Below are positions 1 through 49,959 of a DNA stretch of 49,959 nucleotides, in pieces. The position numbers were made by a program, and so were the translations under genes. The notes beneath the pieces are model-generated. The model did no database searches. It was not told where the DNA came from and saw only the letters and a program-made list of their open reading frames with translations. The stretch is from Nanobdellati archaeon. GTDB lineage: Archaea > EX4484-52 > GLR71. Each line of letters opens with the position of its first letter. Within the stretch, counting starts at the first letter, position 1. Location: positions 1 to 49,959 of the forward strand of contig JAHYJO010000011.1 of the NCBI GenBank assembly GCA_019429125.1, read 5' to 3'.

Positions 1-132
1 GCGTTCAGGTCAGAATCAGGAAAAGAAAATTATGAAATCCTAGCATCATTGATGGCAACATGGCAATTGAAAGAGGTAGATATAAAAGCAGAACTTAAGC
101 AGATGCTGATAAAGAATTTATGTTTTTACTAA
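1..132 (+). CDS. C-terminal end of a transposase, probably IS66-like (partial)
   Basis: An open frame enters from the left edge in frame 1 and stops at TAA 130-132, giving 43 residues that begin AFRSESGKENYEILASLMAT. The pattern A-F-R-S-E-x-G-x-E-N-Y followed by a short amphipathic helix resembles the last segment of IS66-type transposases (inferred from memory of the family; the catalytic part lies outside the window). No start codon is needed because the gene is cut by the window edge. I see no terminal inverted repeat in the 107 bases before the next gene. It could be a remnant or an intact element continuing to the left. Confidence 0.5.
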   Translation, partial: AFRSESGKENYEILASLMATWQLKEVDIKAELKQMLIKNLCFY

Positions 133-239
133 ACAAATACAATTATTTTAGTTTTATAGGTTATACAATTATGCTTAATTTATCAAAAATTAACCAAATA
201 ATATCTATTAATATTTCAATATTTTATTATGATTTTTTA

Positions 240-566
240 TCAATATTTTAGCTTAAAAAATTTGTCAATAAGAACATCGTCAACTGATGCGAGGATTCTA
301 AGAGTTATTGGCACATCATCTTTTGGATAAAAAAAGAACTGGAATTCTCCATCATCCACCTGCGTTAGATGGTTCACTGACCGTTCGGGATATGTCGTGT
401 TTATCTCAGAGGAAGTCACATTAGGCATGAATACATATTCTTTTCCCGATTTTAAATATAAGACTGCTGAAACCTTTAGGTATCTAATTTTAGATATACT
501 GTTAACTTGTATCCTGAAACGAAGAAAATCATCAGCATGCTCTATATTGTATGTTATGTTTGCCAT
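240..566 (-). CDS. Hypothetical protein, 108 aa, downstream of glycogen synthase
   Basis: I do not recognise this protein. It has no signal peptide or membrane helix, no cysteines, and alternating hydrophobic/polar stretches typical of a small all-beta domain. It starts at ATG 566 only 35 bases after the stop of the glycogen synthase gene on the same strand, so the two are probably cotranscribed. No clear ribosome binding site precedes the ATG. Its position suggests an accessory role in polysaccharide metabolism, but nothing in the sequence proves this. Confidence 0.6.
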   Translation of the reverse strand: MANITYNIEHADDFLRFRIQVNSISKIRYLKVSAVLYLKSGKEYVFMPNVTSSEINTTYPERSVNHLTQVDDGEFQFFFYPKDDVPITLRILASVDDVLIDKFFKLKY

Positions 567-601
567 AATATATCTACATCTAAAAATTGATATCTTGAGT
601 T

Positions 602-2443
602 TTAATTACTTTCACATTTCTTTTTAGTTTTTCGTTTTCTCTTTGAAAGTGCCATGTCGTGTGCCTTGAAATAGTTGTCTGCAAGATGATCCCAACCCAC
701 AAGCTGAGAAAGTTGTTTTGCATTATGTTTTTGCGCGATTATCTCCTGCTCAGACATGGTTGTCACGTCGTGCATCATTTCGGAAAGGTCTGAGACTATG
801 TCTTTGTATTTCCTGCCGCGCCGTTTAAGAATTTTTATGCCTTTGTCTATTTTTCCATCCATGTGCTCTGATATGTACTGACCGAACCCGGCAAGATCTG
901 TTGTGATTGAGATGCAACCGTTGGCTGCAGATTCAACGGGTGTATAACCCCAGGGTTCATAATATGAAGGGAAAACTGTGAAACTTGCAGAGATTAGCAT
1001 TGAATTGTAGTCTATTGAAAGGAGACGATCTGCGGAGGACAGGTACGCAGGGTAAAATATGACTTTTAAGGGGCTATCTTCCTGATTAAAAAGGTTGTTG
1101 TGCATCAACCTAGATAATATGTTATCATCTTCTTCAGGATAGTTCAGTTCAAAAGCGCACAACGGAGGATTCTTTCCGGACCGTGACTTGAATGCGAGCG
1201 CAAGCCTCTTAAACTTATTATTATATTGGTCTTTCACATACCTCAATAGTGATTCGTGCGTGTATTCACCATGAGCCAATGATTGCATCAGGTGCCATTT
1301 CAACTCAGGGAGCATATCATCAACATGGTTCTCCAATTCATTATAAAGCGAGAAGTTTTCAAGTATCTCACGATTCTCACCACGTACGTCTGAAGGTATC
1401 GCTATAAATACAAATGTGTTTTTATTGTAGCTTTCGTTTTTAAGGCGTTCATTCATCTGACCTAATGCATCGATGAAAACGTCAAGACCTTTATTATGAT
1501 ATTCATATCGTCCGGAAATCATGATGATTCGTGGATCGTTAAGATTGACATTATAGTACGGCTCAAAATATGCAGACAGAAATGATAACACACGGTCTTT
1601 CTCAATCTTATGACGATACGATAATTTTTCCATGGCGGGATAATTTTTCATGTCAAGACCGTTTGGAAGTATCATGTCTGGTTTTCGTCCCAGTATGTAT
1701 TCTGCCTCTCTTGCTGTTGTCGCACTTACAGTTGTGAAAACATCACAATTTTTTGCGCATTCAACTTCAGTCAAATGTTTTGCTGGCACGCCGTATTTGT
1801 ATGCGACATCATTCTTAATTGTCTCCTTCATCTTGAGGCCGTCGTCTATCATCTCAGCCAGATTTACACCTTTACCTGCAATTGACCGTCCAAGCATTGT
1901 CGCATGGACTGTGAAAACTGTTGCAATGTCACAATTTTTCATCTTGAGATAAAGAAGCGCTACCCCTGACATCCACTCATGAAATTGCGCAACCACAGGT
2001 TTTCCCATGTCCACTTTCATGAGTTCAAGAAGCATACCTACTGCATAACTCCAAACTACCGGTTCCTCAAACCAAGAATCCGAATTCAACGAATCTATCT
2101 TATACTGTTCCCACAACATAGACTTTATGTCATTTGACTTATACATGAAATCCTTGACATCAATTAAAATGCAACGTGGTTTTCCTGGTATGTTCCAGAA
2201 ACCGTAATAACACTTTATACCTTCTTTTTCAAGAGTATCAAATATAGGACTTAATTTTCCTGCGTCCTCGTTTATGAATTCATATTGCGCTTTTGACTTC
2301 TCATAGAAACCTATAGTATAATAATTATCTCCGTACTTTCTAAGCATCTCTTCTGCCTTTGAGCTTATGACTGTGTAGATGCCACCTATTTTGTTTCCTA
2401 CTTCAAAGGATACTTCAAAGAACAGGTTGTCATTTTTTACCAT
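602..2443 (-). CDS. Glycogen synthase, GT3 (animal/yeast-type) family
   Basis: This transfers glucose from a nucleotide sugar to the non-reducing end of glycogen, in the cytoplasm. At 613 aa it has the GT-B fold landmarks of family GT3: the N-terminal FEVGNKIGGIYTVISSKA, HEWMSG, FTVHATMLGR, the ISGRYEYHNKGLDVF segment, and the C-terminal donor-site motif YYEPWGYTPVESAANG with the E-x7-E pair. It is shorter than eukaryotic enzymes (about 700 aa) and lacks their phosphorylated tails. The region matching the arginine-rich glucose-6-phosphate switch of eukaryotic enzymes reads EQEIIAQKHNAKQLS, so those arginines are mostly missing and the allosteric control is probably different. ATG 2443 is preceded by GGGAGTG, a good ribosome binding site. 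It diverges from the debranching enzyme gene. Confidence 0.93.
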   Translation of the reverse strand: MVKNDNLFFEVSFEVGNKIGGIYTVISSKAEEMLRKYGDNYYTIGFYEKSKAQYEFINEDAGKLSPIFDTLEKEGIKCYYGFWNIPGKPRCILIDVKDFMYKSNDIKSMLWEQYKIDSLNSDSWFEEPVVWSYAVGMLLELMKVDMGKPVVAQFHEWMSGVALLYLKMKNCDIATVFTVHATMLGRSIAGKGVNLAEMIDDGLKMKETIKNDVAYKYGVPAKHLTEVECAKNCDVFTTVSATTAREAEYILGRKPDMILPNGLDMKNYPAMEKLSYRHKIEKDRVLSFLSAYFEPYYNVNLNDPRIIMISGRYEYHNKGLDVFIDALGQMNERLKNESYNKNTFVFIAIPSDVRGENREILENFSLYNELENHVDDMLPELKWHLMQSLAHGEYTHESLLRYVKDQYNNKFKRLALAFKSRSGKNPPLCAFELNYPEEDDNILSRLMHNNLFNQEDSPLKVIFYPAYLSSADRLLSIDYNSMLISASFTVFPSYYEPWGYTPVESAANGCISITTDLAGFGQYISEHMDGKIDKGIKILKRRGRKYKDIVSDLSEMMHDVTTMSEQEIIAQKHNAKQLSQLVGWDHLADNYFKAHDMALSKRKRKTKKKCESN

Positions 2444-2500
2444 AGTTTAAACACTCCCAAGTGAAAACAATATCAGGATGCCAGTTAACATTACAATATC

Positions 2501-2509
2501 TATTTATAC
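2501..2509 (+). promoter_or_regulatory. TATA box of the debranching enzyme gene
   Basis: TATTTATAC is centred 27 bases before ATG 2532. This supports a leaderless transcript starting at that ATG rather than at the upstream in-frame ATG 2478. Confidence 0.6.
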
Positions 2510-2531
2510 TGGTCAGCTATATATAATTATT

Positions 2532-4592
2532 ATGGATAGCATTTACATTAAAAAGCATGAATCAAAAGATAAAACATATGCTCAGAAAGGGTTCAAGTCA
2601 TTTTTTTATAGATATATAGATTCTGGGTTTAGAACTAAATGGTGCGGTCTTTGGGTACCGCCATTAAAAGTTCTTGAATATTATGCATATAATGTCAATG
2701 GAGAATGGCTCAACGTTGAAAATCAGACACGGTTCGCGATTGAAAAAGAGAAAGGTATACACAGATATGAACTTAAAAATAAAGGGCTTGATATTTCCGA
2801 GACGGTATTTGTACCACTTGACATGAAAAGTATGATATCTGTGCTTGAAGTCAAGAACACATCACTAAAAGATAAAAAAGTCAATATTTCCCTTGAAGTC
2901 GCAGTCAATATGAGAACTAAAGATGAAAACTGGCACATAAGAGAATATAATATTGACTATAACAATGTACGACGGAGTATAGATATCACTGCAGACACAA
3001 TAAACGGTTTTTCGAGAATTGGTCTTGGAAAGGCAGAGGGTGTCACATTTAAGTTTACGGAATACCCAGTATACAAGGATCATTATCCAGATAAAGAAAA
3101 ACAAAGATGTTTCATCCCAGGTAAAATTGAGGTTACATTCAGCATTAAACCGGGCAAGACAAATAAGATACCATTTATAATATCTGCAAGTGAAATATCT
3201 AAAGATGACCTTTCCGAAAATTATGATTATTCTATCAGTAAATGGAAAACAATGATTGATGTCAAGAAAAAATTGTTTACAAAACTTTTTACCACTGAGA
3301 GGATTGAGACTAATAATAATGCGATTGATAATGCATTCTCGTGGAGTGCTGTAAATATTGCAAACCTAATACAAAATGGTGAAGATGGACTTGGTATGTT
3401 TGCTGGACTTCCATGGTTCCAAAGATTCTGGGCAAGAGATACTTTATGGTCAATGTTTGGTCTTATTGATATCGGTGAATTCTATGCAGCCAAAGAATGC
3501 CTTTTAGAAATTGCAAAAAATTATGATAATAAAATACCCACAGTTACTGACCTTAGTGGCAAAAGTGAATATTATAGTGATGATACTGACCCGCTTTTCA
3601 TACTTGCAGTAGATTACTATGTCAAGACCACGGGCGACAAAGAATTTGAAAATGAAATGAAAAGGGTTATCACAAAGATTGAGAAGAACCTTAAGATAAA
3701 TAAAGAAGGACTTGTTGAAACAAGACCTAATGGAAGCTGGATGGATTCTTATGATAGGTTCGGCACACAGATTGATATACAGTCACTTTGGGTTGAAGCA
3801 CTTAAAAAAATAAAATCCAAAAAACTTAAGAACCTTGAGAATACCATTGACAATCATTTCTGGAACATGCTTGAAAATTTCCCGCGCGATACATCAACTG
3901 ATGAAGCTATGACTATCAATTGTACTGTACCTATCATGTTCGGACATTTTCCAAAAAGTAGAAGTGTAATCACACTTAACAGAATAAAGGAAGAGTTCAT
4001 GACTAAATATGGTGTCAGGACAAGGTCGCCATATTCAACTGGATACGGTCCTTGCGAATACCATAAGGGTGCTTCATGGGGGCTCACAACAGGATGGACT
4101 GCAGCTGCAAGTTTTGCGCAAAACATGAATGACGATGGTGCTGAATATTTAAAGCTTATGGCAACTGAGGTTGACGATAATCAAGTGTCTGCAATGGCGG
4201 AATGTGTTGATTCTGAAACTGGAGCAATATGCGGTGCGACAATGCAGGCATGGTCAAATGCAATGTATATACATGCGGTTGACAGGTACATGTTCGGTAT
4301 TGATGCAGACATGAAAGCTAATGTTATAAATATTACTCCTAATATCCCAAAAGCATGGAAATCTGTTGCAAGGTTCGGCAAGAAGATGGGGTTTTATTCT
4401 ATGAATATGCGAATTGATCAAGATGAAAAAAAGATTGAGATGCATCTGCTGTTTTCATCAGACCTGAAAGCTAAAGGAATAATCAATATGCCATACGGTA
4501 TCAAGAAGGTAACATGCAACCAAAAAAGTTTCAAGGGGAATATTGCTGAAATTAAATTGAAAAAAGAGAATAAGATTGTTGCGTGGTTCTGA
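2532..4592 (+). CDS. Glycogen debranching enzyme (amylo-alpha-1,6-glucosidase, GH133)
   Basis: This hydrolyses the alpha-1,6 branch stubs of glycogen. The 686-aa protein has an N-terminal beta-sandwich (about residues 1-250, including FRTKWCGLWVPPLKVLEYYA) and a C-terminal alpha/alpha barrel starting near residue 275. The barrel contains GLPWFQRFWARDTLW, TDLSGKSEYYSDDTDPLF, NGSWMDSYDRFGTQIDIQSLW, STGYGPCEYHKGASWGLTTG and GAICGATMQAWSNA, all typical of the archaeal/bacterial GDE_C family. There is an in-frame ATG at 2478, but the TATA box position favours 2532. The gene diverges from the GT3 glycogen synthase gene with 88 bases between their starts, so synthesis and breakdown share one intergenic control region. 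Confidence 0.92.
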   Translation: MDSIYIKKHESKDKTYAQKGFKSFFYRYIDSGFRTKWCGLWVPPLKVLEYYAYNVNGEWLNVENQTRFAIEKEKGIHRYELKNKGLDISETVFVPLDMKSMISVLEVKNTSLKDKKVNISLEVAVNMRTKDENWHIREYNIDYNNVRRSIDITADTINGFSRIGLGKAEGVTFKFTEYPVYKDHYPDKEKQRCFIPGKIEVTFSIKPGKTNKIPFIISASEISKDDLSENYDYSISKWKTMIDVKKKLFTKLFTTERIETNNNAIDNAFSWSAVNIANLIQNGEDGLGMFAGLPWFQRFWARDTLWSMFGLIDIGEFYAAKECLLEIAKNYDNKIPTVTDLSGKSEYYSDDTDPLFILAVDYYVKTTGDKEFENEMKRVITKIEKNLKINKEGLVETRPNGSWMDSYDRFGTQIDIQSLWVEALKKIKSKKLKNLENTIDNHFWNMLENFPRDTSTDEAMTINCTVPIMFGHFPKSRSVITLNRIKEEFMTKYGVRTRSPYSTGYGPCEYHKGASWGLTTGWTAAASFAQNMNDDGAEYLKLMATEVDDNQVSAMAECVDSETGAICGATMQAWSNAMYIHAVDRYMFGIDADMKANVINITPNIPKAWKSVARFGKKMGFYSMNMRIDQDEKKIEMHLLFSSDLKAKGIINMPYGIKKVTCNQKSFKGNIAEIKLKKENKIVAWF

Positions 4593-4605
4593 AAGATAAG
4601 ATTTA

Positions 4606-4624
4606 TTAAAAACACAGTTTTTAA
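4606..4624 (+). terminator. Hairpin downstream of the debranching enzyme gene
   Basis: TTAAAAAC-ACA-GTTTTTAA is a perfect 8-bp inverted repeat with a 3-base loop, 13 bases after the stop codon. Its 3' arm is T-rich, and the next gene reads towards it from the other strand, so it may serve both. Confidence 0.45.
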
Positions 4625-4636
4625 TGCATATACTTT

Positions 4637-5140
4637 TTAAGTTCTATTAATTCTATTCAGTATTATTTGATTCATTAAATTTTCAAAAGTATTTATATAT
4701 ATTAATACTCCCATGTCATCACCTGTTAAATTGTAACCAATACCATCATGTGTTTCAAAGATTACAGACCATGGAAGATCTTTTGATTCATCAATAGATG
4801 AGAAGTAAGATTTAAATACTTTTTCAATAGTTAAGCCTTTAAGATATGATAAAGGATCTTTAACCATCTTGTTTTTTGGAATATCATAACATGTTACTTT
4901 TGTTTTAGTTTCGGACTCTGAAAGATATATGACATCATTTGATTCGCCAAGAAAATAGTCTTCCTTATTACCATCTTTTAAAATGCGTAACCAGTTTCCC
5001 TTACAAGATAAAACAGTTGCACCAACTAAAACATCAAAACTAATATAATCAGTTGGGTCAGGAGAACCAATAGTATCGACTGGTATTCCATAACCACCCC
5101 CAAGAATAGCACCCACATGATTCATTTCTAACTTACTCAT
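4637..5140 (-). CDS. Hypothetical protein, 167 aa
   Basis: I do not recognise this protein. The frame is open from 5179, but the ATG at 5140 (MSKLEMNHVGAIL) is favoured because a TATA-like ATTTAAATAT lies about 25 bases upstream. The longer form would begin with a hydrophobic run that looks accidental. It is a soluble, acidic protein with a glycine-rich start (GAILGGGYGIP), two cysteines and no membrane segments. It is convergent with the debranching enzyme gene and stands alone. Confidence 0.6.
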   Translation of the reverse strand: MSKLEMNHVGAILGGGYGIPVDTIGSPDPTDYISFDVLVGATVLSCKGNWLRILKDGNKEDYFLGESNDVIYLSESETKTKVTCYDIPKNKMVKDPLSYLKGLTIEKVFKSYFSSIDESKDLPWSVIFETHDGIGYNLTGDDMGVLIYINTFENLMNQIILNRINRT

Positions 5141-5159
5141 AATAAAAAATAGGACAGTT

Positions 5160-5170
5160 ATATTTAAATA
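5160..5170 (-). promoter_or_regulatory. TATA box of the 4637-5140 gene
   Basis: On the minus strand, ATTTAAATATA is centred about 25 bases before ATG 5140. It lies just after the stop codon of the upstream secreted-protein gene. Confidence 0.5.
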
Positions 5171-5175
5171 TCTTC

Positions 5176-7083
5176 TCAAAATGCATACCTAGTTTTATAT
5201 ACTTTGTAGCCAACACCCGCTATAACTAATAAGATTATCAATATATTGAACAGGTTATCTTTTAACTTGTCTGTGATGTTGTCTTTCTCTACCTCTTTTG
5301 TTATTGATATACAGACATCTTCCACACCGCATTTCTCAAACTGGTTGCATGCGCAATCAACCACACAAGTCCTGCAGGTCTCACCTATATCTGCTTGACA
5401 CACATCATTGCCACAATCAGTCAATGGATAAGTTGATGCGAATACGTAAGGTGCAGTGCCGGTTATGCTCTGTCCCTTGATATTTACTGTCCAGATGCCG
5501 GGTTTGGGGTCCTGGACTGCGCAACCGGTATCAAAAGCAATGCACGGGGCTTGTTTGCCGTCAGGGTTAACTATTGAGGTTATTATGATATCATCACCTG
5601 ACTGTCGCTCCAGAAGGGATACTACAAGAGGCACATCTGTGACTTTCACTTCCACTAAGAACTTTTGGTTCTCATCTTGAGCTATGTTCTCAATTGACCT
5701 TATCTCTTGTGTGTCTATCCGTGTTAGATTGTAGTTTGATGAGATGTCAATTGTACCGTTACCCTCAAGAGATGCAAGCTGGACAATCCATTTGCCTTCC
5801 GCGACGTTTCCAGGACTTAATGAGTAAAGTCTTACATTTCTTTCAGCACCTGAGGATTGAGCGGTCTTAGTCTTTACATTGGCAGATATTATTGCTATCT
5901 CAATATTAATCTTGGAATCATCCCAATCAGCAATTGTTACCATGTGCTCTTTGTCTTCCGTCTTTATGTAGGACTCATAAAATATTATCTCGTTAGCGCC
6001 AATAGATTGTGACATTGTATAGTCTTTAGGTTCATAGATATGATGTGTGCTTGCAAAATTGAAGGGTGCGGAACCTGTTATTTTTTGCACTGATATATCA
6101 ACTAACCAGATGCCTTCTTCAGGGTCCTGGATTGCGCACCCGGTTGCAAAATTATTGCATACAACTTCAGTACCTAACGGGTTGAACACTTTTGATATCG
6201 TTAAGGTATCACCTGACTGTTTCTCCAAAAGGGAGAGAACAAGAGGTGTGGAGGTATCAGTAACTAAGATAGGGTACTCTTTTGCCTCGTCTGCCTTTTT
6301 TATCTCATCGGAAATCAGTTGTTGTGTTGCGACAGCATCAAGGTATCCATAATTTGTGTAGATAGTTGTCTGTTCTGTACCTTTAAGTGCGCGTAAAAGT
6401 ACAATCCAGTTGCCTTCAGCCTCGCTGCCTGGCGTTAAGTAATAGATTTGTAAGTTGGTCTCATCTTCAATTGATGTGTCGGTCTTTGTCTTTATGTTGG
6501 GTGATATTATGGAAATCTCACTTTTTGCGATATAGTCATCCCATTCACTTATTATAGCAAAATGATTTCGGTCAGATGTTGATATGTATTTTTTTAAAAA
6601 AAGCATTGAATACTGGTCAATTGTATGTTTTTCACTAGTGTAATCGTCGGACTCGTAAACATTATAGTATATCGGATAATTTTTTATAAAATAACTTGCC
6701 TGGACATTTACCTTGCCGTCGCCATAAATCCTGTCCCCCTTGACTTCAACAAGCCAGGTGCCAGGTGTGGGATTGTAAATTTTGCAGGTCTGTATGATTT
6801 TTCCGGTGCACCCTGCATCTATCATCTTTTTTCCTAAAGGATCATAGATACCTAAGAGAGTTATCTCGTCTTCAGGTGTGGTTGCGACAAGATCTAAATC
6901 GTTTAATGAGACAATTATTGTCAATGCGTCTTCTTTTGTTATATCTATAAGAAATATGGATGTGTCGCCTTCACTGACTTGTCCTACTACAGGATAGTAT
7001 ATCTCTGCGGAAATCGGTGTGATTGAGATAAGTATTATCAAAAATACAGAAATTGAAAAAAAATTGTTTATTTTATATGACAT
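5176..7083 (-). CDS. Secreted, membrane-anchored repeat protein with a cysteine module
   Basis: The 635-aa protein has an N-terminal signal sequence (hydrophobic run FFSISVFLIILISI) and a C-terminal membrane helix (about 605-625) followed by a short basic tail. Between them are two and a half copies of a roughly 210-residue unit. Each unit carries a jelly-roll-like domain ending in 'PxPGxWxVxVKG' (compare PTPGTWLVEVKG, PEEGIWLVDIS, PKPGIWTVNIKG) and a second half with ISxNxKTKT and LSPGNVAEGKWIV, LTPGSEAEGNWIV. A cysteine module CGNDVCQADIGETCRTC precedes the membrane helix and is known from other archaeal surface proteins. Start ATG 7083 fits a TATA box 26 bases upstream better than 7107. 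Ligand or substrate is unknown; a pre-peptidase-like role is possible. Confidence 0.8.
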   Translation of the reverse strand: MSYKINNFFSISVFLIILISITPISAEIYYPVVGQVSEGDTSIFLIDITKEDALTIIVSLNDLDLVATTPEDEITLLGIYDPLGKKMIDAGCTGKIIQTCKIYNPTPGTWLVEVKGDRIYGDGKVNVQASYFIKNYPIYYNVYESDDYTSEKHTIDQYSMLFLKKYISTSDRNHFAIISEWDDYIAKSEISIISPNIKTKTDTSIEDETNLQIYYLTPGSEAEGNWIVLLRALKGTEQTTIYTNYGYLDAVATQQLISDEIKKADEAKEYPILVTDTSTPLVLSLLEKQSGDTLTISKVFNPLGTEVVCNNFATGCAIQDPEEGIWLVDISVQKITGSAPFNFASTHHIYEPKDYTMSQSIGANEIIFYESYIKTEDKEHMVTIADWDDSKINIEIAIISANVKTKTAQSSGAERNVRLYSLSPGNVAEGKWIVQLASLEGNGTIDISSNYNLTRIDTQEIRSIENIAQDENQKFLVEVKVTDVPLVVSLLERQSGDDIIITSIVNPDGKQAPCIAFDTGCAVQDPKPGIWTVNIKGQSITGTAPYVFASTYPLTDCGNDVCQADIGETCRTCVVDCACNQFEKCGVEDVCISITKEVEKDNITDKLKDNLFNILIILLVIAGVGYKVYKTRYAF

Positions 7084-7103
7084 AGAATATAATTGTCCAT
7101 ACT

Positions 7104-7113
7104 GCATATATAT
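7104..7113 (-). promoter_or_regulatory. TATA box of the secreted repeat protein gene
   Basis: AATATATATG on the minus strand is centred about 26 bases before ATG 7083, consistent with a leaderless transcript. Confidence 0.5.
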
Positions 7114-7169
7114 TAGTTTTTATAATTATCAACGGATTGATTGAATTACAGATAATTACTTTGTGAGAC

Positions 7170-8396
7170 TTAGTATTTTTTTGCCAAGAACTCTAATTGC
7201 GATATTGCCTTAATCATGCCCTCAAATGCTTCGGGTGGTGTGCCATAAGGTGAAAAATATTTGTGGACATCGCCATCACCCCAGTTTTTTGTGCACATAT
7301 AATATAGGTGGTCTGAGGTCTGCAGGAAACGCCAGGTTGATATTAATTCTTTATTTTTTGTTGCAAGGACTGTTTTCCCTACACGTTCAAGTTCGGCGAA
7401 TGTTAGGCGTTGCATATTGTTGCCAAGCCATGCGGACGGGTCGCGCTCTCTGTCAGCCCAGGATATTGTCTCAAGGTCTGGGACGTCAATGTCACCTCTT
7501 ACAGGATACCTCTCAACCACTTCTGTAGGTGTTGCGAAATCCATATGATTGTGGTTTAATATGCGCCCAGGCAGGTCTTTTAAGAACCAAAATATGCCAG
7601 TATCTTCCCATTGATGCTCGCCGAAAGTCTCATAGTCCATAAACAGGTTTATTGTCTCACCATAGCAGGCAGAAAGCCAAGCAGCATACTTGTCTGCAGT
7701 AACTGGCCAGCCCGAAAACCACCTTGCAGAAAATCTGTAAGACATGTCATCACTTAAACTGTAATGCCTCAGAAGGATAGGCAGTTTTGAACCTTGAGTG
7801 TTGTAGACATACTCAGGAGATTTCCAACCACCTAGGATGCGCTCAATACCTTCTGAAAGCATGCCTTTGAAACCCATTGATTCTACAGTCTTTGCGATTG
7901 AGTTGTTGAAAAGAAGTTCTGTGTTCCTGAAAAATGTCGGTTTGTAACCTATCACATCGCGCATTGCAGTTTTGTGCATGTCAACTTGTGCTTTAAATTC
8001 AGGCCTATCAGTATCTTCACCCCAGAAACTTGAAAGGGAATGGTGATATGTCTCAGATAAAAATTCTACACAGCCAGTCTTTGCAAGTTGTTTAAAAGTC
8101 TCAAGAAGGTCGGGAGTAAATTGTTCCATTGAATATAAAAGTGCGCCAGATAATGAATATGAAATCTTGAACTTTTTCTTCTGACCTTTGAACTCGTCAA
8201 TCTTGTCAAGCATGAGACTGTTTGCAGGATAGTAACATTTTCGTGCAACTTTTTCCATAATCTCTTTGTTTTTTCCGTCATCAAAAATTGCAGATTCCAG
8301 TCGTTTTGGCGAATTTGCTCCACCAACATTGATTACATGGCCAGGATAAAGACGTCGTGGTTGATGCACCTGGAAATAAAAACATACAGAACTCAT
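7170..8396 (-). CDS. Alpha-amylase / glucanotransferase, GH57 family
   Basis: This 408-aa cytoplasmic enzyme cleaves or rearranges alpha-1,4-glucans. The GH57 signature regions appear in order: FQVHQPRRLYPG at the N-terminus, GCVEFLSETYHHSLSS, the nucleophile region FFRNTELLFNN and the acid/base region LFMDYETFGEHQWED. Length and motifs match the archaeal MJ1611-type amylases. No signal peptide is present, so it acts on internal polysaccharide. It is the last gene of a three-gene run (10372 to 7170), 18 bases after the GT4/5 synthase, with AAGGTGA as ribosome binding site before ATG 8396. Confidence 0.92.
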   Translation of the reverse strand: MSSVCFYFQVHQPRRLYPGHVINVGGANSPKRLESAIFDDGKNKEIMEKVARKCYYPANSLMLDKIDEFKGQKKKFKISYSLSGALLYSMEQFTPDLLETFKQLAKTGCVEFLSETYHHSLSSFWGEDTDRPEFKAQVDMHKTAMRDVIGYKPTFFRNTELLFNNSIAKTVESMGFKGMLSEGIERILGGWKSPEYVYNTQGSKLPILLRHYSLSDDMSYRFSARWFSGWPVTADKYAAWLSACYGETINLFMDYETFGEHQWEDTGIFWFLKDLPGRILNHNHMDFATPTEVVERYPVRGDIDVPDLETISWADRERDPSAWLGNNMQRLTFAELERVGKTVLATKNKELISTWRFLQTSDHLYYMCTKNWGDGDVHKYFSPYGTPPEAFEGMIKAISQLEFLAKKY

Positions 8397-8414
8397 AATA
8401 ATTCACCTTAACCA

Positions 8415-9653
8415 TCAAGAATCAGATTTTACACCCATACCAACCCCAGATATTGTAGTTGACGGTTTCCAGTCGCAAGAGGTATATTGCTCAAAAACAA
8501 CATTATAGATATCTTTCAAACGTTGAGATATGGTTGACCAGTTATAATGTTCATTTATCTTTTTGTATGCATTCTCGGATAAATCATGCGCAAGGTTGTC
8601 ATCTGAAAGCACTTTGTTTATACCCCAAGCAAGAGACTCTGAACTTTCAGGCCAGACTTTTATGCCATCAACTTCGTGGTTTACGGTCTCTGCAAGACCG
8701 CCAGTGTCTGAAACAACAACAGGTACACTGCAAGCCATGGCTTCAAGGGCAGTTATGCCGAAAGGCTCGTATCTTGATGGAATTGCAAATGCACTTGATA
8801 TACGGAACAATCTTTTAAGAGTATCATCATCAACAAAACCTACAAAATTAACCTTGTCTGAAACACCTATATCATGTGCTATTTTTTTTAGTCGGTCAGT
8901 CATGTAGCCAGTACCGGCAAATACAAATTTTGCGTTCGGGTTTCGTTTAAGAACTGCAGGTATGGCTCCTACAAGGATATCCACACCTTTTTCCCAGACC
9001 ATTCTACCTACGTAAAATACTATTTTTTCATGAGGTAATGCATACTTTGATTTCTCGTGATTGTAATCAAAATCTGTTTTCATCTTGCCTATATCGACAC
9101 CATTGGGTATGACATCAATCTTATCCCACGGAATGCTTAGAGAATAGGAAATTGATCTTTTCATGAATTCTGAATTGCAGATGATACGCCAGGATTCATA
9201 GGCCAGTTTCTTTTCAAGTGAATGTATCAGTTCTTGCCTATCTCCTTCGATACCACCATACCTACCCGATTCAAGTGCATGTAATGTTGAAATCATAGGT
9301 ATTCTGTATATGTGCTTAAGTCCGATTCCGGCTGTCGCCACAAGCCAATCGTGCGCATGTATAATCTTTATATCTTTATGCTCATTGATTACTTCACAGG
9401 CTTTGTTCTGCATAAGCATGCCCATCTGAAGTGCCCAGGAATGAAAATCTTCTGCAGGAATGTAATCTGCGTCAAAACGGTATATGTGCACACCGTTTCT
9501 ATGTTCATAACCCACATTACCTTCAAAACCGCAAGTAACTATTATGGGTTCGATTCCTTGCGCGACTTGGCTTTTAGTAAGGTCTTCAAGAACTGTTCCT
9601 ATGCCACCAACTTTGTATGGCGGGAATTCCCAGGATAGATGCAATACTTTCAT
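8415..9653 (-). CDS. Glycosyltransferase GT4/GT5-like, probable glycogen synthase
   Basis: A complete GT-B enzyme of 412 aa. The N-terminal domain has MKVLHLSWEFPPYKVGGIG and IIHAHDWLVATAG. The C-terminal domain has VFYVGRMVWEKGVDILV and the donor-site motif SRYEPFGITALEAMACSVPVV with the E-x7-E pair. This closely resembles archaeal glycogen (starch) synthases that use NDP-glucose. The frame is open to 9689, but ATG 9653 is the start: it is preceded by GGGGGG at a spacing of 7 bases and overlaps the upstream stop as ATGA. It therefore appears translationally coupled to the half-size glycosyltransferase upstream, and it is followed by the GH57 gene. Confidence 0.9.
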   Translation of the reverse strand: MKVLHLSWEFPPYKVGGIGTVLEDLTKSQVAQGIEPIIVTCGFEGNVGYEHRNGVHIYRFDADYIPAEDFHSWALQMGMLMQNKACEVINEHKDIKIIHAHDWLVATAGIGLKHIYRIPMISTLHALESGRYGGIEGDRQELIHSLEKKLAYESWRIICNSEFMKRSISYSLSIPWDKIDVIPNGVDIGKMKTDFDYNHEKSKYALPHEKIVFYVGRMVWEKGVDILVGAIPAVLKRNPNAKFVFAGTGYMTDRLKKIAHDIGVSDKVNFVGFVDDDTLKRLFRISSAFAIPSRYEPFGITALEAMACSVPVVVSDTGGLAETVNHEVDGIKVWPESSESLAWGINKVLSDDNLAHDLSENAYKKINEHYNWSTISQRLKDIYNVVFEQYTSCDWKPSTTISGVGMGVKSDS

Positions 9654-10372
9654 TGTCTTTCCCCCCGATTCCAGTTTTTCATAACCCAATTATAATCCCT
9701 TACAATTTGTTGTGTCCATTGCTTTTCTTGAGAATTGACAACGTCTACTTTTTGGGGTTCTGGAGAATAATAGTTTATTATCTCATTTTTTAGCCAGTCT
9801 TCATTCACAAGGACTTTCTGTGAATCGTTGGTGCCACGCCATTCTATCTGCTTGACTGAGTCGGTATATCCGTTAACTACACCTGGTGCTCTGTGGTGCT
9901 GCAAAGAATAAAAGTTGACAATGAGTGGTTTCTGGATGGCAGCCTGAAGAGATACGCCTGCAGGAAACATTTCCCATTGATGTGCATGAATAAGGTCAAT
10001 GCCACCTTCCTTGTGGTAGATGTCTGCTGCAGTTCTATTTATTTCCATGGCGAGTGTGAGCGCCCAGGTAAGAGGGGAATAGCTCTTTATCGGATTGTTT
10101 ATATAATGCACCTTTACACCCCCCATCTCAACTGTCTGACCTGCTTTCCAGGGATCGTAGGAGATTACATCAACATTCATGTTCTTGTCAACCAGACCGT
10201 CGGCTAAAGACTTGCAATGGAGTGCTTGAGGAGTTATGTTTCGTGGCAGGTATTCGGCCGAGACGATAAGTATATTTTTTGGCTTGTTCGGTGTCTCGTG
10301 ATCATCAGGATTTATTTTAAGTTGCATTAATATTTTCTTTAAAAGAAGTTGATTGATTTCATTTTCATTCAT
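9650..10372 (-). CDS. Stand-alone N-terminal half of a GT-B glycosyltransferase
   Basis: The 240-aa protein contains only the acceptor-side Rossmann domain of a GT4/GT5 enzyme: ILIVSAEYLPRNITPQ, VHYINNPIKSY, GGIDLIHAHQWEMFPAGVSL, then a helical C-terminus. The donor-binding half, with the EPFG motif and E-x7-E, is absent. The frame is complete with its own start and stop, so it is not obviously a frameshifted gene. Residues 1-25 are an extra helix. It overlaps the next gene by four bases (ATGA), which suggests the two products work together. It may be a pseudoenzyme partner of the synthase or a decayed duplicate. Confidence 0.8.
   Translation of the reverse strand: MNENEINQLLLKKILMQLKINPDDHETPNKPKNILIVSAEYLPRNITPQALHCKSLADGLVDKNMNVDVISYDPWKAGQTVEMGGVKVHYINNPIKSYSPLTWALTLAMEINRTAADIYHKEGGIDLIHAHQWEMFPAGVSLQAAIQKPLIVNFYSLQHHRAPGVVNGYTDSVKQIEWRGTNDSQKVLVNEDWLKNEIINYYSPEPQKVDVVNSQEKQWTQQIVRDYNWVMKNWNRGERQ
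9661..9666 (-). promoter_or_regulatory. Strong ribosome binding site deciding the GT4/5 synthase start
   Basis: A run of six G on the minus strand lies 7 bases before ATG 9653 and inside the end of the upstream gene. It sets the start of the synthase and supports translational coupling through the ATGA overlap. Confidence 0.7.
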
Positions 10373-10617
10373 ATAGCAAACACATCGGTTAAAGATAAAG
10401 TGATAAAAATTGCGATATTATCAATCAAGACTGCAATTATAAGGACCACTATCAATTCATATATCTAAATAATTATGTGTTGTATTATAAATAGGTTTGT
10501 CACAAGTAAGAGATTGTAGAGCTTGAAAACGATAAGTTTATAATGTTTTACAAAGTGTAATATTAAATGAATATAATATCAATAAGTGATACTATATTGA
10601 ATTCTAGGGTGGATTAA

Positions 10618-11214
10618 TTGACAGATGATACTAACAATAACAGTACAAATCAAAAACTATCCGACATGTTTACTGAAATCAACGAATTTACAGAGGCAAT
10701 TAATGGAAAAAGTAAAAAACAAATACTAGATGATATTTTTTCTAAAATCAAAAAAGAAGGATATATCAAATATGCAGTACTTATAGGTTATAGTGGTTTT
10801 GTTGCATATTCATGTGGTGAATTGACACACGATGAGGCACAGATATATGCAGGACATGCACATAGACTTATGAACTTTTCAGGAATATTTGGTACTCAGA
10901 TGGATGAAAAATATGAAATACCTTATCTTTCTTTTGAACTTAATAAGATAAATACAGATTATACAGATACAGATTATACAGATACAGATCATACAGATAC
11001 AGATCATACAGATACAGATCATACAGATACAGATCATACAGATACAGATCATACAGATACAGATCATACACGTACTAAACAGATATTGATACATAAAGTA
11101 TCTGATACATATCTCCTGCTTGTAAAATATGATTCAAATACATCAGATTATTTAGGAAATGCAGTAGATACCATTCAGGAACAAGCTGAAAATATAAGAC
11201 GATTACTTTGTTAA
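10618..11214 (+). CDS. Roadblock/LC7-like protein with a TDTDH repeat loop
   Basis: The 198-aa protein starts at TTG 10618 with GGTGG 6-10 bases upstream. After a polar N-terminus (1-40) it shows the alternation expected of a Roadblock/LC7 fold: helix, strand YAVLIGYSGFVAY, helix DEAQIYAGHAHRLM, strand IPYLSFEL, then strands KQILIHKV and YLLLVKY and a final helix. The loop between the second and third strands is replaced by about 39 residues of TDTDH/TDY repeats (10954-11070). Roadblock proteins often regulate small GTPases or motility, but no partner gene is nearby. The fold assignment is an inference. The gene is flanked by minus-strand genes on both sides. Confidence 0.7.
   Translation: MTDDTNNNSTNQKLSDMFTEINEFTEAINGKSKKQILDDIFSKIKKEGYIKYAVLIGYSGFVAYSCGELTHDEAQIYAGHAHRLMNFSGIFGTQMDEKYEIPYLSFELNKINTDYTDTDYTDTDHTDTDHTDTDHTDTDHTDTDHTDTDHTRTKQILIHKVSDTYLLLVKYDSNTSDYLGNAVDTIQEQAENIRRLLC
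10954..11070 (+). repeat. 15-base in-frame tandem repeat (TDTDH)
   Basis: The unit ACAGATACAGATCAT repeats about 7.5 times. The first two units read TAT in place of CAT and the last six are identical. The period of 15 keeps the reading frame, so copy-number changes would lengthen or shorten an acidic/histidine loop without breaking the protein. Confidence 0.95.
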
Positions 11215-11276
11215 ATTATTTTAAAAATACAAAAATTAAAATATAAAAAATTGGGAGTTAAATCCCATTTTAATCC

Positions 11277-12512
11277 TTAATCAAAAATTGTTATTTCTGA
11301 TTGACCCACATCTGCTTTTGTGATGTTCACAACTGTTATTTCAAACACCAAAGTCTTACCGACCATGCCGGAGTTAAGATCTAAAGTTACAGATTTATCT
11401 GTCACGTCAACAATTGTCCCTTCACCGTATGGAGTTGATACTTTCTGGCCAGCAGTTACAGCAAAACCTATGTTTATCTTGTCATCAGTTAAGGTTATTA
11501 TGCCTGTACCAAATATTGTCTGTATACTTTCGCCATTTTTGGGATTCTGTATAAGTGTTATTGTTGTATCATTTTTTGAGGTTACAGTTGAATTCCATAT
11601 TGTCTGAGGGAGTACAACTGTGTCGCCTACATCAAGCATATACTCAATAGTAATGTTATCATCTGATACATCTTTGATACTGAAATTCCAAGGGAAAGAG
11701 TCGGAACCTACTACATTATCTACAATAGGATCTTCTGTAAATACCTGATTGAAATCGTCTCGAGATATCTCAAACGCACGTTCTAGAGTTATGATTCTAT
11801 CTATGCTTGTAGGCATCTCCACGATTCTTGCAGGATCAGCGGCACCATATGCGTCTTCAGGTGCTAATGTCACTGTCTTTGTTTCACCGATTGTCATATT
11901 TAATACAGCTGCATCAAAACCTTTTATCATCTGGCCCGCACCAACCCAAAAAACTAGAGGAGTGTAAGGTCTGCCTTCCTGATATAATTCGTTATCTTTT
12001 GCTACTTGTTCATAGCTTGTGTCAAACACTTCTCCATCTGTGAAACTGCCTATGTAATTGACAGAGACTGTGTCACCTGTTTCAACCATTATTGATGGTT
12101 CTGAATTGGACATAGAATTTAGATTATAATCACCAAAATTACTACCAGTTGCTGTAAGTACCAGTAATACCACAATCACAAGAGCTACAAATAGTAATGC
12201 AAACTTATTTAATCGATTGAATATATTTTTCTTTTCAGTTTTCTTCTGTTTTTTTGTATCTGCTTTTTTTGCTACAGGCCTTTTAGTGGCAGGACTTGTT
12301 GTCTTCTTTGCAACTGTCTTTTTTACGGCGGGTCTCTTTGTGCGAGAAGTATTGGTCTTTGCAGTACTTACAGTCTTTGAAACTGGCTTTTTAGCTTTAA
12401 GTGCTGCCTTCTTTGTTGCAGTTGTAGTCTTACTGGTTGCAGGTCTTGTGCGTCTGGGAGCAGTAGCCTTTACACCGGACGTTTTTTTTGTAGTTGATTT
12501 TTTTTCTGCCAT
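11277..12512 (-). CDS. Membrane-anchored FKBP-type prolyl isomerase with an H1-like basic tail
   Basis: The 411-aa protein has three parts. Residues 1-95 are almost only K, A, T, P, S, V and R, with repeats such as KKPVSK, KRPAVKK and TKRPVAKK, like histone H1 or bacterial H1-like tails. Residues about 102-122 are a membrane helix (FALLFVALVIVVLLVL). From about 140 there is an FKBP/SlyD-type domain: VSVNYIGSFTDGEVFDTS, GAGQMIKGFDAAVLNM, LAPEDAYGAADP, followed by the large insert and C-terminal strands usual in archaeal long FKBPs. The topology predicts a basic tail inside and the chaperone/isomerase outside. A TATA box 25 bases before ATG 12512 supports the start. Confidence 0.88.
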   Translation of the reverse strand: MAEKKSTTKKTSGVKATAPRRTRPATSKTTTATKKAALKAKKPVSKTVSTAKTNTSRTKRPAVKKTVAKKTTSPATKRPVAKKADTKKQKKTEKKNIFNRLNKFALLFVALVIVVLLVLTATGSNFGDYNLNSMSNSEPSIMVETGDTVSVNYIGSFTDGEVFDTSYEQVAKDNELYQEGRPYTPLVFWVGAGQMIKGFDAAVLNMTIGETKTVTLAPEDAYGAADPARIVEMPTSIDRIITLERAFEISRDDFNQVFTEDPIVDNVVGSDSFPWNFSIKDVSDDNITIEYMLDVGDTVVLPQTIWNSTVTSKNDTTITLIQNPKNGESIQTIFGTGIITLTDDKINIGFAVTAGQKVSTPYGEGTIVDVTDKSVTLDLNSGMVGKTLVFEITVVNITKADVGQSEITIFD

Positions 12513-12533
12513 AATTAATCATCTTTATGTAAC

Positions 12534-12541
12534 ATTATAAT
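12534..12541 (-). promoter_or_regulatory. TATA box of the FKBP gene
   Basis: ATTATAAT on the minus strand is centred about 25 bases before ATG 12512. Confidence 0.5.
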
Positions 12542-12638
12542 TGTGCACTACCTTTTTTTAGATACAATGATTTATAAATATTTTTATAGATCTGCAGGTA
12601 TTTCATGTTTTATTGCAGTGCATGTGGTTGCAACGACA

Positions 12639-14042
12639 TTACCCCCTACAAAAAAGGTCTCCGACAAAGGCTGTGGATGAGACTGTATCCCCAAGACCTA
12701 CTGTGACTTTGGCGTGACCTCCTAATTTTGTAGGCACAACTACAAGATAATTTTTCCCCACAGAATAAATACCAATACCTACCTTGTTGTTTAGATGCTT
12801 GTCAATCAATGCTATCTGTTTCAAACCGTCAGGATTCACAGGCACATCATTGCCTAGCTCAATGTCAACTGCGTGATGTATGAACCCATTTATACTTTTC
12901 GCAAAAGCTGACTTGACACAGAACAGGAGAGCATCGCGAGTCGTTTTGGGGTCAGCATAATCTTTGTCAGAAATGCAGAGCATATAATTGATATTATGGG
13001 CGTGGATACGTCTCAAGCCAGTCTTAAGTTTTATGTTCCTTATTCCTTCATAAAGTTCTTGCGCACTGTATCCTGAATGTTGGATGTTATCTGCAAGTTC
13101 TTTTTCACCCATAGCTTTCAGAAGGATGCAGGTCTCTCTCTCGTTGCAGCCAAGGCTGTCAACTTCAGGCAATATGTATTTGATTATGTTTGATACTTTT
13201 TTCAGGTCTTCTTCAGAAGTAAATTCAAAATGGATTTTCATTTTAGGGTTTGCATTCCGCATAAGACCTAACTGCACTTTTGCCTTGAAAAATTCTGTAT
13301 CTGTTGACAGTGACTGGTAACCACTTAGGAATGCGCGATTGATATCTTTTAAGACTACCTTTAAATTGTTTGCATATACTTCATCAAAAAATGGTTCCCG
13401 TCCTTTCGGCCGGTATGAAACTATGAACCTGTTCGTTCGTGGTACAGTGAAGGTATGACCTTTAGTCTTTACTACCATGCCTTTTTTGTATTCAAATATC
13501 AGATTTATCTTGGGTGTGTCATCTTTTGAAAATGCGCCGTTTGCTTTGATTGATGTTACGGTATCTTTTGTTTTTGATACTCGGAACGCTTTGATTTTTG
13601 AGTCATACATATCTGCTTCGGCTTCGGATAATTTCGGGTTATAGATTGTTATGTTTTTCATGCCAAGGTGTGACAATACATTTGCGACAATCCCAGCCTG
13701 ACCACCTATCCTGTAAGAATCATATTTTATAGAGTCTAATAGTTGGTTGTAGGTTTTTGTGTCTTCAATCACCCACTCCATAGCTTTACCAAGTTCCATA
13801 GAAACCAGTAGACCTGTACGGAAATCGTCAAGAGACCTTATGTCTTTTGCAGTTGCATTTTGTTTGAAGTTGAACTTGTCTATTTCAAGAAGTCTTAAGA
13901 AATCAGGGGTTATGTGTTCAATCGCATCCATGTTGGTGTTGAAAGCTACAAATATGCCTGATATTTTTTTTGTGCAACTCTCAAAATGTTTTGAGACGGA
14001 TATATATTGTTGGGTCCAAAATGTGTGAGGGTCAGTTTCCAT
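12639..14042 (-). CDS. ADP-dependent phosphofructokinase/glucokinase
   Basis: A ribokinase-fold kinase of 467 aa that uses ADP as phosphoryl donor and gives AMP, as in the modified archaeal Embden-Meyerhof pathway. Motifs seen: FNTNMDA near the N-terminus (sugar site), GGQAGIVANVLSHLG, HFEFTSEEDL, SLGCNERET, GLRRIHAHNINYML and the C-terminal VGLGDTVSS with the catalytic aspartate. I cannot tell glucose from fructose-6-phosphate preference by eye; the archaeal family includes both and bifunctional forms. ATG 14042 is preferred to 14051 because the TATA box is 27 bases before it. It follows the triosephosphate isomerase gene on the same strand, but with its own promoter. Confidence 0.9.
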   Translation of the reverse strand: METDPHTFWTQQYISVSKHFESCTKKISGIFVAFNTNMDAIEHITPDFLRLLEIDKFNFKQNATAKDIRSLDDFRTGLLVSMELGKAMEWVIEDTKTYNQLLDSIKYDSYRIGGQAGIVANVLSHLGMKNITIYNPKLSEAEADMYDSKIKAFRVSKTKDTVTSIKANGAFSKDDTPKINLIFEYKKGMVVKTKGHTFTVPRTNRFIVSYRPKGREPFFDEVYANNLKVVLKDINRAFLSGYQSLSTDTEFFKAKVQLGLMRNANPKMKIHFEFTSEEDLKKVSNIIKYILPEVDSLGCNERETCILLKAMGEKELADNIQHSGYSAQELYEGIRNIKLKTGLRRIHAHNINYMLCISDKDYADPKTTRDALLFCVKSAFAKSINGFIHHAVDIELGNDVPVNPDGLKQIALIDKHLNNKVGIGIYSVGKNYLVVVPTKLGGHAKVTVGLGDTVSSTAFVGDLFCRG

Positions 14043-14064
14043 GATAGTCATTTTATTTTCTCTC

Positions 14065-14074
14065 GTATATATAA
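14065..14074 (-). promoter_or_regulatory. TATA box of the ADP-dependent kinase gene
   Basis: TTATATATAC on the minus strand is centred 27 bases before ATG 14042, which selects that ATG over the one at 14051. Confidence 0.6.
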
Positions 14075-14099
14075 GTCATCTTGTTATATGATTTTGTGA

Positions 14100-14759
14100 T
14101 TATGAGAGCATATTTATCATTACTTTTTTGGCGTCTTTTGTGTTTGTGATGCTAGATGCAATCAGGACACCGTCTGCGCCTAGTTCCATTGACTTCTTTA
14201 CATCGTAGGCAGTCTTTATGCCTGCACCGACCAGGACTTTTATATTTGGGTTTATCTTTTTTACAATTTTTACTGTCTCTGTGATTATCTCGGGTTTTGC
14301 TTTTGTCACTGAATGATTGCCACCTATCAGTTCTGGTGGTTCAAGAGCAATCATGTCGGGACCGAAACGGGCAATGGTTTTTGCGTCATCAATTGTGTCT
14401 GCACACACGATAGTCTTTAGATTATTTAATTTTAAAGCCACTATTGTCTTTTTAAGAATCTTGCAGTCTATCTTTTTTTCGGTATGATTTAAGATTGTGC
14501 CTTTTGCGCCCGCGAATTTAATTGATTCAGGGATGATTGCGCCGGTATTTGGACCGTACGTTGCAAGGTCTGTATGTTGCGCATATATTGGCAGTTTTAC
14601 AGCTTGAGAAATACGGTAAATGTCTGTGGCAGGGACTGAGAGGATTATCTTTGAACCTGTGTCTTTTACTACTTCTTCTATCTGTTTTGCAAGTTTTAGA
14701 AGTTTTGGTCCTGTGCCTGCCTGAAATGTCTTGACATTGATTACTATTAATGGCTTCAT
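14100..14759 (-). CDS. tpiA: Triosephosphate isomerase, archaeal type
   Basis: This interconverts dihydroxyacetone phosphate and glyceraldehyde-3-phosphate. At 219 aa it is the short, tetrameric archaeal form rather than the 250-aa bacterial form. Catalytic and binding segments are present in order: VINVKTFQAGTG (active-site lysine), YAQHTDLATYGPNTGAIIPE (electrophilic histidine segment), LNHTEKKI, IALEPPELIGG (catalytic glutamate), VGAGIKTAYDV and GADGVLIASSI. ATG 14759 has a TATA box 27 bases upstream. It lies directly upstream of the ADP-dependent sugar kinase gene, which fits a glycolytic pair. Confidence 0.95.
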   Translation of the reverse strand: MKPLIVINVKTFQAGTGPKLLKLAKQIEEVVKDTGSKIILSVPATDIYRISQAVKLPIYAQHTDLATYGPNTGAIIPESIKFAGAKGTILNHTEKKIDCKILKKTIVALKLNNLKTIVCADTIDDAKTIARFGPDMIALEPPELIGGNHSVTKAKPEIITETVKIVKKINPNIKVLVGAGIKTAYDVKKSMELGADGVLIASSITNTKDAKKVMINMLS

Positions 14760-14781
14760 AGATTAGATTTGGGTCTGGGTG

Positions 14782-14791
14782 TTATATATAG
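14782..14791 (-). promoter_or_regulatory. TATA box of tpiA
   Basis: CCTATATATA on the minus strand is centred about 27 bases before ATG 14759. Confidence 0.55.
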
Positions 14792-14876
14792 GTTTATCCG
14801 ATTTTTATAGTTTAAATGATAATAAAAAACAAAGGATATAAAATAAGAACAATTCATATATGAGGAGTTTAATTCA

Positions 14877-15035
14877 TCAATTAATTAGATACAATAATAT
14901 TGCACTTAAACCAATTCCAATCTCAGCATTATGATAAACTGAAAATTTTAAGAAGTCATAAAATAATGGATCATGAGTCTCGAGTTCATGTCGTCCATTA
15001 TCTTTAAGTCCATAACATACAATATTATTAGCCAT
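14877..15035 (-). CDS. Possible small protein, 52 aa
   Basis: An uninterrupted frame starts at ATG 15035 (MANNIVCYGLKDNGRHELET) and ends at TGA 14877. It has a polar first half and a hydrophobic end, IGIGLSAILLYLI, that could be a short membrane segment. It lies between tpiA and the first of the paired unknown genes on the same strand. A weak TATA-like GATATAAC lies about 18-20 bases upstream, and there is no ribosome binding site. I do not recognise it; it may be a real small gene or a remnant. Confidence 0.35.
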   Translation of the reverse strand: MANNIVCYGLKDNGRHELETHDPLFYDFLKFSVYHNAEIGIGLSAILLYLIN

Positions 15036-15081
15036 AATCAATCACGATTGTTATATCAGTTATCAGTTAAATAATATATAA

Positions 15082-15537
15082 TTAAGTATATGCAACTTGA
15101 TCATCAGGGCTAAGTTTAGAAGGTGTGTATTTAGGTAAATTTATACCCTCCTCAGCATCATTTAATTCATCAACATCAAAGGAATCTCCATTAATTTTAA
15201 TTGCGTTATTATATACATCAATTAATAAATCATATGATGTGGGGTCAGTCTTTGAAGAAATCCCATTTTCATTCATGAAATATATATTATCACCATTCGA
15301 TAATTTATCATCCTCTAATAAATTTATATTTTCTCTTATTGCATACATGAGTATTGATATAGTACTCTCTTCAGATAATAAAATGGATATGGTTGCGTAT
15401 TTTTCAGAATGGTCCTTTATCAATAAATCACTAATTTTATCCATATAATTTTTTAATTCTTTTTTAGATGACTCAATATGCATAATTAAGTCTTTTTGAT
15501 ATTGTTCTTGCGTTATTTTTTCAAACATATAAACCAT
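15082..15537 (-). CDS. Hypothetical protein, paralogue of the 16057-16539 gene
   Basis: Unknown soluble, acidic, mostly helical protein of about 151 aa. It is clearly related to the product of 16057-16539. Both begin M-[VI]-Y-M-[FY]-EKITQ and share INLLxDDK, a D-x-x-YF-[LM]-N-[DE]-x-GI-x-S block and Y-x-x-LI-x-x-YN at matching positions. The frame is open to ATG 15555, but the shared start of the two paralogues suggests ATG 15537 or 15528. No cysteine pairs, membrane helices or known motifs are seen. Together the two flank a ubiquitin-like (MoaD/SAMP) gene that reads the other way. Confidence 0.65.
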   Translation of the reverse strand: MVYMFEKITQEQYQKDLIMHIESSKKELKNYMDKISDLLIKDHSEKYATISILLSEESTISILMYAIRENINLLEDDKLSNGDNIYFMNENGISSKTDPTSYDLLIDVYNNAIKINGDSFDVDELNDAEEGINLPKYTPSKLSPDDQVAYT

Positions 15538-15644
15538 CCATTCATTTACATCCAAACCGGACTCTTATATTTGAGTTTTTAGGATTTATAAATCTTGTTG
15601 TTTTCACCACTGCTGTGTGTTGTAAATGTTTTGCATTTATAATC

Positions 15645-15654
15645 TTAAATAATA
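15645..15654 (+). promoter_or_regulatory. TATA box of the MoaD/SAMP gene
   Basis: TTAAATAATA is centred about 25 bases before ATG 15675, favouring that start over the open frame from 15615. Confidence 0.5.
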
Positions 15655-15674
15655 TCAGACATAAAGTTATTAGT

Positions 15675-15929
15675 ATGAGAATACTTTATGGCGCGAAAAC
15701 TGCCTTTGACATAACAAGGGTTGAAAGAGAAATTATTGAGATTGAAGAGAGTATGAGCCTTAAATCTGTGATTGAAATTGTTTGTTCTAAATATCCCCGG
15801 CTTGCTAAAGAGATTGATGACGGTGATGTTCTAATTGTGCATAATGGGGCGCTTAGGTCTTATGATTCAGGTTATGATGTCGAGAATGATGATACTGTTG
15901 AGTTTGCGCCAGTTATACTTGGTGGATGA
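15675..15929 (+). CDS. MoaD/ThiS/SAMP-type ubiquitin-like protein
   Basis: A beta-grasp protein of 84 aa that starts MRILYGAKTAFD and ends FAPVILGG at the stop codon. The free C-terminal Gly-Gly is the hallmark of proteins activated by E1-like enzymes, used either as a sulfur carrier (molybdopterin, thiamine or tRNA thiolation) or, in archaea, as a protein modifier (SAMP). The segment ENDDTVEFAPVILGG resembles the MoaD end 'xGDEVAFxPPVxGG'. No E1-like, MoaE or thiamine genes are present here, so which role it plays is open. It is the only plus-strand gene between the paralogous unknown pair. Confidence 0.88.
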   Translation: MRILYGAKTAFDITRVEREIIEIEESMSLKSVIEIVCSKYPRLAKEIDDGDVLIVHNGALRSYDSGYDVENDDTVEFAPVILGG

Positions 15930-15950
15930 TTTTTGTTTTTAGTTTTTGAG
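15930..15950 (+). terminator. T-rich terminator after the SAMP gene
   Basis: Three runs of five T (TTTTTG, TTTTTAG, TTTTTGAG) directly follow the stop codon. Oligo-T tracts are sufficient for archaeal termination. Confidence 0.5.
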
Positions 15951-16056
15951 TTGTCAAGAGATAAAGTGTATATTTTATCAGTTGATTGCCCTTAATTTTA
16001 TAAAATAAAAAATATAACTGTAAATTTTAATTTATAAATATAATTTATAAACCTTA

Positions 16057-16539
16057 TCACACATACATAGGTATACCAAGCTCTGCTTTTGTAGAATTAA
16101 CTTTTGGTACCTTAGGACTATTAGATTCAATAACAACAGCATTAAAATCTGTATCTGGTGAATCACCCATATTATAAGGTATACACATATTCTTCACCAT
16201 AAGATTATAACTCTCAATCAGATTGGCATAATCCTCATGTGTTACTCTTGAGGGGATTCCTTTATCATTTAAAAAATAAGTATGATCCTCTTCCATATAA
16301 GGTTTATCATCCAATAAGTTAATTATACTCAATTCTACAGAATCAAAAAGATCTGAAAGACTACTCTCCGGATGAAATATTGTTACTAATTCAAGATCAT
16401 TTTCATATGTTCTCTCACTCTTTAATAGCTTTAAAAGTGCTTCAACAGGTTTTATTAAAGTGTCACGACCCGATGCAATATTAGCACTTAAATATTGTCG
16501 ATATTCTGCTTGAGTTATCTTTTCATACATATAAATCAT
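16057..16539 (-). CDS. Hypothetical protein, paralogue of the 15082-15537 gene
   Basis: Unknown 160-aa protein, about the same size as its paralogue and sharing the EKITQ start, INLLDDKP, DHTYFLNDKGIPS and YANLIESYN blocks. It is acidic and mostly helical in the first 130 residues, with a looser C-terminal tail that differs between the copies. The ATG at 16530 has a TATA-like TATAAAC about 23 bases upstream, so it may be the true start. Both copies carry a GATTTATAAA element further upstream. I cannot assign a function. Confidence 0.68.
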   Translation of the reverse strand: MIYMYEKITQAEYRQYLSANIASGRDTLIKPVEALLKLLKSERTYENDLELVTIFHPESSLSDLFDSVELSIINLLDDKPYMEEDHTYFLNDKGIPSRVTHEDYANLIESYNLMVKNMCIPYNMGDSPDTDFNAVVIESNSPKVPKVNSTKAELGIPMYV

Positions 16540-16694
16540 CTGAAATATAGTTTATAGACTCATGAAGGATGCCCATATTAAAGGACACAAGGTTTATAAA
16601 TCTTTGGGTAGTTGTTACTAGAGGGTTTAACACATAGTAGAAGTATTACATAAACTAAAGAAATTGATAATATTAAGAATAAAGATACTATAAT

Positions 16695-19600
16695 TTAATT
16701 ATGTTCTTTTAGGTGACTTTTGAAGCGCTCGTGGAGCAAGTCAATCTTAGTTCGACCAATAGGTGTGTTATTTGATGCACGCTCTTGTTTGTTATCAATC
16801 TTTTGTGTTGTTCCTTTTTTAAATGAGAATGAATGTAATGTGGTTTTCTTTTTTATTTTCTGGTTAAAGAAGTCACCTTTTGGTGTGTATGTACCTTTTA
16901 CCTTAGGAGGTATTAGCATGTATCCTAAAACTGCTATTAATACTATAAAGAAAAATGATGCCAACAATACTTTCTTAAACAATGATGAAATCTTTGATAA
17001 TTTTGATTCTTCTACAGAGATTAGCTGTTCAGCCTCACGTATAACACTTTCGGCCTTGTCTTTGAGTTTGAGTGCTTCAAATGTGTTTCCTGCCTCAAGC
17101 AATGACCTTGATTCATCAATAAGTTTCTTTGCCTCAAAAATCTTGTCTTTTGCAGTGCCAACCACAGTAGCATTTAAAGCGCCTACATATTTCTGGAATA
17201 TGCTCGGGTCTGAGATGTTTGAAATGAGAGCTTTGATGCGTTCATTGTACTGGTAAATTTGTGTTTCTATAATATCTAATTGTTTGAGACTGTAAATCTT
17301 ATTCGTGTCTGAAAATGAGACTTTTAATGTAAAACTCACTGTTTCATCAATATCGGTCTCATTTGCTGTAAGTCTTGCATTTATTGTGTAATCATTTACC
17401 TGCGCTGTGTCTGGCGCATTCAGGTCTACCATAAATGTTGCTGATGCGTTTGGTGCAAGTTCAACAATGTCTGCATTTATGATATTGTACCAATTTGACC
17501 AGGTAACTCCATCAAGTGTTAGGTATAAATCATAGATTGTTTCTGTTTTCTTATTTGTGACTGTCAGCTCAATATACTCAGTTGTACCTTGTTTTATTAC
17601 TATTAACTTATTGTATTTTATATCAAGATTGTCTGTTGTCTCAATAGTGTCAGTCGTGTTATTTTTTGTATCGGTTGGTTTTGACGAAGGTGTCAATGAA
17701 CCTGAAGGTGAGGTGCTACCTGAACTGCTGTCTGTATATGGTGCTATGTAAATTATTTTGAATGTCTGGTATGTATAACCTGTGATAACACGAGAGTCTA
17801 TAGTGTGGGTTGCTGAAATCTTGACATAATAAGTTCCGGTATGATTTAAGTTTGAGAAAAGGCAGGAATATTCACCGTAGGAATTTACTGCATCTGGGTA
17901 ATATTTACTATCATTCCAACTGCTAGATGCCAGATCTCTTATGAGACAGGTTATGTCAGCATTATCTATAAGAGATTCGTTATCCATATCATCGCTGTAC
18001 TTTACACTACCTGTGACTGTTACATCTTTTGATATGTTAACAGTTGAAGTTATGCCTATGTCTGGCAATGTTGGATCTATTGTTACGTCAAGCCAGACTA
18101 TATGAAGATTTGTTGAGTTTAATATTGTCTTTGTCGTGTTTAAAGGAGAAGTGCCATCAACTGAAATGTTATAGTTCTTTTCGTTGTCGCCATAAGGGAC
18201 TTGCCAGATGAATGAGTAGTCTCCATTTTCATCACTTGTTGTATTTGCTTTGATAGCACCATCTATATAAAGGTTGACAGCTGCATCAAATACTTTTGTG
18301 TTGTTCGTTCCTTCAATTGAACCAGAGATAGTTATCCAATCTTCTTCATTTGCGGTAGAGTCTGTTGCGTTTGTATTTAGTGTGATTGAATTGATTTCGT
18401 TTGTGATATTTATGAAATATTCCTTTTCACCAATATTATTAAATTCATCAAACACTTTGATCATTATGGTATGATTTCCTATTGAAGGATTAGTTATATT
18501 TACATTTGTATCATCCATGTTACCATTTTCATCAGATAATTGTTGAGCTGAACCCACTAGATTATTGTCAAAATATATTTTTACAGATGGCACTCCAATA
18601 ACAGTCTTATTAAGTGGTTTTCCTGTTTTTTTCTTTACAGTCCCAGTAAATGTAAAATTGAAAGTTTCTTGAGCTAAATATTTATCAATACTATCTTTAT
18701 TTATCGCAGTTTGAGAGATAGTAAGGTCAAGCCCATCAGTAATGTTAATATAAATTGTTTTTTTGAAGATATAATCTGATGTCTCGTTTTCAAGAGCATA
18801 TAATTTAATCAAATATTTCCCTTTAGGATAAAGCGTTTGGTTTGCTGAAATCGGCCATATAGAATCAATAAATGTAGAATCAATAAATGTCTCTGAAACA
18901 CCAATTGTGGAAACTGTACTATTTGACCAGACTATTGTATTCTTTGAGCCATTAACAAAAAATATTTCAGTAAATATTTTTGCATCAATTGCTGAGGCAG
19001 CATAAATTGATGTATTTATTGTAAGGTTATCACCATAATTAAAAACAGATATCGTATCTATAAATCCTCGAGGTGGCATACCTTCATCATCATAGACAAC
19101 ATAAAGTTTTGTAATCATATTTGCATCAACAGTGTAATTGATTGCATATAATGTGCGTCCTGATGGAAGTGATGATATATTCTGTAATGCAAATCCTGAT
19201 AAAATTATGCAGGGTCCTAAGAGATTTAAACCAGAAACATTACAATAAATTGTTTCAGTTGGTACTGGATATTTTATTGTAAGATTAGATATTGTAAATT
19301 GTGTAGGGTTTGAAAGAGAAAATTGTTCAGTAATATTATTACCAGTTGTAGGATTTGTGCGCACATCATGTCCCAAAACAGATAAGGTCTCGATAGATAC
19401 ACCCTCAGTAATGAATGTAAGATTCATCTCAGTTGTATGGCTTGAATAAAGTGTAGTGTTAGGAGAATATGGAATTGCAAAAACTACTGATTTTTTATTA
19501 TTTAACATATATTTAAAATCATCCTCCATAATTTTTGAATTTGACACAAGTGTTTCAGATTGATTATATTGTTCAGTTGTACTATCTGTTGTTGTATCAA

Positions 19601-21950
19601 TTATTGTTCTTTCAACCATTATTGTCATCTGTGTAAGATCTTTTTGTTGTGTATTTATAGGTGCTACAGATAAGTTGAATGCTGTGTTGTCTGGTAAATA
19701 TTCACCATAAAGTGCGGCAATAAATGTGATATTTATTTTTCCAGTTGAGGGTACTGTCACATTTTTATACCAAACAGAACCATAAGTTGGCTGCCAGACA
19801 TTATCAGAATAAATAGGAGATATATCAGATGAAGGAGACAATGTAATTATCTGGTTCCAAGATATTGTATCTCCTGTTGAAGGATTCATATCAGTCTGTA
19901 AAAGCGAGGTCTCGATATAATCTATGTAATCTATATTTTTTCCAGAACTTATTTGAGGAATACCATATAATACGTAAGAATCTTCAATTGCTGAAATAAA
20001 ATCTTTTGCAGTCTGGTTCTCAATCTTATCTCGGTTAAGAACTAATCTGTTTTTTGATGCAGCAAGTGAAGAACCAATATCTTTACCTTCTAAAACATTA
20101 AGGAAAAAATGTTTTGCCACACTTTCTGAGGTTAACCAACTTACTGAGGTTGAACCAATAAATGCGTGAGGACCATTTAAGGTGTTACTGTTTGTCAGCA
20201 TCTTTAAGATTACAGAATCTTGATAATTCCAATCACTTGAATTTTTATTGCCTAGGTCCCATGAATTTTCATTTGTATCATTTCTTGAAATTCTTGCAAA
20301 ATAATCTGATGTTGAGAAAAATAAAATATTATTCTTAAAATTATTAAGTATACCATTATCCCAACAAGATACTACATCATCACTTGTAGATGTGAATGGA
20401 CAAGAATACTCATCATAAAATATGTCTGTAAGATTTGTTGTATTCATATACATTTTTTTATTTGTTCCACCGCCCGCGAAATAAATTATAGAATCTGCAC
20501 TATTGACTATTGAATTAAACATATTTGCGCCGGTTGCAGAACTACCTAAATATATGTTGTTGCTTCCTGCAGGATTTAATATGTTACTGATAAATGTTGC
20601 TGCACTCTGGTATGCTTGCTCCAGTGGTGCAAACACGCTTGAACCTGTGAATTGCAATGACTCGGGTGTGTAATAATTATTGTAAGTTGTAGTGTTGAGG
20701 GAGACTGTGCCTAAAGACCTGTCAATTAAACTTTGCGCATCTGCTGGAGATTTACCTGTCACTATACCCCAGGCAACATCGACAAACGGGTCGTCATCTA
20801 TACTTGAAAAAAGTGTGTTTAGCTTTCGTATCATGTCAGGTGTTACGTACTCTGGATGAAGTATGACTGTGACATATTCGGGTTCGTATGCGGCAAGAAT
20901 TTCTACAAGTGAATTGTCGACTGAGATATCTATTGTGCTCTCGTCGAAGTATATAATTGTTGCTCTGTCAGGTATTGAATAGTAATGTGGGAGATCAATG
21001 CCTTCTGTATACACATAAGAATTGTTGTTTATTGTTGCGTTCATTTTGGTCCCAATCAAATCATAGGATTGATTATAATACATAGATTGTAACGGCATCA
21101 ATATGATGTAAGGTATTTTTTCAGGTTCGGATATGTTTACTGTAACATTCAGGTATGATGTGTTTGTCCAGTTATAGCCGGTGCCAGCATAGGTATCTGC
21201 TGCGGAAAAATAATATTCTAATGTCTCGCCATCATAAGATGCGAGGTTGACAATGCCACTGCAAATGTAACTTGGACTGATTCCTGAACAGAGAAGGGAC
21301 TGATTGCGCCAAACGGGGTTGGTCTGGTTACGGAAGAAGATAAGGCTTGATGTTGTGTTGAGGTTTGGGTCTGTGACATTGACTGAAAAGTTGCCGAAAT
21401 ATTGTGTCATTACTGTTCCGTTTACTGGGTTTGGCGCTGATAAAGTCGGCACTATACCAATTTTTGTTGTAAATGTTGTGGTGTTTGTCTCTGAATTGTT
21501 GTCTGTTGTGGATATTGTCCATGTATGAGAACTGTCATTAAAATTATATGCTGTTGCCGAAAATGATATGTTAAATTCTTGTGTCTCATTACCTGTTGTC
21601 GTATCACACATTATCTTTGAGATGTTGCCAGAGGAGTCTGTCTCATTTGTACAAGTCCAATTTGTAAGAATCACAAGAGTTGACCAATCGATAGAATAAT
21701 TTGCGTAATCTGTTGAATTTACTGGTACTGTGATGTTTGTCTGGTTCAGATAATCATAAGATACATTAGTGATGTTTATTGTAATTGTTATTGTCTCTGT
21801 GCTGTTTGCCTCTGCCAACAGGTCCGAACCTGTTGTGGATATGCATGTGTCTGGCTGGAAGGTATGCAATGCAATTGTCGGTATTTGGAGGACTAATGCT
21901 ACGATTATTAAAACTGCAAAAAATATTGTGTTTAGGTATTTATTTGTCAT
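16695..21950 (-). CDS. Giant surface protein with a degenerate gingipain-like (C25) domain
   Basis: The 1751-aa protein begins with a signal sequence (IFFAVLIIVALVLQI) and ends with one membrane helix (LLASFFFIVLIAVLGYML, about 1660-1682) and a basic cytoplasmic tail of about 69 residues. After N-terminal beta repeats, residues about 270-660 look like a caspase/gingipain fold: VILHPEYVTPDMIRKLNTLF, DSIIYFAGGGTNKK, NILFFSTSDYFA, HAFIGSTSVSWLTSE, GKDIGSSLAASKNRL and YVLYGIPQISSG. The histidine and cysteine expected in the second and third blocks are not there. Then come Ig-like repeats, a Pro/Ser/Thr linker, a NEW3-like domain and a helical hairpin. N-x-S/T sequons are very frequent, implying heavy N-glycosylation. 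ATG 21950 is favoured over 21983. Confidence 0.85.
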   Translation of the reverse strand: MTNKYLNTIFFAVLIIVALVLQIPTIALHTFQPDTCISTTGSDLLAEANSTETITITINITNVSYDYLNQTNITVPVNSTDYANYSIDWSTLVILTNWTCTNETDSSGNISKIMCDTTTGNETQEFNISFSATAYNFNDSSHTWTISTTDNNSETNTTTFTTKIGIVPTLSAPNPVNGTVMTQYFGNFSVNVTDPNLNTTSSLIFFRNQTNPVWRNQSLLCSGISPSYICSGIVNLASYDGETLEYYFSAADTYAGTGYNWTNTSYLNVTVNISEPEKIPYIILMPLQSMYYNQSYDLIGTKMNATINNNSYVYTEGIDLPHYYSIPDRATIIYFDESTIDISVDNSLVEILAAYEPEYVTVILHPEYVTPDMIRKLNTLFSSIDDDPFVDVAWGIVTGKSPADAQSLIDRSLGTVSLNTTTYNNYYTPESLQFTGSSVFAPLEQAYQSAATFISNILNPAGSNNIYLGSSATGANMFNSIVNSADSIIYFAGGGTNKKMYMNTTNLTDIFYDEYSCPFTSTSDDVVSCWDNGILNNFKNNILFFSTSDYFARISRNDTNENSWDLGNKNSSDWNYQDSVILKMLTNSNTLNGPHAFIGSTSVSWLTSESVAKHFFLNVLEGKDIGSSLAASKNRLVLNRDKIENQTAKDFISAIEDSYVLYGIPQISSGKNIDYIDYIETSLLQTDMNPSTGDTISWNQIITLSPSSDISPIYSDNVWQPTYGSVWYKNVTVPSTGKINITFIAALYGEYLPDNTAFNLSVAPINTQQKDLTQMTIMVERTIIDTTTDSTTEQYNQSETLVSNSKIMEDDFKYMLNNKKSVVFAIPYSPNTTLYSSHTTEMNLTFITEGVSIETLSVLGHDVRTNPTTGNNITEQFSLSNPTQFTISNLTIKYPVPTETIYCNVSGLNLLGPCIILSGFALQNISSLPSGRTLYAINYTVDANMITKLYVVYDDEGMPPRGFIDTISVFNYGDNLTINTSIYAASAIDAKIFTEIFFVNGSKNTIVWSNSTVSTIGVSETFIDSTFIDSIWPISANQTLYPKGKYLIKLYALENETSDYIFKKTIYINITDGLDLTISQTAINKDSIDKYLAQETFNFTFTGTVKKKTGKPLNKTVIGVPSVKIYFDNNLVGSAQQLSDENGNMDDTNVNITNPSIGNHTIMIKVFDEFNNIGEKEYFINITNEINSITLNTNATDSTANEEDWITISGSIEGTNNTKVFDAAVNLYIDGAIKANTTSDENGDYSFIWQVPYGDNEKNYNISVDGTSPLNTTKTILNSTNLHIVWLDVTIDPTLPDIGITSTVNISKDVTVTGSVKYSDDMDNESLIDNADITCLIRDLASSSWNDSKYYPDAVNSYGEYSCLFSNLNHTGTYYVKISATHTIDSRVITGYTYQTFKIIYIAPYTDSSSGSTSPSGSLTPSSKPTDTKNNTTDTIETTDNLDIKYNKLIVIKQGTTEYIELTVTNKKTETIYDLYLTLDGVTWSNWYNIINADIVELAPNASATFMVDLNAPDTAQVNDYTINARLTANETDIDETVSFTLKVSFSDTNKIYSLKQLDIIETQIYQYNERIKALISNISDPSIFQKYVGALNATVVGTAKDKIFEAKKLIDESRSLLEAGNTFEALKLKDKAESVIREAEQLISVEESKLSKISSLFKKVLLASFFFIVLIAVLGYMLIPPKVKGTYTPKGDFFNQKIKKKTTLHSFSFKKGTTQKIDNKQERASNNTPIGRTKIDLLHERFKSHLKEHN

Positions 21951-21968
21951 ATCGTAACAATCCAAGAG

Positions 21969-21976
21969 ATTTAAAG
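21969..21976 (-). promoter_or_regulatory. TATA-like box of the giant surface protein gene
   Basis: CTTTAAAT on the minus strand is centred about 22 bases before ATG 21950. A second TATATATA lies at 22011-22018. Confidence 0.4.
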
Positions 21977-22039
21977 CTTGCACTAGTACATATATTTTGA
22001 ATTTGTGTCATATATATAGGTAATAAAAAAAGAGTTGGG

Positions 22040-22105
22040 TGATAATTGAACCCCCCCACGGAGCACAAGTAAAATCACTTAATTAAAATTGTGCAGAGGG
22101 GGTAT
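22040..22105. ncRNA. Candidate structured RNA or hairpin element
   Basis: This GC-rich island lies in AT-rich intergenic DNA. C7 at 22051-22057 can pair with GGGGG 22098-22102, GCAC 22063-22066 with GTGC 22091-22094, and AAGT 22067-22070 with ACTT 22077-22080. This forms a stacked hairpin with an internal loop and a bulge. TATATATA lies on both sides (22011-22018 and 22103-22110), and oligo-T runs follow on either strand, so the direction of transcription is unclear. It does not fit a tRNA or SRP RNA. It could also be a terminator or protein-binding site. Confidence 0.35.
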
Positions 22106-22131
22106 ATATAGTTTTTATGTTGTCAATAATA

Positions 22132-22446
22132 TTATCGTATTTTTACTGCTGTGCCGTAAGCTAAAATCTCAGCAGACGCTGTCATGACCATTGATGTCTG
22201 GTACCTTACTGTAACTATTGCATCTGCACCTTGACTTTCTGCATCTTTAATCATTCGTGCTGTTGCCTCATCTCTTGCATCTATAAGCATCTGAGTGTAC
22301 TCTTTAAGTTCGCCACCCACAATCTGGCGCAACCCTGCAATCATGTCTTTGCCGAACCATTTGGCACGGATGGTGCTACCTTTCACAAGACCTAATGTTG
22401 AAATTATTGTCTTCCCTGCAATTTCGTCTGTCGTTGTTATTATCAT
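22132..22446 (-). CDS. YbjQ/UPF0145 family protein
   Basis: This 104-aa protein matches the YbjQ family from end to end: MIITTTDEIAGKTI, LGLVKGSTIRAK, GGELKEYTQML, ARDEATARMIKDAESQGADA and MTASAEILAYGTAVKI. The family forms a pentameric dodecin-like ring and has been called a putative heavy-metal-binding domain; its true role is unknown. The frame is open to a GTG at 22455, but ATG 22446 matches the usual family start. It is a single gene with no clear ribosome binding site. Confidence 0.92.
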   Translation of the reverse strand: MIITTTDEIAGKTIISTLGLVKGSTIRAKWFGKDMIAGLRQIVGGELKEYTQMLIDARDEATARMIKDAESQGADAIVTVRYQTSMVMTASAEILAYGTAVKIR

Positions 22447-22565
22447 TTGAATCACTTTATTTTATTTTAGGGTTGCAGGTATAAAAAGATATATAAATGA
22501 TTATAACACTGTTATACTGTAAGACCTGCAAAATATTAATATCAAACTAAAAAGGTGCGAATCAG

Positions 22566-23501
22566 ATGGGACAAGAAAATGAAACAGCAACAAACATTAC
22601 TCAGAACATTACTGAGCTTATAGGAAATACACCAATGATTAAGATACAGAAGATGGTAGGGGTAGATGATGCTGAGATTTGTGCAAAGCTTGAATGGTTC
22701 AACATAGGTGGTTCTGTTAAAGACAGGATGGCACTTTATATAATCGAAAACGCTGAGAGATCTGGAAAACTTGATAAAGGTAAGACTATACTTGAAGCAA
22801 CATCAGGTAATACAGGAATTTCATATGCTATGATTGCAGCACAAAAAGGATACAAGATGAAGATTGTCATGCCTGAGTCGGTCAGTGTTGAAAGGCGAAA
22901 AATTATCAAGGCGTACGGCTCTGAACTTGTGCTGTCACCTGGCGCTAAAGGTACAGGTGGCGCGGTTGAACTTAAAAGACAGATACTTTCGAAAGATGCT
23001 GAAAGTTATGTTGATCTTGACCAATTTAAGGATCCTGCAAATATACAGGCACATTACGAAACGACAGGTAAAGAGATAATTGACCAGACGGGCGGTAAAA
23101 TTGATATGGTCATTGTCGGTGTGGGTACTGCAGGGACTGGTGTGGGTATTTCTAAAAGATTGAAAGAATTTAATAAAAAGATACAAGTTGTTGGTGTTGT
23201 GCCTCAGCTTGGGTTTTCGGTGCAAGGTCTTAGAAATCCAGCTGAACCTTTTTCTACTGAACTTTATGATAACACATATTTTGACGAGATTGTGGAGATT
23301 ACAGGTGAGATGATACCTGCAACTTTACAGGCAGGGCGTGATCTTGCAAAAAAAGAAGGGCTTTTTGTAGGTATGAGTTCTGGAGCTGGTATGTATGTTG
23401 CAATGAATAAAGCTCGTAAATTGGGAAAAGGTAAAAGAATTGTTGTCATATTTCCAGATAATGGTTATAAGTATTTGAGCACTTGTTTGTTTGAGGAGTA
23501 G
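22566..23501 (+). CDS. cysK: Cysteine synthase (O-acetylserine sulfhydrylase family)
   Basis: A PLP enzyme of fold type II, 311 aa, making cysteine from an activated serine and sulfide. Seen: IGNTPMIKI, FNIGGSVKDRMALYIIENAE with the PLP lysine, EATSGNTGISYAMIAA (substrate loop), VGVGTAGTGVGISKRLKE (phosphate-binding loop, GTAGT for the usual GTGGT) and FPDNGYKYLST near the C-terminus. The start ATG 22566 has AGGTG about 10 bases upstream. No cysE is present nearby, so the natural acceptor (O-acetyl- or O-phosphoserine) is not settled by context. The N-terminal 15 residues are a polar extension. Confidence 0.93.
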   Translation: MGQENETATNITQNITELIGNTPMIKIQKMVGVDDAEICAKLEWFNIGGSVKDRMALYIIENAERSGKLDKGKTILEATSGNTGISYAMIAAQKGYKMKIVMPESVSVERRKIIKAYGSELVLSPGAKGTGGAVELKRQILSKDAESYVDLDQFKDPANIQAHYETTGKEIIDQTGGKIDMVIVGVGTAGTGVGISKRLKEFNKKIQVVGVVPQLGFSVQGLRNPAEPFSTELYDNTYFDEIVEITGEMIPATLQAGRDLAKKEGLFVGMSSGAGMYVAMNKARKLGKGKRIVVIFPDNGYKYLSTCLFEE

Positions 23502-23550
23502 TGTTTGAGGTTTTCTACAATAACCCCCACGTATATGAGCTGTTTTATGC

Positions 23551-23570
23551 ACTTTTAGTTTTTTAAAAAA
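23551..23570 (+). terminator. Probable terminator between cysK and the convergent gene
   Basis: TTTTAG is followed by TTTTTTAAAAAA, a self-complementary T/A tract between two convergent genes. Each strand reads an oligo-T run, so it could end transcription both ways. Confidence 0.4.
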
Positions 23571-23581
23571 TGACACAAACC

Positions 23582-24127
23582 TCATCTGTATTTGTTCCAT
23601 ATACCTTGCAATATTTTTATACCATCTTCGCTGTGGATCCTTACGGATTTAGGGTCTATCTGGATTGCATAAAACGATATGCCTTGTTTTTGAAATGTCA
23701 GCTCAAACTTTTTTGAACCATCACTTTCAAAAGTTTCATTAAAAATTAATTTACCACAATAACCTTGATCCTTAATTACATTTGATGCATATCCAGGCAA
23801 CATTGCATAATCTACTGGAGACAACTCTTGCAAGTCTTTTGAGATTAATTCTACTGTGGGACCTGTATTCAATGAATAATATAATTTGACTGTGCTCAAT
23901 TTGGGAAAACTATGTGGACATGTCTGTGTTCCAGCATCCATCTCTAATTTTTTTGCTACTTCAAGACACGACTTAAGGTAATTAACCTTACCATCTGAGA
24001 TTGGATAAAAATAATCAATTATAGCTCTAATAGTCTGAGGTGAAGAGATATCATTTATACCACTAATATATGGGAGAACACACATAATAACACCATCTTG
24101 CACTGTCCATTTTTTGAGTGATTTCAA
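23582..24127 (-). CDS. Hypothetical protein, up to 181 aa
   Basis: I do not recognise this protein. The longest form starts at TTG 24127; the first ATG is 24085 (MCVLPYISGIND), giving 167 aa. Neither has a convincing TATA box or ribosome binding site, so the start is uncertain. It is soluble, with five cysteines spread along its length and a beta-rich C-terminal half (GKLIFNETFESDG, FELTFQKQGISFYAIQID). It converges on cysK. No link to a pathway is visible. Confidence 0.55.
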   Translation of the reverse strand: MKSLKKWTVQDGVIMCVLPYISGINDISSPQTIRAIIDYFYPISDGKVNYLKSCLEVAKKLEMDAGTQTCPHSFPKLSTVKLYYSLNTGPTVELISKDLQELSPVDYAMLPGYASNVIKDQGYCGKLIFNETFESDGSKKFELTFQKQGISFYAIQIDPKSVRIHSEDGIKILQGIWNKYR

Positions 24128-24399
24128 ACAAAATGTAGTTAATTAAATACCTTCATTTCTTTTGTAATTCAACGTGAAATGTGTATATTAAATAGATCTC
24201 TGCAGGAGTTTATAAACAAACAATATTTAAAAAATATTCAAAATCACTCACTTTTTGAACCGTGCCCACCATCTTATAATATATAGTCTTAAATTAATAA
24301 ATCTGTTGTTTTCTAAAATAATATTGTTTGATTTTGAATAGATTGTATAATTATACACTCAAGTAGTGTCAAAAATCATTAATAGAATACAGATAAATA

Positions 24400-25719
24400 T
24401 CAGCCCATGTTGCCCATCATACCTTTGAACATCTTTGCCATAGGACCGCGCTTCAGCATCTTGCCACTCTTGAATTTCTTCATCATCTTTTTAGTCTGGT
24501 CATAATGTTTTATCAAGTCACGGACTTCTTCTGGCTTTGTCCCGGAACCACCAGCTATGCGCACATATCGGGATCTGTCAAGAATAACTGGTTTCTCACG
24601 CTCTTTCTTTGTCATGGAATCCATCATGTATTTCCATTTTGTCATCTTATCTTCTTGGACATCAAGCATGTCTTTGGGTAGTTTTATGTTACCCATGCCA
24701 GGTATCATCTCAAGCATCTTTGACATAGACCCCATCTTTTTTGTACTCTCTATCTGGTTGTAGAATGTGTTAAGATCAAAATCACCTTTCATTATATCTA
24801 TTGCAGTCTTTGGGTCTATTGCATCTTTTGCTTTCTCAATCAAGGTCTCAAGGTCACCCATACCAAGAAGTCTTGAGACAAAACGTACAGGGTCATAAAG
24901 TTCTATGTCTTCTGGCTTTTCACCATTGCCTAAGAATTTGACGTTGACATCTGCAGCATGACATGCTGAAAGTGCGCCACCACCTTTTGCCGATGAGTCC
25001 ATCTTTGTCACTATGACACCTGTCAACCCTACCAGATCGTTGAAGGTTCTTGCCTGTGTCTCTGCGGTCTGGCCTATGTCACCGCTTATGACAAGGATTT
25101 TTTCATCAGCATCAATTGCCTTGTCAATCTTTTTTAATTCAGATGCAAGCTCGTCATCAATTGCGGAACGGCCTGCAGAGTCTATTATTATTACGTCTTT
25201 TGCTGCGAGAATTTTCATGCCATCTTTTACAATCTTGACAGGGTCTTTTTGTTTTGCATCACCGTAGACGTCTATGTTTATCTGTTTACCTAAGGATTTC
25301 AACTGCTCATAAGCTGCAGGACGCCAGGTGTCGCAAGATATGGCACCCACTGTGAGTCCGTGTTTCTGATAATATTTTGCGATCTTTGCAGTTGTTGTAG
25401 TCTTACCTGACCCGAAAAGACCTAAAAGAAGTATTGTCTGCTTTTCAAGTTTTATTTCTGCTTTTTTTTCGCCCAGAAACTTAACAAGCTCTTCGTAGAC
25501 TATGTTTACCACATGCTCGCGCCTTGTAAGACCGGGTGGTAGATTATCTTTCAGTGCTTTTGTTTTTATGTTTTTTGAAAGTTCAAAGACTAGCTTTACA
25601 TTTACATCTGACTGAATTAGTGAGCGCTGGATGTCTTTTATTAGCGCTTCAACTGCAGTCTTGTCTGCGACGCCTAACTTTGCAAATCTGGATATAGAAT
25701 CTTTGAGCTTGTCAAACAT
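24400..25719 (-). CDS. Signal recognition particle protein SRP54
   Basis: The GTPase subunit of the signal recognition particle binds signal sequences and SRP RNA in the cytoplasm. The 439-aa protein has an N-domain helical bundle (1-95), a G-domain with LFGSGKTTTTAKIA, DTWRPAAYEQL, IDSAGRSAID and TKMDSSAKGGGALSA, and a methionine-rich M-domain (from about 300) ending in KKMMKKFKSGKMLKRGPMAKM. The third GTPase motif reads DSAGR rather than the usual DTAGR. A TATA box 25 bases before ATG 25719 supports a leaderless start. No SRP RNA gene is seen in the window. Confidence 0.96.
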   Translation of the reverse strand: MFDKLKDSISRFAKLGVADKTAVEALIKDIQRSLIQSDVNVKLVFELSKNIKTKALKDNLPPGLTRREHVVNIVYEELVKFLGEKKAEIKLEKQTILLLGLFGSGKTTTTAKIAKYYQKHGLTVGAISCDTWRPAAYEQLKSLGKQINIDVYGDAKQKDPVKIVKDGMKILAAKDVIIIDSAGRSAIDDELASELKKIDKAIDADEKILVISGDIGQTAETQARTFNDLVGLTGVIVTKMDSSAKGGGALSACHAADVNVKFLGNGEKPEDIELYDPVRFVSRLLGMGDLETLIEKAKDAIDPKTAIDIMKGDFDLNTFYNQIESTKKMGSMSKMLEMIPGMGNIKLPKDMLDVQEDKMTKWKYMMDSMTKKEREKPVILDRSRYVRIAGGSGTKPEEVRDLIKHYDQTKKMMKKFKSGKMLKRGPMAKMFKGMMGNMG

Positions 25720-25739
25720 GATAATAATTATTTAAGAAG

Positions 25740-25748
25740 TTTTAAATA
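25740..25748 (-). promoter_or_regulatory. TATA box of the SRP54 gene
   Basis: TATTTAAAA on the minus strand is centred about 25 bases before ATG 25719. Confidence 0.55.
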
Positions 25749-25784
25749 GATTTTCTGAAAAAGTCAGATATTGTAATGTGTTTA

Positions 25785-26261
25785 TCACTTGTGATATAGT
25801 TCAGGTCGTTCATTAAGAATATCTAATATAGCATCATCTGTTATCTTATCTACAGTTTCTATATACCTGATTATTGTTATGAAATGATTTGTTGCATCTG
25901 ATTTAAGAGAATTATTGAATTTACTAAGCTGGTTTACCTGTTCCGCGAAGATGTCTGAGATTTTATTATGACCATATGCGAAAAAATATAAGTTCCATTC
26001 CTGACGATTTGATATCTCACTGATATTATCTTCAGTAAAACGTATGCTGGGCATAAATTTTCCTGCAGGAGGTCTTAGTTCAAGATTAACTGGATTCTTG
26101 ATAAATACGGAGTTGTAACCTTTAAGATGATTTTTAGGGGTCGCATAATCTATTTTTTTAAGATTACCTACTGTAAGATAATTAGAACATAAGACTAGAA
26201 TAAGTTCTCCTTCAGTTATTCTTTCAGCTTCGTAATTTCTTAAAAATTCTGGGAATTTCAT
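25785..26261 (-). CDS. Hypothetical protein, 158 aa
   Basis: I do not recognise this protein. It begins MKFPEFLRNYEAERITEGEL at ATG 26261, with TTTGGAG as ribosome binding site 8-14 bases upstream. It has no membrane segment or signal peptide, one cysteine, and a helical C-terminal third (FAEQVNQLSKFNNSLKSD onwards). It sits upstream of SRP54 on the same strand with a 65-base gap that holds the SRP54 promoter, so the two are probably separate units. Confidence 0.6.
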   Translation of the reverse strand: MKFPEFLRNYEAERITEGELILVLCSNYLTVGNLKKIDYATPKNHLKGYNSVFIKNPVNLELRPPAGKFMPSIRFTEDNISEISNRQEWNLYFFAYGHNKISDIFAEQVNQLSKFNNSLKSDATNHFITIIRYIETVDKITDDAILDILNERPELYHK

Positions 26262-26635
26262 TGATTAACTCCAAAGTGATAACTTTATAAATGTTTGTTA
26301 AGAGGCATTAGAATATGGAAGATTAGAAATTATTATTTCCCAAAAATTAAATTGGTCGTCAATTTGACCACATTGTTTTAATTACGACCACATACTATAC
26401 AAATGTTTTTATACAAATGTTTTGTTTCATTTGATAATTATTGTAAAAATAAAGTTATTTCAATTGAACAGTTATAAACTTTTCAAGAATGTCTCTGTTC
26501 TTTACTTCAGGATAGAACATTAGACTGTATATGTCTTTTATCTTTTAGTTTATCAGTTTTGAGTAAGTATTTAGATCACGAGATTAATTTTTTTCGTCAA
26601 TAAAATATGTTAGTAATTTATGTTGGCAACCAATA
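26262..26635. other. Intergenic region with short repeats, no gene seen
   Basis: 374 AT-rich bases lie between the ends of two minus-strand genes. I see no credible ORF or tRNA. It holds a 6-bp inverted repeat AAATTG-gtcgt-CAATTT near 26350-26366, a wider GGTCG/CGACC pair, and a tandem 14-base repeat (listed separately). Confidence 0.6.
26396..26423. repeat. Perfect 14-base tandem duplication
   Basis: TATACAAATGTTTT occurs twice back to back (26396-26409 and 26410-26423). It could be a slippage product or a double operator site. Confidence 0.8.
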
Positions 26636-27316
26636 TCATCTGTCAATCAACTTTGCGGCTTTTATTATGAGGATGCCTGAATTGTATTCTGCTCTTTTTT
26701 CGGAATCTGTGATTTGTATCTTTTTCTTGAAGAAGGGCGCATCTAAGACTGTGGTCTCAAGCTCACCACCTTCACCTGCAGGGTTTATCTCGTATTTGTC
26801 TTTTAAGACGATTAGTTTTTCAATTATTTGTTTGTCTAGTTTTTTTCCTAGCCAAGTCTCGTCAAATGGGTATGCGAAGATGCCTGAAATTATTATGTTG
26901 TAGTCTTTTTCTACAAGCTCGTTTAACAGTTCTACTTGATCTTTCATCCAAAGTGGGTTGATGCATGCGAGGTCTAACTTGTCACAAATTGCTTGTATTC
27001 TTTTTGCTTGATAGATGGATTGTATTGCGCCTGTGACTATGCCCTCCAGATGGTATTTTTCTTTTGCGGTTTTGATTGCTTTTTCAAGGTCTTTCAACTC
27101 TTTTTCTTTTACGCCGTCGGTTTCGACTTTTAGAAGTGGTATGCCTATGGCTTCCGCCTGCAGGTTTGTGATGTTGATGTTGGGGGTGTGAAACATGTAG
27201 CTTTCCTTGTTTTTTGAAATGATGGTGATAAGGCAGACTACTTCTTCTTTTTGCATGGTGATATCTAGTGCATATGTGGAATCTTTGCCACCTGAAAATA
27301 AGACACCCAGTTTCAT
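26636..27316 (-). CDS. Diphthine-ammonia ligase (Dph6) family ATPase
   Basis: This N-type ATP pyrophosphatase performs the last step of diphthamide formation on elongation factor 2, amidating diphthine with ammonium. The 226-aa protein has the PP-loop MKLGVLFSGGKDSTYAL at the N-terminus, GIVTGAIQSIYQAKRI in the middle, and the family signature INPAGEGGELETTVLDAPFF near residue 180. Length and motifs match archaeal MJ0570-type proteins, which lack the C-terminal endoribonuclease-like domains of eukaryotic Dph6. The start is ATG 27316. It is a single gene with no clear operon partner. Confidence 0.93.
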   Translation of the reverse strand: MKLGVLFSGGKDSTYALDITMQKEEVVCLITIISKNKESYMFHTPNINITNLQAEAIGIPLLKVETDGVKEKELKDLEKAIKTAKEKYHLEGIVTGAIQSIYQAKRIQAICDKLDLACINPLWMKDQVELLNELVEKDYNIIISGIFAYPFDETWLGKKLDKQIIEKLIVLKDKYEINPAGEGGELETTVLDAPFFKKKIQITDSEKRAEYNSGILIIKAAKLIDR

Positions 27317-27443
27317 ATAGTTATAATCAGCAAGTAATTATTTAATGTTTTTTGTTGAAATTGATTGTATCAGATGGTATAAATTTGAAATTGTATAATC
27401 TGGAAGGGATTTAATATGGTTGGATATGGTAAAACTTATATAA

Positions 27444-27879
27444 CCTAAATTTGACAGTTTTAAAACTATTTCATTTTGAAAACCTATTTGACAGTTGGTA
27501 ATTATTGAGCATTTTTGCTTGAGTTAATCATGAAATTTATTTATTTTTTACTAAAATATACTAATTTTGGGATAAAAATAAGACTAAATGTCTTTTTTAT
27601 TCCTAATTTTTCTAAATTTTAGCCCAACTGTCAAATTCATTTGGCTAATTTTTGTGAATTTTCTTAATTTTTATTAAAGATTAAATCTGAATTTCAATAT
27701 AGATCAAACAATAATACAATATTTTGACTTGGGTATACAAACTGTCAAATAAAGTATTAAAAAATATGTGAAAAAACGTAATAAACACAATCAATTAACA
27801 TACTAATATCTTTCAAATTCAGTTTTTGAAAAAATGCTAAAAAATAAAAAAGGTCAGAAATGTCAAAGTTGGGCTATAA
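27444..27879. repeat. Duplicated element, copy 1, with four TTTGACAGTT sites
   Basis: This region is repeated at 40046-40393. Bases 27444-27494 match 40046-40096 almost perfectly, and from about 27623 to 27879 the similarity continues to 40393 with small gaps; copy 1 has roughly 80 extra bases between the two blocks. It contains TTTGACAGTT at 27450 and 27487 and the reverse complement AACTGTCAAA at 27626 and 27740. The right end covers the first codons of the zinc-ribbon gene at 27834. Apart from that gene I see only very short frames. Confidence 0.85.
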
Positions 27880-28106
27880 AAATAAATGATGGTGATAAGG
27901 TACAATATAAATGTCTGGTATGTGGTGACAAAATATTGAGTGCTGACATTTCTGAAAAGCCACCATGGATTATGGCATTTAAAGGATTCATGGATACACA
28001 GAATATTCCTTATTGCCCTAAATGTAATGAGATACCTAAATATAATGGAAACTCTATGAGTTTAACCACACATGAAAAAGAATCTATTATGAACTTTTTA
28101 GTATGA
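27834..28106 (+). CDS. Small zinc-ribbon protein, 90 aa
   Basis: The protein has four cysteines in two CxxC knuckles (CLVCGD near residue 29 and CPKCNE near residue 62) plus an early CQSW. This is a plausible zinc ribbon with a Trp-rich middle (EKPPWIMAFKGFM). It is lysine-rich at the N-terminus (MLKNKKGQK). I do not recognise the family. It follows a long non-coding region carrying repeated TTTGACAGTT sites, and a T9 tract follows the stop. The first 15 or so codons and the whole upstream region recur at 40046-40393, where the start codon and frame are lost, so this is the intact member of a duplicated unit. Confidence 0.7.
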   Translation: MLKNKKGQKCQSWAIKINDGDKVQYKCLVCGDKILSADISEKPPWIMAFKGFMDTQNIPYCPKCNEIPKYNGNSMSLTTHEKESIMNFLV

Positions 28107-28115
28107 TTTTTTTTT
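28107..28115 (+). terminator. T9 terminator after the zinc-ribbon gene
   Basis: Nine T directly follow the TGA stop, a typical archaeal oligo-T terminator, just before the end of the convergent helicase gene. Confidence 0.6.
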
Positions 28116-28119
28116 AAAA

Positions 28120-30042
28120 TCAAATCACATCAATGTCGCCCATTGAGTGTTCAATCTTTTCTTCTATTGATTTTAGAGCGTTCAATAGGTCTTTGTCTTT
28201 TGTCGCATTTTTAATCTGACCTATGCGATCAATTATCTGTCTGAATAGACGGATTGCGTCGCCCTCTAAAAGATTAGTATTATCAATTATATCAAAGATG
28301 CTCTCACCACTATAGCAGGGATAGACTAGTGCAGTCATATTTCTCATAGAATTGAATTTGTCAACTGTTGAAAGGTAATAATCTAACATTATTTTATCTT
28401 CGAGCTTGTGCACAGACGGATTGTCATACAACCTATAGAATTCGTCTTTGGGTTTTGCCTCATATGCAAGGCAGGCAACCAACAGGAATATATCATAGTC
28501 ATCAAGCGCCCTATAAAAGTCGGTGCCAAAAATCTCGCCGGTCGCAATCTCTTCGGAATATATCCGTGTTGTGAAAATGCCTTTAAGAGTCAATGTGTTA
28601 TCATCTATATAGCTCAGTTTCTCAAGTTCTTTTTTGATGTTGTTGAAGTTACGGTAGATGACGGCGGTCTTCTCAGTATCAAAACGGTTGCCATATTTTT
28701 GATAGGTATTGAAATTCTTGCACAATATATGATTTATCTCGTCAGGATTGTGTTGCCTAACTAGATTCAATACTGTGTTTACTGAAAGCCTAAACTGCGA
28801 TTTTATCGGCTCGGTATCATCAGTTGTCATATTTTTAAGTATTTCATAATTAAAGTCGCGCTGATCTACAATTGCATAGGCAAAACCTTGTTTGTCAATG
28901 CCACGGCGTCCCGCACGGCCTGCAATCTGGAAATATTCTTTTGAATTGAGATACCTGAAAGTTACACCGTCAAATTTCATCATAGAATCAAAGCATACGC
29001 TTTTTGCAGGCATATTAATACCTACTGCAAATGTTTCTGTCGTGTAGAGAACCTTGATTAGGCCTATTGAAAAAAGTTCCTCAACAAGCTCTTTGATTAT
29101 AGGTAAGAGTCCTGCGTGATGGAATGCAATCCCGTAAGGAAGTACATTTCTTAGATCTTGTGTAGATTTCAGATTATTTATTTCTTGTGGCGCAGCACTT
29201 AATTTTTTACGAACATAAGACGTTATCTCACTGTTTGTCTTGAACATGTCTGATTTTGAAAGTTCTAATGCGTTCTTCTGGCATTTCTGTCGGGAAAAAG
29301 TGAAAAAGAAACATGGTAATTTGTCTTTGATCTGAGATATGAGTTCTATGTGTGTCTTTATTTGATATATTTTCTTTTTTTGTGGTATTCTGAAACCTTT
29401 ATTGAATATTTTGTGCTTTCGTCTGTTTGCTTTTATGTCATCAAGTGTGGCAATGCCTAGTTCGCTGTCAAAAAAAGTCCGATGCAAAGGAACTGGGCGC
29501 ACGTCATTTATTATAGTATCAACCGTGTGGCCTTTTATGGCTTCAATCCAGTCCGCAAACTCGCGCGCGTTAGGAATCGTTGCTGAAAGGCAGAGCATGC
29601 GCACATTCTCGGCTGAAAACATTATGGACTCTTCCCAGACGTAACCGCGCTCGATATCATTTATGAAATGTATCTCGTCAAATATTACATAAGCTAAATT
29701 TTTCAATGCTGCATCTTTTATAATTGCCATGTTACGGTAAATCTCGGTTGTCATGATGACAATTGGCGCATTTGGATTTATTGTGATGTCACCAGTTATC
29801 AGACCAACACGTTCCTTGCCATATTCTTTTGAGAATTCTTTGTACTTCTGGTTTGACAGAGCTTTTATGGGGGCTGTGTAGATTACAGTTATGCCTTTAC
29901 CTATATATTTGTCTATTATGTAATCGGCGATAAGAGTCTTGCCTGAACCTGTGGGCGCAGAAACTACAACAGAATGATTATTATCGATTGAATCTATTGC
30001 ATCTACCTGAAACTTGTCCAATGTCAGACCTTTATAGTCCAT
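28120..30042 (-). CDS. Ski2-like superfamily 2 helicase
   Basis: An ATP-dependent RNA (or DNA) helicase of the Ski2/Mtr4/Dob1 group, 640 aa. Motifs: SAPTGSGKTLIADYI (Walker A), TAPIKALSNQKY (Ia), FDEIHFIND (DExH), LCLSATIPNAREFADWI, GIAFHHAGLLPIIKELV, LYTTETFAVGINMPAKSV and QIAGRAGRRGID (VI). The rest is a helical C-terminal region. It lacks the arch insertion of eukaryotic Mtr4 and is shorter than Hel308. Archaeal members are thought to act in RNA processing or with the exosome, which is an inference here. The frame is open to TTG 30096, but ATG 30042 has a TATA box exactly 27 bases upstream. Confidence 0.9.
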   Translation of the reverse strand: MDYKGLTLDKFQVDAIDSIDNNHSVVVSAPTGSGKTLIADYIIDKYIGKGITVIYTAPIKALSNQKYKEFSKEYGKERVGLITGDITINPNAPIVIMTTEIYRNMAIIKDAALKNLAYVIFDEIHFINDIERGYVWEESIMFSAENVRMLCLSATIPNAREFADWIEAIKGHTVDTIINDVRPVPLHRTFFDSELGIATLDDIKANRRKHKIFNKGFRIPQKKKIYQIKTHIELISQIKDKLPCFFFTFSRQKCQKNALELSKSDMFKTNSEITSYVRKKLSAAPQEINNLKSTQDLRNVLPYGIAFHHAGLLPIIKELVEELFSIGLIKVLYTTETFAVGINMPAKSVCFDSMMKFDGVTFRYLNSKEYFQIAGRAGRRGIDKQGFAYAIVDQRDFNYEILKNMTTDDTEPIKSQFRLSVNTVLNLVRQHNPDEINHILCKNFNTYQKYGNRFDTEKTAVIYRNFNNIKKELEKLSYIDDNTLTLKGIFTTRIYSEEIATGEIFGTDFYRALDDYDIFLLVACLAYEAKPKDEFYRLYDNPSVHKLEDKIMLDYYLSTVDKFNSMRNMTALVYPCYSGESIFDIIDNTNLLEGDAIRLFRQIIDRIGQIKNATKDKDLLNALKSIEEKIEHSMGDIDVI

Positions 30043-30065
30043 AGTAATATTTCGGTGAAAGACAC

Positions 30066-30072
30066 ATATAAA
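30066..30072 (-). promoter_or_regulatory. TATA box of the helicase gene
   Basis: TTTATAT on the minus strand is centred 27 bases before ATG 30042 and decides that start. Confidence 0.6.
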
Positions 30073-30129
30073 GGAGTAGTGTTTGACAATATTCAAAATT
30101 AAAAAAATTGTTTAAGAATTAGTCCTAAA

Positions 30130-30744
30130 TCAAGACTTAATCTTCTTTAGCCGGAAGACGTTTTCTCGCTCCATCTCTTCAAGACGCAGTTTGATGAAGG
30201 CTTCTTGTTCTTTCATCTCAGGGATTGCTTTAAACTCTAGCGCATTTACACGGCGCTTGGTCTTTTCAATCTCTTCAATTAGGCGCCGGACAGATGTCTC
30301 AACTTCGGCTGCAAGGATAATTTTCTGAACTACTTGTTCATAACCGTTTGTTGCTTCATTTATGTAAGGTGAACATTTTACTCGGCCGTAACCACGCTCA
30401 AAAATTGATTTTCTGACGCTGTCTGAACTTATCTTTGGGACAACCACACCCATTATGTTTTTTGTATCTAGAGTTATTACTGGCTTGTCTTTTAGTGCGG
30501 TGGCTGCTGAAATTAAAGCCGTCTTTCCATCAATTGCTTGCGCAATATCTACGTCAGTCTTGGCTTTTGCATAGATCTCATTAAGCTCGGTACGGATGGT
30601 CTTTGCTTTCTTTAAAATCTCAAAAAAATCTAGGATTAGACCGTCTCTTTTTTTCTTGAGAAGATTGTGGCCTGATTTTGCAAGCCGTATCTTCTGCTTA
30701 AGCTTCATCAATTCTGACCTTGTTGGTTTTACTTCAGATGCCAT
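30130..30744 (-). CDS. atpD: A-type ATP synthase subunit D
   Basis: This is the central stalk (rotor shaft) subunit that turns inside the A3B3 head. The 204-aa protein has the typical start of the family, VKPTRSELMKLKQKIRLAKSGHNLLKKKRDGLI, split here as two long coiled-coil helices at the N- and C-terminal ends, with VRRLIEEIEKTKRRVNALE in the second. It is the last gene of the H-I-K-E-C-F-A-B-D operon, 16 bases after subunit B. The sequence before ATG 30744 contains TTGGTGA as ribosome binding site. Confidence 0.95.
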   Translation of the reverse strand: MASEVKPTRSELMKLKQKIRLAKSGHNLLKKKRDGLILDFFEILKKAKTIRTELNEIYAKAKTDVDIAQAIDGKTALISAATALKDKPVITLDTKNIMGVVVPKISSDSVRKSIFERGYGRVKCSPYINEATNGYEQVVQKIILAAEVETSVRRLIEEIEKTKRRVNALEFKAIPEMKEQEAFIKLRLEEMERENVFRLKKIKS

Positions 30745-30760
30745 AGTTTGTCACCAATAT

Positions 30761-32167
30761 TTAAGACTTGTCTTTGTTACCTTCTTTGCCATCTTTTTCG
30801 TTTCCGGATTTAAGATATTTCTCTTTCAAGTCTTTGCTGATTCTTCCAAGCTCATCTTTTGGTATGTTTGAAAGAAGGTCCCATGAAAGTTTAAGTGTCT
30901 CCTCAATAGTCCTGTCTTCATACAATGACTGCTTTACAAATTGGTTCTCAAACTGTTCTGCAAACCTTAAAAGACGCCTGTCTTTTTCTGAAAGCGCTTC
31001 TTCACCGACGATAGCTACAAGACCTCGCAAGTCACGGCCCTCAGCATAGTTTGCATAAAGTTGGTCTGATACTTGCTTGTGGTCTTCCCTTGTTTTTCCT
31101 TTACCAATACCTGAATTCATAAGTCTTGATAGTGATGGTAATACATCTACAGGCGGATAGTTACCTTTCCTGTGAAGCTCACGAGATAGCACAATCTGGC
31201 CTTCAGTTATGTATCCTGTAAGGTCTGGAATTGGGTGTGTTATGTCATCACCTACCATAGTCAATATTGGGATCTGTGTTACTGAACCTTTCTTCCCTTT
31301 GATGATACCTGCACGTTCATAGATCATTGCAAGGTCTGTGTACATGTAACCGGGGTATCCTCGTCGTCCAGGTACTTCTTCTCTTGCAGCACCTATTTCT
31401 CTTAAGGATTCACAGTAGTTTGTCATATCTGTCAATATGACTAAAACATGCATGCCTTTTTCATAAGCTAAATATTCAGCTGCTGTCAATGCCATCCTTG
31501 GAGTTACAAGTCGTTCTACTGCTGGGTCATCTGCAAGATTTAAAAATACTGTTGCGTGTTCAAGAGCACCAGTCTGTTCAAAATCGTCAATAAACTTCTG
31601 TGCATCCTCATTTGTGATACCCATTGCTGCAAAGACTACAGCAAAGTCGCCTTTTTGACCTAATACTTTCGCCTGTCTTGCAATCTGCAATGCTATATCA
31701 TTGTGAGGAAGACCTGAAGCTGAAAATATTGGCAGTTTCTGACCACGGACTAGTGTGTTCATTAAGTCTATTGTTGAAATACCAGTTTGTATGAAATCTG
31801 CAGGGGACTGTCTTGCGTAAGGGTTTATTGCCGCACCTAGGATATCCATCTGTTTTTCTGGTATTATCTCTGAACCGCCATCTATTGGTTTACCTGCACC
31901 GTTAAATATACGTCCTAAGATTTCTTGAGATACTGGCAGGCTGATTGTCTCACCAAGGAAACGTACAGATGACTGCTGGTCAATACCACTTGTGCCTTCA
32001 AATATCTGAACGACTACCATATCATCTGAAGTATCCAGTACCTGACCATTTTTTGTTTCGCCAGATGAAAGCATGACCTTTACAACTTCACCATAACTTA
32101 CAGGGTGAGTCTTTTCTACAAATACTAAAGGTCCTGCAATTCTTTTGATTGTCTTATAATCTTTCAT
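30761..32167 (-). CDS. atpB: A-type ATP synthase subunit B
   Basis: The non-catalytic nucleotide-binding subunit of the A3B3 head, 468 aa. Seen: [20 protein letters not shown], the degenerate P-loop region [56 protein letters not shown] (quoted in part; about residues 255-290) and [20 protein letters not shown]. Three in-frame ATGs exist at 32182, 32179 and 32167. The last is preceded by GGTG at a normal spacing, and the first overlaps the stop codon of subunit A. The C-terminus carries a short lysine/glycine-rich tail. Confidence 0.96.
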
Positions 32168-32178
32168 CTTAAACACCA

Positions 32179-33963
32179 TCATTCAAGGTTATCAAATTCC
32201 TTGTCCATATCTTTTGTTATCTTATCCAAAAGTCCATTATAATCTTTCTCAAACTTGACATCAGCAATCATGTTTTTTGATTTCATCAAAATGATTGATG
32301 TTGCTGGAATGCCATTATCCAATGCCTCCACGGCACGGGATGCGAAATGAAGTATTATCTCCATAAGTCTGCATGTCTTTTTTGTGTCACAGTATGTGTC
32401 AACGTCGTGGAATGCATTCTGCTGCAGGAAATATTCTCTTATCATCCTTCCAACTTCAAGTGTGACTTGTTGTTTTTCTGGTAATGCATCTGAACCTACA
32501 AGCTGGACAATTTCCTGAAGTTTTTCTTCTTCTTGTAAAATTACCATGAATTCAGATACTAATTCTGGCCATTTAGGTGATACATTTTCTGCAAACCAGG
32601 GGTTCAATGTATTGTTATAAAGACTGTACGAAGTCAACCAGTTTATTGAAGGGAAATGTCTTCTTTGAGCCAGTTTTGCATCAAGTGCCCAGAACGATTT
32701 TGTGACACGCAATGTGTTTTGTGTGACAGGTTCTGAAAAGTCTCCACCAGGTGGCGATACTGCACCGATTATTGTTACTGAACCATCTTTGTCAGTTCCT
32801 AGTGGTGTGACTCGTCCTGCTCGCTCATAAAACTCTGCAAGTCTTGTTGACAGGTATGCTGGGTAACCTTCTTCACCGGGCATCTCTTCTAGACGTGAGG
32901 AGATTTCACGCATAGCTTCAGCCCAACGTGATGTTGAGTCAGCCATCAATGCTACTGAATATCCCATATCACGGTAATATTCTGCGATTGTGATTCCTGT
33001 GTAGATTGAAGCCTCTCTTGCTGCAACTGGCATGTTGGATGTGTTTGCAATCAAAACTGTTCGGTTCATAAGAGCCTTTCCAGTCTTTGGGTCAATCAGG
33101 TGAGGGAATTCAGTCAATACTTCTGTCATCTCATTGCCTCTTTCACCGCAACCAATATATACTATTATGTCTGCATCAGACCATTTTGCTAGAGCTTGCT
33201 GAGTTACTGTCTTTCCTGCACCGAAAGGTCCAGGGATTGCTGCTGCACCACCTTTTGCAAGAGGGAAGAGTGCATCTAAAACTCGCTGACCTGTAATTAA
33301 TGGTATGCTTGGTAGTAGTTTTTTTCGGGATTTTCTAGGGATTCGGATTGGCCATTTATTTGCAAGCTTTAATTGTTTTCTATCCTCTAAAGTGCCTATC
33401 ACTTCTGTAACATTATATTTTCCAGATTTTATGTCTTTTATTTTTGTCTCTTCGAAATTAGAAGGTATCATGATACTGTGCACTACAGTTTCACTTTCTT
33501 GTACTGTACCTATTATGTCTCCACCTTTTACAGTGTCGCCTTTTTTTACAGTTGCATTGAATTCCCATATTTTCTTAAGGTCAAGACCTGAAGCTGTGAC
33601 ACCACGAGTTATGAAGTCACCCATGCTTTCCATGATGACTGGAAGCGGTCTCTGGATACCATCGTAAATGGATCTCAAAAGTCCTGGACCTAGATAAACA
33701 GTTAATGGCGCACCTGTCGTGACTACGGGTTCACCAGGCATTAAGCCTGTTGTATCTTCATAGACTTGGATGACACTCTTGTCACCATCAATCTGTATGA
33801 CTTCGCCCATAAGAGCTTCGTTACCTACATGGACCACATCATACATCTTTGCAGAGATGCCTTTTGCTACAACAACGGGTCCTGCAATCCTGTAAATCTT
33901 ACCATCTGTCTTAGAGATATCTTTCTTGTCTGTCTGTTTGTCCAATACTTTTTTTGCAACCAT
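32179..33963 (-). CDS. atpA: A-type ATP synthase catalytic subunit A
   Basis: The ATP-making (or hydrolysing) subunit, 594 aa. It has [15 protein letters not shown], the non-homologous insert around residues 120-200, the P-loop [18 protein letters not shown] (family type GPFGSGKT), [31 protein letters not shown] and [17 protein letters not shown]. No intein interrupts the P-loop, unlike some archaeal homologues. ATG 33963 is preceded by AGGTGA; the GTG at 33975 is part of that site. An extra lysine/aspartate-rich stretch of about 20 residues precedes the core. It is coupled to subunit B by overlapping stop and start codons. Confidence 0.97.
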
Positions 33964-34004
33964 ATCACAAATCACCTAAACTTCAATATTATTAATTGTT
34001 TTAT

Positions 34005-34133
34005 CTGTTATCATTATCTGTTATCATTATCTGTTATCATTATCTGTTATCATTATCTGTTATCATTATCTGTTATCATTATCTGTTATCATTATCGGTT
34101 ATCATTATCGGTTATCATTATCTGTTATATTGT
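34005..34133. repeat. 13-base tandem repeat inside the ATP synthase operon
   Basis: CTGTTATCATTAT repeats nine times in succession (starts at 34005, 34018 and so on to 34109; units 8 and 9 have CGG for CTG) and then decays to about 34165. The period is not a multiple of three and the region lies between the subunit F stop and the subunit A start, so it is transcribed but not translated. It forms most of a 225-base gap in an otherwise tight operon. Confidence 0.95.
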
Positions 34134-34188
34134 TGTATCTATTATCATTATCTGTTATTGTTGTATCATAATTTTAACAGCAATATTA

Positions 34189-34500
34189 TCATTCTTTGTT
34201 CCAGACATCTACACCGATTGCTTTTTTTATTTGTTTTCTTAGGCGATCGTCGGATGTTGTCTCTTCACTGACCATAACTGTTACTGGCCTTACCGAACTG
34301 TCAAAATTGTCTTGCAACCGTTGAGGTAACGCTTCAACTGTTGCTTTGTGCATGATAAGGATGCCTATGTTTTTGTTCTTTAGGGCTTCAGACAATTTAG
34401 TTGCGACATCATTATCGTCTGCAACTATTGTGTCTTTAATCCCTGCAAGCTCAAAACCTATGATAAAATCTGGTTTTCCTAAAACTACTATGTCTGGCAT
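34189..34500 (-). CDS. atpF: A-type ATP synthase subunit F
   Basis: This small central-stalk subunit binds subunit D, at 103 aa. It has the CheY-like layout of the family: PDIVVLGKPDFIIGFELAGI at the start, NIGILIMHKATVEALPQ in the middle and a C-terminal helix RLRKQIKKAIGVDVW. ATG 34500 is chosen over the upstream GTG 34509. It lies between subunit C and the 13-base repeat region that precedes subunit A. Confidence 0.93.
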   Translation of the reverse strand: MPDIVVLGKPDFIIGFELAGIKDTIVADDNDVATKLSEALKNKNIGILIMHKATVEALPQRLQDNFDSSVRPVTVMVSEETTSDDRLRKQIKKAIGVDVWNKE

Positions 34501-34530
34501 AAATATCACATGTATTATAATATTACAATA

Positions 34531-35613
34531 TTAAATTATCAAGTTTTCCTCAATGAACTTTTCTGGTAGGTTGAGTGATTTTGAGCGAGATATAAGCTTA
34601 AGGTTTCTTATCTCTACCTCTTTTGCAAGTATGTATCCTAATACTGGCGCTATCGTAAGTGGATGCTTGTGCAATAACAGGAATGCTTTTTTCATTAGTT
34701 TCTTGTCAAGTCCGCGACGGATAACCTTAAGAGATCCTTTTAGAGCTTCATCAATTCCTGATTTAATTTCAACTGAATATGAGGTTTTATTTATTAGGAT
34801 ATCGAGTGCGCCTTCAATGTCTTTTGCAGATGCTGCGGATTCAAGGACAGGTAATGATATGTCTGCAGCAGGGGTTATTAATAGTTGCATGATATCTTTT
34901 TTTTCAAGACCTTCATTTTTCATGATAAGCAATGTGTTGATGTTTAAAATATCTATCTCATTCCTTAAGAATGTCTTGAATTCAGATGCATGTTTTGGAA
35001 GTTTATCAGCTATACACATAAGGTATCTGTAATAGTTTATGTCAAGCCAGTTCTCAACAGATGCCAGAGTTAAGTCATCACCTTTAGGTTTGGGTATTGA
35101 TGATGTTGCGTGGGGTAAAATATTTTGGAACATTGGGTCTTCAACGATGTCAGATATTGTCTTTTTCTTTAGCAAATCTAATAGGTTTTTCTTATTTACG
35201 TTGCAACCAGACATTAATCTTAAAGATATCTCATCTTTGGGTATCTCTGAATTTAGACACCTAAGTATTGTTTTTATGTTTTCTATATCAATCCTTAACA
35301 TATATTTTTGTATCAATTCTTTTGTGTCGCCCTTTGAAAGGTGTATCACTTTCTGAAAACATTTTGAGGCATTATTGTTTAAAGCAACCTCAATTAAGTC
35401 AGCACCTGCGTATCTTACTGCAAACTCATCTATTTGGGCTTTGTATTCACCCTCTTCTAAGAAATGAGATATTTCAGCAGAGGTCATCTTTAACAATCTA
35501 TGATATTGATCTTTGGAAATTAGTTTTGAAGACATGACACGGACTCTTGTATTTAAGTAAGGGTCTCTGTGTAGTTTCAATTTATCTATAGTTATTGTCT
35601 TGTCTTTTTTCAT
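34531..35613 (-). CDS. atpC: A-type ATP synthase subunit C
   Basis: A helical, funnel-shaped subunit (homologue of V-ATPase d) joining the central stalk to the c-ring. The 360-aa protein has the three related helical domains of the family with repeated acidic and leucine-rich segments; YLNTRVRVMSSKLIS near the start and PLTIAPVLGYILAKEVEIRNL near the end are characteristic. An in-frame ATG at 35628 would add five residues; neither start has a strong ribosome binding site, so the exact start is uncertain. The gene follows subunit E closely in the operon. Confidence 0.92.
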   Translation of the reverse strand: MKKDKTITIDKLKLHRDPYLNTRVRVMSSKLISKDQYHRLLKMTSAEISHFLEEGEYKAQIDEFAVRYAGADLIEVALNNNASKCFQKVIHLSKGDTKELIQKYMLRIDIENIKTILRCLNSEIPKDEISLRLMSGCNVNKKNLLDLLKKKTISDIVEDPMFQNILPHATSSIPKPKGDDLTLASVENWLDINYYRYLMCIADKLPKHASEFKTFLRNEIDILNINTLLIMKNEGLEKKDIMQLLITPAADISLPVLESAASAKDIEGALDILINKTSYSVEIKSGIDEALKGSLKVIRRGLDKKLMKKAFLLLHKHPLTIAPVLGYILAKEVEIRNLKLISRSKSLNLPEKFIEENLII

Positions 35614-35650
35614 CTTAACCAAAACCATATATTATATATCTAACATCTAT

Positions 35651-36211
35651 CTAGTTGAAAAGTATATCTGCTACAGATTTCAATGTGTCTTTTCTTATAG
35701 TCTCTAAAAGCAGGTCAAATGAATTGTCAATACGGACAGTACCATCACTATTTTCTATTATGATGCCACCTAACATGTCTTTTTCTGAGACAACCATATC
35801 TTTTGCAAAAGGTTTTACAAGTGACAGGTCATTTTTGTTGACATAGACTCTTTTTGCATCAGGCATCTGTTCCAAAGCTTCATACATAAGTTTTTGTAGC
35901 AGGGTCTTTCTTGTGTCTGCATCAAAATCAGTAATCTTTAATTTAACAGCTGCATAAGTCTTGTCAATTATGTCTTTTTTTGCATCAAGTAATGGTCTCT
36001 TGACCGCAAGACTAGCTGATGCAAGTTCTTTTTTGTCCAATGTTACAATTTGCGCTTCAGTCTTTGCTTTAGCTACATTAATCAATTCTTCTGATTTTTT
36101 CTTTGCGTCAGTAAGAATGACTTCCGCCGTTGCCTTTGTCTCAGCTTCAAGATTTTTTATCCTGTCTTCTACATCTGCTAAAATCTGTCCGGATACGTTC
36201 TCTAAACTCAT
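35651..36211 (-). CDS. atpE: A-type ATP synthase subunit E
   Basis: A peripheral stalk subunit that pairs with subunit H to hold the head still. The 186-aa protein has a long N-terminal coiled-coil helix (ENVSGQILADVEDRIKNLEA and on to about residue 75) and a globular C-terminal domain with KMLGGIIIENSDGTVRIDNSF-like family sequence (KDMLGGIIIENSDG seen near residue 150). ATG 36211 is preceded by AAAGGG; ATG 36220 is a less likely start. It lies between the proteolipid gene and subunit C. Confidence 0.94.
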   Translation of the reverse strand: MSLENVSGQILADVEDRIKNLEAETKATAEVILTDAKKKSEELINVAKAKTEAQIVTLDKKELASASLAVKRPLLDAKKDIIDKTYAAVKLKITDFDADTRKTLLQKLMYEALEQMPDAKRVYVNKNDLSLVKPFAKDMVVSEKDMLGGIIIENSDGTVRIDNSFDLLLETIRKDTLKSVADILFN

Positions 36212-36296
36212 TAAAATCATCCCTTTTAATATTAAAACTAATGATGGTCCTTAAGACCATCAATCAATTGCAAATCTTATACTTATCAATCCGTAA

Positions 36297-36509
36297 TCAA
36301 GCACCAAGAATCATGTACGAAATAACGAAACCAAAAAGCACAATTGTCTCTGGAAGCACAGTCATGATTAGACCTTTTACGAATAAGTCTTCGTTCTCTG
36401 CAATTGCACCGACGGCTGCGGTGCCAATCTCTTTCTCTGCAATAGCTGCTGCAATGGCTGAAAGACCAATCGCGAGCGCTGCTGCAATAGCTGTTATAGG
36501 TTCTACCAT
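36297..36509 (-). CDS. atpK: A-type ATP synthase subunit K (c-ring proteolipid)
   Basis: The ion-carrying rotor subunit, 70 aa, with two membrane helices: ITAIAAALAIGLSAIAAAIAE and LIMTVLPETIVLFGFVIS, joined by the polar loop EIGTAAVGAIAENEDLF. The ion-binding carboxylate is the glutamate of LPETIVLFG in the second helix. It is a single hairpin, not the fused double or triple hairpin of some archaea. The first helix lacks an obvious Q/E sodium-binding set beyond the polar loop, so ion choice (proton or sodium) is not settled. GGTGA precedes ATG 36509. Confidence 0.95.
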   Translation of the reverse strand: MVEPITAIAAALAIGLSAIAAAIAEKEIGTAAVGAIAENEDLFVKGLIMTVLPETIVLFGFVISYMILGA

Positions 36510-36596
36510 ATTTTTCACCATTTTATTTAGTTATTTTTTAAATTAAATTAAATATCATATTTAGTATCTATTTAGTATCTATTTAGTATATATCAC

Positions 36597-38432
36597 TCAA
36601 GCGCGTCTTCCAAACGGCATATACTTCTGACCGCCACCCTGATAAAATTTCATGAAAAATTCTACATAATGAAGTCTCATAGAATGGATGAAAGGAGAGA
36701 GGAAACCAAGGAAGATTGCAATTGAGTGTCCGGCAACAAGGATAATTGTTCCCATAACCAGACCAATTCCACCTGAGCTAAATGCCATGCCTGCCATCTC
36801 GTTAACCACTAATGCCAAGATTGCTGAAGCCAGACCTACTGCCATAAGACGTGAGTAGGATAGTATGTTTGCAACTATTGATGGCAGTTCAAACAGACCT
36901 TTTAGACCTTCACCAATAGTTATCATTATTACTGACACAAGCAGGATTGCCACACCAGCGGTCATGTTCCCTAAAGCTAACAAGACTCCGCCTGCCTGAA
37001 GGAACATCCAGCTTGCTTTTTCAAGGATTGCAGCTTTCAGTCCGTGCGCTTTTAGCATGTTATAAAAACCAATCATAAGACCCATGTTGACATGGACAAT
37101 ACCCATACCTATGGATAAATTAAGAAGAGTTATCGGATGATTGAGCCTGTGAAGTATTGGTGTCATCTCATAACCTAATATATGTTCTGCACCGAAAAAT
37201 TCACCGAAGACGATACCGAATACCGCTGTCATAAATGAGGCGAACATTAATACTGAAAGGACTGATCTTATCTCGTCACCTTTTGCTTTCATACGTATTA
37301 TGAAAAATAATGCTAATGTCAGAAGACCATAACCTAGGTCACCTAACATAAAACCAAAAAATAATGGGAATGTTAAGAACATGAAAAATGTAGGGTCAAT
37401 CTCGCGGTATGATGGACGTGAATATAAGTTAATCAGGAACTCAAACGGTTTTACTCCTTTTGGATTTTTTAGTTCTATTGGTGCACCATCTTCTGCTTTT
37501 CTAGACTTTATATAAATTTTTTCGTCTGTTTTTTTTCTGAGCTCGGATTCCATTGACTTAAAATCTTCTTGTGGAACCCAGCCCTCAATGACGAAAGCAT
37601 TTTTACTTTCTGCAAATCTCAGAGGTGCTTCCCCTACCTCAATGTCACGTGAAAAATTGGATTCGTTGTCTATTATGAAAGATGAATATTTATCACCTAA
37701 AGCATTCATCTCACTTTTTATCTTATTTTTTTCAGCTGTCAGGTGCTCATATTCATCTGAAATCGTTTTTAAGACATTTTCGGATTTCCCTTCAAACTCT
37801 TCCAGACATCTTAAGTTTATCTGAACAAAACCATTGTTTGAAAGAAGAGAGGATGTCGCATCAGTCTTGTCTTTTACCACAAAGAGGGCAATCACTTGTC
37901 TGCCTAAATAGTTAGCATGGAACATCTCTGTGTTTTCTGTAATTAATAATAATTCTTTTTTGAATTTAGATATGTCTATATTTTTGGGCAGATAACCGAC
38001 CTTGTAAGAGAGACTATCATATTGAGTAAACACTTTCCAATCAAGACCTAAACTTGATATAGGTGCTACTATATCTTCTTTTGCTTTAAGGAGTGATAAG
38101 GAATCATTAATATATTTTATCTTGTCTATAGATTCTACAATTTGCACATCTATTTTATTTATCTGTTCAGATATAGCTTTTTGATTTGGTTTGTCAATAG
38201 ATACTACTTTATTGCCTTTACTTTTGATAATGTTCAAATGTTTTTTTATAGAACGAAGTTTGATTATGTCTTCAGAGAGATTAGATGCTTTTTTGGTAGG
38301 TGTACCAATATCTAAAACGGTTTCATCAGAAGGTTTTGTATAATCATCAATGTGTAAAATACCTTTATCATAAAAAAATGAGACAGCTGTAGCCATTATG
38401 CTCTTTGGTCCTGCAACGGTCACTTTGCACAT
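36597..38432 (-). CDS. atpI: A-type ATP synthase subunit I (a-subunit)
   Basis: The stator membrane subunit (homologue of V-ATPase a), 611 aa. The first half is cytoplasmic and helical, with CKVTVAGPKSIMATAVSFFY at the start and EGWVPQEDFKSMESEL near residue 285. The second half has about seven to eight membrane helices from about residue 345 (FFMFLTFPLFFGFMLGDLGY onwards), including LANILSYSRLMAVGLASAI-like ANILSYSRLMAVGLA, which carries the essential arginine, and the end FLSPFIHSMRLHYVEFFMKF. The frame is open to TTG 38450; ATG 38432 is given as the start. It lies between subunits H and K. Confidence 0.95.
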   Translation of the reverse strand: MCKVTVAGPKSIMATAVSFFYDKGILHIDDYTKPSDETVLDIGTPTKKASNLSEDIIKLRSIKKHLNIIKSKGNKVVSIDKPNQKAISEQINKIDVQIVESIDKIKYINDSLSLLKAKEDIVAPISSLGLDWKVFTQYDSLSYKVGYLPKNIDISKFKKELLLITENTEMFHANYLGRQVIALFVVKDKTDATSSLLSNNGFVQINLRCLEEFEGKSENVLKTISDEYEHLTAEKNKIKSEMNALGDKYSSFIIDNESNFSRDIEVGEAPLRFAESKNAFVIEGWVPQEDFKSMESELRKKTDEKIYIKSRKAEDGAPIELKNPKGVKPFEFLINLYSRPSYREIDPTFFMFLTFPLFFGFMLGDLGYGLLTLALFFIIRMKAKGDEIRSVLSVLMFASFMTAVFGIVFGEFFGAEHILGYEMTPILHRLNHPITLLNLSIGMGIVHVNMGLMIGFYNMLKAHGLKAAILEKASWMFLQAGGVLLALGNMTAGVAILLVSVIMITIGEGLKGLFELPSIVANILSYSRLMAVGLASAILALVVNEMAGMAFSSGGIGLVMGTIILVAGHSIAIFLGFLSPFIHSMRLHYVEFFMKFYQGGGQKYMPFGRRA

Positions 38433-38490
38433 CTTTTTTGGTTTAAGCAATTATATCACACACCGATTGTATCATTTATTTTGAGATTAT

Positions 38491-38835
38491 TCAAGCGTTA
38501 TTTTTATTTATTGTATTAAGAAATTCTGAGATTATATAATCTGTTGCTTTTTTAATGTTTTTTTCTGATTTCTTTACAAAAGCAGATGTCTCTTTATTGC
38601 TTATATTAAATGCATTTTCTCTTTTTTCTAAGATAAGTCTTTTTGCGTCATCAAGCATCTGTTTTGAAGTCTCTTCAGCTTCTTCTTTTGCATCATCAAT
38701 CCAGCTTGTTGCCATCTGTCTCGCTTTTGCTAGTGTCTTCTCTTGCTTTTCAGAAGCATCTTTTTCAAGTTGCGACGCTTTCTTCTCAACTTTTTTTATC
38801 TCAAGCAGTATATCTGCATTAGCTGTATCGGACAT
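38491..38835 (-). CDS. atpH: A-type ATP synthase subunit H
   Basis: This peripheral stalk coiled-coil protein forms a heterodimer with subunit E. The 114-aa protein is almost wholly charged helix (EIKKVEKKASQLEKDA, KARQMATSWIDDAKEEAEE, KRLILEKRENAF), with heptad and right-handed hendecad spacing of alanines typical of the family. It is the first gene of the nine-gene ATP synthase operon. ATG 38835 is chosen, with GGTGATG upstream; ATGs at 38844 and 38850 are also in frame. The operon promoter lies about 55 bases upstream. Confidence 0.9.
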   Translation of the reverse strand: MSDTANADILLEIKKVEKKASQLEKDASEKQEKTLAKARQMATSWIDDAKEEAEETSKQMLDDAKRLILEKRENAFNISNKETSAFVKKSEKNIKKATDYIISEFLNTINKNNA

Positions 38836-38885
38836 AAAAATCATCACCAAATATATCTCTCAATTTTTCTTTAGGTGTCCAGAAC

Positions 38886-38895
38886 GTATATATAG
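38886..38895 (-). promoter_or_regulatory. TATA box of the ATP synthase operon
   Basis: CTATATATAC on the minus strand is centred about 55 bases before the first gene, predicting a transcript start near 38864 and a leader of about 30 bases that contains GGTGATG. It is the only clear promoter I see for the nine genes. Confidence 0.55.
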
Positions 38896-38973
38896 GATTA
38901 TGGTATGGACTATAATAGTTATAGGGTAAGGTTAATAAAGATAATCTATATAATCACTATATATCTATATAGA

Positions 38974-38981
38974 TTTATATA
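38974..38981 (+). promoter_or_regulatory. TATA box of the PhoU-like gene
   Basis: TTTATATA is centred 27 bases before TTG 39005, implying a leaderless transcript with a TTG start. The surrounding bases hold several overlapping TATATAGAT copies. Confidence 0.55.
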
Positions 38982-39004
38982 GATTATTTTTGAAATAATG
39001 GTGT

Positions 39005-40024
39005 TTGACAATAGAAACTAGAAAGATACAGGCAACAGGTGGTGGAGGTACATACATACTCTCACTTCCTAAAAAATGGATAAAAAAGTACAATCTTAAG
39101 CGACAGGATGACATTAACATATTTTCTAAAGATGATGGCGCACTTGTGCTTTTGCCTGCGATAAAAAGAGAGAACAAAAATATAATAATAGATGCAGACA
39201 GCATGTCTACAAGATATATCATAAGGCGTATGATTGGCACATACATAAACGGTGCTGACCAGATTAATATAATCGGACCTATCAGTCGGGAAGACAGAAG
39301 ACTTATCAGGTCGGCGGCAAAAGATATGCTCATAGGTGTCGAGATTTCAGAAGATCAAGACAAGATTTCAATACAGTGTATAATAGACATATCAAAATTA
39401 TCGAACAGGAAAATATTTGAAAACGCATACAAAGCAACCAACTGGATGTATATCACTGTGTTTTCTGCGCTTTATGAGAGAGACAGCGAGCTTGCAAAAG
39501 ATGTAATAGAACAAGACAGTGATGTTGACAAGCTGACCATACTTGCCATAAGATTATTGAACCTTGCTGCAAAAGACCCAAGCTTTTCTGAGTGTGTCGA
39601 GATTGCAGGGTGCGACGCATTGAATTACAGGGCACTTATAGACCATATCGAGACTATGGCAGACCATTGCGTAAATATTGCACAGGCAATAACTGATATT
39701 ATAGATAAAGAGATACCGACAGACCTGATAAATAAAATTATTGAAACCTCTAAAAAAGTCAATAAAATATATGCAGAGGTATTCTATGCATTCTGGTATA
39801 GGAAACCTGAACTTGCAAATAAGACTATTGAAGACGCGACAGAAATTGAGACTGGTATGCTATCTATTGAAAACAAAAGCAAGATACTCACAGATAAAAG
39901 GATTACAGACACAGCTGATGTTGTCGGAGCAATTGCTATAATTATAGATAATATAGGATCAATATTACATATATCCAAAAATATAGGTGAGCTTGTGATT
40001 GATATGGAAGAGGAGTGCAAATAG
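39005..40024 (+). CDS. PhoU-like regulator with AbrB/SpoVT N-terminal domain
   Basis: The 339-aa protein combines an N-terminal swapped-hairpin AbrB-type domain (about residues 1-50; TRKIQATGGGGTYILSLPKKWIKK, given here in part as TGGGGTYILSLPKKWIKK) with a helical PhoU-type region from about 110 to 335. Two related three-helix bundles contain IDHIETMADHCVNIAQAITD and DVVGAIAIIIDNIGSILHIS. PhoU proteins control phosphate uptake and bind metal clusters through acidic E/DxxxD motifs. The archaeal AbrB-PhoU fusions are predicted DNA-binding phosphate regulators. No pst transport genes are in the window. It diverges from the ATP synthase operon, and the TTG start fits the TATA position. Confidence 0.88.
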   Translation: MTIETRKIQATGGGGTYILSLPKKWIKKYNLKRQDDINIFSKDDGALVLLPAIKRENKNIIIDADSMSTRYIIRRMIGTYINGADQINIIGPISREDRRLIRSAAKDMLIGVEISEDQDKISIQCIIDISKLSNRKIFENAYKATNWMYITVFSALYERDSELAKDVIEQDSDVDKLTILAIRLLNLAAKDPSFSECVEIAGCDALNYRALIDHIETMADHCVNIAQAITDIIDKEIPTDLINKIIETSKKVNKIYAEVFYAFWYRKPELANKTIEDATEIETGMLSIENKSKILTDKRITDTADVVGAIAIIIDNIGSILHISKNIGELVIDMEEECK

Positions 40025-40045
40025 TCTTAAGTAATATATATTTAT

Positions 40046-40393
40046 CCTAAATTTGACAGTTTTAAAACTATTTCATTCTGAAAACCTATTTGATAGAAGT
40101 CCATTTTTAGCAATTTTTGTAAATTTTAACCCAACTGTCAAATTCATTTGGCTAATTTTGGTGAATTTTTTTAATTTTTAGTCTGAGTTAAATCTGAATT
40201 TCAATATAGATTAAACCATAATAACATATTAACATATTTTAATTGGGGCATATAAACTGTCAACTTGAGTATTGAAAAATAAGTGAAAAAACATAAAAAA
40301 AGCAATCCAGTAATATACTAATGTCTGTCAAATCCAGTATTAAAAAAACGCTAGAAAAATAAAAAAGGTCATAAATGTCAAAATTGGGTTACA
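40046..40393. repeat. Duplicated element, copy 2, with a broken zinc-ribbon gene start
   Basis: This is a diverged copy of 27444-27879. It keeps TTTGACAGTT at 40052, a decayed site TTTGATAG at 40089, and AACTGTCAAA at 40133 and AACTGTCAA at 40255. At 40348 the zinc-ribbon start codon is ACG instead of ATG, and one extra base shifts the frame into a TAA, so the gene is dead. Similarity ends near 40393, after about 15 codons. Confidence 0.82.
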
Positions 40394-40592
40394 CGCAGAT
40401 TTATACTTTATTTTGCGATGATGTTGAAGCATAAAAGAAAAAAAATAATCATAAAATTCACAAAAATAATACCTAAATTTAGACTATCAATTTAGAGTTA
40501 TCCATTATCTATAGCTCTTGTTGTACAATATTTACATTTTGAGACACTTCTTGATTATAAGGATTATATTTATTCGCTTGTATAGGATTTGT
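40394..40592. other. Intergenic remainder, no gene seen
   Basis: This AT-rich DNA lies between the copy-2 element and the end of the membrane protein gene. The longest frame starting with ATG is a 24-residue lysine-rich peptide at about 40423, which I do not consider a gene. Confidence 0.5.
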
Positions 40593-41636
40593 TTAATTTG
40601 AGTTTGTTGAGTTTGGATTGTTTGTATATTTGTCAGAACTTAAAATCTTTTGTTTAGGGTGGAGGCTATACCCTGAAGTTGAATCTTTTTTGTGGGGTTT
40701 AGATTCTGCATTGAATTGACTTGCAATGATTACTATGATGTTTTTCAAGAATAAATTAAGCATCTCTAAAAACATGAATATCGTAAGGAATGTTATGTGA
40801 GGATAGAACTGCTTGAATAATGTCAATATTTTTTGTGTAGAATCTATCGAATCTTTTTGGTTTTCATCAAAAGTTGATAGTTGCATATCAATTGATGATT
40901 TTGCCAGTTTGTCAATTTCTGCCATGCTGCTGTTTATTGCATTGAAACATCTCATTTTTTCGGAGGTTGTAAGGTCTGAGGGGACACTGTAGATACCATA
41001 TAATACTGATGTCTCTATAGCTTCTATCTGCGCATAGTTAGCCTCTTTCTGCTGGTCAGACATCTGCTGCTGTAATGAGTCCATATCAGAGATATCTATA
41101 CCACCCATAGATTGACTCATTGATGACATCTCTTTCTCTGCATAAGAAGGATTTACAACAAGAACCATAAATACTGTAAGAGCTAATGAGATGTTTAAGA
41201 TTGTGAGACCTTTTGAGACCACACCACTTAATATATTATATATTTTGGGTCTTTTTAATTTTTCTTTTTCTTTTCTTATAGATGTCAAGACTTGAAAATA
41301 TGCGATAAAAATACCTAACGAGAATATGATACTTGGTACTGAAAATGAATGAGATATCACGATGATTATTGAAATTAAAGCGGATATTAGAAGTATTGAG
41401 TTATCATGTTTTTCATTATATGCATAGATTGAAAAAAAAGCAAAAGATGTACAGAACATGATTAAAGATAGACCAACTAATAACCAACTTACCCCAATAC
41501 TTGTGCCTGCGAAAATTTCAGAGATAAAACTCATTGGAGATAAGAGTCTGTTGAAAGAAAAACCAGAACCCAACATCAAAATTATGAAAATGACTGAAGA
41601 TACAAAATAAACTATCATGTTATTATTATATTTCAT
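40593..41636 (-). CDS. Hypothetical polytopic membrane protein, 347 aa
   Basis: I do not recognise this protein. It has about six membrane helices: MIVYFVSSVIFIILMLGSGF, SWLLVGLSLIMFCTSFAFFS, LLISALISIIIVISHSF, SIIFSLGIFIAYFQV, LNISLALTVFMVLVV and ITFLTIFMFLEMLNLFL. Between the last two is a roughly 110-residue loop rich in Met, Gln and Ser (MSSMSQSMGGIDISDMDSLQ). The C-terminal 45 residues are polar and cytoplasmic. ATG 41636 lies 26 bases after the stop of the giant surface protein gene, so they are probably one operon. The large loop likely faces outside, next to the surface protein. Confidence 0.72.
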   Translation of the reverse strand: MKYNNNMIVYFVSSVIFIILMLGSGFSFNRLLSPMSFISEIFAGTSIGVSWLLVGLSLIMFCTSFAFFSIYAYNEKHDNSILLISALISIIIVISHSFSVPSIIFSLGIFIAYFQVLTSIRKEKEKLKRPKIYNILSGVVSKGLTILNISLALTVFMVLVVNPSYAEKEMSSMSQSMGGIDISDMDSLQQQMSDQQKEANYAQIEAIETSVLYGIYSVPSDLTTSEKMRCFNAINSSMAEIDKLAKSSIDMQLSTFDENQKDSIDSTQKILTLFKQFYPHITFLTIFMFLEMLNLFLKNIIVIIASQFNAESKPHKKDSTSGYSLHPKQKILSSDKYTNNPNSTNSN

Positions 41637-41661
41637 AATATATCACAATCATTATCTATGA

Positions 41662-44600
41662 TTATTTATGGCTGTACTTCTTGTGAAGTTCCAGCTCATA
41701 TTTAGTCTTGAAATCTTTACTGCACATACCACATCGTGTCTTTGAGATCTCAAAATGCCGTATCTTACTTGGTGCGGTAGGCATTGATGATGTTTTTCTT
41801 GAAAGGCTACTTGCACCTAAAGGAGTTATTTTTACATGAGACTTTTTTTGGTAGGCGCTATATGTCGAATTATGATGAGGTTTTGGAGCATAGAAATCTT
41901 GCGAGCCTGTAAACCTTTCGTTTGATAGTTTGGTCTGATGACTGTGCAAGTTATCCATCTTTAGATGGAACTTGTGTTTCAAGACATGAATTTTCCTCAA
42001 TAGTTTTACTTCAAAGACAGGTTTGTGATGGTAACTGTGGATGTTTGGACTCCCTGATTGAGAGGAATTATTATTTTGTGATTTTTTTGGAGATATGAAG
42101 GGGATAAGGCGTAACTGTATCAATTTAGCCATGTTGCCTTTTTCAAATATGTGATAACCTTTCGGATTGGACTGGTCATACAATAAGTATGCACCTATTG
42201 CAATTAATAATAATGTGAGTACAGTAAGTATATATCTGAAACTGCCACCTTGCTTTAATATAGTACCATCCATCAAAGCATTTGCTTCTATTATCAATCT
42301 TTCAATCTCTGCCTTTTTCTCATAGGCTGTTAAGAAATCTCCTGACTTCGTTGCATTTTTAAGTTCACCATAAAGGATGTCAATCTGATTTATTGTGTTA
42401 TTTACTAAAGTATAATTTGTGCTATTAAGATGATTTTCTATATCTTCAAATTGTTTTTTTAATTTGTCAATATCATCGTCTAAAACTGGCATCCAATCAT
42501 CAATTTCCTGTATAGATTCTGCGTTTGGGAGGATTGATAATACAAAGGTTGTGGAAGCTGTCAATTTATTGGAATTGAATGTGACTGTGATGTTCTTCCT
42601 ACCCACTGGAGCCTCATCTGATATATCTAGAAGTACTATTATTTCTTGTGGCTCGTCATCTAAAATCTTGTCTGGAAGAGTTGTCAAAATCTTGTATGAT
42701 GAATTTTCACCAAGACCAACAAGTATGAAATCAAAATCTTTGATTATTTTGGTTCCGTTATTTTTATACTTTATTGTTATTGTCGATGTATTGCCCTGCA
42801 CAATCTCTAGATTAGGTATTTGGGTAAAATCGATTGAATATATGTAATTTATGCATTTGTGGGAAGAATAATATCCATCATCACATGGTACAAATTTGCA
42901 GACACTGCCCACACAGGCTTCATCATAGTCGCATGCGCTCACATCACAGGTTGATATTAGAGTGGTAGGAGTTGCAGCTACTACTTCCTCCGGAGGTGTG
43001 ACTGGTGCTGTGGTTGTAAGATCTATTATTTTTGATAAAGAAGATGTAGTTCCATTGAACCAGAATTTTCCACTTGTAACTGTGGCTGTAACTGTACAGT
43101 CTGTTTTGTTTGCAATTGGGTCAACTGTCCAAGTTGCAGTTCCGGATGCACCGGGAGCAATTGATGCTATTGTCTTTGCTGCATCACCAAATATTTTAAG
43201 ATAAGATGTTCCGCATGTTGTAAGTGTAAGAGTTGCTGTCAAGGTTCCTGACGATTCTAAACCATTATTTGTTATTGTTATTCCATAAGTGTCATAGCCT
43301 GTGAAAGTATAAACATTTATATTTTCTGGAACTTTACCAGTTGTCCAAATTGGTACTGAAAGATACGGTGCGTATATATCTAGGTCTTGTGTGTATGTTG
43401 CGGAATAGTTTCCGGAGGTTACTGTTGTATCCAATTTTAGATTACCACCTACCATGTTTGAGGGTAAGGTAATATTTAAAAGATAAGTTCCAGGTGTTGC
43501 AGTTTCAGTAAAATTGTTTAAGGATGAGAGTATGGATTGAGATGCACCGTTTTTTATTGCTAATCCTGTTAGGTTTGAGGATTTCATCCCTGTGACAGGA
43601 GTTCCATCTCGGTAAGATATATCCATCTCGAAAGTTGTTGTGTTTCCAGGATAAAGTTTTTCAACTGATGGGTGTGTCATCTTTATGTCAAAGGTGTCTG
43701 TTATTATCAAATTAAGTGTGACTGAATAATTATCTATTGGTTCACCGTTTGATGTTGTTATATTGAATTTTGTTGAATAAGTTATGCTTTTTGTGTGGTT
43801 GGAGACGTTGAAAGTCAAGATTAATGACTTGTTTGCGTTTGCAGTTATGTCACCGAAAGATGCATTGTTGCCTGTGACTGTGATACCATCTGTTCCGTTT
43901 TTGATTGTGATTGTTATGTTTTCATTTCCGTTTGTGAAATTCAATGATGAAAAATTCATGTTGACATTACTTAATGTTCCGCCATTGTTGTTCTTTAGTA
44001 TTAGACTGTAATCTTTTTGTCCGCTCTCTGTGTTTGCATAAAATGTATAGGTTGCTGTGCTACTTGTAATTGGAGTTGATACTACATCAGACAATATCCA
44101 TAACTCCGGTGCATTGACTGAGAATGTTATGTTTTTTGTGATTGTATTGTTTATGTTTGAATATGTCAAGGTTCCTATATAATTTCCAGCAGGGATTTTG
44201 TCTGGGACTGTTATGTTGTAATTGAATATCTTTGAGGACTTGTTTTCTAAAATTTGAGTTGTATTGAAATCACTTGATATCCAGGCAGATTCAGTTAATC
44301 CAATTTCAACTGTTATGTTTACAGGAAGACTTGACTGGTTCATTGTATTTGCATCAATTATCAGCTCAGTTATTCCCGGAGCGTTTGCCAAAGGTTGTGT
44401 ATATGTTATGTTTCCAAGGGATGTGTTATAAGATAATGTGACTGTGATGTTATTTGTTGTTGTATTTACAGGTAACGCAAAATAAAATGATTTTGTCTCA
44501 AGTCTTGTGAAATTGTTTGTGAAATTGTATACTTTTTTTAAAGTTATGGTCTCTGTAATTGCGGACTGGTTGTTGTGTGCATTGTTTGTCAGGTTTACGG

Positions 44601-47046
44601 AATGGGTTGAAGTCTCTGCAACTGCAATTGATCCGAAGTCAAGGTCTGTTGATATGTTTGTTTCAAAGTCTTGGATGAATGTTGTGTTTGAAAGTGCGTT
44701 GTCTGTAGTTATAGTTTCTAAAGTACCATTTGTTCCTGTTATGTTTGCTGAAAAATAATGAGTGCCTTTCGTCACATTCCATGCAACTGTTGATTCAATA
44801 GTTATTGGTGAAGTTGTTGTATTGAAAATGTCTATATAGGTCTGAGTTGACAGTTTTGTTCCATCAACATAAAAACTAATATTTACATAAGATACATTGA
44901 AGCCGTAAGTTGCTATTGTTGCGTTTATTGTTGTTGTGTCACCTGTGTATAAGGCTGATGTGTCTGCGAGATATACACCTGTAATTTTTAGGTTAGGTCT
45001 TAAATTGAAAATGTGCGTATGATTTGTTGAATGACCGTATGCGTCTGTTGCGTTGATTGTTATGTTGTGAGAGTCGTTTTCAATCCAGTTTATTTGTGGG
45101 AAATCTGCGACCCCATCTTTTGTTTCATTGTAAAGAGAGATGTAAGCTCCACCGTCAATTGAGTATGTTACATTTGCATCTTCATCTGTTGATATGTTAA
45201 TCAGGTCTGTTGAATTTGAGTAAGAATATGTGTTCTCTGGAGAGTTGATTATTATTGTTGGTGCGAGTGTGTCTATTACTGCAAGGTCAATTGAAAGAGA
45301 ATCATTGTAGTTGCCGGACTTGTCTGTGGCATTTATCTTTATGGTGTATGTGCCGTTGTTTATTGAGTTTGATACGTTTAAGAGGTAAGTGTATAAATTA
45401 TTCCCTGCAGAAGTCAGAAGCTGTGTTGCATTGCCACCCAGCACACTTAGGTTTGCATAGACTGTGTCAAGTTCAAGGTCTGTGATGTTTGCGGTGATGA
45501 TTGTTGTGTCTGTGCCTGTTGCATTGATTTGGGTTTTTGATAGGTTGACTGAAAATGCTTTAGGGATTGTGACATCTGTGACATTTAGGGTTATGTATTC
45601 TGTGTTGTTGATGTTGTTGTTTTTGTCGGTTGCTGTGATGTTAAGACGGTATGTGCCTGAACGGACTGTGTCTGGGATTGAAATCATCCAAGAGTAAATT
45701 GAATCATTTAATGTTGAATCATTTGATAGAGGAAATGCATTTCCTTTATCATACATTCTTTGCTGTGAGGAATATCCAATAGATAATAAATTGATATAAA
45801 CTGATTCCAAACTATCACCATCAATTTCTATACCTTCCAAATCAGTGACGTTGACAGTTAAAGTAGTGCTGGTCCCATTAGCTGGAACAACACTCAACGT
45901 CGAATTCATATCAATTACATAAGGTGCTGTTACGTCGATAACTGTTATTGATAATGATTGTGAACTGTTTTCGTTTGAAGAATTATCTGTTGCATTAACA
46001 TATATATTATATGTGCCGTTTTTGAATGTCGCATCTATTGTCATGTTGAATGTCCAGATATTGTCTGATGCATTTGTATCACCGTGTGTGCCGTCATTGT
46101 ACATCTGTTGGTCACCTGCGCCACCTAACCCAGTCAGATTTATTGTTACATTGTTTAATTCTGTGTCTGTGACTGTTGCAGTAAATATTAATTGGTCTGT
46201 GCCGTTTGCATTGACTGATAAATCTCCTATTGTCGTTAATGAAACTGAAGGCGCTGTGATGTCATTAATTGTCAAGTTGATGTACTGAGTATTGTTGTAA
46301 TTTCCGAATTTGTCTGTCAGGTTTAATTCCAGTGTTTTTAGACCGCTGATTAAAGCTAGGTTTCCTGAAAGGTTGTAATAATATAAATTGTTTGTATCGT
46401 TTTTTGTCATTGCAGTCTTATTAGAATATGAAACGCCAAGAGAGGATAGGTTTAGTTTTACAGTATCTATGTTTGCATCTGAGACATTAACTGTTAAAAA
46501 TATGTAAGATGCTGAGGTTGCGTTTAATTGAATATTTTGCGATGTGTTTTCTATCTCAATCTGTGGTGCTTTGCCATCAACACCAGTTGTGATGTTTGTT
46601 GAATTTGTGCTTCCGTTAAGATCAGTTGTTGTGATGTTCCAGAAATATACTATTTCATCTGTCATTGTCGGGGATGTTGTATTGAACCAGATGTTAATCT
46701 CTTCTGTTGCATTGGCTGTTTGCGATGTACAAGTTATTAATATATTGGTAGCGGTTGTATTTGAACATGTCCAGTTAGGACCGTTAGTGCCTATTGTGGT
46801 ATTATCTAGGAGGAAGGATGAATTGAATTCTATTGTAGTCTTGTTGATTAACTCATTTGTTGATATTGTAAAGTTGTATAGGTTTGTGGTGTTTGAATCT
46901 GTCCAATTTGAAACTGAAGGTTCTGAAATCGTGAGTACTGTTGAATCAAGGTTGTGCAAAGAAGACGTTAAGGTTGATAAAAAAAGGATTGAAAGGAGAA
47001 TTAATGATAAGAATGTCCATTGTTTTAAATTGGTATATTTGCGCAT
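41662..47046 (-). CDS. Giant surface protein with a cytoplasmic C2H2 zinc finger
   Basis: The 1794-aa protein has a signal sequence (WTFLSLILLSILFLSTL) and then a long run of Ig/cadherin-like repeats, many joined by DxTAP-type boundaries (DITAPSVSL, DVTAPYVID, DTLAPTIII). A cysteine module follows at about 1420-1450 (CDVSACDYDEACVGSVC), then a NEW3-like domain, a helical hairpin (about 1520-1590), one membrane helix (TVLTLLLIAIGAYLLYD) and a 170-residue basic, His-rich tail inside. The tail ends CGMCSKDFKTKYELELH-x4-H, a C-x2-C-x12-H-x4-H zinc finger. N-x-S/T sites are extremely dense. GGGGA precedes ATG 47046. It sits between minD and a membrane protein gene on the same strand. Confidence 0.88.
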   Translation of the reverse strand: MRKYTNLKQWTFLSLILLSILFLSTLTSSLHNLDSTVLTISEPSVSNWTDSNTTNLYNFTISTNELINKTTIEFNSSFLLDNTTIGTNGPNWTCSNTTATNILITCTSQTANATEEINIWFNTTSPTMTDEIVYFWNITTTDLNGSTNSTNITTGVDGKAPQIEIENTSQNIQLNATSASYIFLTVNVSDANIDTVKLNLSSLGVSYSNKTAMTKNDTNNLYYYNLSGNLALISGLKTLELNLTDKFGNYNNTQYINLTINDITAPSVSLTTIGDLSVNANGTDQLIFTATVTDTELNNVTINLTGLGGAGDQQMYNDGTHGDTNASDNIWTFNMTIDATFKNGTYNIYVNATDNSSNENSSQSLSITVIDVTAPYVIDMNSTLSVVPANGTSTTLTVNVTDLEGIEIDGDSLESVYINLLSIGYSSQQRMYDKGNAFPLSNDSTLNDSIYSWMISIPDTVRSGTYRLNITATDKNNNINNTEYITLNVTDVTIPKAFSVNLSKTQINATGTDTTIITANITDLELDTVYANLSVLGGNATQLLTSAGNNLYTYLLNVSNSINNGTYTIKINATDKSGNYNDSLSIDLAVIDTLAPTIIINSPENTYSYSNSTDLINISTDEDANVTYSIDGGAYISLYNETKDGVADFPQINWIENDSHNITINATDAYGHSTNHTHIFNLRPNLKITGVYLADTSALYTGDTTTINATIATYGFNVSYVNISFYVDGTKLSTQTYIDIFNTTTSPITIESTVAWNVTKGTHYFSANITGTNGTLETITTDNALSNTTFIQDFETNISTDLDFGSIAVAETSTHSVNLTNNAHNNQSAITETITLKKVYNFTNNFTRLETKSFYFALPVNTTTNNITVTLSYNTSLGNITYTQPLANAPGITELIIDANTMNQSSLPVNITVEIGLTESAWISSDFNTTQILENKSSKIFNYNITVPDKIPAGNYIGTLTYSNINNTITKNITFSVNAPELWILSDVVSTPITSSTATYTFYANTESGQKDYSLILKNNNGGTLSNVNMNFSSLNFTNGNENITITIKNGTDGITVTGNNASFGDITANANKSLILTFNVSNHTKSITYSTKFNITTSNGEPIDNYSVTLNLIITDTFDIKMTHPSVEKLYPGNTTTFEMDISYRDGTPVTGMKSSNLTGLAIKNGASQSILSSLNNFTETATPGTYLLNITLPSNMVGGNLKLDTTVTSGNYSATYTQDLDIYAPYLSVPIWTTGKVPENINVYTFTGYDTYGITITNNGLESSGTLTATLTLTTCGTSYLKIFGDAAKTIASIAPGASGTATWTVDPIANKTDCTVTATVTSGKFWFNGTTSSLSKIIDLTTTAPVTPPEEVVAATPTTLISTCDVSACDYDEACVGSVCKFVPCDDGYYSSHKCINYIYSIDFTQIPNLEIVQGNTSTITIKYKNNGTKIIKDFDFILVGLGENSSYKILTTLPDKILDDEPQEIIVLLDISDEAPVGRKNITVTFNSNKLTASTTFVLSILPNAESIQEIDDWMPVLDDDIDKLKKQFEDIENHLNSTNYTLVNNTINQIDILYGELKNATKSGDFLTAYEKKAEIERLIIEANALMDGTILKQGGSFRYILTVLTLLLIAIGAYLLYDQSNPKGYHIFEKGNMAKLIQLRLIPFISPKKSQNNNSSQSGSPNIHSYHHKPVFEVKLLRKIHVLKHKFHLKMDNLHSHQTKLSNERFTGSQDFYAPKPHHNSTYSAYQKKSHVKITPLGASSLSRKTSSMPTAPSKIRHFEISKTRCGMCSKDFKTKYELELHKKYSHK

Positions 47047-47129
47047 TAAATCCCCAGTCCTTATGTGTAATATATATATTTATGTATAATTTTATATATT
47101 ATATCGGTTTTTCAAAAATACTTAAATAC

Positions 47130-47888
47130 TTATCTATTTAGTCCGGGAATCTTTGATACAAAAGTTTTCAAGAAACTACTAGTTTCGGTTTCAGTACCAC
47201 ATAATTTGACGGCAAGTTGTGAGATTGCAATAGACGACGGACATCGTGGACTATAATCAATCACAGATTTACCAAAGACTGTTGATTGTTTTACATTCTT
47301 GTGGAACGGTATTTTTGAGATAACCTTTGAATCCATGAATTCTGATATCTGCTTATCTGTAAGTTCCAGATATTCACCGCGTGTCATGTTTAAGACAATA
47401 CCTTTTGTTGGTTTTCCTAGATTAGTTGCAAGACGTTTTACCAGTGCTGCATTTGACACAGATGGTATGTCTGGATTTGTGACAATCAGTACTGAATCTG
47501 ATGCATTTATCGCTTCCTTGACCTCGTCGTCTGCACCGGCGGCTGTATCTATCAATATGAAATCAAAATGACCTATAAGATTTGATATAACTCCAGAGAA
47601 ACCGCGCATACTAGAACCTGCAACATTAATGGATGCAGGCAAGACATGAAAACCGCAGGGGTGCATATATATAGCATTGTCAAAAGTATCTTTTCCTGAA
47701 AGGACTGAATTTAGATCTGCCTGTGACTCAAGCATATTTAAATGAATACCCATGTTTGCCCCTGAAATGTTTGCATCGATTACAAGAACTGATTTGCCTT
47801 GTTTTGAGATGCTATCTGCAAGATTTGCAGTAACAGTAGTTTTTCCCACACCACCTTTTCCAGATATTACAGATATAACTTCAGTCAT
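47130..47888 (-). CDS. minD: MinD/ParA-family ATPase
   Basis: A deviant Walker A ATPase of 252 aa: SVISGKGGVGKTTVTANLA at the N-terminus, VLVIDANISGANMGIHLNM, FILIDTAAGADDEV (Walker B) and VTNPDIPSVSNAA. The residue that is aspartate in many MinD proteins (DxD) is asparagine here (DAN). The C-terminus, SFLKTFVSKIPGLNR, could be an amphipathic membrane-binding helix. Such proteins position division, motility or other membrane complexes; archaeal forms often lack MinC/MinE, and none is seen here. ATG 47888 is chosen over GTG 47915. It is followed 83 bases later by the giant surface protein gene. Confidence 0.9.
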   Translation of the reverse strand: MTEVISVISGKGGVGKTTVTANLADSISKQGKSVLVIDANISGANMGIHLNMLESQADLNSVLSGKDTFDNAIYMHPCGFHVLPASINVAGSSMRGFSGVISNLIGHFDFILIDTAAGADDEVKEAINASDSVLIVTNPDIPSVSNAALVKRLATNLGKPTKGIVLNMTRGEYLELTDKQISEFMDSKVISKIPFHKNVKQSTVFGKSVIDYSPRCPSSIAISQLAVKLCGTETETSSFLKTFVSKIPGLNR

Positions 47889-47996
47889 CTTGTTCACATC
47901 ATCCACAATAGTCACTTTCCCTTGATGTATTTTTGGTCTTTGGGCTATAAATAGTTTTTTGTGAAAAGGAATAAAAAGAGGAGAAAAAATGAAAAA

Positions 47997-48025
47997 AGAG
48001 AGAGAGAGATAGATAGATAGATAGA
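47997..48025. repeat. GA/GATA microsatellite between purC and minD
   Basis: Several GA units run into four to five GATA units within a longer purine tract (47965-48032), directly after the purC stop. On the minus strand this is a pyrimidine-rich TCTATCTATC tract and might act as a terminator or be slippage-prone. Confidence 0.85.
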
Positions 48026-48043
48026 GAAAGAGTTTATTATGTC

Positions 48044-49150
48044 TTAATGTTTGATAAGGCTCAATGAATCAAGAGCTTTGATTATCTCATTTTCGGGATT
48101 ATCAGATATCTCAACATCTTTTCCTGTTATTTTTTTGGCAAGTCTAAGATAAAGCACGGATAACTCTTCCAACCAAGATGTTGGCAACTCTGTATGTTCT
48201 GCTAACTTTTTTCGTGTCTGAAAACAAGCATTATTAAGGAGTATATTTTGATCAAATCTATTTAGGAGATTCCACCTAAATACTTCTTTTGATTCTTCTA
48301 CAATATTACCTTTAAGATATTGAGTCAAGTCCCAATATCTTGATGAATCAGGTGTTCCAACCTCATCAATATAGACTATATGCCAATTACCATTTAAATC
48401 TCGGACATAACCTAATTCAAACTTGGTGTCAACGAGTATCTGATAACTATTTTTTAGGTTATCTGAAATAATCTCAAAACCATCTGTCAATAATCTTTCA
48501 TAAACATCTATGTCTTCTTCAGCTCTAAAACCGAAGGCTCTGTAATTGTTTATTATTTGCGCTCTTGAAATATTTGTATCCTCTTCTTCAGAGATACCAG
48601 GAATTCCCGTCAATATACCTTTTGTTGAAGAAGTTATCATATGCTGTTCAAGTTTTTGATTTTTTTTAAGGCCTTCTGGAAGTTCAATGCCACAAAAAGT
48701 TCTATCACCTTTTTCGTATGCGCGCCACATACTACCTGTAAGGTACTGCCTGCATATCCCTTCAACATATATAGGCTCTGCTTTCTGGACCACCCATACC
48801 ATAGGATGAGGTTTATCTACGATATGATTGCCTGCTAGATTTACCTTATCAAATTCATCAAACCAATATCCAGATATGGCATTCAATGTAGCACCTTTGC
48901 CGACAACACCATCAACTCCACCCTCAAATCTCCAATTTACATCAAATGCAGAAAGCTTGTCACTTATTACCATAACACCTAACTGCGTGTCAAGATATGC
49001 GTCATAACCTTGTTGTTTGATTAATGTATAACTGTCTTCAGGACTTAACCAATAGACTGACCGCACTTTACCATCGTGCACGTCACCTATATGATTTATT
49101 GGTAAACCGTTTGTGTTAACCAGAACTGATGATGAATCCTTTTTTGACAT
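48044..49150 (-). CDS. purC: SAICAR synthase (purine biosynthesis), long type
   Basis: This catalyses ATP-dependent joining of aspartate to CAIR in the de novo purine pathway. The 368-aa protein matches the long bacterial form rather than the short 240-aa archaeal form: GDVHDGKVRSVYWLSPEDSYTL, VMVISDKLSAFDVNWRFEGG, GKGATLNAISGYWFD, VEGICRQYLTGSMWRAYEKG, VDTKFELGYV and YIDEVGTPDSSRYWD. ATG 49150 is preceded by AGGAGTG; a GTG at 49162 is the alternative. No other purine genes are in the window. The family distribution suggests it may have come from bacteria, which only a tree could show. Confidence 0.95.
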   Translation of the reverse strand: MSKKDSSSVLVNTNGLPINHIGDVHDGKVRSVYWLSPEDSYTLIKQQGYDAYLDTQLGVMVISDKLSAFDVNWRFEGGVDGVVGKGATLNAISGYWFDEFDKVNLAGNHIVDKPHPMVWVVQKAEPIYVEGICRQYLTGSMWRAYEKGDRTFCGIELPEGLKKNQKLEQHMITSSTKGILTGIPGISEEEDTNISRAQIINNYRAFGFRAEEDIDVYERLLTDGFEIISDNLKNSYQILVDTKFELGYVRDLNGNWHIVYIDEVGTPDSSRYWDLTQYLKGNIVEESKEVFRWNLLNRFDQNILLNNACFQTRKKLAEHTELPTSWLEELSVLYLRLAKKITGKDVEISDNPENEIIKALDSLSLIKH

Positions 49151-49198
49151 AGTCGTTATCACTCCTAAACAAAAGTAATAATATTTGCAATAGTATGT

Positions 49199-49666
49199 TT
49201 AAAAGTTTAATCCGGAAAGAAATTGTTCGGCATGGGAGTTATGTTTTATGAACTTGTCATATAATGTTGATAGTTTACCCAATGAATCTTTAGGAATAAT
49301 AGCCTTATTTGCCAAAGATATGTATTCTATATTAAGATAATCAAGCGAAGACTTGAAAAGATACATTGGACGTTCCAGCACGGAGGATACCACTATTCCA
49401 TCATCACCTGTTTTTTTTGAAACACGCCAATCCTGTGCAATACACCCACCTAGCACCATCGCAATATGACCACAATCATCTAATCTATCAAAGTTATTGT
49501 CCAGATGATATAAACCAATGTGTGTTACTGGTTTTGGTGGCAAATAAACATTATATTTCGACGCGGTTTTTTTAGAGAAAGTAATCTTGCCAAAATGATT
49601 GCTGAAATTGTTATAAAGATAATCTATCTGCCTTGAATAGGATGCATGAAAACTTAATATAGTCAA
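49199..49666 (-). CDS. Hypothetical protein, 155 aa, abutting a transposase end
   Basis: I do not recognise this protein. The only usable start is TTG 49666 (read as MTILSFHASYSRQIDYLYNN); the first ATG lies about 70 codons in. The TTG overlaps the TGA stop of the transposase fragment upstream, so the original 5' end of this gene may have been replaced or cut by an insertion. It has no membrane segments. A glycine-rich stretch HIAMVLGGCIAQDW is the most distinctive part. It lies upstream of purC on the same strand with a 48-base gap. Confidence 0.5.
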   Translation of the reverse strand: MTILSFHASYSRQIDYLYNNFSNHFGKITFSKKTASKYNVYLPPKPVTHIGLYHLDNNFDRLDDCGHIAMVLGGCIAQDWRVSKKTGDDGIVVSSVLERPMYLFKSSLDYLNIEYISLANKAIIPKDSLGKLSTLYDKFIKHNSHAEQFLSGLNF

Positions 49667-49959
49667 AGCGACAAATAATTAGAAAGTTTATGTGTAAAAA
49701 ACCCATTTACCCATAATTTACTTAAACTACTCAACAACTCTGTTTTTTTAGAGAATGAATACAGTTGTAATAATTCTTGTCTTGTTTTTTTCCAACAAAA
49801 TTCTACTGGATTTTTATCAGGTGCTGCTGTTGAAAAATATTCATATTCTAACCAATCCTTATTTGCATCTAAGTATTCTTTAGCATCGTTAGATGTATGA
49901 AAACTTGCTTTATCAATTATTAAAAATACTTTGTGGTTTATATCTTTTTTGAATTTTTT
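49663..49959 (-). CDS. C-terminal part of an IS630-type transposase (partial)
   Basis: An open frame enters from the right edge and ends at TGA 49665-49663, giving 98 residues. It has the last part of an IS630/Tc1-like DDE domain: VFLIIDKASFHTSNDAKEYL with the second catalytic aspartate, then EYEYFSTAAPDKNPVEFCWK, where NPVEFCW carries the catalytic glutamate, then a helical tail. The start and first aspartate lie outside the window. No inverted repeat can be confirmed from this side alone. The frame has no stop codon, so it may be an active element. Confidence 0.85.
   Translation of the reverse strand, partial: KKFKKDINHKVFLIIDKASFHTSNDAKEYLDANKDWLEYEYFSTAAPDKNPVEFCWKKTRQELLQLYSFSKKTELLSSLSKLWVNGFFTHKLSNYLSL

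Follow-up and report, generated by a model that had tools for sequence, protein, structure and literature searches.

Within the 49,959-nt stretch of a Nanobdellati archaeon contig analysed here (the window; JAHYJO010000011.1), a segment of some 430 bases next to a small zinc-ribbon gene has a shorter counterpart elsewhere, and both carry a short oriented motif, TTTGACAGTT. Is this a regulator with its own operators, an autoregulated selfish unit, a duplicated region or a mobile element? The puzzling repeat can be settled as a mobile element. It is almost certainly a gene-less MITE (miniature inverted-repeat element), a non-autonomous, internally deleted derivative of an archaeal insertion sequence (IS) of the IS1634 family, most probably mobilised by an IS1634-type transposase supplied in trans. 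This reading follows from the number of copies, their sharp ends, the 6-bp duplications of the target, the empty site in a same-genus genome, and a related IS that has the same ends. Of the options offered by an earlier reading made from the letters of the window alone (the sequence-only reading), the small transposon-like element was thus the right one.

The regions 27444–27879 and about 40046–40393 had been taken as homologous, which they are, but the element proper is shorter in both. Copy 1 spans 27444–27873 (+ strand, 430 bp), with the terminal inverted repeats CCTAAATTTGACAGTT and CCCAACTTTGACATTT at ends common to 15 both-ended copies. The bases up to 27879 belong to the target-site duplication, ATATAA on the left (27438–27443) and CTATAA on the right (27874–27879), identical at 5 of 6 positions. 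Copy 2 spans 40046–40388 (+ strand, 343 bp). It is intergenic and internally deleted, without a clear target duplication.

The interrupted zinc-ribbon gene and its empty site

Copy 1 lies at codon 10 of a host gene for a small zinc-ribbon protein. The 5′ piece of the gene (MVGYGKTYI-) was found at 27416–27443 and the 3′ piece at 27880–28106, both on the + strand and separated by the MITE. With the element present, the native start at 27416 gives only MVGYGKTYIT and then a stop. In a genome of the same genus (G006), an intact zinc-ribbon gene (MVGNTEEYILIDGDKVHYECPVCG...) is located between diphthamide synthase and helicase, as in the host, without the element. When 27444–27873 and one duplication were removed from the window, an intact 84-aa gene was restored, its translation (MVGYGKTYIKINDGDKVQYKCLVCG...) matching that of G006.

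The sequence-only reading had recognized a 90-aa ORF at 27834–28106 (+ strand) and suggested a homologue search with its product. Homologues were found in two same-genus genomes, but they aligned only from residue 17. About 15 first codons of this ORF correspond to the MITE end plus the target duplication, and the remainder to the host gene. Because removal of the element restores the 84-aa gene matching the G006 homologue, the 90-aa ORF is a chimera with MITE-derived first codons. Its start is an ATG within the MITE, at a place where the aligned copies generally have ACG. The ACG of copy 2 is thus the general state, not a decayed start as had been thought, and the ATG of copy 1 is the exception. 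Nor does each copy run into the same zinc-ribbon gene: the gene is single-copy in the host genome, a zinc-ribbon scan of genome_contigs gave no relative, and copy 2 shares only the right end of the MITE.

As an addition to the MITE reading, copy 1 could have been exapted, so that the zinc-ribbon gene now takes its start codon and 5′ region from the MITE end. In favour of this, the ATG that stands in place of the general ACG is in frame with a 3′ part otherwise free of interruptions. However, one substitution may be chance, and a young insertion would likewise leave the 3′ part open. We consider exaptation conceivable, but rather unlikely.

Copies, target duplications and the parent insertion sequence

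With copy 1 as query, the MITE was found at ~28 places in the 1.16-Mb host genome, as intact, truncated or nested copies. Several of these matches are at contig ends, as expected because repeats break assemblies, and some may be halves of one copy. In the copy alignment the intact copies are sharply bounded by CCYAASTTTGACAGTT at the left and by AAATGTCAAAGTTGGG at the right, two sequences that form an inverted repeat, and a pattern search across the host genome returned the same ends. The length of the both-ended copies outside the window was mostly 388–495 bp; a single copy measured 165 bp, and two with extra sequence reached ~695 bp. No ORF was common to the copies. Fourteen of the 15 both-ended copies appear intergenic, the exception being copy 1. 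An Rfam search of 27000–41000 gave no structured-RNA match. Some MITE copies (L022, C27:1989–2598; L025, C16:34014–34708; L016, C14:137–510) include, or lie directly beside, a further stretch in common, around GTATTTGTTTAGC, which may represent a second repeat family nested within the MITE.

The 6-bp flanks of the both-ended copies had 69% matches, versus 57% in shuffled pairs (p = 0.002, n = 15). Perfect 6-bp duplications were present in 5 of the 15, with 0.87 expected: CTTAAG, TTAAAA (twice), TAATAA and TTTTAA. Duplication lengths of 2–5 and 7–10 gave no signal in the same 15 copies. The right boundary was set at a conserved GGG in the copy alignment and came out best in an offset scan; right ends placed 3 bp farther out gave no target-duplication signal. 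The whole-genome search for sharp-ended, duplication-flanked copies, as proposed by the sequence-only reading, thus points to a mobile element.

Searching 60 related archaea, we found in G013 a 1,564-bp IS (L036:1506–3069) with the same terminal repeats as the MITE. It encodes a 476-aa transposase of the IS1634 family (curated NCBI model NF033559, 194.8 bits against a cut-off of 100), and has no perfect duplication (3/6). Over their left 219 bp, the longer MITE copies are 72–75% identical to the left end of this IS. In copy 1 this left arm (27444–27662, − strand) matches the G013 element at its transposase-3′ end with 72% identity and retains decayed codons of the transposase C-terminus (blastn of 1–219 against 1–219; tblastn). 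In sister copies the C-terminus is legible by tblastn over 43 codons, with 51% identity and a best E of 9e-8. The left ~219 bp of the MITE derive from the transposase-gene end of the IS. No source was identified for the MITE middle (about 220–414).

Relatives of the transposase were found in sequences labelled Nanohalarchaeota, Aenigmatarchaeota, Methanoperedens, Methanolobus and Methanosarcina, the hosts of the archaeal IS1634 clade compared here, and in a Heimdallarchaeote. Those for which both ends were found had the same kind of terminal core, and several had 6-bp duplications, mostly AT-rich. Their lengths (1,564–1,858 bp) and ends (CCYAASTTTGACA and variants) agree with the traits published for IS1634: 1500–2000 bp, ends C-----YT, and 5–6 bp AT-rich duplications (PMC2266710). 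With this clade of 1.5–1.9 kb elements the MITE shares the transposase family, through its parent, the C-starting ends, the mostly AT-rich 6-bp duplication and the terminal core TTTGACAGTT; it differs in having no transposase gene. Among viruses the transposase clade had one match, in a putative viral contig; the plasmids searched gave only distant bacterial IS1634, and the phages searched none.

The MITE was absent from the six same-genus genomes searched, and related elements were carried by other families of the same order, among the 60 related archaea searched with it. The host assembly gave no close transposase. Its single detected IS1634 gene (C27, L062) is distant, with ~33% identity over part of its length and without the TTTGACA[CG] motif. 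The assembly is 93% complete, and the helper transposase may be extinct or encoded in the missing ~6.5%. Three other genomes have gene-less elements of 336–553 bp (L053, L040 and L039, in G012, G025 and G033), which share the terminal repeats of the MITE but differ in their interiors, where several TTTGACAGTT sites occur; L040 had a perfect TTAAAA duplication. G012 and G033, like G013, belong to the same order as the host.

Mobilisation by an IS5-type transposase, encoded beside the copy at C19:49780, is very improbable. MITE-like sequence does lie just upstream of that gene, but it reads as a decayed MITE copy abutting it. A matching right end was not seen on the far side of the gene, and the IS5 transposase had no relative in the genomes that carry MITE-type ends. 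We rejected this helper as an unrelated gene that a decayed MITE abuts. The gene itself (L031:4584–5402, C19) is a single IS5-family transposase gene of 273 aa, directly 3′ of the decayed copy, and the 60 related genomes gave no relative. A simple segmental duplication of one intergenic region, the outcome the sequence-only reading had set against its own proposal, would suit the two similar copies in the window, but the ~28 copies are dispersed, share both ends, and have unrelated flanks and 6-bp duplications, which rules it out for practical purposes.

The family thus has the features by which a MITE is recognized: a length below ~600 bp without an intact transposase, terminal inverted repeats with sharp ends, a fixed-length, AT-rich target-site duplication of 6 bp, multiple dispersed copies together with an unoccupied site (in G006), and a related autonomous element with the same ends, present in G013 and not in the host assembly. 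Other prokaryotic MITEs, e.g., SM1–SM4 of Sulfolobus (25–44 copies) and MITEAba12 (PMC10969869), are likewise IS-derived, smaller than 0.6 kb, without a working gene, bounded by terminal inverted repeats and target duplications, and present in tens of mostly intergenic copies. The family described here differs in its IS1634 parent, its DPANN-type host, its at least five oriented copies of the recognition core, and its left arm, a fragment of a transposase gene. A recent review names Sulfolobus, haloarchaea and Desulfurococcus as the main archaeal carriers of MITEs, with no mention of IS1634 (PMC10969869), and nothing pairing DPANN with miniature inverted-repeat elements was found in our literature search, whose coverage was incomplete. 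The result is an IS1634-derived MITE family, with clear disruption of a gene, in a DPANN-type archaeon, a kind of host for which few such elements seem to have been described.

Putative recognition-motif sites in the window

In copy 1, exact matches to the motif were found in the left terminal repeat (27450–27459, +), at a subterminal position (27487–27496, +), matched by a motif at the equivalent position of the G013 IS left end, and at two internal positions (27626–27635, −; 27740–27749, −). The first of these internal sites corresponds by homology to the site, described below, that encodes NLTV within the transposase ORF. In copy 2 the sites at 40052 (+) and 40133 (−) were exact, the one at 40255 (−) had one mismatch, and that at 40089 was decayed. 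The four sites per copy of the sequence-only reading are therefore real, in position and orientation, but its count was incomplete: each copy has an additional terminal site, at 27858–27867 (−) in the right terminal repeat (TTTGACATTT) of copy 1, and at 40373 (−) in copy 2.

Allowing up to 1 mismatch, the decamer TTTGACAGTT occurred 23 times in the window, with 8.7 expected and a maximum of 18 in shuffles (n = 100). The excess is due to the two MITE copies. Outside them the sites in the window occurred at about chance frequency and gave no regulon signal of the kind that the sequence-only reading had proposed to look for. In the MITE family, the motif sites at positions 7, 183 and 415 were within the most conserved 4% of 10-mers, while those at 297 (12%) and 44 (39%) were less distinctive or not distinctive at all. 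Our preferred reading of the TTTGACAGTT sites is as putative transposase-recognition sites.

The other options of the sequence-only reading, in which the zinc-ribbon protein and its upstream operator-like DNA form an autoregulated selfish or regulatory unit, have next to no probability left. A small zinc-binding ORF does begin within copy 1, in frame, but there are ~28 elements and only one zinc-ribbon gene, which belongs to the host; residues 1–16 of the 90-aa ORF have no homologue, and the homologous gene of G006, in the same genus, has no element. We thus rejected this unit and retained the MITE reading.

Elsewhere in the window, at 10618–11214, there is an ORF with an in-frame tandem repeat encoding a run of DTDHT units.

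Motif copies inside the transposase reading frame

The archaeal IS1634 clade repeats its terminal core internally, also within the transposase ORF. In nearly all of the 29 non-redundant transposase loci sampled from the main clade, the ORF had two motif copies in one orientation; both L075 and L077 had them, and the loci without both sites were mostly broken or truncated genes. The sites encode NLTL (residues 363–366) and NLTV (441–444, both in G013 protein numbering) and are 234 bp apart. Their codons hardly vary: Leu364 was TTG in 26/26 and Thr365 ACA in 27/27 genes, Leu442 was TTG in 24/28 and Thr443 ACA in 25/26. Among 116 conserved degenerate columns, Leu364, Thr365, Leu442 and Thr443 ranked 1, 2, 6 and 3, and the adjacent codons vary. 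The transposases share ancestry, and the dual-coding argument rests on these column ranks within genes, not on raw counts.

A second IS1634 clade (L060, L061 and L117–L123), with 31–32% identity, had two TTTGACA[C/G] sites in each of 9/9 genes, in the same direction and 69 bp apart. Its terminal core, where ends were found, was TTCGCCA. The second site occupies the homologous NLT position; the first lies elsewhere than in the main clade, and its residues vary (INLTL, ESLTL, INLTE, ISLTQ). Synonymous-codon shuffles of the correctly read genes of both clades predicted 0.05–0.34 sites per gene. Control IS1634 genes from other groups (n = 12) together had a single embedded TTTGACA site, against 0.83 expected, which makes the embedded sites clade-specific. 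We designed the test for embedded sites once the pattern had been seen; the second clade and the control groups were independent of the forming of the idea.

The simplest reading of the frozen sites is that selection would act on the DNA motif itself. Because the embedded motif equals the core of the transposon ends, our best guess is a putative transposase-binding site. We consider it likely that two archaeal IS1634 clades carry, within their ORFs, same-direction pairs of the end motif under both DNA and protein selection, that the functional end reaches several hundred bases into the coding sequence, and that the MITEs keep such sites. The functional transposon end thus seems to extend into the gene, and MITEs keeping coding-embedded sites would explain the odd orientations noticed by the sequence-only reading.

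Under this model, a transposase supplied in trans would recognise TTTGACAGTT internally as well as at the two ends, and its binding to terminal, subterminal and internal motifs would pair the ends. Insertion at an AT-rich hexamer would then generate the 6-bp target duplication. In the parent IS, the transposase-3′ end has a terminal and a subterminal site facing inward, followed by opposite-facing sites in the C-terminal codons. An internal deletion sparing the ends and the nearest embedded site would leave MITEs movable in trans, and their layout, with the two left sites in one orientation and the rest in the opposite one, would be inherited from the parent. Copy 1 would have jumped into codon 10 of the zinc-ribbon gene; the intergenic copy 2 has lost part of its interior.

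Phage Mu and Tn7 have several short copies of their recognition sequences at and near each end. The IS1634 clade shares such multi-site ends; its array of putative sites differs in lying partly in the transposase reading frame, with frozen synonymous positions. Dual-coded internal sites of this kind seem not to have been described before: the literature searched, again with incomplete coverage, gave no account of recognition sites embedded in the coding sequence of transposases. The transposase gene would be under an apparent double constraint, encoding the enzyme and holding the motif of the ends on which the enzyme works. The embedded sites bear on end recognition in IS1634, on possible self-regulation, and on why MITEs keep particular internal pieces.

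In most elements among L074–L095 with both sites found, the distance between the NLTV site and the subterminal site was ~130 or 140 bp, a difference of roughly one helical turn.
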